Positions 1-64,000 of a stretch of DNA of 64,000 bases are shown here, one piece after another. The notes under the pieces were generated by a model, which was not told the origin of the DNA, ran no database searches, and saw only the letters and a list, made by a program, of their open reading frames with translations. Both the position numbers and the translations under genes were made by a program. The DNA comes from Candidatus Hydrogenisulfobacillus filiaventi (GTDB lineage Bacteria; Bacillota; Sulfobacillia; Sulfobacillales; R501). Position 1 is the first letter of the stretch, and every line of letters begins with the position of its first letter. The DNA lies in assembly GCA_902809825.1 (NCBI GenBank), contig LR778114.1:1488001-1552000 (forward strand), given 5' to 3'.

Positions 1-269
<269 letters not shown>

Positions 270-342
270 TTACCCTGAGGGTAGCGCCCCGCCGGGGGGA
301 AGACTAATACAAATACTTTCGGTGATATATAAGGCGTATTTT

Positions 343-389
343 ATGTCACATACATACATAAATTACCAATTATACTTATCATGTCACAT
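343..389. repeat. Two copies of ATGTCACAT, 38 bp apart
   Basis: Identical 9-mers ATGTCACAT lie at 343-351 and 381-389. Each is a pseudo-palindrome (ATGT-N-ACAT). One lies between the cbbL dyad and the TATAAT, the other just downstream of the TATAAT. They may be a second operator type for cbbL or for the divergent regulator. Confidence 0.4.
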
Positions 390-417
390 TCAACACGATA
401 TTAACGTCGTGTGTCAA
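369..417 (-). promoter_or_regulatory. Probable cbbL promoter and operator
   Basis: Read on the minus strand, TTGACA (417-412) starts the 12-mer TTGACACACGAC. The dyad ACACGA-N8-TCGTGT occupies 412-393. TTGAAT (393-388) lies 18 bp after TTGACA, and a perfect TATAAT lies at 374-369. Either could be the -10 element. The same 12-mer and dyad spacing recur at the dab promoter (8541-8569). The 300-415 stretch is strikingly AT-rich for this genome. Confidence 0.55.
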
Positions 418-576
418 CCCCCGGCCCCGGCTGGCCCGGCCAGGGGCTTCGGCCGGACCCGCACCGGCCACCCGGCCTGTCCCCTCCGCACCCCGCCCCA
501 TACCCGTCCGGGTTGTCGCGTATGAACCATCATGTTATGGTGTTCTGGGATAGCCTTACCCTGAGGAGGGACCCGG

Positions 577-915
577 GTGGCCGGAACTGCCGCGCTGAAG
601 CGTGAGACGGGCTGGACCTTCCTGACCAATCATTCGCACGTGTTAATCTGTCTGGCCCGCAATCCCGAACTGCGGACGCGGGATCTGGCGGCCATGGTCG
701 GCATCACGGAGCGGGCAGTGCAGCGGATTGTGGCCGACCTGGTCGCGGAGGGCTTCCTCACCCGGGAGCGGGTCGGCCGCCGCAACCGGTACCGGGTGCA
801 TGCCGACCGCCACCTCCGTCATCCGGTGGAATTTGAGGCCACGGTGGGGGCCCTCCTGGCCCTGGTCGGCACCCCCACCGCCGTCCCGACGGCCGGGGAT
901 GCCGGCGGCCGGTAA
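577..915 (+). CDS. Winged helix-turn-helix transcriptional regulator
   Basis: This is a 112-residue protein starting at GTG 577, with GAGGAG 8 bases before it. Residues about 20-75 form a MarR/ArsR-like winged helix: a helix with LICLARNPELRTRDLAAMVG, a recognition helix ITERAVQRIVADLVAEGFL, and a basic wing TRERVGRRNRYRVH. No ligand or sensor domain is visible, so it may respond to a partner or to a small effector. It is divergent from cbbL and shares its control region, which makes it a candidate regulator of RuBisCO and perhaps of the dab operon. That role is inferred from position only. Confidence 0.75.
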   Translation: MAGTAALKRETGWTFLTNHSHVLICLARNPELRTRDLAAMVGITERAVQRIVADLVAEGFLTRERVGRRNRYRVHADRHLRHPVEFEATVGALLALVGTPTAVPTAGDAGGR

Positions 916-1231
916 GCCCCTGCGCCCCGGGCCCTGCCCGGACGCCCTGGGACCGGTCCCGTCCGCGGGCCCCGCGGCCGGCTGCACCGCCCCCGCAAGG
1001 CCGGTCCGCTGCCCCCCCGCAATGCCCGGCCCTTCCGCCCCTGTTGACCCGGCCGGCGCCGTATAAGCCGCCCTTTAGACCACGGTTAAAAACCCGAATT
1101 GGCCCCCCCGCCAGCGGGCCGTTTACCATGAATCCGGCCGCACCGCCGGCTCCCCCGCTTCCAGGCCCGCTGTCCCCGCCGGCGGTGCGCCGGGTCCCGC
1201 AGCCATGGATTGCCGGAAAGGGATGAACCGC
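916..1231. other. Intergenic region without recognised gene
   Basis: These 316 bases hold no convincing coding frame. A TTGACC and a TATAAG occur near 1043-1066 but are only 12 bp apart, too close for a sigma-A promoter. The ribosome-binding site of the next gene (GGAAAGGG, 1215-1222) is the only clear element. Confidence 0.5.
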
Positions 1232-1528
1232 ATGATTCACCATCTCATCGTCTTCAACACCCGCCCCGATGTGCCGGAGGCCGTCTGCCATGACATGGCG
1301 TCCAGGGCGCGGGAGGTGTTAACCCGTATCCCCGGCGTCCGCGGGGTCTCCTTCGGGGTCGCCGACGCCCCCCAGCCGGCGTACCGCTACCTGCTGGTGG
1401 TGGAATTCGCCCATCAGGACGTCATCCGCTCGTACCGGGACCACCCCCTCCATGGAACCTTCGCGGATCACATGTTCCGGCCGTTGGCGGTGGATCCCAT
1501 CACCATGGATTACCGGATGGTGGTTTAA
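1232..1528 (+). CDS. Dabb-domain (stress-responsive alpha/beta barrel) protein
   Basis: This is a 98-residue protein. The start at ATG 1232 is preferred because GGAAAGGG ends 9 bases upstream; ATGs at 1205 and 1223 are badly spaced. The sequence MIHHLIVFNTRPDVPE, a central ARE-V--IPGVRGVSFG and a C-terminal SYRDHPLHGTFADHM match the dimeric ferredoxin-like Dabb family (PF07876). Members range from stress proteins to small-molecule-binding proteins, so no reaction can be assigned. The gene ends 19 bases before the aldolase start and is probably co-transcribed with it. Confidence 0.75.
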   Translation: MIHHLIVFNTRPDVPEAVCHDMASRAREVLTRIPGVRGVSFGVADAPQPAYRYLLVVEFAHQDVIRSYRDHPLHGTFADHMFRPLAVDPITMDYRMVV

Positions 1529-1547
1529 CCGGAAGGAGCACGACCGG

Positions 1548-2406
1548 ATGAGCCTGGTGAACGGGATCGCCATGCTGGCACAGGCCCGGGCCCGCGGGTA
1601 CGCGGTCGGGGCCTTCGACGTCATCAACCCGGAGTTTCTGGCCGGCGCGATGGAAGGAGTGACGGCCGCCCGGGCGCCGGTACTCCTCAGCCTGGCGGAA
1701 ATGCACCTCGATTATGTCGACCGGGAAGGGTTTGCGCCCGCCCTCCGGCGGGCGGCGGAAACCGCGCCGGTGCCCGTCGCGGTTCATCTGGACCACGGCA
1801 GCCGGCTGGATACCCTCGCACGGGCCTTGGCGGCGGGCTTCACCAGCGTCATGTTTGACGGCTCCCGCCTGCCGTACGCGGAAAACCTCCGTCTCACCCG
1901 CGAGGCGGTCCGCAGGGCCCATGCGGCGGGCGCGGCCCTGGAAGCCGAACTGGGCCAGGTTTGCGGCCATGAGGAAGCGACCGGGGAACCCGGACCCGGC
2001 TCCCGGGATCCGGCGCCCGGGTATACCGGACCTGCCCAGGCAGCGGATTTTGTCCGGCAGACAGGGTGCGATTTCCTGGCGGTCTCCATCGGAACGGTCC
2101 ACGGTCTGCATCGGCAACAGGTCCGGCTGGATCTCCCGCGTCCGGGAGCGGGTGCCGGTGCCGTTAGTGGTGCATGGCGGTTCGGGACTGTCCGACCACG
2201 AGTTCGCCGCCCTCAGCACCGGGGGCATCAGCAAGATTAACTTGTATGCGGAATTGTCCCGGGCGGCCGTGCAGGCTGTGAAGGCCGTCCTCGCCTCCGA
2301 TCCGGATCTGACCAGCATTACCCGCCTGCTCAGCGGCGTGGAGCCGGTGGTAGCCGGCCTGGTGCGCGGGAAGGTCACCTTGTGGGGGAGCGCCGGCCAG
2401 GCGTAA
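1548..2406 (+). CDS. Class II (ketose-bisphosphate) aldolase, frameshifted
   Basis: The frame opens at ATG 1548 after GGAAGGAG. Residues up to about 195 carry class II aldolase signatures: VAVHLDHG with zinc-binding His and the catalytic Asp, LEAELGQVCG, and SIGTVHG. The frame is then lost near 2125-2145. The rest of the protein continues in the next frame with VPLVVHGGSGLSD, GISKINLY and a C-terminus ending at 2406. Both halves are well conserved, so one base was gained (or two lost) very recently or in sequencing. In an autotrophy locus the likely role is fructose-/sedoheptulose-bisphosphate aldolase of the Calvin cycle. Substrate choice is inferred. Confidence 0.8.
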
Positions 2407-2472
2407 CCGCCGCGGCCGGCCCCGGCCCCTGCCCGCAGCGGCGCCAGGCGTGCAGCGTGCGCGCACCCGGCC

Positions 2473-5470
2473 TCAAACCCGCGCTGCCGTAGGCCGGACG
2501 CCGACCGGGAGCGGGTCCCAACCACCGTCCCGGCGGTAGCGGTGGAATTCCCCCCGCAGCGGATCCGACGCCACCAGGGTTACCCAACCGTTGCGGCAGA
2601 GCCGATCCGCCCGCTCCTGCCTGCGCAATGCGCCCTCTATGCGCTCCCGCGGGGCCGCCACCACCGTCAGCAGACGCAACGGCTCATGATAGCGGGCAGG
2701 ACCGTCCATCACCGACTGGAGCGGCAACCCCCGTTCCAGGTCCCCACGGTTGCCCTGCATGACCCCGAAGCCGCCGACCACATTGTGGAGCGCCTTGCTG
2801 CCGCTGCCGTACCCCCGGTTGTCAACACTGGAGAAGTAATACTGCAGGTTAATCCAGGCGGCGACCACCAGCGGCCCGCCTAGAAGGCCCTCCAGTACCC
2901 GGCCGTCAGGATCCCGGTCTGCGTCATAGGATTGCAGGAAACAACGTCCCTCCAGGTCCCGGGCACGGGTCAGGTGTCGGTCGGCGATGAGCAGGGCGGC
3001 ATTGCGCGCCTGACCCCATTCCGGCTGCACCTCGGCCCCGTCCCGGCCGCGGCGGGCGGCATAGCGGCGGGCGGGCCGGGGCAGCATCCCGGCCGGCGCT
3101 CCCGGCAACCGCGCCAACCGCTCCCGGGCCAGGCCGGCCGCCGCGGCGGTCAGGTCCTGCTGCAGGCGCGCCGCGGCCCCACGCCACGCCGGGGGAAGCG
3201 TCTCCAGGCCGAAGAGGCGCACCGCGTCGGTGGTGGTGTCATGCTCGCCGGCCACGAACCAGGTGTCATCCGGGATCGCCATCCCCGCCGCGCGCAAGCC
3301 GGCCCGCACCGCAGGCCGGTTGGCCAGGGCCGCCAGCACCCTGGCGTTCGGGCCTCCGGCCTGGCCCCCGCAGGCGCCGCAGGCGAGGGCGGCGGCATAC
3401 GGGTTGTTCTCGCTGGCACTGCCGTGCCCGATCAGCGCCACCAGCGGCGCGAACCGGCGGGTCATTCCTGCCGCCCGCAGGGCGTCCCGGACCACCTCCA
3501 CCTGGCGGGCGACGGGCAGCTCCGCCGCGCCCGGGCGCGGACCGCCGTCCGGCCCGGCTGCTTCCGGCCCCGACCGCTCCGCCGGGTAAATCCGCGGCAC
3601 GGTGGCCACCTCCGGCAGGAGCCGGCGCCGCAGCCCGGCCTGCAGGGCATGGTACCCGCGCGGCCAGAGGGTGCGGAGCACCAGCGGCACCACATACCCG
3701 GCCCCGATGGCTTCAATAAGGGGATAGGGGGTCACCAGATTGGCCTTGAGCTCTCCCAAAACCCCCGACAGGGCATGAAGCCAGTGCCCTCCGGCCTGAC
3801 GCCGGCGCAGCCGGCGCGAAGAGCCCCCGGCAGGGGTTTCCTCCACCAGCAGGCGGGGTTTCACCGGCGCCGGGCAGCGCACCGACGCCGGGCCGGAATC
3901 CAAGGGGCGGAACCACATGGGGACGCCGAAAAACCCGGCCGTGCCCAAGGTCTCATAAGCACCCCGGCTTTCCAGGTGACGACGCAGGCCTTCCGAGCGG
4001 CTATCGATACAGAACACCACCTGCGCCGGCGGGCGGGAATCCCCCACCCCGCCCGCCGCCGGGGCGGCATCCGCCAGTTGACGCAGGAGGCGGCGCCGGT
4101 ACCCGGCTTCATACGCCTCCTGCCACACCCACCGCCGGCGCTCCGGAGGCAGCAGGCCGGTCAACCGGAGCAGACGGTGCACCGTGACATCCGGCAGCGC
4201 CCCCACCTCACCGGGGGACAGGGTCAGAAACTGCGCGAGATAAAACAGCAGCCCGGCCAGCCGGAGACCCGGATCCGGAGGGGAAGGCGATTCCGGCCCC
4301 GCCTGCCCCGCGGCCCGCGCGCCGCCGGCGGCCGGGCCCGCGGGACGCGGACACAGATGCCTGACCAGTACCGCTTCATAGAAGAGGCGGACCGCCAGGT
4401 ACTGGACGAGGTCCATGCGCCCGGCGCCGGCCGGCGCCGGACCCGTCTGCTCTGCGTGCCAGCGGATAAATCCGGCCCAGCCGGGCAACTGCACCAGGTG
4501 CCGGCGCAGATAGGCGGTCCACTGCCTCTCCGGCACCTCCAGGCCGCGCAGGAGCCCGAGGATCGCATCCTCCGGCTCCGCCGGCAGGGCCTGCAGCTGC
4601 CGGGAGAACGTGACAATCCCCAGCGCCGCCAGGGATCGGTCATGAACAGCCAAGGTCTTCCAGGCCCGGTAAAAGCCCCGCTCCCGGTAGGGCATGGGCC
4701 AGGCGGCCTGCCCTTCGTCCAGAAAGGCGGCGCACCATTTGATCAGCTCCTGGTTGACCCGCTCCGGTACCGCCACGCCGGTGACCGTCTGGCACCATTC
4801 CCCGCGGGTTGCTACCGGCGGTTCCAAGACCGGCGGAGCCGGTCCCTCCCGCCTGCCGGCCGTCCCGGCGCCCCGGGGCGAAGGCTCCGGGAACCGGAAG
4901 CGGGCGGCCCGCTCCCGCGCGGCCGTCCACAACAGCCCCGCACACCGCCGTTCCGGATCATCCACCCGGCTCGCCCGGCCGCCGCCCGCCTCCTGCAGGC
5001 GCCGGCAGAGGCGCACCCGCAGCCCGCGGGGAAGGTCGGGATGCAAGCGCGGCGGCCCGGATCGCGCACGGCCCGCGGAACCGGCGGGACCGTCATCCCA
5101 CCCGTAGACCTGATGCAGCCAGAGCAAGCCGGAGGCGGGGATCCGCCTGCGCCCGACGAGCAGGCCCTGCCCGGCGCTGTCCGGAAACCGGATGCGCAGC
5201 ACCTCCGCTACATCCCGGCCGCTAATCCGCCCCGCCCCGAACAGCCGCCGGTACTCCGCCAGGTCCAGCAGACCCTCTGCACCCAGATGCCGGCGGGCAT
5301 AGTCCACCGCCACCTCGAACGGGAGATGCTCCAGGCCCTGCAACGGATTGATCGCCACCCAGCGGAGGAGGTGGGGGAGGGGGGGCGATAAGGTCGGCTG
5401 CTGCATCCACCTGCTTACGAATCCGCGCCCGCACTTCCGGACTGGCCGCCTCGAACCGGACTCCTGTCAC
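2473..5470 (-). CDS. dabA: DabA inorganic carbon transporter subunit (UPF0753/DUF2309), frameshifted near N-terminus
   Basis: DabA is the large zinc-binding, beta-carbonic-anhydrase-like subunit that, with DabB, accumulates bicarbonate. The family's CIDSRSE lies near residue 485, and GHGSASENNPYAAALACGAC near 680-697, giving the expected Cys, Asp, His and Cys ligands. The true start is probably GTG 5470. It overlaps the previous stop as GTGA and follows a strong AAGGAGGT. That frame reads RIRKQVDAAADLIAP and is then lost at the C-run near 5371-5380. The remaining ~975 residues follow in another frame, which could also start at ATG 5406. Removing one C joins the two as LIAPLPHLLRWVAINPLQG. The length otherwise matches the family. 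Confidence 0.9.
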
Positions 5471-6951
5471 CCCGGACCTCCTTCCCGGCTGCCGGTCTGC
5501 CGAACGGCTCCGGGTCCGCCCCCGGTCCCCGTCCGCGACCGGCTCTCCCCCGGCGGGACCCGCCTCGCCCGGCCTCCGGCAGCCCGCACAACGGAATCGG
5601 CATGCTCCCGGGATACCGCCGCCGGAACCGCCGCTGCCCCGGCCAGCGGTTGCGGAAACCAGCCGACCGCCAGCACCATCACCGCCAGCGGCACCACCGC
5701 CCGCCAGCGGCCGCGGTCCCCGGCCGGCCGGGCCCGGCCCTGGCCGGGGGCGGCCCGGCAGCCGTAGGCCGCCCGTTGAAAGCAGGCCAGCAGGCTCACC
5801 GCCGTCAGTCCGGTGCCGGCAGCGGCCAGCATCGCCGCCAACGGGTGATGCGGCATCGCCCCCGCCAGCACCGGATACTCGCCGGCAAAGCCGGCGGTCC
5901 CCGGCAGCCCGGCCGCCGAGGCGAGGAAGAGCCCCGTCAGCCAGGCCCGCCGGGGCCTCGTCGCCAGGGGCGCGGGCCTTCCCGGCCCCCCAGCGCCGGA
6001 AAGCTGCCCGGCCAGCAGGTGGATCGCTCCCGCGGAGACGACCCCGTTCACCAGGAGCACCAGGGCCCCGGTCCGGGCGGCGGCGGAACCGGCGGCCAGC
6101 CCGAACCCGGCCAATCCGGCCCGGGACAGCCACATATACCCGAGGGCCTCGACCCGGTCCCGCAGGGCCAGGGATTGGAGGGCCCCCAGCCAGATCACCC
6201 CCAAGGACCCCCACAGGGCCGCGACTGCCGCCGGGGACCCGGCCTGCGCCGCGGGCCAGCCCGTCCGGACAAGACCGGCCCATCCCACTGCCGGCAGCAG
6301 GGCGGCCGCCAGTCCGGCAGGACCCGGCCGGGCCGCGCGCAGGGCCGCGGCCGTCAAAGGCAAGGCCGCCGCCACGGCCGCCCCCATCAACCCTGCTGCC
6401 AGGACCGCCCACCCCGTATCCCGCGCGGCCGGCTCCGGGAATCCCAGGCCCGCCGCGATCGCCATCAAGGCGCCGATGCCCGCCCCGGCCCGTGCCGGGA
6501 AAGCGGACCCCGGCCCGCCCGGGCGCCGGGGCAGGAGGCGGAAGCCGATCCGCACCGCGTCCGCCCCCCAGGCCAGACCCAGCCACGGGCTGCCGGCCGC
6601 CAGGGCCCCCAGCACCGCCATTTCCAGCCGGACCACGCGCTGCGGCGGGCGGCGGCCGCCCGGACCATAGAGGGCAAACGCCAGCGCGGCCGCCATGACC
6701 AGCGGCGCGGTCAGCGGCCCCACCTGCAGGAGCGGCACCCCCTGGCCGCCGAGGGGCACCACCAGCGCCGGCAGCGCGCAGCCGGCCGCCACCAGGGCCT
6801 CCAACCCCGCCGCCACCGCCAGCACGGTCCACGTCGCCCCCGCCAGGACTGCCCGGCCGACCCCCGGCTGCCGCCGGGCGGCCGCTGCCACGGCCCAGGC
6901 CCCCACCAGCGGCAGCATCAGACCGGCTAACAGGAGGGGAGCTAGAACCAT
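5467..6951 (-). CDS. NuoM/NdhD-like proton-conducting membrane protein in dab operon
   Basis: This is a 494-residue protein with about a dozen hydrophobic segments. The C-terminal GLPGTAGFAGEYPVLAGA is typical of complex I antiporter-like subunits. The usual K-x-LAYSS-x-H-x-G segment appears degenerate (RVEALGYMWLSRAGLAGFG), so the proton path may differ from that of NuoM. It starts at ATG 6951 after AAGGGG, overlapping the end of dabB, and its stop overlaps the GTG of dabA. That places it inside the transporter operon. Most DAB systems have one antiporter-like subunit (DabB), so this would be a second. Its role in bicarbonate uptake is inferred. Confidence 0.7.
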   Translation of the reverse strand: MVLAPLLLAGLMLPLVGAWAVAAAARRQPGVGRAVLAGATWTVLAVAAGLEALVAAGCALPALVVPLGGQGVPLLQVGPLTAPLVMAAALAFALYGPGGRRPPQRVVRLEMAVLGALAAGSPWLGLAWGADAVRIGFRLLPRRPGGPGSAFPARAGAGIGALMAIAAGLGFPEPAARDTGWAVLAAGLMGAAVAAALPLTAAALRAARPGPAGLAAALLPAVGWAGLVRTGWPAAQAGSPAAVAALWGSLGVIWLGALQSLALRDRVEALGYMWLSRAGLAGFGLAAGSAAARTGALVLLVNGVVSAGAIHLLAGQLSGAGGPGRPAPLATRPRRAWLTGLFLASAAGLPGTAGFAGEYPVLAGAMPHHPLAAMLAAAGTGLTAVSLLACFQRAAYGCRAAPGQGRARPAGDRGRWRAVVPLAVMVLAVGWFPQPLAGAAAVPAAVSREHADSVVRAAGGRARRVPPGESRSRTGTGGGPGAVRQTGSREGGPG

Positions 6952-8476
6952 CGCCCACCCCTTCCGGCGGCCATCCCGCCCCAGGATCCGGTCCTCCGAG
7001 GCACGCGATGGGCCAGCGTGGCCCAGGGCCGGACAAACAGGACGGTGAACACCACCTCCTCATAGCCCCGGTTGAGCGCCAGCACATAGAGCCGGTCCCG
7101 AAGGCCGGTCAGCCGGGGCCGCGGCAGCCGGGGGCAGCCGGTCAACCCCAGCAGCAGGCCGGCAGATCCGGCGCCTAACACCAGCCCCCCTGCCAGCGCC
7201 GGCCATAGCCAGCCCTCCGCCGGGGGGGCCGCCAGGTCGGGGGCCAGGAACCGGGCCAGGGTGTGCAGACCCGCGGCATAAGCCGCCGCCAGGGCCCCCA
7301 GCCCCAGCAGGGTCCCCAGGATCCCTGGCCCGGACAAGCCCCCCCCGGACACGCCATAGCCCCAGGCCCGCCCAGACCAGGGTTATCCAGGCGAAGCCCG
7401 CCAGTACCGCCGCCCCCGTCGGGCCGGGTGCCGGCCCGCTCATCCGCGCCCAGCCCGCCCTCCAGCACCATGAATCCCATCTGGCCCATGGTGGAATAGC
7501 CCAGGCCCCGTTTGTAGTCCGGCTGGGCCAGCATGAGGGTGGTCCCGTACACCGCGGTAACGGCACCGGTCAGGGCAACCACGGCCGAGGCCAGGACGGA
7601 CTGGTGAAAGAGCGGGCTCAACCGGGCGATCAGGTAACCGCCTGCGTTGACGATGCCCGCATGCATGAGGGCGGAGACCGGCGTGGGCGCCTCCATGGTC
7701 TCCGGTAACCACAGATGAAAGGGGAGCTGGGCCGATTTGCCCGCCGCCCCTGCAAACAGCAGGAGGGCGACCAGGGTGGCGGCCGGCACCTGGAAGCCCG
7801 GAAGACCCGGCCATCCCAGGGGGACAACCCGGACCGCCCCGGACGCGACGCGGTCCGCCAGATGCGGCAGGTTGAGGGTACCGAAGAACACGGCTGTCAG
7901 GATAACCCCGGCCAGAAAGGGCACATCCGCCGCGAGCTGCAGGAGCAGGGTCTTGCGGGCCGCCGCCCGGGCCGCGGGACGGTGGTGGGCATGGGTGAGC
8001 AGCAGGTAGAGACCCGCGCTCACCATTTCCCAGCCGCCGAACAGCATGAGCAGGTTGTCGGCCATCACCACCAGGGTGACGGACCAGGTGACCAGGGCCA
8101 CCAGCAGAAAGAAGCCGTCGTAGGCGGCGTCCCCGCGCAGGTACCGGATGGAAAATGCCTGCACCATCGCGCTGATGCCGGTGACGAGCAGCAGCATCAC
8201 CAGCGTCAGCCGGTCGACATACAGCCCGGCCTGGATGGTGAACCCGGGCAGCTGCAGCCAGGTATACAACGGGACCTCCAGCGGCCCGCCCCGGACGACC
8301 GGCAGGCTGATCCCGACCGTAAGGGCAAATGCGGCAACCTCTGCCCCCAGCGTGAGGCGGTACACCCGCCCTTGCAGGCGGGGGCCGGCCAGGATCCCGC
8401 CTCCGGCGGCCGCCAGCGGCAGAATGGCGACCAGCAGCGCCGCCCACCCCGCCAGATCCCCGGTCCCGGTCGACAT
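6942..8476 (-). CDS. dabB: DabB (NuoL/ND5-like) subunit, frameshifted and apparently missing a segment
   Basis: DabB is the cation-conducting membrane partner of DabA. From ATG 8476 the frame gives conserved NuoL-like stretches: FGGWEMVSAGLYLLLTHAH, AGKSAQLPFHLWLPETMEAP, PVSALMHAGIVNAGGYLIAR and YSTMGQMGFMVLEGGLG. The frame then fails near 7445. A short stretch (PTGAAVLAGFAWITLVWAG) continues in a second frame. After a run of eight C at 7339-7346, the C-terminus (LHTLARFLAPDL to VLFVRPWATLAH, ending 6942) is in a third. The conserved His/Lys-bearing membrane segment expected just after GGLG is not visible in any frame. Either the gene is decaying or the sequence is faulty here. Confidence 0.8.
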
Positions 8477-8540
8477 GGATCCCCGCTCCTCCCGCGACAG
8501 CCCGCCGGCCCTCCCGACGCGTCTTTATCGTTGCGCTACG

Positions 8541-8569
8541 AGTATCGCGACAATATTGTCGTGTGTCAA
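8541..8569 (-). promoter_or_regulatory. dab operon promoter with dyad operator in the spacer
   Basis: On the minus strand TTGACA (8569-8564), a 17-bp spacer and GATACT (8546-8541) precede dabB by about 65 bp. The spacer holds the perfect palindrome CGACAATATTGTCG (8548-8561). The first 12 bases, TTGACACACGAC, are identical to those at cbbL, and the dyad has the same ACACGA-N8-TCG geometry. Confidence 0.65.
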
Positions 8570-8637
8570 GGTCCCGGTTCCTCCCGCCCCGACAGGGGTC
8601 CGCAGGACCGAGGGGTCCCGCCTGCCGGAGGGGACCC

Positions 8638-9795
8638 TCAGGCCGGCTGCCGGGTACCGCTCAGCCGGCTGCGCGCGCTCAGCACGCGCTCCACCGCCGT
8701 CTCCACCGGCCCGGCCACACAGGTCAGGTGGCCCATCTTCCGGCCCGGCCGGGCCTCATCCTTGCCGTACAGATACAGCCGCACCCCGGGCACCGCCAGC
8801 ACCGGCCCGAAATCCGGCTGCCCGGCAGGGGGCCATAGGTCACCCAACAGGTTGGCCATGGCTGCCGGGGCATAGAGCACCGGGCTGCCCAGGGGCAGGC
8901 CGGTGACCGCGCGGACCAGCTGCTCGAATTGGGAGGTGGCACACGCGTCCAGGGTATAGTGACCCGAGTTATGCGGACGTGGCGCCAGCTCATTCACCAG
9001 CAGGCGGCCGGCACGGGTCAGGAACATCTCCACCGCCAGGACCCCCACCAGCTCCAGCTGCCGGATGATGCCCAAGGCCAGTTCGCGGGCCTGGGATGCC
9101 ACGGCGGCGTCCACCCGCGCCGGCACCGCCGAAAGGTCCAGAATGCCCTCGCGATGCCGGTTTTCGGCCGGCGGGAAGCATGCTGTCTGCCCGCGCCGGT
9201 CCCGGGCGCAGATCACGGACAGCTCCAGGGCCAGGTCCAGGAACTCCTCGACAATGAGGGCATCGCTGCGGGCAATCAGCCGGCGGTAGGCGGCCTCGGC
9301 CTCCGCCGCCGTGTGCGCCACGGCCTGGCCCTTGCCGTCGTAGCCGCCGGTGGCGGTTTTCAGGACCACCGGCAGCGGCACCCGGGCGAGGGCGGCATGC
9401 AAATCCGGCAGGGTCCGGACCGCCGCGAAGCGGGGCACCGGGAATCCCCAACGGCTCAAGGTCTCTTTTTCCCGGAGACGGTGCTGGGTAATGCGGAGCA
9501 TGCGGCTGCCGGGATAGACCGGGATCCGGGCCTCGAGCTGCTCCACCGTGCCGGCGGGCACGTTCTCGAACTCGTAGGTCGCCACCTGCACGCGGCGGGC
9601 CAGGGCCTCTGCGGCATCCGGGTCCCCGAAAGCGGCCACAATCTGCGCATCCGCCACCTGGGCCGCCGGCGACCCGGGCTGAGGGTCCCATACGCAGGTG
9701 CGGTAGCCGAGGCGGCGGGCCTCCAGCGCGGTCAGACGGCCCAGCTGGCCGCCGCCGATGATGCCGATGGTACTGCCCGCGGGAAGGACGCTCAT
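8638..9795 (-). CDS. purK: N5-carboxyaminoimidazole ribonucleotide synthase
   Basis: PurK converts AIR, ATP and bicarbonate to N5-CAIR in purine synthesis. The 385-residue protein opens with the nucleotide-binding [21 protein letters not shown]. It has the ATP-grasp core [14 protein letters not shown] and [15 protein letters not shown], and ends with [18 protein letters not shown], a PurK hallmark. The length is normal. Its start overlaps the purE stop by 4 bases (ATGA), so the pair is translationally coupled. No other pur genes are nearby. Confidence 0.96.
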
Positions 9796-10271
9796 GGCTG
9801 GAAGCCCTCGAGGGCCGCCCGGGCCTGCTCAGCGCGGAACTGCTCCAGCCGTTCACGCAGGGCCGGGTCGTCCAGGGCCAGGATACGGGCCGCCAGCAGG
9901 GCGGCATTGGCCGCCCCCCCGATGGCGACCGTCGCCACCGGCACCCCCTTCGGCATCTGCACAATCGACAACAAGGCATCCAACCCCTGCAGGGTGGAGG
10001 TCGGCACCGGCACCCCGATGACCGGCAAAGACGTCTTGGCCGCCACCATGCCGGGCAGGTGGGCGGCGCCGCCGGCGCCGGCGATAATCACCCGGATGCC
10101 GCGCCCGGCGGCACTTTCCGCAAACGCAAACATATGGTCCGGCGTCCGGTGCGCCGAAACCACGGCCGCCTCATACGGAATGCCGAACCGGTCCAGCATT
10201 TCCGTGGCGTGCCGCATGACCTCCATATCCGACTTGCTGCCCATAATGACAGCTACCAGCGGCCCGGGCAC
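9792..10271 (-). CDS. purE: N5-carboxyaminoimidazole ribonucleotide mutase
   Basis: This 159-residue class I PurE rearranges N5-CAIR to CAIR. It shows [14 protein letters not shown] near the N-terminus, [16 protein letters not shown] with the catalytic His, [17 protein letters not shown], and [19 protein letters not shown]. The start is GTG 10271, preceded by GGGAGGAGG. It is the first gene of purEK, and a good sigma-A promoter lies about 55 bases upstream. Confidence 0.97.
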
Positions 10272-10324
10272 GATGGACCTCCTCCCGCCTTGGGGAATTT
10301 CTGCCGGGTACAGCGTCTGCCCCG

Positions 10325-10353
10325 GTTATACTGGATTCTTCCCCGCCCAGCAA
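10325..10353 (-). promoter_or_regulatory. purEK promoter
   Basis: On the minus strand TTGCTG (10353-10348), a 17-bp spacer and TATAAC (10330-10325) give a near-consensus sigma-A promoter. The leader is about 47 nt. I see no purine riboswitch or PurR box. Confidence 0.65.
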
Positions 10354-10435
10354 GCAGCGCCCCCGGCCGGCCCGGGGGCCAAATTCTACAGATTCCCGGT
10401 AAAGGGGTGCGGCGCCTTTTGGCGAATATGTCCCC

Positions 10436-10500
10436 GGTCGCGTCGCGACCCGCCGGGAACCCAGCCGCGGTGGCGGGATTCCCGCGACCACTCCCGCCAC
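10436..10500. repeat. Inverted repeats upstream of the 10535 gene
   Basis: GGTCGCG-T-CGCGACC lies at 10436-10450. A 9-bp inverted repeat GTGGCGGGA / TCCCGCCAC lies at 10470-10478 and 10492-10500. They fill the space between the purE promoter and the next gene and could be operator or leader-RNA structure. Confidence 0.35.
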
Positions 10501-10534
10501 GGGCGGAGGGGGTGTCATCATATCTCGCTATGAC

Positions 10535-11137
10535 GTGGAGGGGCGGGACGAGCCGCTGGCCCCGCTCGACCGCATGGCCGACCTCATCCTCGAGGACCCG
10601 GTGATCACGGTGGCGGAACTGGCCCGCCGGCTGGGCTACGCCGAGGACAAAACCATCTACTACTGGATTGCCAAGGCCAACTTCAGCGGCCTGCGCTCCT
10701 TTAAGCGGGCGGTGCTGAAGGGCCGCTATCCCGCGGGACGGGCCCGGGAGGGGACGGCGGCTGCCTGCATCCGGCTGGCGCTGGCCTCCGGCTTCGAAGC
10801 CGACGCCCGCCCGCGCTGGTCAGGGGAGTCCGTGGTGCTGCCGGCCGGCACCGGGCGGCCGGAGTTTGCCTGGCGCTACAAAGGTGCCCCCGCGGGTCCC
10901 GTCTCTCCCGGGGACCTGCTGGTCCTGGGCCCGCCCCAGCCCAGCCCCTATCCCTTACACCTGGCCCGTACCCGGGGCCGGATCGCCCTCCGGCTGGCCC
11001 TGCCGGAGCGCGGACAGCCGCTGGTGGATCCGGTGACCTATCAGGCGGATCCCCAGGCCCGCACCGTGTATGTGGTGCTACAGCTCTGGCGGCGCTTCGA
11101 CGACCGCCCGGTCCCGGACCCCGTGCTCCAGGATTGA
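10535..11137 (+). CDS. HTH-domain protein of unknown function
   Basis: This is a 200-residue protein. Residues 10-60 look like a helix-turn-helix (DLILEDPVITVAELARRLGY, then IYYWIAKANFSGLRSFKRAV). The C-terminal half is beta-rich (SPGDLLVLGPPQPSPYPLHL, then RTVYVVLQLWRRFDD) and unrecognised. The GTG at 10535 has no Shine-Dalgarno in front. A strong GGAGGGGG sits at 10505-10512, but the in-frame codons behind it are GTC, ATC and ATA, so an unusual start is possible. The gene is convergent with rnc and divergent from purE. A DNA-binding role is plausible but unproven. Confidence 0.6.
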   Translation: MEGRDEPLAPLDRMADLILEDPVITVAELARRLGYAEDKTIYYWIAKANFSGLRSFKRAVLKGRYPAGRAREGTAAACIRLALASGFEADARPRWSGESVVLPAGTGRPEFAWRYKGAPAGPVSPGDLLVLGPPQPSPYPLHLARTRGRIALRLALPERGQPLVDPVTYQADPQARTVYVVLQLWRRFDDRPVPDPVLQD

Positions 11138-11205
11138 TGCTCCCCGGCCGGGGCGGCGGGCGGCGGCGTCCGCCCCGCCGTGCCCCGGAGGGGGGCACGG
11201 TGGCT

Positions 11206-11988
11206 TTACGGCAGGCCGTCCGCGGAGGGGGCGGCGGTCCCGGTCCGGCTGCCGGTCAGCTGTTCCAGGGCCTGTTTGGCGGCGGTCTGCTCCGCTTCCT
11301 TTTTGCTGTGCCCGACGGCCCGGGCCAGCACCCGGCCGCCGAGGGAGACCTCGACCTCAAAGCGCTTGTCGTGGTCCGGCCCGTACGACCGCACCACCTG
11401 GTACTGCAGGTCCTCCCCTTGCCCGTGGTTGCGCAGCCATTCGGCCAGGGCGGTCTTGTGGTCGCGGCCGGTCTGGCGGGACCCCGCCTCGGCAATGGCG
11501 TAGTCCAGCTGCTCGTGAATGAAGGTGCGGGCGGCCTCCAGCCCGCCATCCAGGTAAATGGCCCCGATGACGGCCTCGAAGGCGTCCGCCAGCAGGGACG
11601 GCTTGCGGCGTCCCCCGCTGCGCTCTTCCCCCTTGCCCAGCTGCAGGGCTTCCCCGATACCCAGCTTGGTGGCCGCCTCGGCCAGGGTGGGGGCGCAGAC
11701 GATGCTGGCCCGCCCCTGGCTCAATAACCCCTCCGCCCATTCGGGGTGCCGGAAAAAGAGGGCCTCCGTCACCACCAGTTGCAGCACCGCATCACCCAGG
11801 AACTCCAGGCGCTCATTATGGCTCTCCGCCAGGGCCCGCCCGGGGCGGCCTTCCGCCGCCTCCCGCTGGTCGCGCTGCAAGGCCTCGTTGGCGAAGGACG
11901 AGTGGGTCAGCGCCTGCTCGAGCAGATCCCGCCGCCGGATCCACTGCGCCAGCCGTTCCACCGCCGTCCCCTGCTGCGTACGGCCCAT
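11206..11988 (-). CDS. rnc: Ribonuclease III
   Basis: This 260-residue endonuclease cuts double-stranded RNA during rRNA maturation and mRNA turnover. ATG 11988 overlaps the fabF stop (TAATG), so it is the preferred start. The signature ERLEFLGDAVLQLVV and the second metal site DAFEAVIGAIYLDGG are present. A C-terminal dsRNA-binding domain runs from about residue 175 (KTALAEWLRNHGQ to HSKKEAEQTAAKQALEQL). It is the last gene of the fatty-acid operon, next to fabF and acpP as in many Bacillota. Confidence 0.96.
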   Translation of the reverse strand: MGRTQQGTAVERLAQWIRRRDLLEQALTHSSFANEALQRDQREAAEGRPGRALAESHNERLEFLGDAVLQLVVTEALFFRHPEWAEGLLSQGRASIVCAPTLAEAATKLGIGEALQLGKGEERSGGRRKPSLLADAFEAVIGAIYLDGGLEAARTFIHEQLDYAIAEAGSRQTGRDHKTALAEWLRNHGQGEDLQYQVVRSYGPDHDKRFEVEVSLGGRVLARAVGHSKKEAEQTAAKQALEQLTGSRTGTAAPSADGLP

Positions 11989-13226
11989 TACTTGTACTCC
12001 TTTGCCACCAAGGTACAGTTCTGCCCTCCGAAGCCGAAGGTGTTGGACATCACCACCTCCATCCGGTGCTCCCGGGGCTGGTTGGGCACGTAGTCCAGGT
12101 CGCACTCCGGGTCCGGCTCCTCCAGGTTGATGGTCGGCGGCACCACCTGTTTGGTCAGGGCCAGGATGGACGCCACCATCTCCACCGCCCCCGCCGCGCC
12201 CAACAGATGGCCGGTGGAGGACTTGGTGGAGGACACGGGCAGGCGGTAGGCGTAATCCCCGAACACCCGCTTGATGGCCAGGGTTTCGGCGATGTCCCCC
12301 TTGGGGGTGGCGGTGCCGTGGGCATTAATGTAGTCCACGTCCTCCGGCGCCAGACCGGCATCCTGCAACGCCCGCCGCATGGCCAGGGCTGCGCCCAGGC
12401 CTTCGGGATGGGGCTCCACCACGTGGTAGGCGTCGGCCGAGCGCCCGTACCCCACCAGCTCGGCGTAGATCCGGGCCCCCCGGGCCCGGGCGTGCCGTTC
12501 GCTCTCCAGCACCAGGAACCCGGCCCCCTCCCCCATCACAAAGCCGTCCCGCTGGCGGTCGAAGGGCCGGCTGGCATGGGCGGGGTCGTCATTGCGGGTG
12601 GAGAGCGCCTTCATGGCGCAAAAGCCGGCAAAGGCGATGGGGATGACGGCGGCCTCCGTCCCCCCCGTCAACATCACATCGGCTTCGCCCCACTGGATGG
12701 CGCGCATGGCGTCCCCCACCGCATGACCGGAGGAGGCACAGGCGCTGACCGTAGTGACATTGGGCCCGTTGAGGCCGTAATTGATGGCCAGGCGCCCGCT
12801 GGCGATGTTGGCGATCATCATGGGGATAAAGAACGGACTGATACGGCCGGGCCCGCGGTCCAGCAGGGTGATGTGCTGGTCGATGAGGGTGGACATACCA
12901 CCGATGCCGGTCCCTACGATGGAACCGGCGCGTTCGGGGTCCACCTCTCCCAGCCCGGCATCGGCCCAGGCCTCCCCGGCCGCCGCCAGCACGAACTGGA
13001 CGAAGCGGTCGGTGTGGCGCACCTCCTTGCGGTCCATATACCGCAGCGGATCAAAATCCCGCACCTCGGCCGCGATCCGGGAGGGAAAGGGGCTGGCATC
13101 GAAGGACGTTACCGGGCCTACCCCGCTCACGCCCGAGGTCAGCCCCTCCCAAAACTGTTCCAGTCCGATCCCGATGGGGGTGACCGCCCCCATACCGGTG
13201 ACGACCACCCGTTCACGAGTGCGCAT
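11988..13226 (-). CDS. fabF: Beta-ketoacyl-ACP synthase II
   Basis: FabF condenses malonyl-ACP with acyl-ACP to lengthen fatty acids. The 412-residue protein has the catalytic Cys163 in VSACASSGHAVG. The two active-site His are in INAHGTATPKGD and SSTKSSTGHLLGAAGA, and the glycine-rich NTFGFGGQN is near the C-terminus. Length and motifs are complete. It lies between acpP and rnc, separated from acpP by 118 bp containing a GC-rich hairpin. Confidence 0.97.
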   Translation of the reverse strand: MRTRERVVVTGMGAVTPIGIGLEQFWEGLTSGVSGVGPVTSFDASPFPSRIAAEVRDFDPLRYMDRKEVRHTDRFVQFVLAAAGEAWADAGLGEVDPERAGSIVGTGIGGMSTLIDQHITLLDRGPGRISPFFIPMMIANIASGRLAINYGLNGPNVTTVSACASSGHAVGDAMRAIQWGEADVMLTGGTEAAVIPIAFAGFCAMKALSTRNDDPAHASRPFDRQRDGFVMGEGAGFLVLESERHARARGARIYAELVGYGRSADAYHVVEPHPEGLGAALAMRRALQDAGLAPEDVDYINAHGTATPKGDIAETLAIKRVFGDYAYRLPVSSTKSSTGHLLGAAGAVEMVASILALTKQVVPPTINLEEPDPECDLDYVPNQPREHRMEVVMSNTFGFGGQNCTLVAKEYK

Positions 13227-13308
13227 CCCCGTGTGTCCCCCCGCTTCTCCGGCCCCCGGACGTTCCCGGCAGGCAGCACTCAGGCCGGCCGGCCCCTAAA
13301 GGCCGGAA

Positions 13309-13335
13309 GGCCGGCGGGCTCCCGCCCCGCCGGCC
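13309..13335 (-). other. GC-rich hairpin between acpP and fabF
   Basis: GGCCGGCGGG / CCCGCCGGCC forms a 10-bp stem with a 7-base loop just downstream of acpP. No U-run follows, so it may stabilise the abundant acpP message or attenuate fabF rather than terminate fully. Confidence 0.45.
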
Positions 13336-13344
13336 CCGGCCGTT

Positions 13345-13587
13345 TTACGAATTCTCGCGGATATACTCCACCGCGTCGTTCACGGTACTGATCTTTTCGG
13401 CCTCGTCGTCGGGGATTTCCAGCCCGAACTCCTCCTCCAGAGCCATGATCAGCTCCACGATGTCCAGGGAGTCCGCGCCCAGGTCGTCGATGAAGGAGGC
13501 TTCCGGCGTGACTTCGTCCTCCTCCACTCCCAGCTGGTCCACAATGATTTCCTTGACCTTTTCAAATACCTGTTCCTTTGCCGCCAC
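13345..13587 (-). CDS. acpP: Acyl carrier protein
   Basis: This 80-residue acidic protein carries growing acyl chains on a 4'-phosphopantetheine arm. The attachment Ser is in [20 protein letters not shown], the universal DSL site. The helical core matches AcpP along its whole length ([17 protein letters not shown] to AVEYIRENS). It sits between fabG and fabF in the fab operon, 19 bases after fabG. Confidence 0.98.
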
Positions 13588-13606
13588 TGTTGGGCACCTC
13601 CTCGCG

Positions 13607-14353
13607 TTAACCCATCACCATGCCGCCGTCAACCACCAGGGTCTGCCCGGTGACGTAGGCCGCTTCGACCAGATACCATACCGCATGGGCGACCTCGTCG
13701 GGGGTACCTTCCCGGCCGAGGGGAATCAGGTCCAAAAGCTTCTGGTGATGGCCGGGATCCATTCCCTGGGTCATCTCGGTGGCAATCAGCCCCGGGGCCA
13801 CAGCGTTCACAGTGATCTGCCGGCTGGCCAGCTCCTTGGCCACCGCCCGTGTGAATCCGAGGACCCCCGCCTTGGCGGCGGCATAGTTGGCCTGCCCGGC
13901 GTTGCCGGTGATCCCCGCCACCGAGGCGATGTTGATGATACGCCCGAACCGTTGTTTCATCATCACCCGCGCGGCGGCCTTGGTACAGGCGTAAACACTG
14001 CCCAGGTCGGCCGCCAGCACCTGCGCCCAATCCTCCTCGCTCATCCGCAGCAGCAGGGTATCACGGGTGATGCCCGCGTTGTTGACCAGGACATCCAGCC
14101 GGCCCCAACGCTCCACCACCGCCCCCACCAGCGCCTGCGCCTGGGCGGGCACCGAGACGTCCGCGGCAAACACCGCCGCAGTACCGCCGTCAGCGGCGAT
14201 GGCCCCGGCGACCGCTTCCGCCCCCTCCCGGTCCTGCCGGTAATTGACCGCCACCGTCAGGCCGTTGGCGGCCAGCCGCCGCGCGATGGCAGCCCCGATG
14301 CCCCGCGAGGCACCGGTGACCAGCGCGACCTTTCCCTGCCAGTCCACGCACAT
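13607..14353 (-). CDS. fabG: 3-oxoacyl-ACP reductase
   Basis: FabG reduces beta-ketoacyl-ACP with NADPH. The 248-residue short-chain dehydrogenase has the cofactor motif [15 protein letters not shown], the structural NNAG, the catalytic Ser in NIASVAG, the YAAAKAG Tyr/Lys pair, and the C-terminal [14 protein letters not shown]. An internal promoter at 14485-14513 and a 125-nt leader precede it, so fabG-acpP-fabF-rnc can be expressed apart from the upstream genes. Confidence 0.97.
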
Positions 14354-14406
14354 CCCATCCTTAATAAGCGGGTTCCCGGGGTCCCGGGCCGGTGTGGCTG
14401 TTTGGT

Positions 14407-14426
14407 CGTCCGACGGCCGTCGGACG
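14407..14426. promoter_or_regulatory. Perfect 20-bp palindrome in the fabG leader
   Basis: CGTCCGACGGCCGTCGGACG at 14407-14426 is perfectly self-complementary. Upstream in the same leader is the AT-rich dyad GCCAAAATTTTGCC near 14453-14466. No U-run follows, so an operator or regulatory hairpin is likelier than a terminator. Confidence 0.45.
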
Positions 14427-14484
14427 GCGGAGGCGTGCGGCCCCGGCGGATTGCCAAAATTTTGCCTGGCCGCAATTCTTTCGT

Positions 14485-14513
14485 ATTATAGCCTCCGACC
14501 TACACCGATTCAA
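14485..14513 (-). promoter_or_regulatory. Internal promoter for fabG-acpP-fabF-rnc
   Basis: On the minus strand TTGAAT (14513-14508), a 17-bp spacer and a perfect TATAAT (14490-14485) overlap the last codons of fabD. Confidence 0.65.
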
Positions 14514-15486
14514 GGGCCCGGGCCAGCCCCTCAGGGTCCTCCAGGCTGCGGGTGGGCACCGAGCGATCGATCCGGCGGACCAGGCCGGCCAGCGTGCGGC
14601 CCGGCCCGATCTCCCACAGCTCATCCACCCCGGCCGCCAGCAGACTCCGGATCCCCTGCTCGAACCGCACCGGCCGTGAGACCTGCCGGACCAGCCGCTC
14701 CACCGCCTCCTCCGGACGCCGGCACCAGCAGCCGTCGACGTTGGCCACCACCGGGAAGCGGGCCGGCGCCAGATGACAGCGCCCCAGCTCCTCCTCCAGT
14801 ATGGCCTCCACCGGAGTTAACAGCCGGCAGTGAAAAGGGGCCGATACGGGCAGCCGCAGGGTGCGGCCGGCCCCTGCCTCCGCCACCAGCTGCTCCAGGG
14901 CGTCCAGCGCGGCCAGGCTGCCGGCCACCACCACCTGCCCGGGGGCATTGTAGTTGGCGGGCTCGGCCCAACCCCGGGCCGCGGCGGCGCGCGCCAGGCG
15001 TTCCACCTCGGCGGTTTCAAGGCCCAGCACCGCCAGCATGCCCCCCGCCCCCGGCGGGACCGCCTCCTGCATGGCCTGGCCGCGGCGGCGGGTGACCCGC
15101 ACCGCTTCGGGGAAAGGCAGGAGGCCGGCCGCCACATAGGCGGAATACTCGCCCAGGGACAAGCCCAGGGCGGCGACCGGCTCCAGCGGGAAGCGGGCGC
15201 GCAGCACCCGCCAGACGGCGATGCTCACGGTGAGGATGGCGGGCTGCTGCCAGGCGGTAGCCTCCAGCTCCTCGGGTGTGCCCTCCCAGACCCGCCGGCT
15301 GAGCGGTTCCCCCAGCGCCTCGTCCGCCTCCTCGAAGGTCTGCCGGGCCAGGGGATCCGCTTCTGCCAACGCTTTCCCCATCCCCACGTACTGCGCCCCC
15401 TGACCCGGGAACAGCAGCCCGATCCGGCGCCGCCGGCGCCCGCTACCCTGCTCCGGCGCGGGGGCGATGGTCTCCGTGCGTTGCAC
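14500..15486 (-). CDS. fabD: Malonyl-CoA:ACP transacylase
   Basis: FabD loads malonyl groups onto ACP. The 328-residue protein has IGLLFPGQGAQYVGMG near the N-terminus, the nucleophile Ser110 in LGLSLGEYSAYVAAG, and the catalytic His219 in SAPFHCRLL. Its C-terminus carries the fabG promoter. It lies 27 bases downstream of degV and is co-oriented with fabH and plsX. Confidence 0.96.
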   Translation of the reverse strand: MQRTETIAPAPEQGSGRRRRRIGLLFPGQGAQYVGMGKALAEADPLARQTFEEADEALGEPLSRRVWEGTPEELEATAWQQPAILTVSIAVWRVLRARFPLEPVAALGLSLGEYSAYVAAGLLPFPEAVRVTRRRGQAMQEAVPPGAGGMLAVLGLETAEVERLARAAAARGWAEPANYNAPGQVVVAGSLAALDALEQLVAEAGAGRTLRLPVSAPFHCRLLTPVEAILEEELGRCHLAPARFPVVANVDGCWCRRPEEAVERLVRQVSRPVRFEQGIRSLLAAGVDELWEIGPGRTLAGLVRRIDRSVPTRSLEDPEGLARALESV

Positions 15487-15513
15487 GTAATCCCTCCTTT
15501 CGCGGCCGGGACG

Positions 15514-16413
15514 TTACGCCCCGGCCGCCTCCTCCCAGACAGCGGCCTGCCCGGCATCGAGCGCCAACAGGAAGCAGCCCACCGCGCCCGGCCCGGCGTG
15601 GGTCCCGATCACCGGGCCTACCTCCCCGGCCAGGAGCCCCAGCACCTGGTAGCGCTGGCGGATGCCTTCCGCCAGCAGGCCGGCAGTGCCGCCGTCGCCC
15701 ACGTGCCCGACCGCCGCCAGCACCGCCGATCCCGGCGGCACCCGCGCGGCCGCCTCGGCCAGCAGGGCGGCCGGCACCTGGCGCCAGCCCCGCACCTTGC
15801 GCACCGGACGGACACTGCCCTCGCTGAGATCCAGGACCGGCTTCATGTCCAGCATGCCGCCCACCAGCCGGGCCGCATGCCCGATGCGGCCGCCCCGCGC
15901 CAGGTACTCCAGGGTGCGGGGCACAAACAAGGCCGTCATCTGCCGGCGGAGGGCCTCCACCTCGGCCGTCAGTGCAGCCAGCGGCCGCCCCGCCCGCGCC
16001 CCCGCCGCCGCCCACCAGACCAGCAGGCCGGTACCGAGGCTGGCGCTCCGCCCGTCCACCACCGCTACCGGCCCGGCCTCCGGCACCAGGTCGCGTCCCG
16101 CCTCCGCCGCCCGCACGGTCGCCGACAGGGCCCCGGAGAGGTGGATGGAAAGGATGCCGTCGGCACCCTGCTCCTTGAGCCGCCGGTAGGCCTCGGCGAA
16201 GGCGCCGGGGGCCGGGGCAGCCGTGCGCGGCAATTCGCGGCTGTCCGCCAGCAGGCGCAGGAACCCGGCCCCGTCCAGGTCCACCTGGTCCCGGTATTCC
16301 CGCCCGTCCACCCACACCGTCAGGGGTACCATCGCCACCCCCTGTTCCGCCCGCCAGGCGGCGGGCAGGTCGGAGGCGGAGTCGGTGACCACCGCCACCG
16401 CCACCGCACTCAC
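15514..16413 (-). CDS. DegV family fatty-acid-binding protein
   Basis: This is a 299-residue protein with the DegV opening VTDSASDLP, a central SIHLSGALSAT, and GRIGHAARLVGG plus MKPVLDLSEG further on. DegV/FakB proteins bind a fatty acid and present it to fatty-acid kinase FakA. The position between fabH and fabD, starting as GTG in a 4-base overlap with fabH (GTGA), supports a lipid role. No fakA is in the window, so its kinase partner is unknown. Confidence 0.9.
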   Translation of the reverse strand: MSAVAVAVVTDSASDLPAAWRAEQGVAMVPLTVWVDGREYRDQVDLDGAGFLRLLADSRELPRTAAPAPGAFAEAYRRLKEQGADGILSIHLSGALSATVRAAEAGRDLVPEAGPVAVVDGRSASLGTGLLVWWAAAGARAGRPLAALTAEVEALRRQMTALFVPRTLEYLARGGRIGHAARLVGGMLDMKPVLDLSEGSVRPVRKVRGWRQVPAALLAEAAARVPPGSAVLAAVGHVGDGGTAGLLAEGIRQRYQVLGLLAGEVGPVIGTHAGPGAVGCFLLALDAGQAAVWEEAAGA

Positions 16414-17399
16414 CCCCAGCGAATGATGTTGGCCCCCCAGGTGAGCCCGGCCCCGAAACCGGCCAGGGCGACCACCCGGCCGGGTACCAGGCGGCCCTGA
16501 GCCCGGGCATCGGCCAAGGCCAGGGGGATGGAGGCCACAGAGGTGTTGCCGTAGCGGTCGATGTTCATGACCACCTTCTCAGGCTCCAGGGCGAAATGGC
16601 GCATGGCCGCCTCGATGATGCGGGAGTTGGCCTGGTGCGGCACCAGCAGGTCAAGGGCCGATAACGGCAGACCGGCCCGTTCCAGTGCCTGCTCGACCGC
16701 CTGCGGCATGGCCCGTACGGCGAACCGGAACGTCTCATTGCCGTCCATGCGGATATAGTGCAACCGTTCCTCTACCGTGCGGGTGCTGGCGGGCAGGCGC
16801 GAACCGCCGGCAGGGATGCTGATGAGGTCCGCCCCCTTGCCGTCCAGCCGCACGAAGGAGCCGAGGAGGCCGTACTCGCCGGTCTGCCCTTCCAGCACCA
16901 GGGCCCCGGCCCCGTCCCCGAACAGCACCGCCGTCTTGCGGTCGGTGTAGTCGACGATGCTGGAGAGCTTGTCCGATCCCACCACCAGGGCCCGCCGGAT
17001 GCGGCCGCTTTCGATCAGGGCGGCTGCCACATCCAGGCCGTAGATGAGCCCGGTGCAACCGGCCTGGAGGTCGAATCCTCCTGCCGCGGGGATGCCGAGG
17101 GCGTCCTGCACCCGTGCTGCCACCGCCGGGAAAATGTTGTCGGGGGTGTTGGTGGCCAGCACCACATAATCGATCGCGTCCGGCTCCAGGCCGGCATCGG
17201 CCAGCGCCGCCCGCGCCGCGGCAGCAGCCATGGTGGCGGTGGTCTCGTCATCCCCGGCCAGGTGCCGTTCCCGGATCCCGGTCCGGGTCACGATCCACTC
17301 GTCACTGGTGTCCAGAAACCGTTCCAGGTCCTGATTGGTCAGCACCCGCTCCGGGCTGTAGGTACCCAGCCCGACCACCCGGGCCCGTAATCTGCTCAT
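16410..17399 (-). CDS. fabH: Beta-ketoacyl-ACP synthase III
   Basis: FabH starts fatty-acid synthesis by condensing an acyl-CoA primer with malonyl-ACP. The 329-residue protein has the triad: Cys115 in LQAGCTGLIYGLD, His in LVPHQANSRII, and Asn in NIDRYGNTSVASIPLA. It also has the N-terminal TSDEWIVTRTGIRERH. It overlaps plsX upstream and degV downstream by 4 bases each, a tightly coupled operon. Confidence 0.97.
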   Translation of the reverse strand: MSRLRARVVGLGTYSPERVLTNQDLERFLDTSDEWIVTRTGIRERHLAGDDETTATMAAAAARAALADAGLEPDAIDYVVLATNTPDNIFPAVAARVQDALGIPAAGGFDLQAGCTGLIYGLDVAAALIESGRIRRALVVGSDKLSSIVDYTDRKTAVLFGDGAGALVLEGQTGEYGLLGSFVRLDGKGADLISIPAGGSRLPASTRTVEERLHYIRMDGNETFRFAVRAMPQAVEQALERAGLPLSALDLLVPHQANSRIIEAAMRHFALEPEKVVMNIDRYGNTSVASIPLALADARAQGRLVPGRVVALAGFGAGLTWGANIIRWG

Positions 17400-18472
17400 C
17401 CGTCCGCCCGCTCCTCCCCGTCAGCGATGGCCCCGATGCGGGCGCGGATACGGTCCTGCGCCCGTTGCCGCACATAGGTCGCGGCCCGCGCCAGGGTCAC
17501 CGCGAAGGCGATTTCCCGGCTGGACCCGTGACATTTGTAGACCAGCCCGTCCAGGCCCAGCAGCGGGGCGCCACCGTGGCGCTGATAGTCCATGGTCCGG
17601 GCCAGGGGCCGGAGCCCCGGCCGCAACAGCAGCCCCCCCAGCAGGGTCACGGGGTTGCGGCGGATGGCCTGCTCCAGCATCCCCCGGAAGTCGCGGGCCA
17701 TGCCCTCCAGGAACTTCAACATCACGTTGCCGGTAAAACCGTCCGTCACCACCACATCCACCCGCCCGGACAGGATGTCGCGCCCCTCCAGGTTGCCGGT
17801 GAAGACAAACGGCGCGCCCCCCTCCGCCGCCCGCAGCAGGCGCCGGTGGGCCTCCCGCAGCTCGGCCGGTCCCTTGCCCGCCTCCTCGCCCACATTCAGG
17901 AGGCCGACCCGGGGCCGCTCCAGCTCGAAGACCGCTTCCATATAATTGGCACCGAGATACGCATAGCGCACCAGTTGATAGGCGCGGGGATTCATGTGGG
18001 CGCCCGCATCCAGCAGCAGGATGCCGCGTCCGCCGGGACCGGGGAGCAGGGCCGAGAGCGCCGGCCGGTCCACCCCCGGTAGCGGGCCGAGGGCGAACAG
18101 CCCCGCCGCCATCAGGGCGCCGGTATGCCCGGCGGATACCGCAGCCTGGGCCTCCCCGCTCTTCACCAGTTCCATCACCCGCACCAGCGAGGAGCGCGGC
18201 TTCTGCCGTACCGCCCGGACGGGCGCCTCGTCCATCCGGATGATGTCCGGCGCGTGCATCACCCGCACGCGGGGATGGGCGGCCGGCAGCAATGGGGCGA
18301 TACGCTCCTGATCCCCCACCAGCAGCACCGACAACCCGGGGTCGGCGCCGACCGCCGCCAGGGCCCCCGCCACCGGCGCCTGCGGGGCATGATCGCCGCC
18401 CATGACATCGACCGCCACCGTCACGGGGTCCGGCTCCCGGCCCCCAACCGGGCCGGGCTTGTGATACGTCAT
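17396..18472 (-). CDS. plsX: Phosphate acyltransferase PlsX
   Basis: PlsX converts acyl-ACP to acyl-phosphate for phospholipid synthesis. The 358-residue protein shows VAVDVMGGDHAPQAPVAGAL, AAVSAGHTGALMAAGLF, LLDAGAHMNPRAYQLV, VGLLNVGEEAGKG and VVVTDGFTGNVMLKFLEG, all family landmarks. It overlaps fapR by 4 bases (ATGA). The fapR-plsX pairing is conserved in Bacillota. Confidence 0.96.
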   Translation of the reverse strand: MTYHKPGPVGGREPDPVTVAVDVMGGDHAPQAPVAGALAAVGADPGLSVLLVGDQERIAPLLPAAHPRVRVMHAPDIIRMDEAPVRAVRQKPRSSLVRVMELVKSGEAQAAVSAGHTGALMAAGLFALGPLPGVDRPALSALLPGPGGRGILLLDAGAHMNPRAYQLVRYAYLGANYMEAVFELERPRVGLLNVGEEAGKGPAELREAHRRLLRAAEGGAPFVFTGNLEGRDILSGRVDVVVTDGFTGNVMLKFLEGMARDFRGMLEQAIRRNPVTLLGGLLLRPGLRPLARTMDYQRHGGAPLLGLDGLVYKCHGSSREIAFAVTLARAATYVRQRAQDRIRARIGAIADGEERADG

Positions 18473-19092
18473 GCCTGTTCCGGTCCCCTCTCCGTGCGGT
18501 CGCCTGCTACCGTCGGGCTTTTGCCGCCCAACCGGTAGGGGTCGAGCGCGAATACCACGAATTTGGCGCGGAAGACCACATCGCTGCCGCTCTGGGTAAC
18601 GACCAGCACCACCGCCCGCTGCCGCTCGCGCCGGATGACCTCGGCCCGGGCCACCAGCTCCTCGCCCGCCATCACCGGCCGCTTGAACTTGGCATTCGCC
18701 AGGCCGGTAAGCACCACATCGCCGTTGATGACTGCGATGGCCAGGGAATCGGCCTGGGCGAACAGGTAGTGGCCCCGGACCACCCCGGTGCGGGCAAAGG
18801 CCATGGTGAGGTCGGTCACCAGCCGCGAGGATCCGTAACGGCCGAGCTCCAGCTCGATGAGCTCCCCCACCATCTCCTCCCGCCCCAGCGAGCGCACGCC
18901 TTCGATCGCGCGCTGCGCCAGACCCTCCGTCCGCCGGCGCAGCTCCGGGATGCCAAGGGCCATGCGGTCCAGGCGCACCGTGGGCACGCTCACCTTGAGC
19001 TGGCGGGCCAGCTCCTCGTCGGTCACCAGCGGATGGCGTCGGACGTATTCCGCGAGCCAGCGCTGGCGCTCCTGCCGTTCCATCCGCGCCAC
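18469..19092 (-). CDS. fapR: Fatty-acid/phospholipid regulator FapR
   Basis: FapR represses lipid-synthesis genes and is released by malonyl-CoA. The 207-residue form from GTG 19092 (GGAGGG 6 bases upstream) is preferred over longer frames. The N-terminal HTH is VTDEELARQLKVSVPTVRLDR. The rest is a hot-dog domain with AFARTGVVRGHYLFAQADSL, AVINGDVVLTGLANAKFKRP and a beta-rich C-terminus. It heads the operon it probably controls. A TTAGTA half-site lies in its own promoter. Confidence 0.92.
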   Translation of the reverse strand: MARMERQERQRWLAEYVRRHPLVTDEELARQLKVSVPTVRLDRMALGIPELRRRTEGLAQRAIEGVRSLGREEMVGELIELELGRYGSSRLVTDLTMAFARTGVVRGHYLFAQADSLAIAVINGDVVLTGLANAKFKRPVMAGEELVARAEVIRRERQRAVVLVVTQSGSDVVFRAKFVVFALDPYRLGGKSPTVAGDRTERGPEQA

Positions 19093-19119
19093 CCGAATCC
19101 CTCCACCGGTTAGCGCCTG

Positions 19120-19148
19120 TTCATATGATCTACTACTAATCGCCACAA
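19120..19148 (-). promoter_or_regulatory. Possible fapR promoter with FapR-like half-site
   Basis: On the minus strand TTGTGG (19148-19143), 17 bp and TATGAA (19125-19120) lie about 30 bp before the GTG. The spacer contains ATTAGTA, resembling half of the FapR box described in bacilli. The match is weak. Confidence 0.35.
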
Positions 19149-19178
19149 AAAAAATTCCATGCAAGCATGGAATTTTTT
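19147..19178 (-). terminator. Rho-independent terminator after rpmF (bidirectional form)
   Basis: TTCCATGC-AA-GCATGGAA (19155-19172) is flanked by eight A and six T, so it can work on both strands. On the minus strand it overlaps the rpmF stop codon and separates ylbN-rpmF from fapR. Confidence 0.85.
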
Positions 19179-19362
19179 AGGCTTCCTCCTCCAGCTCCAG
19201 CACCTTGCGGCCATGATAGTACCCGCAGCTCAAGCAGATGTGCTGGGTCAGCTTGGGCGCGTGGCAATGCGGACAGATCTCCCACTGGGGCGGCTTGACC
19301 CGCCACTGCGACCGCCGGGTATGGGTACGCCGGCGCGACAACTTGCGCTTCGGAACCGCCAT
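19177..19362 (-). CDS. rpmF: Ribosomal protein L32
   Basis: This 61-residue protein of the large ribosomal subunit starts at ATG 19362 with MAVPKRKLSRRRTHTRRSQW. The C-terminal half has the zinc-ribbon cysteines CPHC and CLSCGYY. The stop is inside the terminator. It follows ylbN by 14 bases, the usual yceD-rpmF pairing. Confidence 0.97.
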   Translation of the reverse strand: MAVPKRKLSRRRTHTRRSQWRVKPPQWEICPHCHAPKLTQHICLSCGYYHGRKVLELEEEA

Positions 19363-19376
19363 GCCTCTGCCTCTCC

Positions 19377-19907
19377 TTATCTGCTCCCGTTTTGGGGGCC
19401 TTCCCGGCCCTCGAAGGTGAGCCCGCGCAGGGCCTCCCAGCGCGGGTCGGCCTCCGGCACACAGCCGCACTCGATCTCGTTGCGGTCGGCCCCGCAGACC
19501 GGGCACAAGCCTCGGCAATCCGGCCGGCAGACCGGCGCCATCGGCATGGCCAGCGCCACCGCATCCGCGATGACGTCGTCCAGGTCCAGCTCATCGGCCT
19601 GGTAACGGCTGTAGCCCAGCCACTCATCAGGGGGCCCCGGCTCCTCCCGGAACTCCTCCACGGCCGAGAACGGCACCGTCAGCCGGAAGGGCTTCAAGCA
19701 CCGCGAACAGGTGGCCTCCACCTCCGCCGTGCCGGTGATCTCCACCACCAGCGCGGCCCCGGTGTTGCGCACCAGCACGTCAACCAGCCCGGGGTCCGCC
19801 AGGCGGCTGCCGGTCCGCTCGGCTACGGCCGCCGGCCAGGGCTCCTCGAGGTGAGAGCGCTCGCTGCGGCCGACCCACTTCTTCACGTCCGCTACCCGTA
19901 CGTGCAT
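19377..19907 (-). CDS. ylbN: YceD/DUF177 protein (YlbN)
   Basis: This 176-residue protein starts at ATG 19907, with AAGGTGAGG 5 bases upstream. It has a Cys pair CSRC at mid-length and a second group CRPDCRGLCPVCG followed by ECGC, consistent with metal binding, and an acidic centre DELDLDDVI. YceD/DUF177 proteins lie next to rpmF in most bacteria and are linked to 23S rRNA or ribosome assembly. Confidence 0.85.
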   Translation of the reverse strand: MHVRVADVKKWVGRSERSHLEEPWPAAVAERTGSRLADPGLVDVLVRNTGAALVVEITGTAEVEATCSRCLKPFRLTVPFSAVEEFREEPGPPDEWLGYSRYQADELDLDDVIADAVALAMPMAPVCRPDCRGLCPVCGADRNEIECGCVPEADPRWEALRGLTFEGREGPQNGSR

Positions 19908-19976
19908 GGCCCTCACCTTCATTCGCAACGGGAGCATTGTAGCCTCGCGGATCCGGCATTGTCAAGGGAACCCGCC

Positions 19977-20462
19977 TCAGGAGCCCTGACTGCCCTTGCC
20001 CAGCACGAGCTCGATCTTCTTGGCGATCTCCTCGCTTTGGGCGATCACGCTCCGCAACTGGCGGAGATTGGCCTCCAGCTCCCGGGACAGTTCGTACTGG
20101 GCCTGGGTGAGCACCTGGGCCGAGGCGGCCGCGCTGCCGCCCTGCCCCCCCGTGGCCGCCTGGCTGCCGCCGCCGGAGCCGCCCCCGCCGGCGCCCTGCC
20201 CGCCGGCCGCATTGCGGGGCGCCACCCGGGCCTTGCGGGGGCTGGAGGTGCCGGACTGCGCAGCACCTCCTGCCGCCGGCGTCCCGGCATCCCCGCCCTG
20301 ACCGCCCGGCTGGCCGCTCCCCTGGGCCGGCGCCTGGCCCGGCGCCAGCATGCTCGACATCTCCTCCCGGATCACCTTGCGCAACGCTGCTGCGAGCCCG
20401 GCGCGGCGGCCGCTGCCCTGGGCGTTGCCGCCGGCCTGGCCGTTCTGTCCTGCCTGCGCCAT
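19977..20462 (-). CDS. Low-complexity Gly/Ala/Gln-rich protein with helical ends, function unknown
   Basis: This is a 161-residue protein with three parts. The N-terminus has a short helix GLAAALRKVIREEMSSMLAP. The middle ~80 residues are almost only G, A, Q, S and P, with one basic patch SPRKARVAPRN. The C-terminus is a probable coiled coil (QAQYELSRELEANLRQLRSV, then IAQSEEIAKKIELVLG). It lies at the place of ylbM in the Bacillus subtilis order. I do not recognise the family. The layout suggests a tether or scaffold. Confidence 0.6.
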   Translation of the reverse strand: MAQAGQNGQAGGNAQGSGRRAGLAAALRKVIREEMSSMLAPGQAPAQGSGQPGGQGGDAGTPAAGGAAQSGTSSPRKARVAPRNAAGGQGAGGGGSGGGSQAATGGQGGSAAASAQVLTQAQYELSRELEANLRQLRSVIAQSEEIAKKIELVLGKGSQGS

Positions 20463-20538
20463 CCCTGCGCCCCCTTCACCGTCCGCCGGGTTGCCCCGGC
20501 TGTCGACGGCTAGTGTTGCCCGCGGCCGGGGCCGCCTT

Positions 20539-21553
20539 TCATCCCCGGGCGGGCAGGGAGCGGAGGTCGGACAGGGCCTGGGACAGGGTCCGCACCGGGA
20601 AGATGCGCAGGTGCAGGTGATCCCGCCGGGCCATGGCCAGGGCCTTGGGGTAGTTGGCCACCGGGCACAGGAAGACCTGTGCCCCCGCCCGGGCCACCGT
20701 CACCACCTTCTGCGCTACCCCCGATGGCCCCCACCCGCCCGCCGGGCGAAATTTCGCCGGTGCCAGCCACCGTCAGGCCGTGGGTGATGTCCGCCCCCGT
20801 GATCTGGTCGTAGATGGCGAGGGCAAACATCATCCCTGCGCTGGGCCCGCCGATGTTGCCGGCCTGGATGCGGACCGGCCGCGGGATGCGGTAGACCAGG
20901 TCGGGACCCACGTACACCCCGATCGCCGGGCGGGGATCGCCGGGAATCCGGCTGAGACGGATGGGGATGACCTGTTCCGCCCCCTGCCGCCGGACCGTCA
21001 CCGGCACGATCGCCCCTACCGGGTAGCCGGCCAGGGCCTGAACCAGCGCCTGGGGACTGTTGACGGGATGTCCGCCCACGGCGGTGATGACGTCCCCGAT
21101 GTGGAGGTGCCCCACGGCGCCGGTGCCTTTCAGAATCCCTTCCACCAGCACCCCCGGCCGGGTCACCACCGCCGCCGGCAGTCCGGCCAGCCGCTCCCCT
21201 GCCACCGCCGCATTGCGTTGGCTGGCGTCCATCATCTGCAGGTTGACCTGCTGGAACTGGCGCATATTGAGGCCGCCGGTCACCTGCTGCTCCTTGACCA
21301 GCTCCACGTTGGGATCCAGCCGGGCCGCCAGGGCCATCAGCTCGTTGGCCTTGCTGACATCAATGGCCACCATCAGGAGTTTGCCGTGGCGCAGCGGATG
21401 CCCATGCTCAACATGGACCATTTCGGCCAGGTTGCCGGTGATGCCGGGCGCCATGACGATATAGGGGCTGGGCATAAACCAGAGCCCGGCCCCCACCGCC
21501 GCCAGCACCATCAGCAGCCCCAGGGCTATCTTCCATCCCCGCCCGGATCCCAT
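20539..21553 (-). CDS. ylbL: PDZ-containing Lon-like serine protease (YlbL), frameshifted
   Basis: The protein has one N-terminal membrane segment (IALGLLMVLAAVGAGLWFM), a PDZ domain around GAVGHLHIGDVITAVGGHPV, and a Lon-type proteolytic domain with the nucleophile Ser in GGPSAGMMFALAIYD. After GEISPGGRVGAIGG the frame shifts at a run of five G near 20728-20736. In the other frame the family sequence continues as VAQKVVTVARAGAQVFLCPV, with the dyad Lys in QKVV, and ends at 20541. Without correction the Ser-Lys dyad is split. The gene follows ylbK with a 28-base overlap. Confidence 0.85.
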
Positions 21554-22338
21554 CGGGCCCCCTCCTCCCTACCGGCCAGGCGGAGCAGATGCGGCAGCCG
21601 GGCTTCGGCCGCCGCCTCCCCGGCGGCAATGAACTCCCGCGCCCGGCTCATGTCCGCCTGCCGCCAGTGGCCCACCGCCGGCTCAATCACCGCCTCCGCC
21701 CGCACCGGCACATGGCGCTTCAGTTCCAGCGCCTGGATGTCAAAGGCCTGAAACAGCACATCGAACACCGACCCGATATGGGGGGCCAACTGGATGCCGA
21801 CGTCCACCGCCACCACCGGGTGCCCGGGAAACTCGGCCCGGGCCACGTCCACCGGCACCCGCTGCAGCACGCCGCCGTCGATCAGCAGCTGTCCCTCCCG
21901 CACCACCGGGCTGAACAGCCCCGGGATGGCGATGGTGGCCCGCACCCCTTCCGCGAGGTTGCCCTCCCGGATCACCACCGGCCGGCCCCGTTCCAGGTCC
22001 ACGGCCACCACCGCCAGCGGAGGCCGGCAGTGCGCAAAGGTGCGGGCGCCGGTCAGCAGCCGTAGAAGGCCCTCCACCTTGCGGCCGGAAAACAGGCCCA
22101 ACCGGGAGACGGAAAAGTCCAGCCAATGGCCGCGCCGCACCTTGAGCGCCAGCTGTTCCAGCCCCTGCGCGCTGTAGCCGGCGCAATAGAGCGCCCCCAG
22201 CAGCCCGCCCATGCTGGTGCCGACGATGCCCACCACCGGAATCCGGTGCCGCTCCAGCACCTTCAGCACGCCGATGTGGGCCAGGCCGCGGGCCCCCCCG
22301 GCCGATAGGGCCAGGACCACCCCTCTGTCCCCGTTCAT
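21526..22338 (-). CDS. ylbK: Patatin-like phospholipase family protein (YlbK/RssA type)
   Basis: The 270-residue form starts at ATG 22338 after GGGAGG. It has the oxyanion loop LSAGGARGLAHIGVLKVLE, the nucleophile in GIVGTSMGGLLGALYCAGY, and the catalytic Asp in LLIDGGVLQRVPVD. These define a Ser-Asp dyad lipid hydrolase of unknown substrate. Position between coaD and ylbL matches Bacillus subtilis ylbK. Confidence 0.88.
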   Translation of the reverse strand: MNGDRGVVLALSAGGARGLAHIGVLKVLERHRIPVVGIVGTSMGGLLGALYCAGYSAQGLEQLALKVRRGHWLDFSVSRLGLFSGRKVEGLLRLLTGARTFAHCRPPLAVVAVDLERGRPVVIREGNLAEGVRATIAIPGLFSPVVREGQLLIDGGVLQRVPVDVARAEFPGHPVVAVDVGIQLAPHIGSVFDVLFQAFDIQALELKRHVPVRAEAVIEPAVGHWRQADMSRAREFIAAGEAAAEARLPHLLRLAGREEGARWDPGGDGR

Positions 22339-22357
22339 GGCCGCCTCCCGCCGGAAC

Positions 22358-22753
22358 CTAGGCACCGTCGGGTTCCACACTGCGCACCGGCGGCGTCCGC
22401 AGCTCGCGCCGGTTCTCGCGCACCTCCCCCAGCAACCGGCTCAGCTGATCCTCCAGGCCGGCCAGCAGCTCGTCGGCATAGGCCCGGGCGCCTTCCCGGA
22501 TCTGGCGCGCCACCCGCTGGGCCGGCTCCAGGCCGGCGACGGGCCCGGGAGGGTCCGACACCCGCGCCAGGGCCTCCAGCACCGCCTCCAGTTCCTCCTG
22601 CAGGCCCCGCAGCCGGGCCTCCTCCACTAGCAGCTGCCCGGTCCACGGCACCCGCCGGGCCTGGCCCAAGAGGCCGGCGAGCTCCGCCACCACCCGCCGC
22701 AGCCGCCCCTCCACCGCTTCCCGGCTTGCACTCCCGCCCGTTGTGGCCGTCAC
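22358..22753 (-). CDS. Small helical protein, function unknown
   Basis: This is a 131-residue protein predicted to be almost entirely helical (REAVEGRLRRVVAELAGLLG, LQEELEAVLEALARV, LLAGLEDQLSRLLGEVRENR). It overlaps the coaD stop by 4 bases (GTGA), so it belongs to the same operon. It occupies the place of ylbJ in Bacillus subtilis but is not YlbJ, which is a membrane protein. No family recognised. Confidence 0.6.
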   Translation of the reverse strand: MTATTGGSASREAVEGRLRRVVAELAGLLGQARRVPWTGQLLVEEARLRGLQEELEAVLEALARVSDPPGPVAGLEPAQRVARQIREGARAYADELLAGLEDQLSRLLGEVRENRRELRTPPVRSVEPDGA

Positions 22754-23286
22754 TCCCCGTTCCTCCCCCTGTCCGCCGGGCCTGTCTCCCGGCCAGACGC
22801 GAACTTGGCCTTCAACGCTGCCTCCACCGCCGCCGGCACCAGCCCGGAAATATCGGCGCCGTAAGCCGCCAGCTCCTTCACCAGCGTCGAGCTCAGGTAG
22901 GAATAGTTTTCCCGCGTCAACATGAAGACGGTTTCGATGTCCGGCGCCAGCCGTTTGTTCATGAGCGCCATCTGAAACTCGTAGTCGAAGTCCAGCACCG
23001 CCCGCAGGCCCCGGATGATGACCCCCGCCCCGATGGAGCGCGCGTACTCGACCAGCAGCGACCGGCTCTGGTCCACCCGCACGCCCCGCAGATGGCGGGT
23101 GGCGGCCTCCGCCAGCGCCACCCGTTCGGCGGCGTCGAACAGCGGCCGCTTCTGGGAATTGCTGAACACCGTGACCCAGACTTCGTCGAAGAGGCGGGTG
23201 GCCCGTTCAATGACGTCCAGATGCCCGTTCGTGATGGGATCGAACGACCCCGGATACAGGGCCCGCCGGCCGGCAGCCCCCCTCAC
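22750..23286 (-). CDS. coaD: Phosphopantetheine adenylyltransferase
   Basis: CoaD makes dephospho-CoA from 4'-phosphopantetheine and ATP. The 178-residue frame from GTG 23286 has [20 protein letters not shown] with the TxGH nucleotidyltransferase site, [20 protein letters not shown], and [19 protein letters not shown]. It overlaps the rsmD stop (GTGA). The close SD (GGAAGG directly before GTG) makes the exact start slightly uncertain. Confidence 0.95.
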
Positions 23287-23852
23287 CCTTCCTGCCCCCT
23301 TTCCCCGCGTGCCGGGACGTAAAAGACCAGCTCGGTGCCGCCATAGCGGCGCACCCGCTCCAGCTCCAGGCCCGCCAGCTGACCGAAGTCGCCCCCTGCA
23401 GGCCGTTCCAGCACCACCAGCCCGCCGGGGGCCAGCACCCGGTGCAGCTCCCCCCGCACCGCCGCACTCAACCCCAGCTGCCAGGGGGGGTCGGCCAGGA
23501 CCAGGTCGAACCGCTCGCCGGCCGCCAGCCACCGCCGGAGGGCGGACTCCGCCGTCCCCTCCCAGACCGTGGCCGGCGGCTGGTCCGGGCCCAGGGCGGC
23601 CAAGTTGCGGCGCAGGACCTGTCGCGCCCGGCGGTCGGGCTCCACCAGCCAGACCGACGCCGCGCCGCGGGACCAGGCCTCCAGCCCCAAGGCCCCGGTC
23701 CCGGCGTACAGGTCCGCCACCCGCGCTCCGGGCAGGCGGGGGGCCAGGATGTTGAACAACGCCTCCCGCACCCGTTCCTGGGTGGGACGGGTGCCCCGCC
23801 CCGGCGGGGCCGCCAGACGGCGCCCCCCGGCCCTGCCGCCGATGATCCGCAC
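23283..23852 (-). CDS. rsmD: 16S rRNA (guanine966-N2)-methyltransferase
   Basis: This 189-residue protein has the RsmD opening [15 protein letters not shown], the SAM site [19 protein letters not shown], the catalytic DPPW in [10 protein letters not shown], and LVVLERPAG. It methylates G966 of 16S rRNA. It precedes coaD as in most Bacillota; in Bacillus it is ylbH. Confidence 0.95.
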
Positions 23853-23912
23853 CCGTGCCTCGTCCTTTCCGGGCCAATCCCGCCTTATTATACCGGTTTT
23901 TGCCCCCCGCCC

Positions 23913-24683
23913 TCAGGAGGCCGGTCCCGGGGCCGGCGCCATGCGGAGGAGCTCGGACACGGTCACCGACCGCCAGCCGCCGGCGGCCAGGTCGCGCAGG
24001 ATAATGGCCAGGGCCTCCACCGTCTGGCTGCGATCCCCCCCGCCGTCGTGCATCAGCACAATGTCGCCCGGTTCCAGGTGCGCGAGCACCCGCTGCACAA
24101 TCGTCCCTACCCCGGGCCGGGTCCAGTCCCGGCTGTCCTCCGTCCAGGACCACATGACCACGTGCAGGCCCAGCCGGCGGGCCACCTCCAGGAGGTCCCG
24201 GTTGTAGGTGCCATAGGGGGGGCGCAGCAGCACCGGCGTCCGTCCGGTCAGCCGGGTCAACAGGTCCTGGGCCCGGCGCAAATCGGCCTCATCGGTGGCC
24301 GCGGAATGGCGTGCCAGGTTGAGGTGGGAATAGGTGTGATCAGCCACCTCCATGCCGGCCTGGGCTTCCGCCCGCACGTACTGGGGATAGCGGGCCGCAT
24401 TCTGCCCCAGCACAAAGAAGGTGGCCTGCTGGTGATAGTGCTGCAGCAGCTCCAGGATGCGGGGGGTGTAAGGCGAGGGCCCGTCGTCGAAGGTGAGGGC
24501 GATGACCCGGCGGTCGGGCGGCAGGTCCACATACCACACCACCCCGGGCGCGTGCCCGCCCCGGGCCGAAGCGGGCCGGTGACGGGCGGCCAGCGGCCAG
24601 AGAGCGGCCAGGCCCAGGGCCGCCGCCAGCAGCAGGCGCCAGTGCCGGCGCCAGCCAGTCAAAGAGAAGGTGACCACCTTCAT
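23913..24683 (-). CDS. Polysaccharide deacetylase with N-terminal membrane anchor
   Basis: This is a 256-residue protein from ATG 24683. One hydrophobic segment (LLLAAALGLAALWPLAA) anchors it outside the cell. The NodB domain is complete: ALTFDDGPSPYTP with metal Asp, ADHTYSHLNLA (H-x3-H), LRPPYGTYN, and DIVLMHDGGG. Such enzymes deacetylate peptidoglycan or chitin-like sugars; in spore formers several act on cortex or germ-cell wall. The substrate is not decidable here. It overlaps the yqhV-like gene by 4 bases. Confidence 0.92.
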   Translation of the reverse strand: MKVVTFSLTGWRRHWRLLLAAALGLAALWPLAARHRPASARGGHAPGVVWYVDLPPDRRVIALTFDDGPSPYTPRILELLQHYHQQATFFVLGQNAARYPQYVRAEAQAGMEVADHTYSHLNLARHSAATDEADLRRAQDLLTRLTGRTPVLLRPPYGTYNRDLLEVARRLGLHVVMWSWTEDSRDWTRPGVGTIVQRVLAHLEPGDIVLMHDGGGDRSQTVEALAIILRDLAAGGWRSVTVSELLRMAPAPGPAS

Positions 24684-24949
24684 CGCCGGGTCCCCCACAG
24701 GATCAGTCCCACCCCGGCCCCGATCCACACCAGGCGGGCGGCAGGCAGGCGGCTTTGCGCCAGTCCCGCCAGGCCCAACGCCATGGTGGTGGTGAGCACC
24801 AGCGGGCCCACCAGCCCCAACAGGCCATTGATGCGCACCGCCGTTTCCAGCCGCTGAAACCGCCACATCAGCAAGGCGCCGGTCAGCTCGGCCAGGGCCG
24901 AGAACAGGCGGATGGCCACCATTCCCCGCAGGAACACATGTTGGGACAT
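24680..24949 (-). CDS. YqhV family (DUF2619) membrane protein
   Basis: This 89-residue protein has three hydrophobic segments (MVAIRLFSALAELTGALLMW, GLLGLVGPLVLTTTMALGLA and WIGAGVGLILWG). The pattern matches YqhV, a small membrane protein encoded beside spoIIIA genes in many spore formers. Here it sits between a DUF441 protein and a deacetylase. Its function is unknown; the link to sporulation is by family only. Confidence 0.7.
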   Translation of the reverse strand: MSQHVFLRGMVAIRLFSALAELTGALLMWRFQRLETAVRINGLLGLVGPLVLTTTMALGLAGLAQSRLPAARLVWIGAGVGLILWGTRR

Positions 24950-24967
24950 GCCTTCGTGCCCACCCCC

Positions 24968-25432
24968 CTATCCCGGAAATACCCGCCGGACAATCTCCAG
25001 CAGCAGGTAGGTGACCCCTGCCGCCATGAGGGGCCCCACCGGCACCCCGCCCCAGAGCACGATGCCGAGGATCGACCCCACAATCAGCCCGACCATCAGT
25101 TCGGAATGGTCCGCCAGCAGCCGCAGCCCGCGCCCGTTGAGGTGGGTGGCCACCGCCCCGCCCACCACCGCCAGCAGTCCGGGTAAGGTCAGAAAGCTGC
25201 GGGCTACCGCCCGCAGGTCGATCCGGCCCACCGCGAAGGGCACCAGCATGGCTAAAGTGAGGAACAGGAGGCCGAACTCGACGCCCCGCCGTTCCAGTAC
25301 CCCGAAGAGAAAGCCCAGGCGGGCCAGGCGGATCACCAGGAGGATGGCCGCCGAGGAGGCGACCAGGGCGGAACGTGCCCACAGGCCCAGGGCCAGGAGC
25401 AGAAGCAGCCCGATGTTCTGTGCGTCCAGCAT
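24968..25432 (-). CDS. DUF441 family membrane protein
   Basis: This is a 154-residue protein from ATG 25432, with AGGGAGG upstream. It has four or five membrane spans (NIGLLLLLALGLWARSALVA, LLFLTLAMLVPFAVG, FLTLPGLLAVVGGAVATHLN, GLIVGSILGIVLWGGVPVGP). This matches DUF441 (YtwI/YeaL-type) proteins of unknown function. Two tandem dyads lie in its promoter region. Confidence 0.75.
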   Translation of the reverse strand: MLDAQNIGLLLLLALGLWARSALVASSAAILLVIRLARLGFLFGVLERRGVEFGLLFLTLAMLVPFAVGRIDLRAVARSFLTLPGLLAVVGGAVATHLNGRGLRLLADHSELMVGLIVGSILGIVLWGGVPVGPLMAAGVTYLLLEIVRRVFPG

Positions 25433-25448
25433 CCCCGGCCTCCCTGCG

Positions 25449-25486
25449 TGTCCGTCCGGACACTTGAGGGTATGTCCCCGGGGACA
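25449..25486. promoter_or_regulatory. Tandem TGTCC-N4-GGACA dyads
   Basis: TGTCCGTCCGGACA (25449-25462) and TGTCCCCGGGGACA (25473-25486) are two 14-bp dyads with the same arms and a 24-bp repeat distance. They lie between the comB terminator and the DUF441 gene. Tandem identical half-sites two helical turns apart suggest an operator pair. Confidence 0.45.
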
Positions 25487-25488
25487 CG

Positions 25489-25516
25489 AAAAGACCGGCG
25501 CCCGGGGGCGCCGGTC
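25489..25516 (-). terminator. Rho-independent terminator after comB
   Basis: GACCGGCGCC (25493-25502), a 4-base loop and GGCGCCGGTC (25507-25516) form a perfect 10-bp stem, followed on the minus strand by TTTT. Confidence 0.8.
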
Positions 25517-25530
25517 CGAGGCTGCCGGGA

Positions 25531-26274
25531 TCACAGCCCGGCGGTAATCCAGCCCTGGGTCCCCACCACGGGGACCAGGTCGAACAGGTCCTCCCGGGCC
25601 GCCCAGCCGATGTCGGCCTCCAGCCCGCGCGCACGCAGGCTGGCCGCATGCCGGGCCAGGTTGAGCGCCCGCGGCAGGTCCGCCTGCATGCGTTCATAGG
25701 CCCAGGCCGCCAGCTGCGCCTCATCACTGCGGGCCTCCGGCGGCCAGTAGCGGGCCATGGCCCCGGCCGCCAGCACATCCTCGAGGCTCAGCACCCCCTC
25801 CGTGCCGGCGCACACCAGGACCGCCGGCCGGCCCGAGGCCCGGGCGGCGCGGGCCACCGCCCCGGCATTGACCAGGGCCCCCAGGGCCACGGTGGCGGCG
25901 CCCCCCGTCCGCACCCGGTCCAGCGCCCGGGTGCCGTTGGTAGTGGTGAACACCAGCCGCCGGCCGGCTACCCGTTCGGGGGGATAATCGGCAGGCGAGT
26001 TGCCGCCGTCAAAGCCGGGCGGGGCCACATTATCCCGTTCCCCGCCCAGCAGCCAGCCGGGACGGGAGCGGGCCAGGGCCCGGGCCTCCTCCAGCCCGGC
26101 CACCGGCAGCACCGCCTCCGCCCCCCGCGCCAGCACCGTGATGAGCGTGGTGGTGGCCCGCAGGACATCAATCACCACCGCATAGCGGCCGCGGTAGCGG
26201 TCCTCCCAGTCCTGCCAGCGCCAGAGCACATGCACGCCGGCCCCCTGCGTCTGCTCCATGCTGCCGCCCCGCAT
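25531..26274 (-). CDS. comB: 2-phosphosulfolactate phosphatase
   Basis: ComB dephosphorylates 2-phospho-3-sulfolactate to 3-sulfolactate. The 247-residue protein shows AVVIDVLRATTTLITVLARG, LLGGERDNVAPPGFDGGNSP, LVFTTTNGTRALDR and VLVCAGTEGVLSLEDVLAAG, the family pattern. It lies 15 bases after comA. In spore formers the product sulfolactate is a major spore solute; in methanogens it leads to coenzyme M. The spore role is the better fit. Confidence 0.9.
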   Translation of the reverse strand: MRGGSMEQTQGAGVHVLWRWQDWEDRYRGRYAVVIDVLRATTTLITVLARGAEAVLPVAGLEEARALARSRPGWLLGGERDNVAPPGFDGGNSPADYPPERVAGRRLVFTTTNGTRALDRVRTGGAATVALGALVNAGAVARAARASGRPAVLVCAGTEGVLSLEDVLAAGAMARYWPPEARSDEAQLAAWAYERMQADLPRALNLARHAASLRARGLEADIGWAAREDLFDLVPVVGTQGWITAGL

Positions 26275-26289
26275 TTCCGCCGGCGGGGT

Positions 26290-27180
26290 CTAAGGTCCGG
26301 GCAGGATGTCACCTTCTGCGACCTCCCCGCGGCCGGCCGCCTCCGCAATCCAGCGCCGCAACGTATCCGCCCGCAGCCCCACCCGGAGGGCCTCCAGCGC
26401 CAGCACGTCCTCAGGGTGCACATTGCCCAGGTTCACATCGGGTCCGAAGCGGGCAATGAGCTCCTGCTGCTGATGCTTGCGGGGGGCCTCCCACAGGAGG
26501 CGGCGCGGATCCGACACGTGCGTGACCAGGGCCTCCACCTCCTGGTCGATAATAGCCCCCTGGGCGTCGTAGATCACTACCCCGGCCCCGCTTTCCCGTC
26601 CCTCCACAATCACCAGGTCGGCTCCCGCCTCCAGGTCCCGTTCCACCTGTTCCCACAAGGCCATGGTGGGGACGCGGTCCCGGGGATCCTTCTTCCCCAC
26701 TTCGCTGAGGACGAAACGGAAGCCCCAGCGGCGGGCCCGCTGGATCGCCGCCCGCCGGGCCCGGGGGTCCATGCGCACGGTGCCGTCGGACACCTCGATG
26801 CCGGTGAAGCCCAGCTCCGCCGCCCGGTCCAGGAACGCCTCCAGCTTGCCCTGCAGGGCCGCCAGCTCCAGAAAGGTGCCCCCGGGGAAGATCTCCACCC
26901 CGGCCTGCCGCACCAGGGCGATCTTGCGCCGAAGCAGGGCGGCAGGGTAGAAGGCGGAGGTGCCGAAGGTCAGTTTCACATAGTCGACGTAGTCCGCGCC
27001 CAGCTCCATCAGGTCCCGGGTGTCGGTCAGACCCAGGCCCTTGTCAATCACCATCGTGCGTCCGAACCGGCGGGGTTTGCCGCTGCGGTCGGGATAGGGC
27101 CAGGCCAGGACCCCGGCCCAGGCCTTCCGGGCGGATCCTTCCCCGACCCGGGACGGTTCCGAATATGGCGCCACAGGCAC
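26290..27180 (-). CDS. comA: Phosphosulfolactate synthase
   Basis: ComA adds sulfite to phosphoenolpyruvate to make phosphosulfolactate. The 296-residue protein starts at GTG 27180 (or GTG 27174) after AAAGGAGG. Landmarks are TMVIDKGLGLTDTRDLMELG, YVDYVKLTFGTSAFYP, VEIFPGGTFLELAALQGKL, FTGIEVSDGTVRM and DLVIVEGRESGAGV. The first ~40 residues may be an extension. It is followed by comB and is divergent from an MFS gene. Confidence 0.92.
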   Translation of the reverse strand: MPVAPYSEPSRVGEGSARKAWAGVLAWPYPDRSGKPRRFGRTMVIDKGLGLTDTRDLMELGADYVDYVKLTFGTSAFYPAALLRRKIALVRQAGVEIFPGGTFLELAALQGKLEAFLDRAAELGFTGIEVSDGTVRMDPRARRAAIQRARRWGFRFVLSEVGKKDPRDRVPTMALWEQVERDLEAGADLVIVEGRESGAGVVIYDAQGAIIDQEVEALVTHVSDPRRLLWEAPRKHQQQELIARFGPDVNLGNVHPEDVLALEALRVGLRADTLRRWIAEAAGRGEVAEGDILPGP

Positions 27181-27343
27181 CGCCCTCCTTTACGCGATCC
27201 TGGCTGTCGCTTCCCTGCCATGCTATTCGGCCCCCGCGGCGGGGGAGCCGCCGCCGGCCTGCCATTTTCGCCCACCTGTCAACCCGGCTAAGGGCAGGCG
27301 GAAGCGGGCAGGCTGAAGCCTGCAGCAAAGGAGGGGCCATTGC

Positions 27344-28600
27344 GTGGGAGAGCACGGACGCGGAAAGGGCAGGGACCGGCATGGGGCCAAGCTCTGGGTG
27401 CTGGCCCTGGTTCCGTTCATCATGGTGCTGGGCAACTCGATGCTGATCCCGGTCCTGCCCCGCATGATGGCGGTCATGCATCTGACCCTATTCCAGGTCG
27501 GTCTCATCATCACTGTGTTCTCGGTGCCGGCGGGGCTCATCATTCCCCTGGCAGGGGCGTTGTCGGACCGGGTCGGCCGCAAGGTGGTGATGGCGCCGGC
27601 GCTGGTGCTGTACGGCTTCGGGGGACTGGGGGCCGGCTTCGCCGCCTGGCTGCTGCCGCACCCCTATCCCTGGATCATGGGGTTCCGGCTGGCCCAAGGC
27701 ATCGGGGCTGGTGGCACCTACCAGCTGGCCATGGCGGTGGCCGGCGACATGTTTACCGGGCGCGGGCGTTCGCGGGCGCTGGGACTGCTGGAGGCGGCCA
27801 ACGGCACCGGCAAGGTGGTGTCGCCGGTGGCAGGGTCGGCGCTGGCCCTGCTGGTCTGGTTCGCCCCCTTCTTCGTCTACGGCCTGCTGGCCCTGCCCAT
27901 TGCCGCGGCGGTCTGGTGGGTCCTGCGGGAGCCCGCCCGGGCGCAAAGCGGCAGCCTGAGCGGCTACTGGCAGGGTCTGGCTTCCACCTTCCGCCGCAAG
28001 GGCGGGGCCATGGCCCTCACCTTCCTGGCCGGCTCGGTGGTGCTCTTCATCCTCTTCGGGGTCTTAAGCTACCTGGCCGACGTGCTGGAAGCGGTGTTCG
28101 GGGTGCGGGAATTCGCCCGCGGCCTCCTGATCGCCATCCCGGTGGCGGCCTCCGCCGCCACCTCCTACGCGACCGGGGCCTGGTTGCAGGGCCATCTGCG
28201 GGGGGGCGCGAAAGGGGTGGTGGTGGGCGGCCTGGCCCTGGTCGCCGCGGCCATGGTGGCGGAACCAGTGGTGGTGCTGCGCTCGCCCGTCTGGGCCCTG
28301 GCGGTGCTGGTGGGCATGGGGCTGGGTACCGGAGCCGTCCTGCCCGCGGTCAACACCCTGGTTACCAGCGCCGTAACCGTCCATCAGCGCGGCGCCGTCA
28401 CCAGCCTCTACGGCAGCGTGCGCTTCTTCGGTGTCGCCCTGGGTCCGCCGGCCTTCAGCCTGGCCATGCAGGCCCGCTATCCGGTCTTCTGGGCTGCGGC
28501 AGCCCTGTCCGCCCTCAGCGCCCTGGCCGCCGGCCTGCTGCTGCGGGAGGACCGCCTGCTGCCGGAGGCCGCCGATCCCCCCGCCCGGCGGCCGGCCTGA
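27344..28600 (+). CDS. MFS transporter (12 membrane spans)
   Basis: This is a 418-residue protein from GTG 27344, with AAAGGAGGGG 8 bases upstream. It has the major-facilitator motif A GALSDRVGRKVVM between spans 2 and 3, FRLAQGIGAGGTYQLAMAVA in span 4, and about 12 spans. It resembles the drug/proton antiporter (DHA1) group. It is divergent from comAB with a 163-bp gap, so export of sulfolactate or a related compound is a testable guess. Substrate unknown. Confidence 0.85.
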   Translation: MGEHGRGKGRDRHGAKLWVLALVPFIMVLGNSMLIPVLPRMMAVMHLTLFQVGLIITVFSVPAGLIIPLAGALSDRVGRKVVMAPALVLYGFGGLGAGFAAWLLPHPYPWIMGFRLAQGIGAGGTYQLAMAVAGDMFTGRGRSRALGLLEAANGTGKVVSPVAGSALALLVWFAPFFVYGLLALPIAAAVWWVLREPARAQSGSLSGYWQGLASTFRRKGGAMALTFLAGSVVLFILFGVLSYLADVLEAVFGVREFARGLLIAIPVAASAATSYATGAWLQGHLRGGAKGVVVGGLALVAAAMVAEPVVVLRSPVWALAVLVGMGLGTGAVLPAVNTLVTSAVTVHQRGAVTSLYGSVRFFGVALGPPAFSLAMQARYPVFWAAAALSALSALAAGLLLREDRLLPEAADPPARRPA

Positions 28601-28604
28601 CAGC

Positions 28605-29183
28605 TCAGCCGCCCAGCGCCCGGCGGAGCAGCGGCCAGGCAGCCCGGACCGAGAGGAAGGGACCGGGGTGGAAGGCCTCCAGGGTCCCGCCGGGGCCGAT
28701 GAGGGCACTAGCCGGGAAGCCCTGCACCCCGTAGGCCTTTGCCACGTACCCGGGCTGGTCGAGGAGGATGGGGTAGCGGATCCCCGCCTGGCGGGCCTCG
28801 CGTCGCACATTCAGCGGATCCTGCTCCACGTCGATCCCCACCACCCGCACCGCCCGGCCGTACCGGGCGGCGATCCGGTTCAGCACGGCCACCTCGCGCC
28901 CGCAGGCGGGCACGTTCAGGTTAAAGAAGGTAAGGAGGACGGGGTGGCCACCCGCTTCCAGCTGCCGGAGGCTGACTAGGCGGCCGCCCAGGGTCTGCAG
29001 CTGAAAGGTGGGGGCCGCCGCCCCCACCCGCGCTGCGGCCAGCGGGGCCGGCGTGGCCGCGATCGACAGGGTGGAATGGGCCATCCGCGCCAGCCACGGC
29101 CGCGCGGCCGCCAGGGCCGCGGTCAGGACCACCCCCGCCCCCACCAGGCCCAGGAGCTGGCGCTCCGCCGCCTCCAGCCTCAC
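28605..29183 (-). CDS. TlpA/redoxin-fold protein with a single cysteine
   Basis: This 192-residue membrane-anchored protein (span about residues 10-25) has a thioredoxin-like domain: APTFQLQTLGGRLVSLRQLE, then PVLLTFFNLNVPACGRE, GIDVEQDPLNVRREAR and YGVQGFPASALIGPGG. At the active site only the second Cys of CxxC remains (V-P-A-C), so it cannot form the usual disulfide. It is the last gene of the cytochrome oxidase operon, where Sco/TlpA-like proteins often deliver copper or reduce CuA. Its role here is uncertain. Confidence 0.75.
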   Translation of the reverse strand: MRLEAAERQLLGLVGAGVVLTAALAAARPWLARMAHSTLSIAATPAPLAAARVGAAAPTFQLQTLGGRLVSLRQLEAGGHPVLLTFFNLNVPACGREVAVLNRIAARYGRAVRVVGIDVEQDPLNVRREARQAGIRYPILLDQPGYVAKAYGVQGFPASALIGPGGTLEAFHPGPFLSVRAAWPLLRRALGG

Positions 29184-29195
29184 GACCCTCCCCCC

Positions 29196-29291
29196 TTACA
29201 TGTCCTGCATGTGATCGTGCATGAAGACCCGTCCCACCAAGGTGGCCGACACCACCGCCACCACCCCTACAATCCCCAAGGCCCACAGCAC
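29196..29291 (-). CDS. 31-residue His/Met-tailed membrane protein in the cox operon
   Basis: This short frame starts at GTG 29291, with a purine-rich AAAGGGGG about 11 bases upstream, 18 bases after ctaA. It encodes one membrane span (LWALGIVGVVAVVSATLVG) and a tail FMHDHMQDM rich in His and Met, residues that can bind copper. No family was recognised. The short spacing to ctaA and to the TlpA-like gene suggests a real operon member. It could be a small oxidase subunit or copper-handling peptide. Confidence 0.5.
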   Translation of the reverse strand: MLWALGIVGVVAVVSATLVGRVFMHDHMQDM

Positions 29292-29309
29292 AGGCCCCGC
29301 CCCCTTTCG

Positions 29310-30284
29310 TCAGCGCGCCGGCGCCCCGGCCGCCACCGGTCCCGGTTCCGCGGCCCGGGAGACCGCCGCCGCCGGCCACGTCTCATAAGCCAGATAGGCC
29401 AGCGTCCCGAACAGCCCCTGCATGTTGGAGACGTGCAGCATGAAGGCACTGACGGAGAGGTGGCTCAACACCAAGTAGGCGCCGCTAGCGGCCTGGGTCA
29501 GGACCAGCACCAGCGCCAGCCAGGCCGCCCGGTACAGATCGGGCCGCTGGGCCCGCTCCCGCGCGGTGCGCACCACCAGCCAGGCGATCCAGACGGCCAG
29601 GCTCACCGCCACCAGGCGGTGGGCCTCCACCAGCGCCAGGCGCTGGGTCCAGGCCGCCGGCCACAACCGCCCGTTGCAGAGCGGCCAGGTCAGACAGGCG
29701 ACCGCCGCTCCCCGGCTGGCCACGTAGGCCCCCAAATAGATGGCCCCGAAGGTATAGAGGAGCAGGGCGCGGATACCCCGGCGCACCCCCGGCGAGGGAG
29801 GCCGCTGGCGAAAGGCCGAGCGCGCCGCCTGCTGCTGCAAAAACACGGTCAGCAGCAGGATCCCGGTCAGAGCCAGCACCGAGATGCCGAAGTGGAGGGC
29901 GAGGACCCAGGGCGGGTTGACGAACAACACCGCCAGGGCCCCCAGGGTCGCCTGGGCCAGGATGGCCGCCAGCGCCAGACCCGCAAACCAGCGGACCTCT
30001 AGCCACACCCGGTACCGGACCAGGGCCCACACCGCATACAGGGTGGCCAGGCCCGCCCCCACGCTCACCACGGCCCGGTGCAGGAATTCGATGAGGACAT
30101 GAATATTGCCCAGCGAGGGAATCACCGCGCCGTTGCACAGCGGCCAGTCATTGCCGCATCCGAAGGCGGAACCGGTAATGGTGTCCAGAAAGCCGACGAA
30201 GTTGACCAGGAAAATGGCGACTACGCTGACCCAGCCTACCCGGATGAGCCAGCGCGCCGGGGTTCTGCCCGCCACCTCTGCCAT
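29310..30284 (-). CDS. ctaA: Heme A synthase
   Basis: CtaA/Cox15 oxidises heme O to heme A for aa3-type oxidases. The 324-residue protein has eight spans in two similar halves. Heme-ligand His occur in VLIEFLHRAVVSVGAGLATL, ALHFGISVLAL, LVEAHRLVAVSLAVWIAWLV and MLHVSNMQGLFG. Cys pairs CGNDWPLCNG and CLTWPLCNG sit in matching extracellular loops. It lies 15 bases after the DUF420 gene. Confidence 0.93.
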   Translation of the reverse strand: MAEVAGRTPARWLIRVGWVSVVAIFLVNFVGFLDTITGSAFGCGNDWPLCNGAVIPSLGNIHVLIEFLHRAVVSVGAGLATLYAVWALVRYRVWLEVRWFAGLALAAILAQATLGALAVLFVNPPWVLALHFGISVLALTGILLLTVFLQQQAARSAFRQRPPSPGVRRGIRALLLYTFGAIYLGAYVASRGAAVACLTWPLCNGRLWPAAWTQRLALVEAHRLVAVSLAVWIAWLVVRTARERAQRPDLYRAAWLALVLVLTQAASGAYLVLSHLSVSAFMLHVSNMQGLFGTLAYLAYETWPAAAVSRAAEPGPVAAGAPAR

Positions 30285-30299
30285 GCCCAGGACCGCCTC

Positions 30300-30779
30300 C
30301 TATCGACCGGCCGCGGTCCCCAGCACCACGTGAACCAGGTTGCCGGTGGTGGGACCGGGCGTAAAGATGGTGAACAGCAACAGGTAGACCCCCAGCCCCG
30401 TGGCCGCCGCCACAAACCAGAACACCACCGTCCAGGGGGCCACCTTGCGGTGCACCGGGAAGCGGCCCTTCAGGGCCAGGCGCAGGGTGACGATGCCCAG
30501 CGCGCCAGCCAAGGTGGCCAGGATGACATGTACCTGCAGGAAGGCTTGGTAGGCCAGCGCCCAGCTTCGAGGGCCGCCGAACAACGTGTCCCCGACCAGC
30601 AGCGACTGGGCCAGGTAGCTCAGAAAGAACAGGGTGGCCAGGCTGGCCCCCAGGATCATCCAGCGCCGGTGAACCTCCACCTGGCCGCGCCGGATGCGGC
30701 TCCAACCGGTGGCGATGGCGCCTGCGCTCCCGATCATCAGCAGCTCGTTGACCAGTGCCCAGGCGCTTTCAATACTCAT
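30300..30779 (-). CDS. DUF420 membrane protein (CtaM-type)
   Basis: This 159-residue protein has four or five spans. It carries family His in RGQVEVHRRWMILGA, YQAFLQVHVILATLAGALG and FPVHRKVAPWTVVFWFVAAA. DUF420 proteins (CtaM in Staphylococcus, YozB in Bacillus) are needed for aa3 oxidase assembly. Placement between ctaB and ctaA supports that role. Confidence 0.82.
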   Translation of the reverse strand: MSIESAWALVNELLMIGSAGAIATGWSRIRRGQVEVHRRWMILGASLATLFFLSYLAQSLLVGDTLFGGPRSWALAYQAFLQVHVILATLAGALGIVTLRLALKGRFPVHRKVAPWTVVFWFVAAATGLGVYLLLFTIFTPGPTTGNLVHVVLGTAAGR

Positions 30780-30829
30780 GCCGGTTCCCCCCCTTTAACA
30801 GCTGGCGCGCTCCGCCTAGGCCGCCAAGC

Positions 30830-31801
30830 CTAGGCATGCACGTTCAGCACCATGGCAATGAACACCGCGGCCAGGTACATCAGCGAGGCCAGGAATGTCC
30901 GTTTGGCCCATTTTACCGCCGGCAGCTGCTCACGTGCCATGGCCACCGTCAGGATCAGGAAGCCCAGGCCGGCCACGGCTGCTACCCCCAGGTACATCCG
31001 CCCCACCACGCCGGTGCCATAGAGCAGCAGGGAGGCTGCCACCAGCAGCACGGCGTACCCCACACTCTGCCGCTTGGTGACGCGCTCGCCGCGGACCGCA
31101 GGCATCATGGGAATCCCGGCCCGGCGGTAGTCGTCGTTCTTGAACAGGGCCAGCGCCCAGAAATGGGGCGGGGTCCACAGGAACACGATCAGGAACATGA
31201 GGCCGGCTGCCGCCGCCAGGTGGCCAGTCACCGCCGCCCACCCCACCAGGGGCGGAAAGGCGCCGGCGCCGCCGCCGATGACGATATTCTGGGGCGTAGT
31301 GCGCTTGAGCCACATCGTATAAATGAACACGTAATACAGGAATCCGCCCAAGGACAGCCCGGCGGTCAGGGGATTGACCGCCACGGCCAGCAGCAGGGTG
31401 GACACCACGCCCAGGATGATGCCAAAGGCCAGCGCCTGCCCGGGCGCCACCAAGCCCTGCGGCAGCGGCCGGCGTTGGGTACGCCGCATAATGGCGTCGA
31501 TGTCCCGGTCATACCACATGTTGAGAGCGGCCGCCCCGCCGGTGGACAAGGCCAGTCCCAGCATGGTCCACAGGGTACGGGCCAGGGGCAGATGCCCCCC
31601 GCTGGCCACCACCATGGCCGAAAAGGCGGTAAACAGCAGCAGGAGCATGATCCGGGGCTTGGTCAGTTCCACATAAGCCCTGACCACCTCCCACCGCCGC
31701 CCGAGACCCGCGGACGGCACCGGAGCGGCAATGCCCAGCACCGGCAGCGGCCCCGCGTCGCCCACCGGGCTTTCTGCAATCTCCTGCGTGTAGGTCTCCA
31801 C
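30830..31801 (-). CDS. ctaB: Protoheme IX farnesyltransferase (heme O synthase)
   Basis: CtaB farnesylates heme B to heme O. The 323-residue form starts at GTG 31801 after GGAGGAG; the longer frame upstream has no RBS. Landmarks are YVELTKPRIMLLLLFTAFSA, the prenyl-diphosphate site NMWYDRDIDAIMRRTQRRPL, and LWTPPHFWALALFKNDDYRR. It supplies the substrate of CtaA in the same operon. Confidence 0.94.
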   Translation of the reverse strand: METYTQEIAESPVGDAGPLPVLGIAAPVPSAGLGRRWEVVRAYVELTKPRIMLLLLFTAFSAMVVASGGHLPLARTLWTMLGLALSTGGAAALNMWYDRDIDAIMRRTQRRPLPQGLVAPGQALAFGIILGVVSTLLLAVAVNPLTAGLSLGGFLYYVFIYTMWLKRTTPQNIVIGGGAGAFPPLVGWAAVTGHLAAAAGLMFLIVFLWTPPHFWALALFKNDDYRRAGIPMMPAVRGERVTKRQSVGYAVLLVAASLLLYGTGVVGRMYLGVAAVAGLGFLILTVAMAREQLPAVKWAKRTFLASLMYLAAVFIAMVLNVHA

Positions 31802-31902
31802 CCTGTTCTCCTCCTCACGTCCGACCCATGCCGGAACCACGCCCGCCGGGGCCGGACCAGGGCGGAGGAACCCCCTCCGCCCCCGGGGTCCCGACCCCGC
31901 GC

Positions 31903-32103
31903 TCAGCGCCCGCCGCCGGGGGGCGACTCCTGCTCCGCCGCGGCCATGTCGCGATCCACCGCCTGGGCCAGGGCCCGCAGACCCATCAGCAGGCCGGTCA
32001 TGACCACCACCTGAATCACCCACCAGACCGCGTCCCACCAGTGAGGCAGCCCGGGGCTGGCCGGAAACGGATAGGGGAAATGCGGCCAGAACGACTCATG
32101 CAT
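31903..32103 (-). CDS. Small membrane protein, possible oxidase subunit IV
   Basis: This is a 66-residue protein with an aromatic N-terminus (ESFWPHFPYPFPASPGLPHW), one span (WDAVWWVIQVVVMTGLLMGL) and a charged tail. It lies directly after the subunit III gene, the place of the small subunit IV in many Bacillota oxidase operons, but lacks the usual three spans. Family unknown. Confidence 0.6.
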   Translation of the reverse strand: MHESFWPHFPYPFPASPGLPHWWDAVWWVIQVVVMTGLLMGLRALAQAVDRDMAAAEQESPPGGGR

Positions 32104-32130
32104 GGATTCCCGCCTCCTTTCCGGGGTGCG

Positions 32131-32703
32131 TTACAGCAGGTAGAACACGAGCCAGGTCGCGATCCACAGGTAGACGGTCATCATCCACCACATCTGGACC
32201 GCTTCCACGTCCCAGTGGTTCCCGGCTGTGAACCGCACCCGCACCCCGCGCAGCTTCACCACCACCAGCAGCAGCTCCCCCACCAGCAGGTACAGCAGGC
32301 TCGCCCCCAGGCTGGTGTAGAAGATCTCGCCGTAGTGGCTGTAGAACGACGCCGGGTGCTGCACCCAGGCCGCCACCAGCAGCGCCATCCCCACCAGGCC
32401 GAACAGCATGGTCAGGGTCAGTCCGGTGTTCATCCCGGCCAGGTTGTCCCGCCGGATGGCCTTCAGGCCAGCCCGGACGGTGATCGCGCTCAGGATGAGG
32501 GCCACCGTCGCGAGTACCCCAAGTACCTGGCTCAGCCTGGCTGGCACGTAGGCGCTAGCTAAATCGTACCGCACATTAATCAGAACGACATAGGGGATGA
32601 TCTGGCTGAAGATAAAAAGTCCAAATCCTCCCCGATACATTCTGAGGTCCTGCCGGCTGATCGGCTCCAGCACCTGGGCCCCTTGTCCGGTTTCGGACGC
32701 CAT
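32131..32703 (-). CDS. ctaE: Cytochrome c oxidase subunit III
   Basis: This is a 190-residue, five-span protein. It has MYRGGFGLFIFSQIIPYVVL in span 1 and a C-terminal region ending FTAGNHWDVEAVQMWWMMTV. The H-x-x-x-E and W-x-x-x pattern near the end fits the short subunit III form of Bacillota. Subunit III stabilises the oxidase and shapes oxygen and proton entry. It lies between ctaD and the 66-residue gene. Confidence 0.85.
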   Translation of the reverse strand: MASETGQGAQVLEPISRQDLRMYRGGFGLFIFSQIIPYVVLINVRYDLASAYVPARLSQVLGVLATVALILSAITVRAGLKAIRRDNLAGMNTGLTLTMLFGLVGMALLVAAWVQHPASFYSHYGEIFYTSLGASLLYLLVGELLLVVVKLRGVRVRFTAGNHWDVEAVQMWWMMTVYLWIATWLVFYLL

Positions 32704-32754
32704 ATGGACACTCCCTCCTTCACAAGCCCGGAGGCGGGGGCGGGTCCGCCGCCC

Positions 32755-34671
32755 TCACGCCTCCTGGTCGGGCGCTCCCGCCGGCTCCAGCGTGGCCGCC
32801 AGCTGGCCGGCCGCCGGCTCCACCACCGTGGCCGGGCTGTCGTCGCCGTAGCGGTAGAAGCTGCCCACCACCCGCGGGATCACGTCGAAGTTGTTGCGGG
32901 GCACGGGCGTGGCCGTGGCCCACTCCAGGGTCTTGGCCTGCCAGGGGTTCTCCACCGCCTTGGGACCCGCCACCCAGGCCCAGATGATGTAGCCCATGTT
33001 GAACACGAACCCGGCACCCAGCAGGAAGGCGAAGATGGAGACGCTGTCATTGAGCGCGGTCAGGTAGGGCGGGTACACCGCCACCCACCGGTTCATGCCC
33101 TGCAGGCCCAGGAGGAACATCTGGCTGAAGGTGCCGTTAAAGGCCAGGAAGATCCAGATGGCCCCGAACAGCGCCACCTTCTCGTTGTAGGTGCGGCCGG
33201 AGAGCTTCGGCAGCCAGTAGTACATGGCGGCGAACGCCGTGAACACCATGCCGCCGATGATGGTGTAGTGGAAGTGGCCCACCACCCAGAAGGTGTCATG
33301 GATCTGCAGATTCACGGCCGGATCGGCCAGGAACACCCCGGTAAGGCCGCCGAAGAGGAAGTTGAACATGCTCATCAGCACCAGCACCAGGGGCGTCCTG
33401 AGGCGGGCCCGCGACTTCCAGAGCGTGCCCAGGGTAGTCATGTAGGCGAAGCCGGTCGGGACCGAGATCATCTCCGTGAAGAAGGAGAAGGGCAGGATCT
33501 CGCTGTTGCGGATGTTGGTGAACATGTGGTGCGCCCAAACCATCCCCGACAGCATCATCACGAAGATGAGCCCCATCACGCCCCACTGGCGGGCAAACAG
33601 GGTCTTGCGGGTCATGACTGGGATGATCTCCTGCCACATGGCCAGGGCCGGCACCACGATGATATAGACCTCCGGGTGGCCGAAGAGCCAGAAGAGGTCG
33701 ATGAAGGTCAGGGGACTGCCCACCGAGGAGAAGAAGGGCAGGGGCACGATCCGGTTCAGGAGCCCGAGGACGAAGGTGGTCTGGATCTCCGGCAGCCACA
33801 GGATGTTGAGCAGGCTGACGGTGACCATGCCCCAGGCGAACATCGGCAGCCGTCCCCAGGTGACGCCCGGCGCCCGCTTGAAGATCACGGTGGCGGTGAG
33901 GTTCAAGGCCACCATCAGCGAGGACATGGTGAGGGCGAACACCCCGAGGTAGTAGTAGATGATCCCGCCCGGGTCCTGGGCCGCCAGGGGCTCATACCCG
34001 CGCCAGCCGGTGTCCCAGTAGCCCAGCAGCGGGCTGAACAGGACGGTCAGGATCCCGAAGGAGACCAGCCACACGCTCAGTCCCGACAGGCGGGGGAAGG
34101 CGGTGGTGCGGCTACCGATCATGAGGGGCACGAAGTAGTTGCCCAGCCCCCCGATCATGAACACGGTCGCCACCGAGAACATCATGATGGTGCCGTGGAT
34201 GCCCACCGCGGACAGGTACTGGTTGGGGGTGCTGAACACCCACAGGTGGTCCTTCATCAGCTCCAGGCGGAAGATCATGGCCACCAGCCCGGCGATGAGG
34301 AAGCCGCCGGCCGAGGAGGCCATGTACTGCAGGCCGATGACCTTGTGGTCGGTGCTGAACTGGAAGTACCGCCGCCAGTCCCGGTGCTCGGCCGGCTCCG
34401 GGTAGCCCAGCAGCGGCAGGATGGTGCCCTCCCAGCCGCCCACGCCCATGAGCCAGGCCACCAGTGCGGCCAGCCAGCCCAGGGTGGCGCCGGGCGTCGT
34501 CACCAGCGGCCGGCCCCGGAAGGGATCCAGGACCTCGGTGACCAGGACGTCCACGACCAGGAAGGCGATGGTCGCCCACAGCACGCCCCGCAGGATGGGC
34601 GGCATGGGGGCCTTCTCGGCCTGCGGCTGCGGGTTGGTGCGGGACTTCCCGGCGTATGCTGCAGAAGCCAT
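32755..34671 (-). CDS. ctaD: Cytochrome c oxidase subunit I with N-terminal extension
   Basis: Subunit I reduces oxygen and pumps protons. ATG 34671 follows AAAAGGAGGT. The 638-residue protein has the heme-copper ligands in GIHGTIMMFSVATVFMIGG, FGHPEVYIIVVPA (cross-linked His-Tyr), GMVWAHHMFT (CuB) and WVVGHFHYTIIGG. Two extra spans (residues about 27-45 and 60-80) precede the canonical first helix. HPEVY and its Glu mark the A-type family. The downstream C-terminus has further spans and an acidic tail. Confidence 0.95.
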   Translation of the reverse strand: MASAAYAGKSRTNPQPQAEKAPMPPILRGVLWATIAFLVVDVLVTEVLDPFRGRPLVTTPGATLGWLAALVAWLMGVGGWEGTILPLLGYPEPAEHRDWRRYFQFSTDHKVIGLQYMASSAGGFLIAGLVAMIFRLELMKDHLWVFSTPNQYLSAVGIHGTIMMFSVATVFMIGGLGNYFVPLMIGSRTTAFPRLSGLSVWLVSFGILTVLFSPLLGYWDTGWRGYEPLAAQDPGGIIYYYLGVFALTMSSLMVALNLTATVIFKRAPGVTWGRLPMFAWGMVTVSLLNILWLPEIQTTFVLGLLNRIVPLPFFSSVGSPLTFIDLFWLFGHPEVYIIVVPALAMWQEIIPVMTRKTLFARQWGVMGLIFVMMLSGMVWAHHMFTNIRNSEILPFSFFTEMISVPTGFAYMTTLGTLWKSRARLRTPLVLVLMSMFNFLFGGLTGVFLADPAVNLQIHDTFWVVGHFHYTIIGGMVFTAFAAMYYWLPKLSGRTYNEKVALFGAIWIFLAFNGTFSQMFLLGLQGMNRWVAVYPPYLTALNDSVSIFAFLLGAGFVFNMGYIIWAWVAGPKAVENPWQAKTLEWATATPVPRNNFDVIPRVVGSFYRYGDDSPATVVEPAAGQLAATLEPAGAPDQEA

Positions 34672-34716
34672 CTGTCGACCTCCTTTTCTGCGGCCCGCCA
34701 ACCGGCGGCCGGGGGA

Positions 34717-35526
34717 TTACGATCCCTGCATGGCCTTTTCCTTGGCCACCCAGGCCTTAAAGGCGGCGGGGGAGACCACGTTTACCTCGGCTTCCATCCA
34801 CGGATGCCCGGGTCCGCACACCTCCGCGCACTGCACCCGCATCATGGGGTTGGTGGCATAGCTGGCGATGCGGGTGGGGTTAATGTATTCGTAGCGGGTC
34901 TCGCCGGGGATGACATCCTCCTTGATCCCGAAGGCCGGAATCCAGAAGCTGTGGATGACATCGGCGGCGTAGTCGTACTGGTGGAAGGGGTCATAGGACC
35001 GCAACACGAACTTCACCTTCCGGTCCACCGGCAGCTCCAGCTCGGCGTGGCCGCTGGTGGGGGAGACGGTCTGGGTGAGGCCGTACTGCGGGTAGCTGAA
35101 GATCCACTGCCACTGCCGGGCGGTGACATCCACCACCAGGTCGTGGCGGTTGTTCTGAGGCAGGGCGGCGGCAAACACCGTCTCCATGGCCGAGGCCGTG
35201 GGGTGGATGAAGAGGAGCAGGTTGACGCCCAGGGTCAGCAGCACCCACAGGGAGACGTAAGCGCGGTTGTAGCGGAACTGCACCGGAGCGTCCCCGGTCT
35301 CCCCCCGCCGTGCCCGGAACCGGATCATGACGTACACCAGCATGAGGATGACGAACACCGCGATCGGGGTCAGCACGGTGATGATGAAATCAAAGGCGCG
35401 CTGCCCGTCAATCGCCTGCTGGGAGGCCGTAAAGTAATAGGGGCCGTGGTGGACCCAATCCTGCACCCCGAGTTCGGCCAGGACGGTGAACACCACCCAC
35501 AGCACCCCGAACACCACATAGTCCAT
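34717..35526 (-). CDS. ctaC: Cytochrome c oxidase subunit II
   Basis: This 269-residue subunit takes electrons into the dinuclear CuA centre. It has three hydrophobic stretches in the first ~110 residues, a WQWIFSYPQYG aromatic patch, and CuA ligands in VIHSFWIP and CAEVCGPGHPWMEAE (Cys, Glu, Cys, His, Met). No fused cytochrome c domain is present, so an external donor is needed. The cupredoxin gene just upstream is a candidate. Confidence 0.94.
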   Translation of the reverse strand: MDYVVFGVLWVVFTVLAELGVQDWVHHGPYYFTASQQAIDGQRAFDFIITVLTPIAVFVILMLVYVMIRFRARRGETGDAPVQFRYNRAYVSLWVLLTLGVNLLLFIHPTASAMETVFAAALPQNNRHDLVVDVTARQWQWIFSYPQYGLTQTVSPTSGHAELELPVDRKVKFVLRSYDPFHQYDYAADVIHSFWIPAFGIKEDVIPGETRYEYINPTRIASYATNPMMRVQCAEVCGPGHPWMEAEVNVVSPAAFKAWVAKEKAMQGS

Positions 35527-35569
35527 GGATTACCCCCCTCGCACGGCCCGATGCGGACCGGAATGGGCA

Positions 35570-36208
35570 TCAGGCCGGCAGGATGTTGACGATGCCCTGC
35601 ATCCCCGCCCGCCAGTGCATGTTGTTCTGGACGAAGCAGCCATAATGCCAGATGCCGGGTTTGTCGGGCACGGTGAAGGTGATGTCGATGGCGCCGCCCG
35701 GCTGGAGGGTGGGGCTGAAGTCGCCGCCGGAGGCGATGGCGAACGCCGACTTGGGTCCTTCGTAGGTCACGATGGCCTTATGGGGCACGAAGTTGTCGAC
35801 CTTATAGGGGTGGCTGAGGGTGACGTGCACCCCGTTGAAGAAGTCCTCTTTAAAGGCGTCACCGTTGACCACCCCGAAGATGGTGTTCTGCAGGTGGAGA
35901 TGGCGCCCCACCACCCATTCGTGCCAATGGGTGTGGCTCTGGTTGCGGAGGGCAATGGTGATGGTGTCCCCCACCCGCCAGGTCATGTAGTTGGGCACGA
36001 AGTAGTAGTCGTACTGGTACACATAGATCTTGCCGGTCTGTACCGGGGAGCCGAACACCGCCCGGGCGGCATCCACCACCCCGGACTTGCCGAACAGGGC
36101 CACCAAGCCGACTACGCCCAGGGCGCCGGTGCCGGCCAGCAGCTGCCTGCGGCTCCACTTGGCCGGTTCCGGAGCCGGCGGCGTCCCGTACTCGGGTTCC
36201 TTCTCCAT
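35570..36208 (-). CDS. Tat-exported cupredoxin (blue copper protein)
   Basis: This is a 212-residue protein. The N-terminus carries a twin-arginine motif SRRQLLAGTGALGVVGLVAL, probably a Tat signal or anchor. The remaining ~165 residues form a cupredoxin-like domain with a mid-chain His-rich loop (SHTHWHEWVVGRHLHLQ) and the C-terminal cluster GCFVQNNMHWRAGMQG. The Cys, His and Met resemble a type 1 copper site, but with two more residues between Cys and His than usual. As first gene of the oxidase operon it may donate electrons to CtaC. Sulfocyanin- or rusticyanin-like function is inferred. Confidence 0.78.
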   Translation of the reverse strand: MEKEPEYGTPPAPEPAKWSRRQLLAGTGALGVVGLVALFGKSGVVDAARAVFGSPVQTGKIYVYQYDYYFVPNYMTWRVGDTITIALRNQSHTHWHEWVVGRHLHLQNTIFGVVNGDAFKEDFFNGVHVTLSHPYKVDNFVPHKAIVTYEGPKSAFAIASGGDFSPTLQPGGAIDITFTVPDKPGIWHYGCFVQNNMHWRAGMQGIVNILPA

Positions 36209-36314
36209 CCGTCTGCCTCCTTACGTCCGCCGATTCGGTACGCGGGACCGGGCGTCGCCGCGGACATCCCGCAGGGGCAGGCCCGGGGCCCGGAACCCTC
36301 CGTTCCCCTCAGCC

Positions 36315-36356
36315 ACACGGGACCAGTCTATTTGGACTAAATCCACTATCCCGTGT
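36315..36356 (-). other. Hairpin at the 5' end of the cox transcript
   Basis: ACACGGGA / TCCCGTGT (36315-36322 and 36349-36356) closes a 42-nt structure with an inner AGTC / GACT pair. It begins within about 10 bases of the predicted start site, so it would sit at the very 5' end of the mRNA. Confidence 0.45.
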
Positions 36357-36365
36357 TCGACGTCG

Positions 36366-36394
36366 AGTATAGAGCCCTACCGACATTAAGGCAA
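36366..36394 (-). promoter_or_regulatory. Promoter of the cupredoxin-cox operon
   Basis: On the minus strand TTGCCT (36394-36389), 17 bp and TATACT (36371-36366). The leader to the cupredoxin ATG is about 150 nt. The stretch 36400-36500 further upstream is AT-rich and holds no gene. Confidence 0.65.
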
Positions 36395-36499
36395 TAGTTT
36401 CCCCGACCGTTTGGTGTACCTTTACTTGATGAGATTCGTTTTCAGTTGGTTCATTTGCTGTCGGTTGGCCCGCCTATGCTTGACCCGTTCGGACCAGCT

Positions 36500-36542
36500 A
36501 AAAACTGTGCAGGGGATGCCCCTTACGGGCATCCCCTGCACA
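36500..36542 (-). terminator. Strong Rho-independent terminator of the 35-residue gene
   Basis: TGTGCAGGGGATGCCC (36506-36521), a 5-base loop and GGGCATCCCCTGCACA (36527-36542) form a perfect 16-bp stem, followed on the minus strand by TTTTT. It lies 27 bases after the stop of the small gene. Confidence 0.9.
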
Positions 36543-36568
36543 GCAGGCAGCCGGGGATTCGTCCGGCC

Positions 36569-36676
36569 TTATTCCGCGCGGGCGAAGTCGCGCAGGATGG
36601 TCCACCCGATCCAGGCGTAGGCCACCAGCACGCTCTCTGCCACTACCATAAACAGGGCGCCGCCCTCAAATCCCAT
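36569..36676 (-). CDS. 35-residue single-span membrane protein in its own transcription unit
   Basis: ATG 36676 is preceded by GAGGAGGT at good spacing. The frame encodes MGFEGGALFMVVAESVLVAY, then AWIGWTILRDFARAE and a TAA stop. One membrane span with an acidic N-side and a basic C-side is predicted. A promoter (36744-36772) and a perfect 16-bp terminator frame it, so it is likely a monocistronic gene. No family recognised. It lies upstream of the oxidase operon, which may be chance. Confidence 0.65.
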   Translation of the reverse strand: MGFEGGALFMVVAESVLVAYAWIGWTILRDFARAE

Positions 36677-36743
36677 CCGGACCACCTCCTCGGCCGCACA
36701 GGGTGGGGATTTTTGAATTGGCATGAGGTCGCTGTCCGGCTTC

Positions 36744-36772
36744 ACCCTAGATCCTTTTTACTAACGCGTCAA
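36744..36772 (-). promoter_or_regulatory. Promoter of the 35-residue gene
   Basis: On the minus strand TTGACG (36772-36767), 17 bp and TAGGGT (36749-36744). The leader is about 60 nt and ends in GAGGAGGT. Confidence 0.45.
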
Positions 36773-36790
36773 GCCTTTCGGCCCCTTCGA

Positions 36791-38137
36791 CTAGTCCGTT
36801 TGGCTCTCCGGAATCATCCGTCCGGCCCGCTCCTCCCACGAGGGGCGGACGGGCGGGACCAGCAGGAAGAGGCCCATCCCCAGCAGGGAGGCCAGCGTCA
36901 CCGCCCCGAACATACCGGTGAAACCCTGCCAATGCCGGGCCAGGGCCAGGAACACCGGCCCGGCCGCCAGCCCGGCGGAGCGGAAGACGGCCATCAGGGC
37001 CAACGCCTCCCCCGCCTGATCGGCCCGGTACAACGCCAGGCCCATGCGGTTGGTGGGAGCCCCCATGGTGAAAGCGGTCCCGATGCCGAGGAAGACCATC
37101 GCAGCCACGAACCGCAGCAGGTCCAGGTGGGGCCAGGCCAGCAGCAGCCCGCCGGCGGCCGCCATGGCCAGACCCGCGGTCAGCACGGCCCGGGGGCCCA
37201 CCCGGTCGGTCAGCACCCCGCCCACGCCCGCAAACACCGCCCCGGTGAAGGCGGCGGGCAGGAGGGCGAAACCCGAAGCCAGCACCGAAAATCCGAGGTC
37301 CTGCTGCACCAGGGTGGGTACGAACACCGCTGCTGCCATGTCAAAGCCAATAAGGGCGGAGCCGGCCATGAGGGCGGCGCCCGGTCCCCGCTGCAAGGGG
37401 GCGGTATCCAGGAAGGGCCGGGCCGCCTGCCGCTGCCGCAGCAGGAAGAGGCCCAACAGGGCAAGCGCCGCCACCCACAGGACCAGGGCCGGTGTGCCCC
37501 CCACCGTAAAGCCAAGCAGGGCGGCCGCCAGGAAGCCGGCGAAGCCGGCCCCGCCCATCCAGTCGGGTACGGGCCGGGTCTCAGGGGCCGAGATCGGCAG
37601 CCGCCGTCCTAACACCAGCACCAGTAGGGCGATGGGCAGGTTGATAGCGAAGATTGCCGGCCAGCCCCACTGCTGGGCCAGGGCCCCGCCCGCCAACGGC
37701 CCCACCATACTGGCAATGCCGAACACGGCCCCGAACAGGCCCAGGGCCAGGCCTTGGCGTTCGGCCGGGAAGAGGCGGATGCCCTCCACCTGTGCGTTGG
37801 GATACACCGCGCCCGCGCCTGCCCCCTGGATGACCCGCGCCAGCAGGAAGAGAGGCAGGCTGCGGGCGGTCATGGCCAGCGCCGAAGCCACCCCGAACGC
37901 CCCGATGCCCCAGAGGAAGACCCGGCGGTGCCCCAGGCGGTCGCCCAAGGCCCCCGCCCATACCGTAGCCGCCACGTAGGCCACGGTATAGGCGGTCACG
38001 GTCCAGGCCGTCCAGGTCAAGGAGATATGGAACCCCCGCGCGATCAGGGGAAAGGCGGGTCCCAGCACATTGGCATCCAGGGCCCCGATGAACACCCCTA
38101 ACAGATAGACCGACAACACCCGGCGGTTCACGGCCAT
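36791..38137 (-). CDS. MFS transporter (DHA2-like)
   Basis: This is a 448-residue protein from ATG 38137, with GGGGAGGG 9 bases upstream. It has FIGALDANVLGPAFPLIARG in span 1, motif A GALGDRLGHRRVFLWG, and LARVIQGAGAGAVYPNAQVE in span 4. It has about 12-14 spans, like multidrug/proton antiporters of the DHA2 type. It is a single gene. An AACT-G-AGTT dyad in AT-rich sequence upstream (near 38253-38261) could be an operator. Substrate unknown. Confidence 0.82.
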   Translation of the reverse strand: MAVNRRVLSVYLLGVFIGALDANVLGPAFPLIARGFHISLTWTAWTVTAYTVAYVAATVWAGALGDRLGHRRVFLWGIGAFGVASALAMTARSLPLFLLARVIQGAGAGAVYPNAQVEGIRLFPAERQGLALGLFGAVFGIASMVGPLAGGALAQQWGWPAIFAINLPIALLVLVLGRRLPISAPETRPVPDWMGGAGFAGFLAAALLGFTVGGTPALVLWVAALALLGLFLLRQRQAARPFLDTAPLQRGPGAALMAGSALIGFDMAAAVFVPTLVQQDLGFSVLASGFALLPAAFTGAVFAGVGGVLTDRVGPRAVLTAGLAMAAAGGLLLAWPHLDLLRFVAAMVFLGIGTAFTMGAPTNRMGLALYRADQAGEALALMAVFRSAGLAAGPVFLALARHWQGFTGMFGAVTLASLLGMGLFLLVPPVRPSWEERAGRMIPESQTD

Positions 38138-38333
38138 CGCCTGTCCCTCCCCGCAGCGCTCGCGACACGTCCCGATGCCGGCGCATGCCACGGCCGATCG
38201 GCCCATGCGCCATTGCCACCTGTCATCGTACTCCTGCCGCCCTTTGAAATCTAAATAAAACTGAGTTAAACGATAGCACAGCCGATCCCCGCCAGTCCAG
38301 GCAGCCGGCTCCGGCTAGTTCCAGCGGTTCCCG

Positions 38334-38362
38334 GAGTACGGCCCTTAGGGGCGGTGATAATA
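38334..38362 (+). promoter_or_regulatory. Possible sigma-G promoter of the SASP gene
   Basis: GAGTA (38334-38338), 17 bp and GATAATA (38356-38362) approximate forespore sigma-G elements. The leader is about 25 nt to the ATG. Confidence 0.4.
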
Positions 38363-38393
38363 ACAGCACTCCACGCACAAGGAGGTGAAAACG

Positions 38394-38615
38394 ATGGCGC
38401 GTGGTAGCAACACCAACAACCGGGTGCTGGTGCGCTCGGCCGGCAAGGCCCTCGACCAGTTCAAGTACGAGGTCGCCCACGAGTTGGGGGTCCAGGGCGT
38501 GGACGACGGCTACTGGGGGGACATCCCCTCCCGGCAGTGCGGGGCCGTCGGCGGCCACATGGTGCGCAAGATGATCGAGATGGCCGAGCAGAACATTGCC
38601 GGCCGCACTCACTAA
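38394..38615 (+). CDS. Alpha/beta-type small acid-soluble spore protein
   Basis: This is a 73-residue protein from ATG 38394 after GGAGGTG. It has the SASP body: ALDQFKYEVAHELGV, which contains the GPR cleavage region (E-V-A), and then SRQCGAVGGHMVRKMIEMAE. These proteins coat DNA in dormant spores and protect it from UV and heat. The matching protease gpr lies 4 kb away. A strong terminator follows. Confidence 0.95.
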   Translation: MARGSNTNNRVLVRSAGKALDQFKYEVAHELGVQGVDDGYWGDIPSRQCGAVGGHMVRKMIEMAEQNIAGRTH

Positions 38616-38629
38616 CCGTCCGGCCGGGA

Positions 38630-38675
38630 CGCCGGAAATGGGCGGAAGCCTATCCGCCCCATTTCCGGCGTTTTG
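38630..38675 (+). terminator. Terminator after the SASP gene
   Basis: CGCCGGAAATG-GGCGGA pairs with TCCGCC-CCATTTCCGGCG around a 6-base loop, with one bulge, followed by TTTT at 38671-38674. Confidence 0.8.
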
Positions 38676-38729
38676 CCCTGGCTGGCGGCAATTTTTTGCC
38701 CGCCCCCTGGCGGCGGCCGCCGACCTTTG

Positions 38730-38745
38730 GTAATGTATGCATTAC
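38730..38745. promoter_or_regulatory. Inverted repeat GTAATG-N4-CATTAC upstream of the Mo/W operon
   Basis: A perfect 6-bp dyad lies 50 bp before the lipoprotein gene in an AT-rich promoter region with a TTGGCA at 38759-38764 region. It is a candidate site for the operon's own XRE/substrate-binding regulator. Confidence 0.45.
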
Positions 38746-38794
38746 ATCTTGGCATAACATCAAGAATACATGACATTCGAAGGAGGCCTCCCCC

Positions 38795-39766
38795 ATGCAT
38801 GCCCGACACCGGTTGACCCTGGCTGCCCTCGGCACCCTGACCCTGGCCGCGGCCGGCTGCGGATCCGCGGCGCCGGCGGCCCAGTCCCCCACCCAGGTGA
38901 GCGTGGCCTACGCCGGCTCCCTGGCGTATGTGAACGACCGGCAGCTGGCACCCGTGTTCACCCGCCAGACCGGGATCGCCTACCGGGGGCAGGGAGGCGG
39001 CTCCTTCGGCATCGCCCGCGAGCTGGCGGCGGGGGCACTGAAGGCGGACGTGTTCGAGAGCCTGGGGGAAAAGCCCATCACCATCCTGGAGCCGCGCCTC
39101 ACGCGCTGGAGCGTGAGCCTGGCCGCTAGCCCGCTGGTGATCGCCTACAACCCCCGTTCCCCCTATGCCCCCTATTTCCGCCAGGTGGCCGCCGGCCGGC
39201 GCTCCCTGGCCGGCCTGTTCCGGTTCCTGGCCACCCATCCCGGGGTCCACCTGGGCCGCACCAACCCGGCCACCGACCCCCAGGGCCAGGCCTTCTACGA
39301 GATGGTCGAACTGGCGGTGCGACAGTATCACCTGCCGGCGGGCGACCCCGCCGCCATCCTGGGGGCCTGGAACAACCCCCGGCAGGTTTTTTCGGAGGAG
39401 GGCATCCTCACCCAGCTGCAGGCGGGCGGCCTCGACCTCGCCAGCGCCTTCCTGCCTGAAGCGAAACAGCGCCACCTGCCCTACATCCCGCTGCCGGCCA
39501 CGCTCAACTTCTCCGACCCGGCCCTGGCCTCCTGGTACGGTTCGGCGACGGTGCCGCTGCCGTCCGGCCCGGTCCACGGCGGGCCCCTGGCAGTGGTCGC
39601 CACCGTCCTCCACAACAGTCGCGCCGGGACCCGCTACCTGGCGTTCCTGCTCTCCGCCCGCGGCCGCCGCATCCTGACCGCGAACGGCTATCCGGCCATC
39701 ACCCCGGCCATCTACGGGGACCGGGCGGCGGTGCCGGCTGCGGTCCGGGAGGAGATCCGGCCGTGA
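38795..39766 (+). CDS. Molybdate/tungstate ABC transporter, substrate-binding lipoprotein
   Basis: This 323-residue protein starts at ATG 38795 after AAGGAGG. The signal peptide ends in a lipobox LAAAGCG with Cys about residue 22. The mature part begins VSVAYAGSLAYVNDRQLAPV, the AGSL motif of WtpA/ModA-type oxyanion binders, and has RTNPATDPQGQAFYEMVELA and GSATVPLPSGPVHGGP. It feeds the permease whose gene overlaps by 4 bases. Molybdate versus tungstate cannot be told from sequence. Confidence 0.85.
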   Translation: MHARHRLTLAALGTLTLAAAGCGSAAPAAQSPTQVSVAYAGSLAYVNDRQLAPVFTRQTGIAYRGQGGGSFGIARELAAGALKADVFESLGEKPITILEPRLTRWSVSLAASPLVIAYNPRSPYAPYFRQVAAGRRSLAGLFRFLATHPGVHLGRTNPATDPQGQAFYEMVELAVRQYHLPAGDPAAILGAWNNPRQVFSEEGILTQLQAGGLDLASAFLPEAKQRHLPYIPLPATLNFSDPALASWYGSATVPLPSGPVHGGPLAVVATVLHNSRAGTRYLAFLLSARGRRILTANGYPAITPAIYGDRAAVPAAVREEIRP

Positions 39767-40563
39767 GCGCCATGGCGGCCACCGTTCCCCGCCGGCGGGC
39801 GGGAGCAGCGCTGGCCGGGGCTTATGCCCTGCTGGTCACTGCCGCCGCCCTGCTGCCGTTGTGGCCGCTGCTGAGCCACCTGCCCTGGCGGCTGTTGGGG
39901 GGCGCCCTGACGGGCAGCCCATATGTGCGCATCAGCCTGGAATCGGGCGCCCTGGCCCTGGCACTGGTGGTGGCCCTGGGCCTGCCCACGGCCTATTATC
40001 TGGCCCGCCTGGCCCCGCCCCGCCTGGGGCGGGGTCTGCTGCTGGCGTTGTTTGTCCCCCTGCTGATGCCGCCGCTGGTGCTGGGCCTGCTGCTGGCCTA
40101 CCTGTTCGGACCTTACGCCGCCCTGGGGGCCGCCTTGGGCCGGGTGGGGCTACCGGTGGCTAATGCCCTCCCTGGCCTGGTCATCGCCCAAATCTACGAG
40201 GCGCTGCCGTATTTTATCCTTACGGCTTGGTCGGCTTTCGCCGCAGTGCCCGCCGACCTGGACGGGGTCTGGGGCACCTGGGGCATGCCCCCCGGGGCGC
40301 GGTTCCGGCGTGTCACCCTCCCCCTGGCCCTGCCGGGCCTGCTGGTGGCGGTGGCCATGGCCTGGGCCCGCATCACCGGGGCCTTCGGGGCGGTGATGGT
40401 GCTGGCCTACCATCCCACCGGCCTGCCGGTGGGCATCTGGGTTACCCTGGAGGAAGCAGGCCTGCCGGCCGCCCTGCCCCTGGCCTTCTGGCTGCTGGTG
40501 ATCGGGCTGCCGGTGCCGCTGGGGCTGGAGGCCTGGCGCCGGCGCCTGCCGCCGGGACCTTGA
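39763..40563 (+). CDS. Molybdate/tungstate ABC transporter, permease
   Basis: This is a 266-residue integral membrane protein with six spans. The cytoplasmic coupling loop is WGTWGMPPGARFRRVTLPLA, which carries the EAA-like G-x3-R-F-R-x-V-x-L-P-L pattern of ModB/WtpB permeases. It overlaps the binding-protein stop (GTGA) and precedes the ATPase by 18 bases. Confidence 0.88.
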   Translation: MSAMAATVPRRRAGAALAGAYALLVTAAALLPLWPLLSHLPWRLLGGALTGSPYVRISLESGALALALVVALGLPTAYYLARLAPPRLGRGLLLALFVPLLMPPLVLGLLLAYLFGPYAALGAALGRVGLPVANALPGLVIAQIYEALPYFILTAWSAFAAVPADLDGVWGTWGMPPGARFRRVTLPLALPGLLVAVAMAWARITGAFGAVMVLAYHPTGLPVGIWVTLEEAGLPAALPLAFWLLVIGLPVPLGLEAWRRRLPPGP

Positions 40564-40581
40564 GGGGAAGGAGGGCCGGGC

Positions 40582-41604
40582 ATGGAACTGCACCTGGAGT
40601 GTGAACTGATCACCCCCGTGCCCCTGCGGGCCACGGGCGTATGGCACGGTCCCGTAACCGGGCTGGTGGGCCCCAGCGGCGCCGGCAAATCCGCCCTGTT
40701 GCAGGCCCTGGCGGGGCTGCTGCCTTGCCGCGGCTCCCTGCTGGATGACCGCGGCCGCCGGCTGGACCGCCTGCCGCCGCACCGGCGGGCGCTGGCCTGG
40801 GTTCCGCAGGTGCCGGCCCTACTGCCGCACCGGACGGTCGCCCAGCAACTGGCCTGGGCGCTGGCCCCCGGGGAGGATGCCAGGCGCTGGGCGGACACCT
40901 TCCGCGACGCGGCCGGGCTCGAGGGCCTGGAGGACCGGCACCCTCACCAGCTGTCGGGCGGACAGCGGCAGCGGGTGCAGGTGTTGCTGGCCCTGGCGTC
41001 CGATCCCCGGGTGCTGGCGGTGGATGAGGGCCTGTCCCAGGTGGAGCGGCCGCTGCGGCGGGAACTGCTGGCCCTGCTGACGGAATGGGCCCGGGAGGAT
41101 CGCCTGCTGGTCCTGACCAGCCACGATGCCACCGACCTGCTCGACTTTACCCGCGAACTGGTGGTCCTGGAACCGGGCAGCCGGGAGGTACCCCCGCCCC
41201 GCCCCACCGCCGAGGCGCTGACCGCGCCCCCGGGCTGGGGCACCGCCCGCCTGTTGGGCTACCAGGCCCTCTGGCCGCTGGACGTGGCGGCCGGCCTTTA
41301 TGCCGGGCTGCATCCCGCCCTGCTGGAGGCCGCCTCCCCGGCTGCGCCGGCCGCCTTCCCGGCCCGGGTGCTGGCCACGCGGCCGGGGGCGCACGGGCGC
41401 GTGCAGGTGCTGGAGGCCGGGCTGGCCCGGCCCGACCCGGCCGGGCCGCCCGGCCGCCTGACCCTGACCCTGGCGGGGAATCCGGACCCGGGGTCCATCG
41501 TGTGGGTCCGGGCGGCAGGCGCCCCGGTGTTCGCCTTCCCGGGCGGGCGCCGGCAGGGGGTCTGGCAGGAGGCGGCCGTCCGCGGGGGCGTGCTCCGGGG
41601 CTAG
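40582..41604 (+). CDS. Molybdate/tungstate ABC transporter, ATPase
   Basis: This 340-residue protein has Walker A GPSGAGKSALLQALAG, Q-loop VPQVPALLPH, signature LSGGQRQRVQ, Walker B VLAVDEG and the switch His in LTSHDATDLL. Gly replaces the usual Pro after the catalytic Glu (DEG for DEP). Residues from about 215 on look like TOBE-type oxyanion-sensing domains. It follows AAGGAGG and completes the importer. Confidence 0.9.
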   Translation: MELHLECELITPVPLRATGVWHGPVTGLVGPSGAGKSALLQALAGLLPCRGSLLDDRGRRLDRLPPHRRALAWVPQVPALLPHRTVAQQLAWALAPGEDARRWADTFRDAAGLEGLEDRHPHQLSGGQRQRVQVLLALASDPRVLAVDEGLSQVERPLRRELLALLTEWAREDRLLVLTSHDATDLLDFTRELVVLEPGSREVPPPRPTAEALTAPPGWGTARLLGYQALWPLDVAAGLYAGLHPALLEAASPAAPAAFPARVLATRPGAHGRVQVLEAGLARPDPAGPPGRLTLTLAGNPDPGSIVWVRAAGAPVFAFPGGRRQGVWQEAAVRGGVLRG

Positions 41605-41638
41605 GCGGGCACCGGCCCGCAGGGAGGAAGGAACGGCC

Positions 41639-42697
41639 ATGACCGCAAACCACCCCGGCGCGGCCGGGGTCGGCGCCCTGGTCCGGCGCCGCCGGCAGGA
41701 ACTGGGCTGGTCGCAGGCGGACCTGGCCGCCCGCCTCGGCATCACCCGCCAGGCCCTCATCACCATCGAACGCGGGCGCAGCCTGCCGCAGCTGGGCCTG
41801 GCCCGCGCCCTGGCCGACCACCTGGGATTGAGCCTGGATGACCTCACCGCCCCCCTGGCCGTGGCCGCACCGGCGCCGTGGCAGTGGGTGGGCCCCGAAC
41901 CGGTGGTGCCGGGCCCCGTATACTGGGCCCTCCGGGAGGGGCGCCTGCTGCTGGTACCGGCGGGGGCCGACCCGGCCGGAACCGCGGCGGCGGACGCCTG
42001 GTGGGACCCCGTGCGCCACCGGCTGTCCCCCCTGCCGGGAGCGGCCCGGCCGGACCGGGTGCTGTGGCTGGCCGGATGCGACCCCCATGCCGGCCTCCTG
42101 AGCCGTTTCCTGCAGGAGCACCTGCCCGGCCTGGATCGGGTGCGGGTCTTCCCCTGGGGCAGCCGCATCGCCCTGGCCGCCCTGAGCCGCGGGGCGGTCG
42201 ACGCCGCCGGCTCCCACCTCTACGACCCCGTCCGCGGGGTCTATAACCCGCCGGCCCTGCTGGAGGAACTGGCCGGGGGCCCAGTACAACGCATCCGGTA
42301 TTGCCGCTGGGAGGCGGGGCTGGTGGGCGCTGCCACCCCCGAGACGGTACGCTGGTGGGGGGTCCGGGAACCGGGCAGCGAGGCCCGCGCCCTGTTCGAG
42401 CGCCGGGTGGGCCGCCCGCCGGTGCCGGTGTACGAGTTCGGTGACCATTGGAGCCTGGCCGCCTTCGTGCGCCGCCAGCCCGGTGCAGCAGGGGTGACGG
42501 TTGGGTCCCTGGCCCCGGCCCTCGACCTGCCGTTTACAGCCTGGGCGGAGGAAAGCTTCGACTGGGTGATCCCGGCAGCGGACGCCGGCCGGCCCTGGGC
42601 CCAGGCGCTGGCGGAGGTGCTGGCCGGCGCCGCCTGGCGGCGCACCGTGCGGCAGCTGCGCCATGTGGACTGGAGCCCGGCCGGGGATCCGGCCTGA
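41639..42697 (+). CDS. XRE-family regulator fused to a substrate-binding domain
   Basis: This is a 352-residue protein. Residues 10-70 are a Cro/C1-type HTH (GWSQADLAARLGITRQALIT, then IERGRSLPQLGLARALADHL). Residues from about 130 resemble a PBP-like domain of the kind fused to Mo regulators: LAGCDPHAGLLSRFLQEHL, SRGAVDAAGSHLYDPVRGVY and VTVGSLAPALDLPFTAWAEE. As last gene of the Mo/W operon it likely senses the oxyanion or a molybdopterin-related ligand and represses the operon. It ends 6 bases from the convergent gpr stop. Confidence 0.8.
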   Translation: MTANHPGAAGVGALVRRRRQELGWSQADLAARLGITRQALITIERGRSLPQLGLARALADHLGLSLDDLTAPLAVAAPAPWQWVGPEPVVPGPVYWALREGRLLLVPAGADPAGTAAADAWWDPVRHRLSPLPGAARPDRVLWLAGCDPHAGLLSRFLQEHLPGLDRVRVFPWGSRIALAALSRGAVDAAGSHLYDPVRGVYNPPALLEELAGGPVQRIRYCRWEAGLVGAATPETVRWWGVREPGSEARALFERRVGRPPVPVYEFGDHWSLAAFVRRQPGAAGVTVGSLAPALDLPFTAWAEESFDWVIPAADAGRPWAQALAEVLAGAAWRRTVRQLRHVDWSPAGDPA

Positions 42698-42703
42698 TCC
42701 CGT

Positions 42704-43687
42704 TTAGAGCATCCACTCCGCCGGATCGAGCCGGGGCTGCAGGGCGCGGTTGAGGGCCTCCGCCACCACCTCCGCCATGTCCTCGATCAGGAGGTCGATC
42801 TCCTTGGGGGTGACCATCAGCTCCCCCAGCGCCTGACCGGCCACCTCGTCCACCAATCCCTTGCGTTCGGCTTCGGTGAACTCCCCCAGCAGGGCGAAGA
42901 AGCGGTTCTCCCGGCCCAGGGCGCGGGCCAGGGCCCGCAGCACCTGGGACGCGATGGCCGCCGCCTGCACCACCGTGGGCACCCCCACCGCCAGCACCGG
43001 CACCCCCAGTGCCGCCGCGGTCAGCCCCGCGCGCCGGTTGCCGACCCCTGAACCGGGATGGATGCCGGTGTCCGCCAGCTGCACGCTGGCCACCAGGCGG
43101 TCCGGACTGCGGGCGGCCAGGGCGTCCACCGCCACCACCATGGCCGGCCGCACGGCCTGCACCACCCCCCGGATGATGTCCACCGTCTCCACCCCGGTGG
43201 TGCCCAGCACCCCCGGGGCGAGGGCCGCCACCGGCCGGGTACGGCGGTGCACCTCCCCCGGCAGCACCGGACCCAGGTGCCGGGTGACCAGCAGGCGGCT
43301 GATAACGCGCGGCCCCAGGGCATCCGGGGTCACCGCCCCGTTGCCGAGTCCCACCACCAGCACCGGCATGGCCACATCCGGGGGCAGGAACTCGGCCAAC
43401 CGTGCGGCCAAGGCCGCCGTGAGGCGCTGCTTCAGGTCCGGGTCCCGCTCGCCGAAACCGGGAACATCCAGGGTCAGATACCGGCCGGGCGGCTTGCCCA
43501 GCATGCGGCCGGCCTCAGGGGTGCGGATCCGGATATCGTGGATGATGAGCCCCGCCTGCCGGGACTCCTCCACCACCTCGACCCCCGGGATCTCCTCCGC
43601 CCGTCCGCCCCGGGCCAGTTCCCGAGCCTCCAGGGCCATGTCGGTCAGGATGCGCCCCCCGGCGCCGGTGCTACCGGCTTCCGCCAC
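42704..43687 (-). CDS. gpr: Germination protease GPR
   Basis: GPR degrades SASPs at germination. The 327-residue form starts at GTG 43687 after GGAGGAGG. The propeptide carries TDMALEARELARG, which mimics the SASP cleavage site and is where the zymogen is processed. The core has YLTLDVPGFGERDPDLKQRL, LVVGLGNGAVTPDALGPRVI, VVAVDALAARSPDRLVASVQ and LADTGIHPGSGVGNRRAGL. A SASP substrate gene is in the same window. Confidence 0.93.
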   Translation of the reverse strand: MAEAGSTGAGGRILTDMALEARELARGGRAEEIPGVEVVEESRQAGLIIHDIRIRTPEAGRMLGKPPGRYLTLDVPGFGERDPDLKQRLTAALAARLAEFLPPDVAMPVLVVGLGNGAVTPDALGPRVISRLLVTRHLGPVLPGEVHRRTRPVAALAPGVLGTTGVETVDIIRGVVQAVRPAMVVAVDALAARSPDRLVASVQLADTGIHPGSGVGNRRAGLTAAALGVPVLAVGVPTVVQAAAIASQVLRALARALGRENRFFALLGEFTEAERKGLVDEVAGQALGELMVTPKEIDLLIEDMAEVVAEALNRALQPRLDPAEWML

Positions 43688-43746
43688 GCCCTCGCCTCCT
43701 CCCTCCGCAGCTTGCTGCCGTTTAGCCTGCCTCCCCCGCCCGGCTT

Positions 43747-44553
43747 TTAGCCACGGGGCCGCAAGCCCCAGGGGGCGGCGGCCGCCGCGGCCGCCTCCGC
43801 CGGGGTGATCATGCCGGCCTGCACCATACTGGTCAGCACCACCCGCTGGCGGGCGCGGGCAGCGGCCGGATGCAGGTAGGGGTCGAGGTAGCTCGGCGCC
43901 TGCAGGAGCCCGGCCAGCAGGGAGGCCTGGGGCAGGGTCAGCCGGGCGGGGGGCTCCCCGAAATAGCGCCGGGCGGCCATGCCCACCCCGTAGGCGCCGT
44001 CCCCGTAGTAGACCCGGTTCAGGTACAGGGCCAGGATGGTGCGCTTGGAGTACAGCAGGGTGACCGCCGGGGCCAGCAGGGCCTCGGTCAGCTTGCGCCG
44101 GAAGGTCTTGGTCGGCGTCAGCAGGGTATCGCGCACCAGCTGCTGGGTAATGGTGCTGCCGCCCTGCCGGTAGGCCTGGTGGCGGAGGTCCACCACCAGC
44201 GACCGCAGGGTCCCCTCCACACTCACCCCCCAGTTGGCATAGAAGGTCCGGTCCTCGGTGGTGATGAGGGCCTCCGGCAACCAGGGGGAGATCCGGGAAA
44301 GGGGCACAAAGCGCGCCCCGTGGCGGGCGAGGCCGGCCCGCACCTGATGCGGCAGCGTGGTCAGGCCCGGCCAGGCTGCGCGGTAGAACCCCGCCAAGGA
44401 CCATAGGGAAACAGCCAGGCCGGCCGCAAACCCGGCCTGCATCCAGCGCCGCCAGCGACGGCGGCGGGCGGCGGGCCAGGGCCGCCGGAACGGCGGCCGC
44501 GGAGCGGCGGCATCGGGTGTACCCATCGGGCAACTACGTCCCCCCCGTCTCAT
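43747..44553 (-). CDS. Monofunctional peptidoglycan glycosyltransferase (GT51)
   Basis: This 268-residue protein has one N-terminal span and a GT51 domain that polymerises lipid II. Visible motifs are ALITTEDRTFYANWGVS, where Asn replaces the usual His of EDRxFxxHxG, RQGGSTITQQLVRD, and LTEALLAPAVTLLYSKRTIL. No transpeptidase domain follows, so it is MtgA-like. It ends 59 bases before gpr, which suggests a sporulation or cortex role. The start is uncertain: ATG 44553 and ATG 44526 both lack a clear RBS. Confidence 0.88.
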   Translation of the reverse strand: MRRGGRSCPMGTPDAAAPRPPFRRPWPAARRRRWRRWMQAGFAAGLAVSLWSLAGFYRAAWPGLTTLPHQVRAGLARHGARFVPLSRISPWLPEALITTEDRTFYANWGVSVEGTLRSLVVDLRHQAYRQGGSTITQQLVRDTLLTPTKTFRRKLTEALLAPAVTLLYSKRTILALYLNRVYYGDGAYGVGMAARRYFGEPPARLTLPQASLLAGLLQAPSYLDPYLHPAAARARQRVVLTSMVQAGMITPAEAAAAAAAPWGLRPRG

Positions 44554-44576
44554 AGTCTTGTCCCGGGGGTGATGCC

Positions 44577-46073
44577 ATGAGCACCCGCCGCTCGCTGTGG
44601 CGGAGCACGGTGACCCTGACCGCGGCCGCCGTGCTCTCGCGGGCGTTCGGACTGGTCTACCGGATGCTCCTGGCCCGTTTCCTGGGCGCGCGGGGACTCG
44701 GGGTCTTCCAGATGGTATTCCCCCTCTATGTCAGCGTGGTCACTCTGGCTGCCGCCGGCATCCCGGTGGCTCTGGCCCAGCTGATTGCGGAACGGCCCGG
44801 CCAGGAACGGGTGCTGGTGGCGGGCGGCCGCCGGCTGCTGGCATGGACCAGCGTGCCCATCTTCCTGGCCCTGGTGCTGACGGCCGTACCCATCGCCGCC
44901 CACCTCTACCACGATGCCCGCTTCGCCCCCCTCATGCTGGCGTTAAGTCCCTCCGTCCTGCTGGTCAGCGCGGGAGCCCTCCTGCGCGGCTACTTTGTCG
45001 GCCGCCAGGAAATGGCGGTACCAGCCGGGGCCCAGGTCGCGGAACAGGCGGGCCGGGTGGCGGTGCTGGCCGCCCTGCTGGCGCTGGGCGACCGGGGCCG
45101 CGGCCGGTTCGGGCCGGCCCCCCTGATTGCCGCCCTCCTCATCCCGGCGGGGGATGCCATCAGCCTGGCCTGGCTGTACCGCGGCTTCCGCCGGCAACCG
45201 CCCCAGGGCCCGGCCGGGGACGTCCGCGAGGCCGTCCGCCGCCTCTGGCGGCTGTCGCTGCCCATCGCCGCCAGCCGGCTGTCGGGGGCGCTGATCGGCC
45301 TGGCAGAGGCCATCCTCATCCCCGCCCGCCTGCAGGCCGGCGGCATGAGCGAAGCGGCGGCTGTGGCCTTCTTCGGCCAGCTGACGGGGACCGTGCTGCC
45401 CCTCATCTTCTTCCCCACCGCGCTGGCCATCTCCCTCTCCACTGCCCTGGTACCCGCAGTGGCGGACGCCTCCGGCCGCCATGACCCCGCCCGCCTGGGC
45501 CGGGAGGCGGAGCAGGCCCTGGCGGCGACTGCCTTTCTCTCTTTTCCGCTCACCATCGTCCTGGCGGTCCTGGGCCCGGCCTTTGATACCCTGCTTTTCG
45601 CCGCCCATGTCAGCCGCCCCATCTTCACCGCCCTGGCGGTGGGGGGCCTCTTCCTTTACTTTGACATCACGATCTCCGGCATCCTGCGCGGCCTGGGCCG
45701 CACCGGTATCCCCATGCGCAACGACCTGCTGGCCTCCCTGGTGGAGCTGGGCCTCATCGCCGTGCTCGGGGCCCGTCCCGGACAGGGCCCGTTGATGGTG
45801 GCCGGGGCGGTAGCCCTGGGCTTCGCGCTCAGCGCCCTCCTCGACCTGGCCGCCCTTCTGCGCCTGCTGCCGGTCCGCCTGCACTGGCGCCGGGCGCTGG
45901 GACCGCCTGCCGCCGCCTCCTTCCCGCTGCTGCTGGCGCTGCCCCTCTGGCTGCGCTTCTTCCCCCGTGCCCTGCCCGGGATCTGGACCCTGGCGGCGGC
46001 GGTAGGACTGGCGGCGGCGGTCTTCCTGGCCGGGCTGCGGGCCAGCCGCTTCCGCCTGTCCAAACTCACCTAA
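44577..46073 (+). CDS. spoVB: SpoVB-like polysaccharide/lipid flippase
   Basis: This is a 498-residue protein with about 14 spans. It begins STRRSLWRSTVTLTAAAVLS and has SRAFGLVYRMLLARFLGARG, typical of the MATE/MVF flippases SpoVB and related proteins. Stage V protein B is needed for spore cortex synthesis, presumably moving lipid-linked precursors. Its ATG lies only 23 bases from the divergent glycosyltransferase ATG, so the two promoters must overlap or lie inside the genes. Confidence 0.82.
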   Translation: MSTRRSLWRSTVTLTAAAVLSRAFGLVYRMLLARFLGARGLGVFQMVFPLYVSVVTLAAAGIPVALAQLIAERPGQERVLVAGGRRLLAWTSVPIFLALVLTAVPIAAHLYHDARFAPLMLALSPSVLLVSAGALLRGYFVGRQEMAVPAGAQVAEQAGRVAVLAALLALGDRGRGRFGPAPLIAALLIPAGDAISLAWLYRGFRRQPPQGPAGDVREAVRRLWRLSLPIAASRLSGALIGLAEAILIPARLQAGGMSEAAAVAFFGQLTGTVLPLIFFPTALAISLSTALVPAVADASGRHDPARLGREAEQALAATAFLSFPLTIVLAVLGPAFDTLLFAAHVSRPIFTALAVGGLFLYFDITISGILRGLGRTGIPMRNDLLASLVELGLIAVLGARPGQGPLMVAGAVALGFALSALLDLAALLRLLPVRLHWRRALGPPAAASFPLLLALPLWLRFFPRALPGIWTLAAAVGLAAAVFLAGLRASRFRLSKLT

Positions 46074-46076
46074 CGC

Positions 46077-46108
46077 AAAAGGACGCCCTCCGGTAGCGGA
46101 GGGCGTCC
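46077..46108 (-). terminator. Terminator after the ResA-like gene
   Basis: GGACGCCCTCCG-GTAG-CGGAGGGCGTCC is a perfect 12-bp stem. On the minus strand TTTT follows. It lies between the convergent spoVB and the thioredoxin gene. Confidence 0.82.
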
Positions 46109-46129
46109 CCGGGTGCGGCCCCGGGCCGG

Positions 46130-46723
46130 CTAGCGGCTGCTGAGCAGCTGGTGAATGTAGGGCTGCATCTGCGCGGTGGAGAAGAACCCTCCCACCCGCA
46201 CCGCCAGGATGCGGCCCTGCGGGCTGATGAAAACCGATGTGGGAATGGCGGTGACCCCGTAGTTGGCGGCCACCTCGCCGGTGGAGTCCAGCAGCACGGG
46301 GTAGTTCATGCCGTGCGCGGCCATGAAACTCCTGACCGTGGCCGGATTCTCCTCCAGGTTGATGCCGATGAGGCGGAAGCGGCCCTGATAACGGCGGGCC
46401 ACCTGTTCCAGGTCGGGGATCTCCGCCCGGCAGGGGGGGCACCAGGTCGCCCAGAAATTGAGCCAGACCGGCTGCCCGCGCAAGCTGGCCAGCGACACCG
46501 GCTGGCCGTTGGTGGCAGGGAGGGTGAAGGGCGGGGCCGGTTGCCCCGGCGCCAGCACCCCGGCCGCAGAGGCGGCCTGGCCCCCGCTGCCGGCGGCGGG
46601 GGCCGCCGCTGCCGGAGAGGAGCCGGTCCGGGCCGGGCGGCCCGGCCCATGCCCGATCAGATATCCGCCGTAAGCCACGGCCGCGATCACAGCCGCCCCG
46701 CCTGCCACCCGCCGCCAGTCCAC
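46130..46723 (-). CDS. TlpA/ResA-type thiol-disulfide oxidoreductase
   Basis: This 197-residue membrane-anchored protein has one N-terminal span, a Gly/Ala/Pro linker, and a thioredoxin domain with an intact FWATWCPPCRAEIPDLEQVA, INLEENPATVR and YGVTAIPTSVFISPQG. It likely reduces disulfides outside the membrane, for cytochrome c maturation or spore proteins. It stands alone between spoVB and clpB. Compare the single-Cys paralogue at 28605. Confidence 0.88.
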   Translation of the reverse strand: MDWRRVAGGAAVIAAVAYGGYLIGHGPGRPARTGSSPAAAAPAAGSGGQAASAAGVLAPGQPAPPFTLPATNGQPVSLASLRGQPVWLNFWATWCPPCRAEIPDLEQVARRYQGRFRLIGINLEENPATVRSFMAAHGMNYPVLLDSTGEVAANYGVTAIPTSVFISPQGRILAVRVGGFFSTAQMQPYIHQLLSSR

Positions 46724-46759
46724 GCCCCTGCCCCCTTCGTCCGCTTTGGGAACCGCGGT

Positions 46760-49399
46760 TTATGTCGTACCAGTATAGGCGCCGGAAGCCTCTTCGACAA
46801 CGTCCGACCCGCTGCCCGCCACCCGGAAGCTGAGACCGTCCCCGGCCGGATTCCGGTCCACTTCCACCGTGGACCCGGGCCGGACCTCACCGGTGAGCAC
46901 CTTCATGGCCAGGGGATCCTCCACCCGACGCTGCAGTACCCGCCGGAGAGGCCGGGCACCGAACTGGGGGTCGTATCCCCAGGCCGCCAGCAGATCGGCG
47001 GCCGCGTCGGTGACGCTGAGGGTAATCTGATGCTCCTTCAGCCGCTCCCCCACCTGTTGCAGGTGCAGGCGCACGATGGCGCGCAACTGGTCGCGATCGA
47101 GGCGGTGGAAGATGACCACCTCGTCGATCCGGTTCAGGAACTCGGGCCGGAAGCTCTGGCGCAGCACGGCCGCGATCTCCGCCTGCCGGCGGTTCTCGTC
47201 CTCCTCCTCCAGGATGGCGCTCGACCCCAGATTGGAGGTCATGATGATAACCGTGTTGCGGAAGTCCACCACGTGTCCCTGGGCGTCGGTCAGGCGGCCG
47301 TCATCCAGCACCTGCAGCAGGATGTTGAACACTTCCGGGTGCGCCTTCTCGATCTCATCCAGCAGGACCACCGCGTACGGCCGGCGGCGGATGGCCTCCG
47401 TCAGCTGCCCGCCCTCCTCGTAGCCGACATAACCGGGCGGAGCCCCCACCAGGCGGCTGACGGTGTGCCGTTCCATGTATTCCGACATGTCGATGCGCAC
47501 CAGGGCGTTCTCGTCGTCGAACAGGAACTCGGCCAGGGCCTTGGCCAGCTCCGTCTTGCCCACCCCGGTGGGCCCCAGGAAAAGAAACGACCCCATGGGC
47601 CGGCGGGGGTCGGAGAGACCGGCCCGTGCCCGGCGCACCGCGTTGGAGACGGCGGCCACCGCCTGTTCCTGTCCGACCACCCGTCGGGCCAGACGCTCCT
47701 CCATATGCACCAGCTTCTCACGTTCCCCTTCAAGCAGGCGGGAGACGGGGATGCCGGTCCAGCGCGCCACCACCTCGGCGATGTCCTCCTCCCGGACCTC
47801 CTCCCGCAACAGGCGCCCGCGCTGCTCGAGGTCGGCCACCTCCTGCTGGGCCGCCTCCAGCTCGCGGTTGAGGGTGAGCAGGGTGCCGTAGCGCAGTTCC
47901 GCCGCCCGCGCCAGGTCGCCGGCGCGTTCCGCCTGCGCCTCCTGGGTGCGGGCCTCCTCGATGCGGGCCTTAAGATCCCGCACCCGGCTCACCAGCGTCT
48001 TCTCCCGCTCCCAGCGGGTCCTGAGGGCGTCCCGCTTCTCCCCCAGCTCCTCCAGCTCCTTGGCGACCTCCTCCAGGCGGGCGCGGGAGGCGGGGTCATC
48101 CTCCTTGGACAGGGCCTCACGCTCGATCTCGAGCGACAGCCGCCGGCGCTCCAGCTCATCCAGCGCCTCCGGCAGGCTGTCCATCTCTACCCGCAGCTGG
48201 GAGGCGGCCTCATCCACCAGGTCGATGGCCTTATCGGGCAGGAAGCGGTCCCGGATGTAGCGGTGGGAGAGCCGGGCGGCGGCGATGAGGGCGGAGTCGC
48301 GGATGCGGACCCCGTGATGCACCTCGTAGCGCTCCTTCAGGCCGCGCAGGATGGCGATGGTATCCTCCACGCTGGGCTCACCCACGTACACCGGCTGAAA
48401 GCGCCGCTCCAGGGCGGCGTCCTTCTCGATGTACTTGCGGTATTCGTCCAGGGTGGTGGCCCCCACCGCGCGCAGCTCCCCCCGGGCCAGGGCCGGCTTG
48501 AGCAGGTTGGCGGCGTCCACCGACCCCTCCGCCCGGCCGGCCCCCACAATGGTGTGCAGCTCATCGATGAAGAGGATGATCTGCCCCTGGGAGGCCTCGA
48601 TCTCCTTCAACACCGCCTTCATCCGGTCCTCGAACTCGCCCCGGAACTTGGAACCCGCCACCAGGGCCCCCACGTCCAGGGCCAGCACCCGCTTGTTCTT
48701 GAGCCCCTCGGGCACATCGTTGGCCACGATCCGCTGGGCCAAGCCCTCCACAATGGCGGTCTTGCCCACCCCCGGTTCCCCGATCAGCACCGGGTTATTC
48801 TTGGTACGCCGGGATAATACCTGGATGACCCGCCGGATCTCCTCATCCCGCCCGATTACGGGGTCGAGCTTGCCCCGCCGGGCCAGGTCGGTCAGGTCGC
48901 GGCTGTACCGGGCCAGGGCCTGATACTTCTCCTCGGGATTGGGATCGGTGACCCGCTGGGCCCCGCGCACGTCCTTCAAGGCCTGCAGCAGGGCCTCCCG
49001 CCGCACGCCGTAATCGCGCAGCACACGGCCGGCCGGGGTGTCGGCCCGCTCCACCAGGGCCAGCAGCAGGTGCTCGGTGGAGGTGTACTCATCCTTGAGC
49101 TGGGAGGCCTCCTGCTCGGCCTGCTCGATGACCGCCGTCAGTTCGGGACTGAGGTAGCTGCCCACCTGGGTCCCGCTCACGCGGGGGATGCGGTCGACCT
49201 CGCGGGCCACCGCCGACCGGAGGGCGGCCAGCGGCACCCCTACCTTCTCCAGCAGGGGCGGGACCACCCCCTCCTCCTGATCCAGGAGCGCCAGCAGCAG
49301 GTGCTCCGGGGTGATGGCCTGGTTCTGGTGCTCCCGGGCCAGGTTCTGGGCGTTGCCCAGCGCCTCCTGGGATTTGACGGTCAGCTTCTCAATCCGCAT
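46760..49399 (-). CDS. clpB: ATP-dependent disaggregase ClpB
   Basis: This is an 879-residue AAA+ chaperone that rescues aggregates with DnaK. ATG 49399 follows GGGGGAGGGG. The N-domain is [20 protein letters not shown]. Walker A sites are [19 protein letters not shown] and [19 protein letters not shown]. The long coiled-coil M-domain lies between them (about residues 410-530), and [15 protein letters not shown] is near the end. It overlaps dnaJ by 11 bases as last gene of hspR-dnaK-dnaJ-clpB. Confidence 0.97.
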
Positions 49400-50357
49400 G
49401 GAGTTCCCCTCCCCCGGTTTCACGGTGCGGCTCCGCCGCCAGCTGGCGGTAGAGCTCATCCTCACGGGCAGTGAACGGTTCCGGGAACCGCAGGTTGACC
49501 TCCAGCAGCAGGTCCCCGCGGCCGCCGCCGCGGCGGGGCAGCCCCTGCCCCTTGAGCCGCAATACCTGGCCGCTGTTGGTGTGCGGGGGGATGCGGACAC
49601 TCAGGGGCGGGCCGGTCAAGGGCCGCACGGTCAGCTCCCCCCCGGTGGCCGCCAGCGGCACCGGCACCGTCATCCGGGCCCGCAGGTCGGCCCCCTGCCG
49701 CCGGAAACGGGGGTGAGGAGCCACCTCCACCCGCAAGCGGGCGTGGTTCCCCACCCGGATAACGTTCCCGCTCTCCACCCCCGGCGGCACCGTCACATCA
49801 AAGGACTGGGGGGTAACCACGCGGCCGACGCCGCTGCAGCGCGGGCAATGGGGGTCGCGCCCATGACACACGGGGCAGGGGACCGACTTCTCCACCGTCA
49901 GCTTGACGGTGGTACCGGTCATCACCTGCTCCAGGGTCAGGGTGACGGTCTGCTCCGGGACATGCGCCGGTTCCGGCCGCGGGCGGGTGGTGCCGGTGAA
50001 AAGGTCCTCAAACAGGGAGGAGAACTCCCCCAGGTCGAAATCGATTCCCCCCGGCCCGCCCATCGTGGTCCAGCCGGTGCGGACCCGCTGGTACCCCGGA
50101 CCGCGGCTGCGGGCCTCCTGCTCGGCAAAGCCCTGGCGCAGGCGGTCGTACTTGGCCCGCCGTTCCGGGTCCGACAGCACCTCATAGGCCTCGTTGATCT
50201 CCTTGAAACGCTCCTCGGCCTCCCGGGTCTTGTTCACGTCCGGGTGGTACTGCCGGGCCAGCTTGCGGTAAGCGCTCTTGATGGTCTTGGCGTCCGCATC
50301 GGGACTGATGCCCAGAATCCGGTAATAGTCCTTAATGCCCGCTCCCGTTGCCGCCAT
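49389..50357 (-). CDS. dnaJ: DnaJ-type co-chaperone with reduced zinc finger
   Basis: This 322-residue protein has a J-domain ([20 protein letters not shown], with HPD in [13 protein letters not shown]) that stimulates DnaK. After a short Gly-poor linker there is a zinc region with only two Cys pairs, [19 protein letters not shown], where canonical DnaJ has four. The C-terminal client-binding domains follow ([20 protein letters not shown], then [20 protein letters not shown]). It lies between dnaK and clpB. Confidence 0.93.
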
Positions 50358-50426
50358 GGTTACGATGCCGGGCCCCCGGCCGCGTGCGGCGGCCGGAGCC
50401 CGGCCTCACCCCCGTTCCCCTGGCCC

Positions 50427-52330
<1,904 letters not shown>

Positions 52331-52331
<1 letters not shown>

Positions 52332-52678
52332 TACTCGTTACCCCTCACTTTGCTCCCAGATTCGTGCCGCCCGCGTTCACGCCCCACCCCGGCGGACCCG
52401 GCCGGTTCGGACACCGTGCCGATAATAATCCGGATGCCGGCCAAATTCACCCCCTGACGGGTCAATGCGCAGATCCGTTCCAGCCGGTAGTAGTCGTTCT
52501 CCGAGTATAACCGGTTGTTGCCCTCGGTCCGGTGCGGCCGGATGAGCGCCTCCCGCTCCCAGATCCGGAGCACCTGCGGCGAGACGCCTAGCAGCCGCGC
52601 CATCACCCCGATGGTGTACACGGGCTCGTCCGGTCCGTGAATCGGCATGGGCGCATCACATCCCCAAAAACCAAGCAT
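52331..52678 (-). CDS. hspR: MerR-family heat-shock repressor HspR
   Basis: This protein is 105-115 residues, depending on start (ATG 52648 or 52678; neither has a good RBS). It has [20 protein letters not shown] and [20 protein letters not shown], the winged HTH of HspR, then [20 protein letters not shown] and a basic tail. HspR represses the dnaK operon together with DnaK. As first gene of hspR-dnaK-dnaJ-clpB it is self-regulated, in contrast to the usual dnaK-grpE-dnaJ-hspR order. Confidence 0.9.
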
Positions 52679-52711
52679 GCTCCGGGACCATGGTAATATG
52701 TGCGCCCTCCT

Positions 52712-52753
52712 GGATCAATATTCCTATAACGGTTAATACAGATTTCTTGATCC
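52712..52753. promoter_or_regulatory. Inverted repeat in the hspR promoter region
   Basis: GGATCAA (52712-52718) and TTGATCC (52747-52753) flank an AT-rich 28-bp core with TATAGG and TATTAA elements. It does not match the CTTGAGT-N7-ACTCAAG HAIR box well, but its position before hspR fits an operator. Confidence 0.4.
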
Positions 52754-52775
52754 AAGCCACCTTCCCCCACACGGA

Positions 52776-52805
52776 GGCGGCCTGCCTCGGCTGCGGCAGG
52801 CCGCC
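52776..52805 (-). terminator. Hairpin after aroA, without U-run
   Basis: GGCGGCCTGCC / GGCAGGCCGCC forms an 11-bp stem with an 8-base loop, 62 bases after the aroA stop. No T-run follows, so termination would be partial or Rho-dependent. Confidence 0.45.
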
Positions 52806-52866
52806 TGGGAGAGGAGAAACCGGAGGGTGCCGGCCGGAAAGCGGGGCCTTCCGCCCGGTCCCGGGC

Positions 52867-54231
52867 CTAGGGTGACCCCTCGGGCCCGCCTTCATACCGG
52901 TTGCCGGTCACCGCCGCCGCCAGTACCCGATAATCCCGGAAAAAGGACGGGTAGCTCACGGAGACTGCCCGGGCCCCGCGCACCGTGACCGGGCCCCGCG
53001 CCACCGCCGCCGCCAGGGCGGCCAGCATGGCCAGCCGGTGGTCGCCGTGACTGTCCACCGTGCCGCCGTGCAGGCCGGAAGGCCCTTCCACCACCAGCCC
53101 GTCCGGCCGCTCCTCCACCGCCACCCCCAGGGTGCGCAGCAGGCCGGCGGTGGCGGCGATACGGTCGCTTTCCTTCACCCGCAGCTCCTCCGCCCCGCGG
53201 ATGCGGGTGCGGCCGGCGGCGCGGCTGGCCACCAGCGCGATCAGCGGGGCCTCATCAATCAGGGAGGGGATGTCCTGCCCGGCCACCTCCACCCCCTGCA
53301 AGGGCCGGCCTTCCACGGTGATGCGTCCCACCGGCTCCGGCTGCTCCGCCTCCACCTCCAGCTCCACCCGCGCCCCCATGCGGGCCAGGACCCGGAAGAA
53401 GCCGGTGCGGGTGGGGTTGAGGAGAACCCCTTCCACGGTAACCGCCCAGCCCGGGACCAGCGCGGCCAGCGCCGCCCAGAAGGCCGCCGAAGAGGGGTCG
53501 CCCGGAACGCGGAGGTCGAACGGCGCCAGGGGGGCGGTCAGCGGCGCCACCCGGATCACGCCATTGTCCGGTCCCTGCACCTGCGCCCCCAGCATGCGCA
53601 ATAGCCGCTCGCTGTGGTCCCGGGTCGGCTCCGGCTCCCGGATCTCCACCCCATCCCGGCTTTGCAGGCCGGCCAGAATGAGGGCCGATTTCACCTGGGC
53701 GGACGCCACCTCCAGCGTCCAACGGCCCCCCGCAAGCCGGCCGCCCTCTACCGCCACCGGCGCCCATTCCCCGCCCCGGGCACACACCCGCGCGCCCAGG
53801 GCGGCCAGGGGCCGCAGCACCCGGCCCATCGGGCGGCGGCGCAGCGACGCATCACCGGTCAGGACGGTGAGCCCGCGCACCCCCGCGACCAGGCCCATGC
53901 CCAGCCGCATAGTGGTCCCGGAGTTGGCGCAATCCACCACCTGGTCGGGCTCCTGCAGCCGGTCAGGACCGGGGGCCGTGAGCCGCAGGATGCGGCACCC
54001 GCCTTCCGTGGCCTCGTCGGCCTCCACCCCCAGGGCCTGCACCAGGCGCAGCGACGCGCGGGTATCCGCCGCATCCAGCCAGCCCTCCACCCGCGAGTGC
54101 CCGCGGGTGAGCGCGCTGAAGAGGATGGCGCGGTGCGTCAGCGACTTGTCCCCCGGGACCCGCAGGCGGGCGGCCAGGGGATGACGCACCTCCCAGGGGG
54201 TAAGGTGCAGGACGTCATCATGTCCGCTCAT
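52867..54231 (-). CDS. aroA: 3-phosphoshikimate 1-carboxyvinyltransferase (EPSP synthase)
   Basis: AroA joins PEP and shikimate-3-phosphate. The 454-residue protein has VPGDKSLTHRAILFSALTRG, CANSGTTMRLGMGLVAGVRG, the LRRRPMGRVLRPLAALGARV loop, and RVKESDRI-type RGAEELRVKESDRIAATAGL. The length is usual. It overlaps tyrA by 14 bases and ends the aroF-tyrA-aroA unit. Confidence 0.96.
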   Translation of the reverse strand: MSGHDDVLHLTPWEVRHPLAARLRVPGDKSLTHRAILFSALTRGHSRVEGWLDAADTRASLRLVQALGVEADEATEGGCRILRLTAPGPDRLQEPDQVVDCANSGTTMRLGMGLVAGVRGLTVLTGDASLRRRPMGRVLRPLAALGARVCARGGEWAPVAVEGGRLAGGRWTLEVASAQVKSALILAGLQSRDGVEIREPEPTRDHSERLLRMLGAQVQGPDNGVIRVAPLTAPLAPFDLRVPGDPSSAAFWAALAALVPGWAVTVEGVLLNPTRTGFFRVLARMGARVELEVEAEQPEPVGRITVEGRPLQGVEVAGQDIPSLIDEAPLIALVASRAAGRTRIRGAEELRVKESDRIAATAGLLRTLGVAVEERPDGLVVEGPSGLHGGTVDSHGDHRLAMLAALAAAVARGPVTVRGARAVSVSYPSFFRDYRVLAAAVTGNRYEGGPEGSP

Positions 54232-55078
54232 GCCCGGCCTCCTCCCAACGCTGCCGGATGGCCGGCGCCTGTTCCAGCCCGGCCAGGGGCCGGCCGGCCC
54301 GCAGGTCCTCCGCCCAGCCCTGCAGACGCCGTGCCACCGCCTCCAGAGCCTGGCCGGTGGGCCCGGCGTTGGCCGCCACCAGCTCCTGCCACATGTCGGG
54401 CGGGCTCGCCCCCACCCGGGAGGTGTCGCGGAAGCCGCTGCCGGCTGCCGCCATCCAGCCCTCCCCGCCCGGCGTCTCGGCGGCCGCCAGCAGCAGGGCG
54501 GCCGCCAGCAGGTAGGGCAGGTGGGAGACCCGCGCCATCACCACATCGTGATAAGCGGCGGGTACCACCGCCGGCCGGGCTTCCAGCGCCGCCGCCAGCC
54601 GGCCCAGCATGCCCCGCGGCAGGGCACGGCCGGGCACCGGCACCGCCAGCAGCGGCAGTCCCCGGAACAGCCCGGCGGTGGAGGCGACCCAGCCCCGCTG
54701 CTCCCGCCCGGCCATGGGGTGCAGGGACAGGGGGCGCACCGCCGCCGGCACCGCCGCCAGGGCGGGCAGCACCGGCCCCTTCAAGGAGGCGGTTTCCGCC
54801 AGCACCGCCCCCGCCGGCAGGAGGGGGGCCACCTCCGCCACCGCCGCGGGCGTGGCGCCCAGGGGGACCGCGAGCAGGCACAGCCCCACCCGGCCGGCCC
54901 AGGCCGCCACTGGCCCCGCCTCGTCCACCACCCCTTCGGCACGGGCCGCCGCCAGGGCGGCAGGGTCCGGGTCATAGGCGTAGACGGTGGCGCCGGCCGC
55001 TTTCAGAGCCCGGGCCAGGCTGCCGCCGATGAGGCCCAGCCCCACGATCCCCACCGGGCCCTCCCGCCATGCGGCCAT
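54218..55078 (-). CDS. tyrA: Prephenate dehydrogenase
   Basis: TyrA makes 4-hydroxyphenylpyruvate for tyrosine. The 286-residue protein has the NAD site IVGLGLIGGSLARALKAAGA, SLKGPVLPALAAVP and PLSLHPMAGREQRGWVAST, with the catalytic His. FRDTSRVGASPPDMWQELVA follows. There is no ACT domain at the C-terminus, so feedback may rely on transcription (the Tyr T-box upstream) and on other enzymes. It lies 11 bases after aroF. Confidence 0.93.
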   Translation of the reverse strand: MAAWREGPVGIVGLGLIGGSLARALKAAGATVYAYDPDPAALAAARAEGVVDEAGPVAAWAGRVGLCLLAVPLGATPAAVAEVAPLLPAGAVLAETASLKGPVLPALAAVPAAVRPLSLHPMAGREQRGWVASTAGLFRGLPLLAVPVPGRALPRGMLGRLAAALEARPAVVPAAYHDVVMARVSHLPYLLAAALLLAAAETPGGEGWMAAAGSGFRDTSRVGASPPDMWQELVAANAGPTGQALEAVARRLQGWAEDLRAGRPLAGLEQAPAIRQRWEEAGHERT

Positions 55079-55089
55079 CGCTCCGCCTC

Positions 55090-56100
55090 CTAGAGCCGCC
55101 GCCCGAGGGCGGCCGCCACGCGGCTGACGTTCTCGACCAGGTGGGTCAGGTTAGGCAGGTTCAGACTTTGCGGCCCGTCCGACAGCGCCTCGGCCGGGTT
55201 GGGATGCGCCTCGATCAGGAGGCCGTCAGCGCCGGCCGCCACCGCCGCCAGGGCCATGGGCTCCACCAGGCTCCACTGGCCGGTGGCGTGGGAGGGATCG
55301 ACCACCACCGGCAGGTGGGTCAGCTGCTTCAGCACCGGCACCGCGGACAGGTCGAGAGTGTTGCGGGTCTTGGGCTCATAGGTGCGGATGCCGCGCTCAC
55401 ACAGGATAATGTCAGGGTTGCCGTGGGCCGCCACGTACTCGGCGGCCATCAGCCATTCGTCAATGGTGGCCGCCATGCCGCGCTTCAGCAGCACCGGCCG
55501 CCCGATCTGCCCGACCGCTTTCAACAGCTCGAAGTTCTGCATGTTGCGGGTGCCGATCTGCACGATGTCGGCGTATTCCGCCACGTACTTGAGGCTCTCG
55601 TGGTCGACCGCCTCGGTAATAATGGCCAGGCCGTACCGTTCCCGCGCCTCGGCCAGGATGCGCAGCCCCTCCACGCCCAGCCCCTGGAAGGAGTACGGGG
55701 AGGTACGCGGCTTGTAGGCCCCCCCGCGCAGTACCGGGCACCCCAGGTCGCGGGCCAGCTCCGCGACCGCCATGACCTGCTCCCGGCTCTCCACCGCGCA
55801 AGGCCCGGGCATCATCACCACCTCGCCCGTGCCGAACGCAGCCCGGCCGACGCGGATGACCGTGTTCTCGGGATGGAACTCCCGGCTGACCAGCTTGTAG
55901 GGCCGGCGGACCGGCACCACCTGTTCGACCGTCTGTAAGGATGCCAACCGGACCACTTCCTCCGTGCGTTCTCCGATAACCCCGATCACGGTGCGCTCGG
56001 TGCCGCGGGACACATGGGCCTTGAGCCCCCATTGCCCCAGGCGGGCGACGATCTCCTCCACATCCTGCTCCGTGGTTCCGGGCCGCATGACCACAATCAT
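55090..56100 (-). CDS. aroF: 3-deoxy-7-phosphoheptulonate (DAHP) synthase
   Basis: This is the entry enzyme of the shikimate pathway, condensing PEP with erythrose-4-phosphate. The 336-residue protein starts at ATG 56100 after GGGGAGGAA. Residues 1-75 are a ferredoxin-like regulatory domain ([20 protein letters not shown]). The barrel has [54 protein letters not shown] and [15 protein letters not shown]. This is the Bacillus/Thermotoga-type DAHP synthase. Two T-box leaders precede it. Confidence 0.96.
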
Positions 56101-56134
56101 TGGTTCCTCCCCGCCTTCCGGCACCTCTGCAACC

Positions 56135-56412
56135 AAAAAGGCCTTCGTCCCGCCGTTAAGGGACGAAGGCCTGCTCCGTGGTACCACCCTTGGGGGTACG
56201 CATTGCGTACCCACTCACCCCCGCTGCCAACACAGCAGGGTCCCCGTAACGGGGGGATGCCGGCTTGCCTACTACCGGCCGAACCGGGTTCGGCGCACAC
56301 TCACGGGGGTACGGCCTGGGGCTGCGGTTACCGGCTTGCACCTGCCGCCGGCTCTCTGAAACCGCCGCGTCCGGCCCCTTCCCGATCATCGCTTTGTTGC
56401 GGATGGAAGCTG
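56135..56412 (-). promoter_or_regulatory. T-box riboswitch, tyrosine specifier, upstream of aroF
   Basis: The leader has a stem I with the AGAGAGCCGG and GGTGCAAGCCGG T-loop motifs. The specifier is UAC at 56311-56309. The T-box GGGTGGTACCACGGA is at 56189-56175. The terminator is GGCCTTCGTCCC / GGGACGAAGGCC (56140-56171) with five U. Uncharged tRNA-Tyr would favour read-through into aroF-tyrA-aroA. Confidence 0.9.
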
Positions 56413-56417
56413 GGGCG

Positions 56418-56447
56418 AATATACCCCAGCCCCCACCGGAGTGTCAA
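56418..56447 (-). promoter_or_regulatory. Promoter of the Tyr T-box leader
   Basis: On the minus strand TTGACA (56447-56442), 18 bp and TATATT (56423-56418). It lies between the Phe T-box terminator and the Tyr T-box. Confidence 0.7.
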
Positions 56448-56491
56448 GGGTTCCCGGCCTTCGTCCAGTCCGTGCCGCTACGGGGAGCGCG

Positions 56492-56772
56492 AAAAGCGCC
56501 TCCGTCCCTGAGGGACGGAGGCGCTCTCCGCGGTACCACCCTGTCGTTCCCCGGCCGTCGCCGGCCGGGGCCCTTTATCCGCTGCCAACACAGCGGTCCC
56601 TGGTAACGGCAGGGTGCCGGCTCGCGTACTCCCGGACCCGGGGCCCGGTTTCGGCTTGCGCTCCCGGGGGAATGCGGGGCACCAGTCCACCGGCTCGCAC
56701 CATCCGCCGGCTCTCTTGGGCCCTGGCGCCGCCCCGCCGCTTCCCGGTCATCGCGTTGCGCGGTCTAGGCTT
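56492..56772 (-). promoter_or_regulatory. T-box riboswitch, phenylalanine specifier, first of the tandem
   Basis: Stem I has AAGAGAGCCGG and GGTGCGAGCCGG. The specifier is UUC at 56672-56670, aligned with UAC and UGG in the other two leaders. The T-box GGGTGGTACCGCGG is at 56541-56528. The terminator is GCGCCTCCGTCCC / GGGACGGAGGCGC (56496-56524) followed by TTTT. Transcripts from trpA would also reach it. Confidence 0.9.
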
Positions 56773-56778
56773 GCGGTG

Positions 56779-56808
56779 ATGGTAGCGCCGCCCCCGGGCG
56801 CTTGTCAA
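56779..56808 (-). promoter_or_regulatory. Promoter of the Phe T-box leader
   Basis: On the minus strand TTGACA (56808-56803), 18 bp and TACCAT (56784-56779), 45 bases after the trpA stop. Confidence 0.6.
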
Positions 56809-56853
56809 GGGGGGCTCCGCGGCGGCTCCCGTCCCGCCGTCCGGTCCTACATC

Positions 56854-57686
56854 TCAGCCGCCGGCCCGCAGGGCGGCCGCCAGGCTGCCCACGAAGGCGG
56901 CCGCGGTATTAAGGGCTTCACCCGGCTCCGCGTCCAGGATGCGCCGGACCAGGGCGCTGCCGACGATCACCCCGTCCGCGATCCGGCCCACCGCAGCCGC
57001 CTGTTCCGGCGTGGAAATGCCGAAGCCGATGGCCACCGGCAGGGTGCTGTGAGCCCGGACCCGCTCCACCAGCGGTACCACCCCCGGGTCCACCGTCTGC
57101 CGCACCCCGGTGACGCCTGTGACCGACACCCCGTAGATGAAGCCCTCCGCCCGCTTGAGCGAGAGCACATGACGGTCGGTGGAGGTAGGGGCCACCAGCG
57201 GGATGAGGGCCAGCCCCTGGCGGCGGGCGAGGGTTGCCATCTCCCCGGCTTCGATCCAGGGGAGGTCGGGGATGATAACCCCCGATACCCCCGCAGCCCG
57301 GGCCGCCTCCAGGAAGGCCGCCGGCCCGAAACGCAGGACGGGGTTGACGTAGGTGAGGAAGACCACCGGCACCGGCAAGGGCTGCCGGCCCAGGGTCTCC
57401 AGGATGGCCCGCACCCGGGTGCCGCGGGCCAGGGCCAGCGCGGCCGCCCGCTGCAGGACGGGCCCGTCGGCCAGGGGGTCGGAAAACGGAATCCCGACCT
57501 CGATGAGGTCGGCCCCGGCCTGCGCCATCCTCTCCAGCAGGGGGACCAGATAGGGCAGGTCGGGCACCCCCGCGGTCACATAGGGAATCAGGGCCGCCCG
57601 CCCCTGGGCACGGGCGCGGGCGAAGGCCTCCGCAATGCGGGCGACCCCCGTGGCGGCAGGCGCCGCGGAATCCACAGCCGGCTGCA

Positions 57687-57687
<1 letters not shown>
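56854..57687 (-). CDS. trpA: Tryptophan synthase alpha chain
   Basis: TrpA cleaves indole-3-glycerol phosphate to indole. The 277-residue form starts at ATG 57687, sharing one base with the trpB stop (TGATG). It has LIPYVTAGVPDLPYLVPLLE, LIEVGIPFSDPLADGPVLQR with the catalytic Glu, GVIIPDLPWIEAG with the Asp, and VSVTGVTGVR. It is the last gene of trpEGDCFBA. Confidence 0.97.
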
Positions 57688-58937
<1,250 letters not shown>

Positions 58938-58948
58938 CCCCTGCCTCC

Positions 58949-59581
58949 TTAGATCCCTAGCTCCCTTACATCCCTTGCGGCCTTCGCCAACCCCGCGGCC
59001 GCGGCCCGCGCCGCCGCCACGAACGCGGCCATGAGCACCGGATCCTTGCCGGCAGGGCCCTCCACCCCGGTCGACACGTCCACGCCGTCGGGCCGCACCG
59101 CCGCGACCGCCGCTGCGACCGTCTCCACCCGCAGCCCGCCGGCCAGCCACAGCGACTGCCCGGCGGGGATGCGCTCCGGCCGCCGCCAGTCCCAGGCCTG
59201 GCCCGAACCCGGGACCTTGCCGTCGATGAGCCAGACCTCCGCCCCCGGATGCGGGTGAGGACCGGAGTAGATGGCCCGGCCGCCCCCCGCCCGGACCGCG
59301 TCCACCCAGCCCTGAGGGCCGCGGCCGTGCACCTGCAAAGAGATGCCGGGGAGGGCGCCCAGGAGCGCGTCCACCAGGCTCGCGTCAGGGTCCCGCAGCA
59401 CCGCCACCCACCGGGACCGTTCCAGGCCCGGCAGCGCATCCACCAGCGCCTGCGCCTGGTCCAGGCTTACCTGCCGGCGGCTCGGCGCCAGCACCAGGCC
59501 GAGATAATCCGCCCCCGCCGCCAGGGCATCCCGGGCCTCCGCCGGGCGGGTGATCCCGCAGATCTTTACCGCGAACCCCAT
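58949..59581 (-). CDS. trpF: Phosphoribosylanthranilate isomerase
   Basis: TrpF isomerises PRA to CdRP. The 210-residue barrel has [20 protein letters not shown] with the catalytic Cys, [17 protein letters not shown], and [20 protein letters not shown] followed by [13 protein letters not shown]. It overlaps trpC by 16 bases and precedes trpB by 11. Confidence 0.95.
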
Positions 59582-60330
59582 GCGTTAATCCCATCCAACA
59601 GGGTGCCCCCCCGCATCAGGGTCTCCCCCACCAGGATGCCGCGGTAGCCCCAGGAGCGGGCCAGCAGGGCCTCCTCGGCCGTCCGGTAGCCGCTCTCGCT
59701 GAGTGCCGTTACCCCGGGCGGCAGGCGGGGGGCCATCTCCCGCGAGAAGTCGAGCCGGGTCTCGAAGCTGTCCAGGTCCCGGTTGTTCACCCCCACGAAG
59801 CGGGCGCCGGCGGCCAGCGCCTGGTCCAGCTCGGCCGGGCTGTGCACCTCCGTAAGGGCGTCCAGGCCCAGGGCTGCCGCCGCTTCCAGCAAGGCCTGGA
59901 GCCGGCCGGCATCCCCGTCCAGGATGCGGACAATGACCAGGACCGCGTCCGCTCCCCAGGCCCAGGCCTCCTCCACCTGCAGGGGGTCCCGGAGGAAGTC
60001 CTTCCGCAACACCGGCAGTCCCACCGCCTCCCGCACCGCCGCCAGGTGCTCCAGGCTCCCGGCGAAGAAGTCGGGTTCGGTCAGGACCGAGATGGCGGCC
60101 GCGCCCCGGGCCTCGTACCCGCGGGCCTGGGCCACCGGGTCATACCGATCGGTCAACCACCCCTTGGAGGGGGAACGGTGCTTGCATTCCGCCACCACCC
60201 CGAAGCCCCGGCGGCGGATGGCCTCGGCCATAGGCCGGGGCGGTCCCGCCGTCCGCGTGCGGGGGACCCCGGCCTGTTTCAGCCGCGCCACCCGGGCATC
60301 CGTGCGGGCCGTAATCTCCTCCAGGAACAT
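59566..60330 (-). CDS. trpC: Indole-3-glycerol phosphate synthase
   Basis: TrpC closes the indole ring. The 254-residue barrel has VVAECKHRSPSKGWL, SVLTEPDFFAGSLEHLAAVR, LPVLRKDFLRDPLQVEEAWA, LTEVHSPAELDQAL, FVGVNNRDLDSFETRLDFS and ALSESGYRTAEEALL. All catalytic Lys/Glu/Asn positions are in place. It is separated from trpD by 36 bases. Confidence 0.97.
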   Translation of the reverse strand: MFLEEITARTDARVARLKQAGVPRTRTAGPPRPMAEAIRRRGFGVVAECKHRSPSKGWLTDRYDPVAQARGYEARGAAAISVLTEPDFFAGSLEHLAAVREAVGLPVLRKDFLRDPLQVEEAWAWGADAVLVIVRILDGDAGRLQALLEAAAALGLDALTEVHSPAELDQALAAGARFVGVNNRDLDSFETRLDFSREMAPRLPPGVTALSESGYRTAEEALLARSWGYRGILVGETLMRGGTLLDGINAWGSR

Positions 60331-60366
60331 CCGCCTTTCCCCCTTCCGGACGCAGCCGCCACGACC

Positions 60367-61407
60367 TTAGCGGGCGGCCGCCTGCGAGCGTTCCACCAGC
60401 CGGTCGAGCACGGTCCGGGCCCGGCCGCCGGCGATGCTGGCCCGGGCCAGCTCCACCCCCTCGCGGGGATCGGCGGCAGCCCCCGCCACGAACAGGGCCA
60501 CCCCTGCATTGGCCAGCACCATGTCCAGATGCGGCCCCGCCTCCCCCGCCAGCACCCGCCGGCAGATGGCGGCATTGGCAGCCGGATCGCCGCCCCGCAT
60601 CGCCTCCACCGGATAGCGCGGCAGGCCCAGGTCCTCGGGCGTCAGCTCCCCGCTCCGCACCTGATCGCCATCCACCAGGGCATAGCGGGTGGGGCCGGCC
60701 AGGGAGACCTCGTCGAGACCGCCGGCCCCGTGCACCACCATCGCCCGGCGGGTACCTAGGCGCCGCAGCACCTCCGCCAGCGGCTCGACCCAGTCGGCGG
60801 CAAAGACGCCCAGGAGCTGCATCTCGGGCGCCACCGGATTGGTCAGGGGCCCCAGGATGTTGAAGACGGTGCGCACCCCCAGTTCCCGGCGCGGCCCGGC
60901 GGCGTAGCGCATGGAGGTGTGCACGTTCTGGGCGAAGAGGAACCCGAAGCCGACCTCGTCCACCAGCTCCCCCATCACCGCCGGCGGCAGGGCCAGGTTG
61001 ACCCCCAGGCTCTCCAGCAGGTCGGCGCTGCCCGAACGGGAGGAGGCGGAACGGTTGCCGTGCTTGGCGACCGTCACTCCCGCCCCGGCCGCCACCAGGG
61101 CAGCCACCGTGGAGACGTTGAAGGTGAAGGAACGGTCGCCGCCGGTGCCGCAGGTATCGATCACCGGTCGCCGCTGCACCGCTACCGGGGCAGCATGCCG
61201 GCGCATGGCCCGGGCGAACCCGGTCAGTTCCTCCACCGTTTCCCCCCGCATGCGCAAGGCGATAAGGATGCCGGCAATCTGCACGGGGGTGGCCGCGCCC
61301 TCCATGATGCGGTCCATGAGGGTCTCGGCCTCGGCCTCGGTCAGCCGTTGCCCCTCGGTCAGGGCCGCCAGGGCCCCGGCCACGTCCATCGCTTCCGCAT
61401 TCACCAT
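60367..61407 (-). CDS. trpD: Anthranilate phosphoribosyltransferase
   Basis: TrpD adds PRPP-derived ribose phosphate to anthranilate. The 346-residue form starts at ATG 61407, with AAGGAGGG 8 bases upstream. It has DTCGTGGDRSFTFNVSTVAA, KHGNRSASSRSGSADLLESL, FLFAQNVHTSMRYAAGPRRE and NILGPLTNPVAPEMQLLGVF. All are PRPP- or anthranilate-binding motifs. It follows trpG by 27 bases. Confidence 0.97.
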   Translation of the reverse strand: MVNAEAMDVAGALAALTEGQRLTEAEAETLMDRIMEGAATPVQIAGILIALRMRGETVEELTGFARAMRRHAAPVAVQRRPVIDTCGTGGDRSFTFNVSTVAALVAAGAGVTVAKHGNRSASSRSGSADLLESLGVNLALPPAVMGELVDEVGFGFLFAQNVHTSMRYAAGPRRELGVRTVFNILGPLTNPVAPEMQLLGVFAADWVEPLAEVLRRLGTRRAMVVHGAGGLDEVSLAGPTRYALVDGDQVRSGELTPEDLGLPRYPVEAMRGGDPAANAAICRRVLAGEAGPHLDMVLANAGVALFVAGAAADPREGVELARASIAGGRARTVLDRLVERSQAAAR

Positions 61408-61434
61408 CCTGCATCCCTCCTTCACTGCCCGCGG

Positions 61435-62048
61435 CTAGCCGCGGCGCGCCGCATCCGCCCGCACGGGGGTCTTCCGGCTCCCGGGATAGGCCTGGGCCAG
61501 GAAGCGGTCGATAATGGCCCCCCCGTCCGGGGTCAGGACCGATTCCGGGTGGAACTGGATGCCGTAGATCGGCAGTTCGCGGTGCCGGAGGGACATGACG
61601 GTGCCGTCGTCGGACCAGCCGTCCACGATCAGCTCCGGCACCCCGGCCACATCCACCGCCAGGGAATGGTAGCGGCCGGCGGGAAAGCCGTCGTCCAGCC
61701 CCGCCAGCAGTCCCTCCCCCCGGTGCCGGATCCGGTCCTGTTTGCCGTGCATCAGCCGGGGGGCGGGGACGATGCGCCCCCCGAAGGCCACCGCGATGGC
61801 CTGATGACCCAGACACACCCCCAGCACCGGCAGGCGGCGGGCGGCGGCCGCCCGGACAAACGCGACCGTCATGCCGGCCGCTTCCGGAGTGCCGGGACCG
61901 GGGGACAGGACGGCACAGGCGGGATTCCAGGCCAGCAGTTCCTCCGGCGTATAAGCGTCGTTGCGGACCACCAGCACCTCCCCCGTGCGCTCCCCCAGCA
62001 TCTGCACCAGGTTATAGGTAAAGGAATCGTAGTTGTCGATGACCAGGG

Positions 62049-62058
<10 letters not shown>
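61435..62058 (-). CDS. trpG: Anthranilate synthase component II (glutamine amidotransferase)
   Basis: This 207-residue class I amidotransferase supplies ammonia to TrpE. It has VIDNYDSFTYNLVQMLGE, VLSPGPGTPEAAG, the nucleophile Cys in VLGVCLGHQAIAVAFGG, and the His-Glu pair in IQFHPESVLTPDGGAI. It overlaps trpE by 10 bases. In some Bacillota the same protein also serves folate synthesis. Confidence 0.96.
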
Positions 62059-63503
<1,445 letters not shown>

Positions 63504-63523
63504 CCTCATCCTCCCGCAAAACG

Positions 63524-63789
63524 AAAAATCCCTTCGTCCCTGGGACGAAGGAACCTCCGCGGTGCCACCCATGTTAAACCCACAACGGGTTTCACTCAGC
63601 CGGTACAGGACTGCCGTCCGATACCGCCTCCGTTGATAACGGGTGGAGTTCCCGGCCGTACGTACACCTTCCGGTTCCGCAGGCTGCTCCCGAGCCCATT
63701 CCCCGGACTCCGTCCCACCGGCCTTCCACCGTCGCCGGCTCGCTAAGGGCCCTCTGTCCGGGTACTCGCCTCGATCATTGCATGAACTT
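63524..63789 (-). promoter_or_regulatory. T-box riboswitch, tryptophan specifier, upstream of trpE
   Basis: Stem I includes GGCGAGTACCCGGAC, AGCGAGCCGG and GTCCGGGGAATGGGC. The specifier is UGG at 63698-63696. The T-box GGGTGGCACCGCGG is at 63570-63557. The terminator is CCTTCGTCCC / GGGACGAAGG (63531-63551) followed by five U. Uncharged tRNA-Trp should turn on trpEGDCFBA. Confidence 0.92.
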
Positions 63790-63795
63790 TTCCTG

Positions 63796-63824
63796 AGCAT
63801 ACCGGGATGATCCCGGCCTGTCAA
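63796..63824 (-). promoter_or_regulatory. trp operon promoter with dyad in the spacer
   Basis: On the minus strand TTGACA (63824-63819), 17 bp and TATGCT (63801-63796). The spacer is almost wholly the inverted repeat CCGGGAT-N-ATCCCGG (63802-63816). The -35 starts 5 bases after the recG stop. Confidence 0.7.
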
Positions 63825-63828
63825 GCGC

Positions 63829-64000
63829 CTAGTGGAGCACCGACGCCGGCCGGGCCTCCCCGAGCGCCTCGTCCACCCAGCGGCGCAGGAGGGCCCGTTC
63901 CGGCGCCGCCAGGGCGGGGTCCTCCGCCAGCAGGGCCCGCGCCTCGGCCCGGGCCTGCTGCAGGATGTCGAGGTCGGTCAGGGGGTCGGCCAGCTGAAAC
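63829..64000 (-). CDS. recG: ATP-dependent DNA helicase RecG, C-terminal end (cut by window edge)
   Basis: The last 56 codons of a frame entering from the right edge end at TAG 63829. The peptide FQLADPLTDLDILQQARAEA followed by RALLAEDPALAAPERALLRR resembles the conserved RecG C-terminus (L-x-D-x-x-L-L-x-x-A-R and L-x-x-D-P). RecG remodels stalled replication forks. It is often near rsmD-coaD and the fapR-plsX genes in Bacillota, which supports the call. The short fragment limits certainty. Confidence 0.7.
   Translation of the reverse strand, partial: FQLADPLTDLDILQQARAEARALLAEDPALAAPERALLRRWVDEALGEARPASVLH

Follow-up and report, generated by a model that had tools for sequence, protein, structure and literature searches.

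Tandem T-box leaders of predicted phenylalanine and tyrosine specificity, each with a putative promoter, precede aroF in Candidatus Hydrogenisulfobacillus filiaventi

Tandem T-boxes, among them those of trp, ilv/leu and thrS operons, are common and are usually described as sensing identical ligands (PMC12452182). For the hom gene of C. difficile a double T-box was reported whose units are presumed to recognize different tRNAs (PMC11477304). In the adenine riboswitch/T-box-Tyr tandem of C. botulinum a promoter is located before each switch, and an AND gate made of a T-box-Leu and a ppGpp riboswitch is likewise known (PMC9481103). The B. cereus group represents a case where a Phe T-box was derived from a Tyr T-box (PMC2494555). 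A review of 2020 (PMC7583486) lists it as unknown how tandem T-boxes act.

The locus described here lies in a 64,000-nucleotide stretch of the Candidatus H. filiaventi genome (the window), which is the sole member of its family in our comparison set (G000). A first-pass annotation of the window had placed two complete T-boxes head to tail in the gap between trpA and aroF, and their coordinates, minus-strand orientation and order turned out to be correct. The relevant features, in the direction of transcription, are as follows (R1 is a covariance model made solely from the aroF leaders of relatives; energies in kcal/mol).

63538..63787 (-), T-box leader of the trp operon (specifier UGG, bulge UGGC), the Trp gate that lies upstream; RF00230 102 bits
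56854..57687 (-), trpA (tryptophan synthase alpha), which closes the upstream trp operon; TIGR00262 230.5 bits
56779..56808 (-), P1, putative promoter TTGACA-18-TACCAT, placed 23 nt ahead of stem I of T1
56508..56760 (-), T1, upstream T-box leader, predicted Phe; RF00230 37.1 bits, E 2e-6; R1 74.0 bits, E 4.4e-15
56670..56672 (-), predicted specifier of T1, UUC (Phe)
56535..56538 (-), T-box bulge of T1, UGGU, complementary to a tRNA 3' ACCA (discriminator A)
56492..56526 (-), terminator of T1, 15-bp stem plus UUUU; -31.5 versus -12.2 for the antiterminator
56418..56447 (-), P2, putative promoter TTGACA-18-TATATT between T1 and T2
56156..56398 (-), T2, downstream T-box leader, Tyr; RF00230 76.8 bits, E 1.3e-16; R1 129.4 bits, E 1.7e-27
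56309..56311 (-), specifier of T2, UAC (Tyr)
56183..56186 (-), T-box bulge of T2, UGGU
56135..56172 (-), terminator of T2 plus UUUUU; -27.1 versus -8.3 for the antiterminator
55090..56100 (-), aroF, DAHP synthase with an N-terminal ferredoxin-like domain; NF006421 490 bits, PF00793, PF18152
54218..55078 (-), tyrA-like gene (prephenate dehydrogenase), next after aroF; PF02153/PF20463
52867..54231 (-), aroA (EPSP synthase), next after the tyrA-like gene; TIGR01356 386.5 bits

The trpA stop codon precedes P1 by 46 bp, and no T-run terminator is present in the sequence between them. A search of 1.1 kb with RF00230 recovered both leaders at full length (model positions 1-219), and both were also recovered by R1, which gave other leaders of the genome 46 (ileS), 33 (ilv) and 20 bits (trp). 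Both RF00230 scores are under the gathering score of 93 bits, which is a curated cut-off and not a structural feature; the genome is GC-rich, and of its 12 T-box matches the trp leader alone passes it. Distal T-loops are found in both leaders (AGAGA in each; UGCGA in T1 and UGCAA in T2), and in each the antiterminator and terminator stems are mutually exclusive, the 5' half of the T1 terminator being common to the antiterminator. The presence of two T-boxes is nearly certain. On the opposite strand, a match to the AdoCbl riboswitch (plus strand, 56377-56527; 27.5 bits versus a cut-off of 50) overlies the T1 terminator and P2 and was rejected as a chance overlap with the T-box hairpins.

The loop E (AGUA-GAA) motif of stem I and a purine 3' of the specifier are common in T-boxes, not universal. 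In T1 and T2 the motif is absent and replaced, and the specifier is followed by C. The same holds for nearly all members of the order (alignment A1), so that both peculiarities are, as judged from this alignment, a trait of the subfamily; the pheS leader and Tyr leaders display one or both of them. In columns 13-20 and 85-93 of A1, which comprises 29 aroF leaders, the 5' loop usually reads GAAGG and C mostly follows the specifier.

The best DNA match of T1 is T2 (72% over 180 nt, E 3.8e-19), and next come the aroF leaders of relatives, which mostly rank above the other leaders of the genome and without exception above its pheS leader. Of the 45 columns that are invariant in relatives' aroF leaders, all are kept in T2 and 42 in T1, where the changes concern an end base, one base of stem II and the central specifier base, which is U instead of A (column 90). 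Identity between T1 and T2 amounts to 93% inside these columns and to 59% outside (Fisher p 1.4e-5), which argues that T1 diverged under constraint or selection. T1 is most likely a diverged copy of the Tyr T-box T2 that was re-aimed at Phe by one base. Since P1 belongs to a conserved promoter module (see below), it was most likely the whole promoter/T-box/terminator cassette controlling aroF that was duplicated in this lineage, and the upstream copy would then have changed from UAC to UUC. In a tree of the leaders T1 and T2 branch off early among the aroF leaders, but support for this position is weak, T1 having a long branch and a skewed composition, and the topology is compatible with a duplication older than the order as well as with a recent one. 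The AU test allowed a grouping of T1 with T2 (p-AU 0.52), with the UUC-bearing leader of a second aroF gene in another genome of the order (L186; 0.35), and with the pheS leader (0.22). An origin of T1 from the pheS leader (L009), although still allowed by this test, was rejected because that leader ranks far below nearly all aroF leaders and yields no BLAST match.

The alternative that survives best is that T1 is a decaying duplicate devoid of tRNA sensing, at most a constitutive end of trp transcripts, and that T2 (Tyr) alone controls aroF. Decay would account for the low Rfam score, the long branch and the GC-rich drift of T1, but hardly for divergence that largely spares the invariant sites. 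Likewise, the weaker -10 element and a terminator with four U only would fit a degenerating leader, and no close relative is at hand to show long-term retention; against this, both T-loops, the F-box, the bulge and the mutually exclusive antiterminator and terminator are all intact in T1, and the specifier change produced a sensible aromatic codon with a matching discriminator. We regard decay as unlikely and T1, judging from these features, as probably still functional.

P1 and P2 are the sole promoter-like sites in 1.2 kb, compared with 0.2 expected in shuffled sequences. They match the consensus at 10 (P1) and 11 (P2) of 12 positions, with two mismatches in the -10 element of P1. The first-pass annotation had assigned a TTGACA promoter with an 18-bp spacer to each leader, which agrees with the sequence and with a conserved module (TTGACA, 17-18 bp, TA...T, located some 15-26 nt ahead of stem I) found at nearly all aroF leaders of relatives. 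P2 occupies the site of the single aroF promoter in nearly all of these relatives. With these properties, P1 and P2 are candidates for active promoters. That both operate at useful levels, and hence that output takes the form of a quantitative staircase, seems somewhat probable to us; polymerases starting at P1 and P2 could possibly interfere. If only one entry were used, namely P1 or read-through from the trp operon, the tandem would simply be an AND gate with two inputs, Phe and Tyr. Such serial gating is how the T-box tandems already known have been described, and a promoter match alone is no evidence of activity. However, P2 is the better of the two matches, lies at the promoter position of relatives and has the conserved spacing, which makes the single-promoter reading quite improbable.

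Specifiers were located by a six-base rule, according to which the specifier stands six bases before GAG at the foot of stem I. The rule fits the leaders of trp (UGG), Ser (UCC), ileS (AUC), proC (CCG), valS (GUG), ilv/leu (CUC) and pheS (UUC), the names of the genes behind the T-boxes of this genome having been assigned by eye from N-termini. Two Thr leaders need seven bases and are exceptions. Two thrS-like genes (L011 and L012; G000:C1:988302 and 848364) each possess a T-box, whose core AATGGTGGTGGAACCACGG is an odd variant of the GGGTGG..ACC core.

Application of the rule yields UUC in T1 and UAC in T2. Among 29 aroF leaders of the order, UAC is the sole invariant codon-sized triplet in the specifier loop; the bases on either side of it are both variable, and the loop is flanked by covarying helices with double changes in 16 of 27 pairs, a value reached in none of 500 shuffles. 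The alignment to R1 places the UUC of T1 over UAC. Rule, alignment and invariant triplet thus agree with the order of Phe and Tyr triplets proposed in the first-pass annotation. Moreover, tRNA-Phe (GAA) and tRNA-Tyr (GUA) both end in ACCA, matching the UGGU bulges, and tRNA-Trp provides a built-in control as its end, GCCA, matches UGGC of the trp leader. T2 is almost certainly a Tyr T-box, and T1 is very likely a Phe T-box. Since the specifier loop of T1 has neither the canonical GAA ahead of the codon nor a purine behind it, the frame is set by distance, and a neighbouring frame (AUU, Ile; CAU, His; UCC, Ser; CCC, Pro) would make T1 specific for another amino acid. We consider this highly improbable: the distance rule leads to UUC, and it does so too in the genome's own pheS leader (UUC-CCUGCC-GAGC), the covariance alignment concurs, the Ser leader of the genome has the bulge UGGC and not UGGU, and UUC is fully complementary to the GAA of the tRNA-Phe that was found, whereas AUU (Ile) and CAU (His) would need wobble.

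In T-box regulation, uncharged cognate tRNA stabilises the antiterminator by pairing with both specifier and bulge, while charged tRNA leaves the terminator in place. DAHP synthase catalyses the first step in the synthesis of aromatic amino acids, and aroF encodes the single DAHP synthase of its family found in the genome (one match). We propose that T1 responds to uncharged tRNA-Phe and T2 to uncharged tRNA-Tyr, each leader terminating transcription with charged and reading through with uncharged tRNA. Low Tyr would then suffice for RNA initiated at P2, and RNA initiated at P1 would require low Phe and low Tyr, which is the AND condition put forward in the first-pass annotation and supported by our analysis. 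RNA reading through from the trp operon would require low Trp, Phe and Tyr, and T1 would double as a conditional end of the trp transcript. Because T2 is the last leader before aroF and no gene is located between T1 and T2, every route to aroF would need low Tyr. With Tyr high, no aroF output is predicted regardless of Phe and Trp; P2 would contribute when Tyr is low, P1 and P2 when Tyr and Phe are low, and trp read-through in addition when all three are low. Output of aroF, the tyrA-like gene and aroA would thus resemble a staircase, with Tyr depletion as master gate and further increments from depletion of Phe and of Trp, and a shortage of Phe or Trp alone is predicted not to induce aroF. 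The earlier view that DAHP synthase is wired to three aromatic amino acids was overstated, as T2 would gate all routes and Phe and Trp would only add flux once Tyr is low. The leaders with their codons, bulge matches, competing stems, promoter sequences, common origin and conservation can be read from the sequence; promoter activity, trp read-through, tRNA binding, termination and summed output are elements that we infer, and the scheme as a whole, with two working gates, Phe and Tyr specificities and nested entry points, appears fairly likely.

Of the order's 41 other genomes, none was found to have tandem aroF leaders. The leaders read in these genomes are single Tyr leaders, except the one at the second aroF gene of G021. 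As four members of the class also carry a single UAC leader (read by eye, partly with Rfam), Tyr is likely the ancestral specificity. The second aroF of G021 is preceded by a T-box of the subfamily with UUC (L186; G021:C152:15400-17800), in which the A-to-U change in column 90 is the only change at the 45 invariant sites. A pattern scan of the order for further Phe leaders gave nine matches, with a T-box only at G021 (L186/L197); this pattern was so strict that T1 itself escaped it, as could other diverged Phe leaders. The second-tier R1 matches that were checked are ileS and ilv leaders, none of them Phe. Several genomes of a second family of the order possess two aroF genes, one directly behind trpA without a T-box of its own and the other with a Tyr T-box (L177, L178, L180 and L182 versus L176, L179, L181 and L183). 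Based on these paralogs, the G021 paralog and the tandem of the window, the order has three arrangements for splitting the control of aroF among end products, i.e., by Trp/Tyr paralogs, by Tyr/Phe paralogs and by the stacked leaders described here. More distantly, the T-box of an aroF gene of Acetivibrio alkalicellulosi (L063, about 4640-4860) reads UUC (Phe) by the distance rule. In the genome of the window, pheA is located elsewhere, behind an ilv/leu-type cluster headed by a CUC (Leu) T-box (L171; G000:C1:765800-778000), and the other Phe T-box found is that before pheS only. Among the aromatic biosynthetic genes of this genome, aroF thus appears, by sequence, to be alone in having a Phe-sensing T-box, namely T1.

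Taken together, the locus may represent a natural nested-promoter RNA circuit in which serial T-boxes for different tRNAs produce a staircase that counts the aromatic amino acids in short supply, with Tyr as master gate, and which was built by cassette duplication and a one-base specifier switch, while another aroF paralog of the order independently underwent, or else inherited, this switch; we give this full picture an even chance. It would illustrate a way for a bacterium in which one aroF was detected to balance the shared entry enzyme among three end products, and as a two-input, two-promoter tandem it offers a testable truth table. The conversion of a member of a Tyr T-box subfamily into a Phe T-box by one codon base would also be a clean case of RNA regulator rewiring, seen in two settings, in tandem before a single aroF and at a second aroF gene (L186).

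With the trp, ilv/leu and thrS tandems (PMC12452182) the locus shares two full sensor/terminator units in series, and it differs from them by its two different predicted tRNAs and by the second, putative promoter between the units. The hom double T-box of C. difficile (PMC11477304) also combines two presumed specificities before one biosynthetic gene but belongs to another pathway, and neither separate promoters nor a duplication with codon switch are stated there. The predicted nesting is the same as in the adenine/T-box-Tyr tandem, where the first RNA passes both switches and the second only the T-box; the first input there is adenine acting on an OFF switch, whereas at the locus described here it would be a tRNA. 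Serial AND logic for starvation signals is likewise common to the T-box-Leu/ppGpp system, whose second input is ppGpp. Duplication followed by a Tyr-to-Phe specifier shift has a parallel in the B. cereus group, but there the copy precedes a transporter gene, and in the window it stayed in tandem. Finally, single Tyr T-boxes precede aroF elsewhere in the order and the class. Those of the order belong to the same subfamily, with the same UAC, promoter module and hairpins, and T2 is an ordinary member of it; the single leaders lack the Phe gate that T1 would provide. The first-pass annotation had called mixed specificity with separate promoters unusual, yet there are precedents for a mixed tandem (PMC11477304) and for a promoter between switches (PMC9481103), and it is the combination that is uncommon. 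In the literature consulted, a Phe/Tyr pair made by cassette duplication, each leader having a putative promoter of its own, before a single aroF seems to be undescribed, although older reports on mixed tandems may have been missed. The locus is an uncommon combination of well-known parts.
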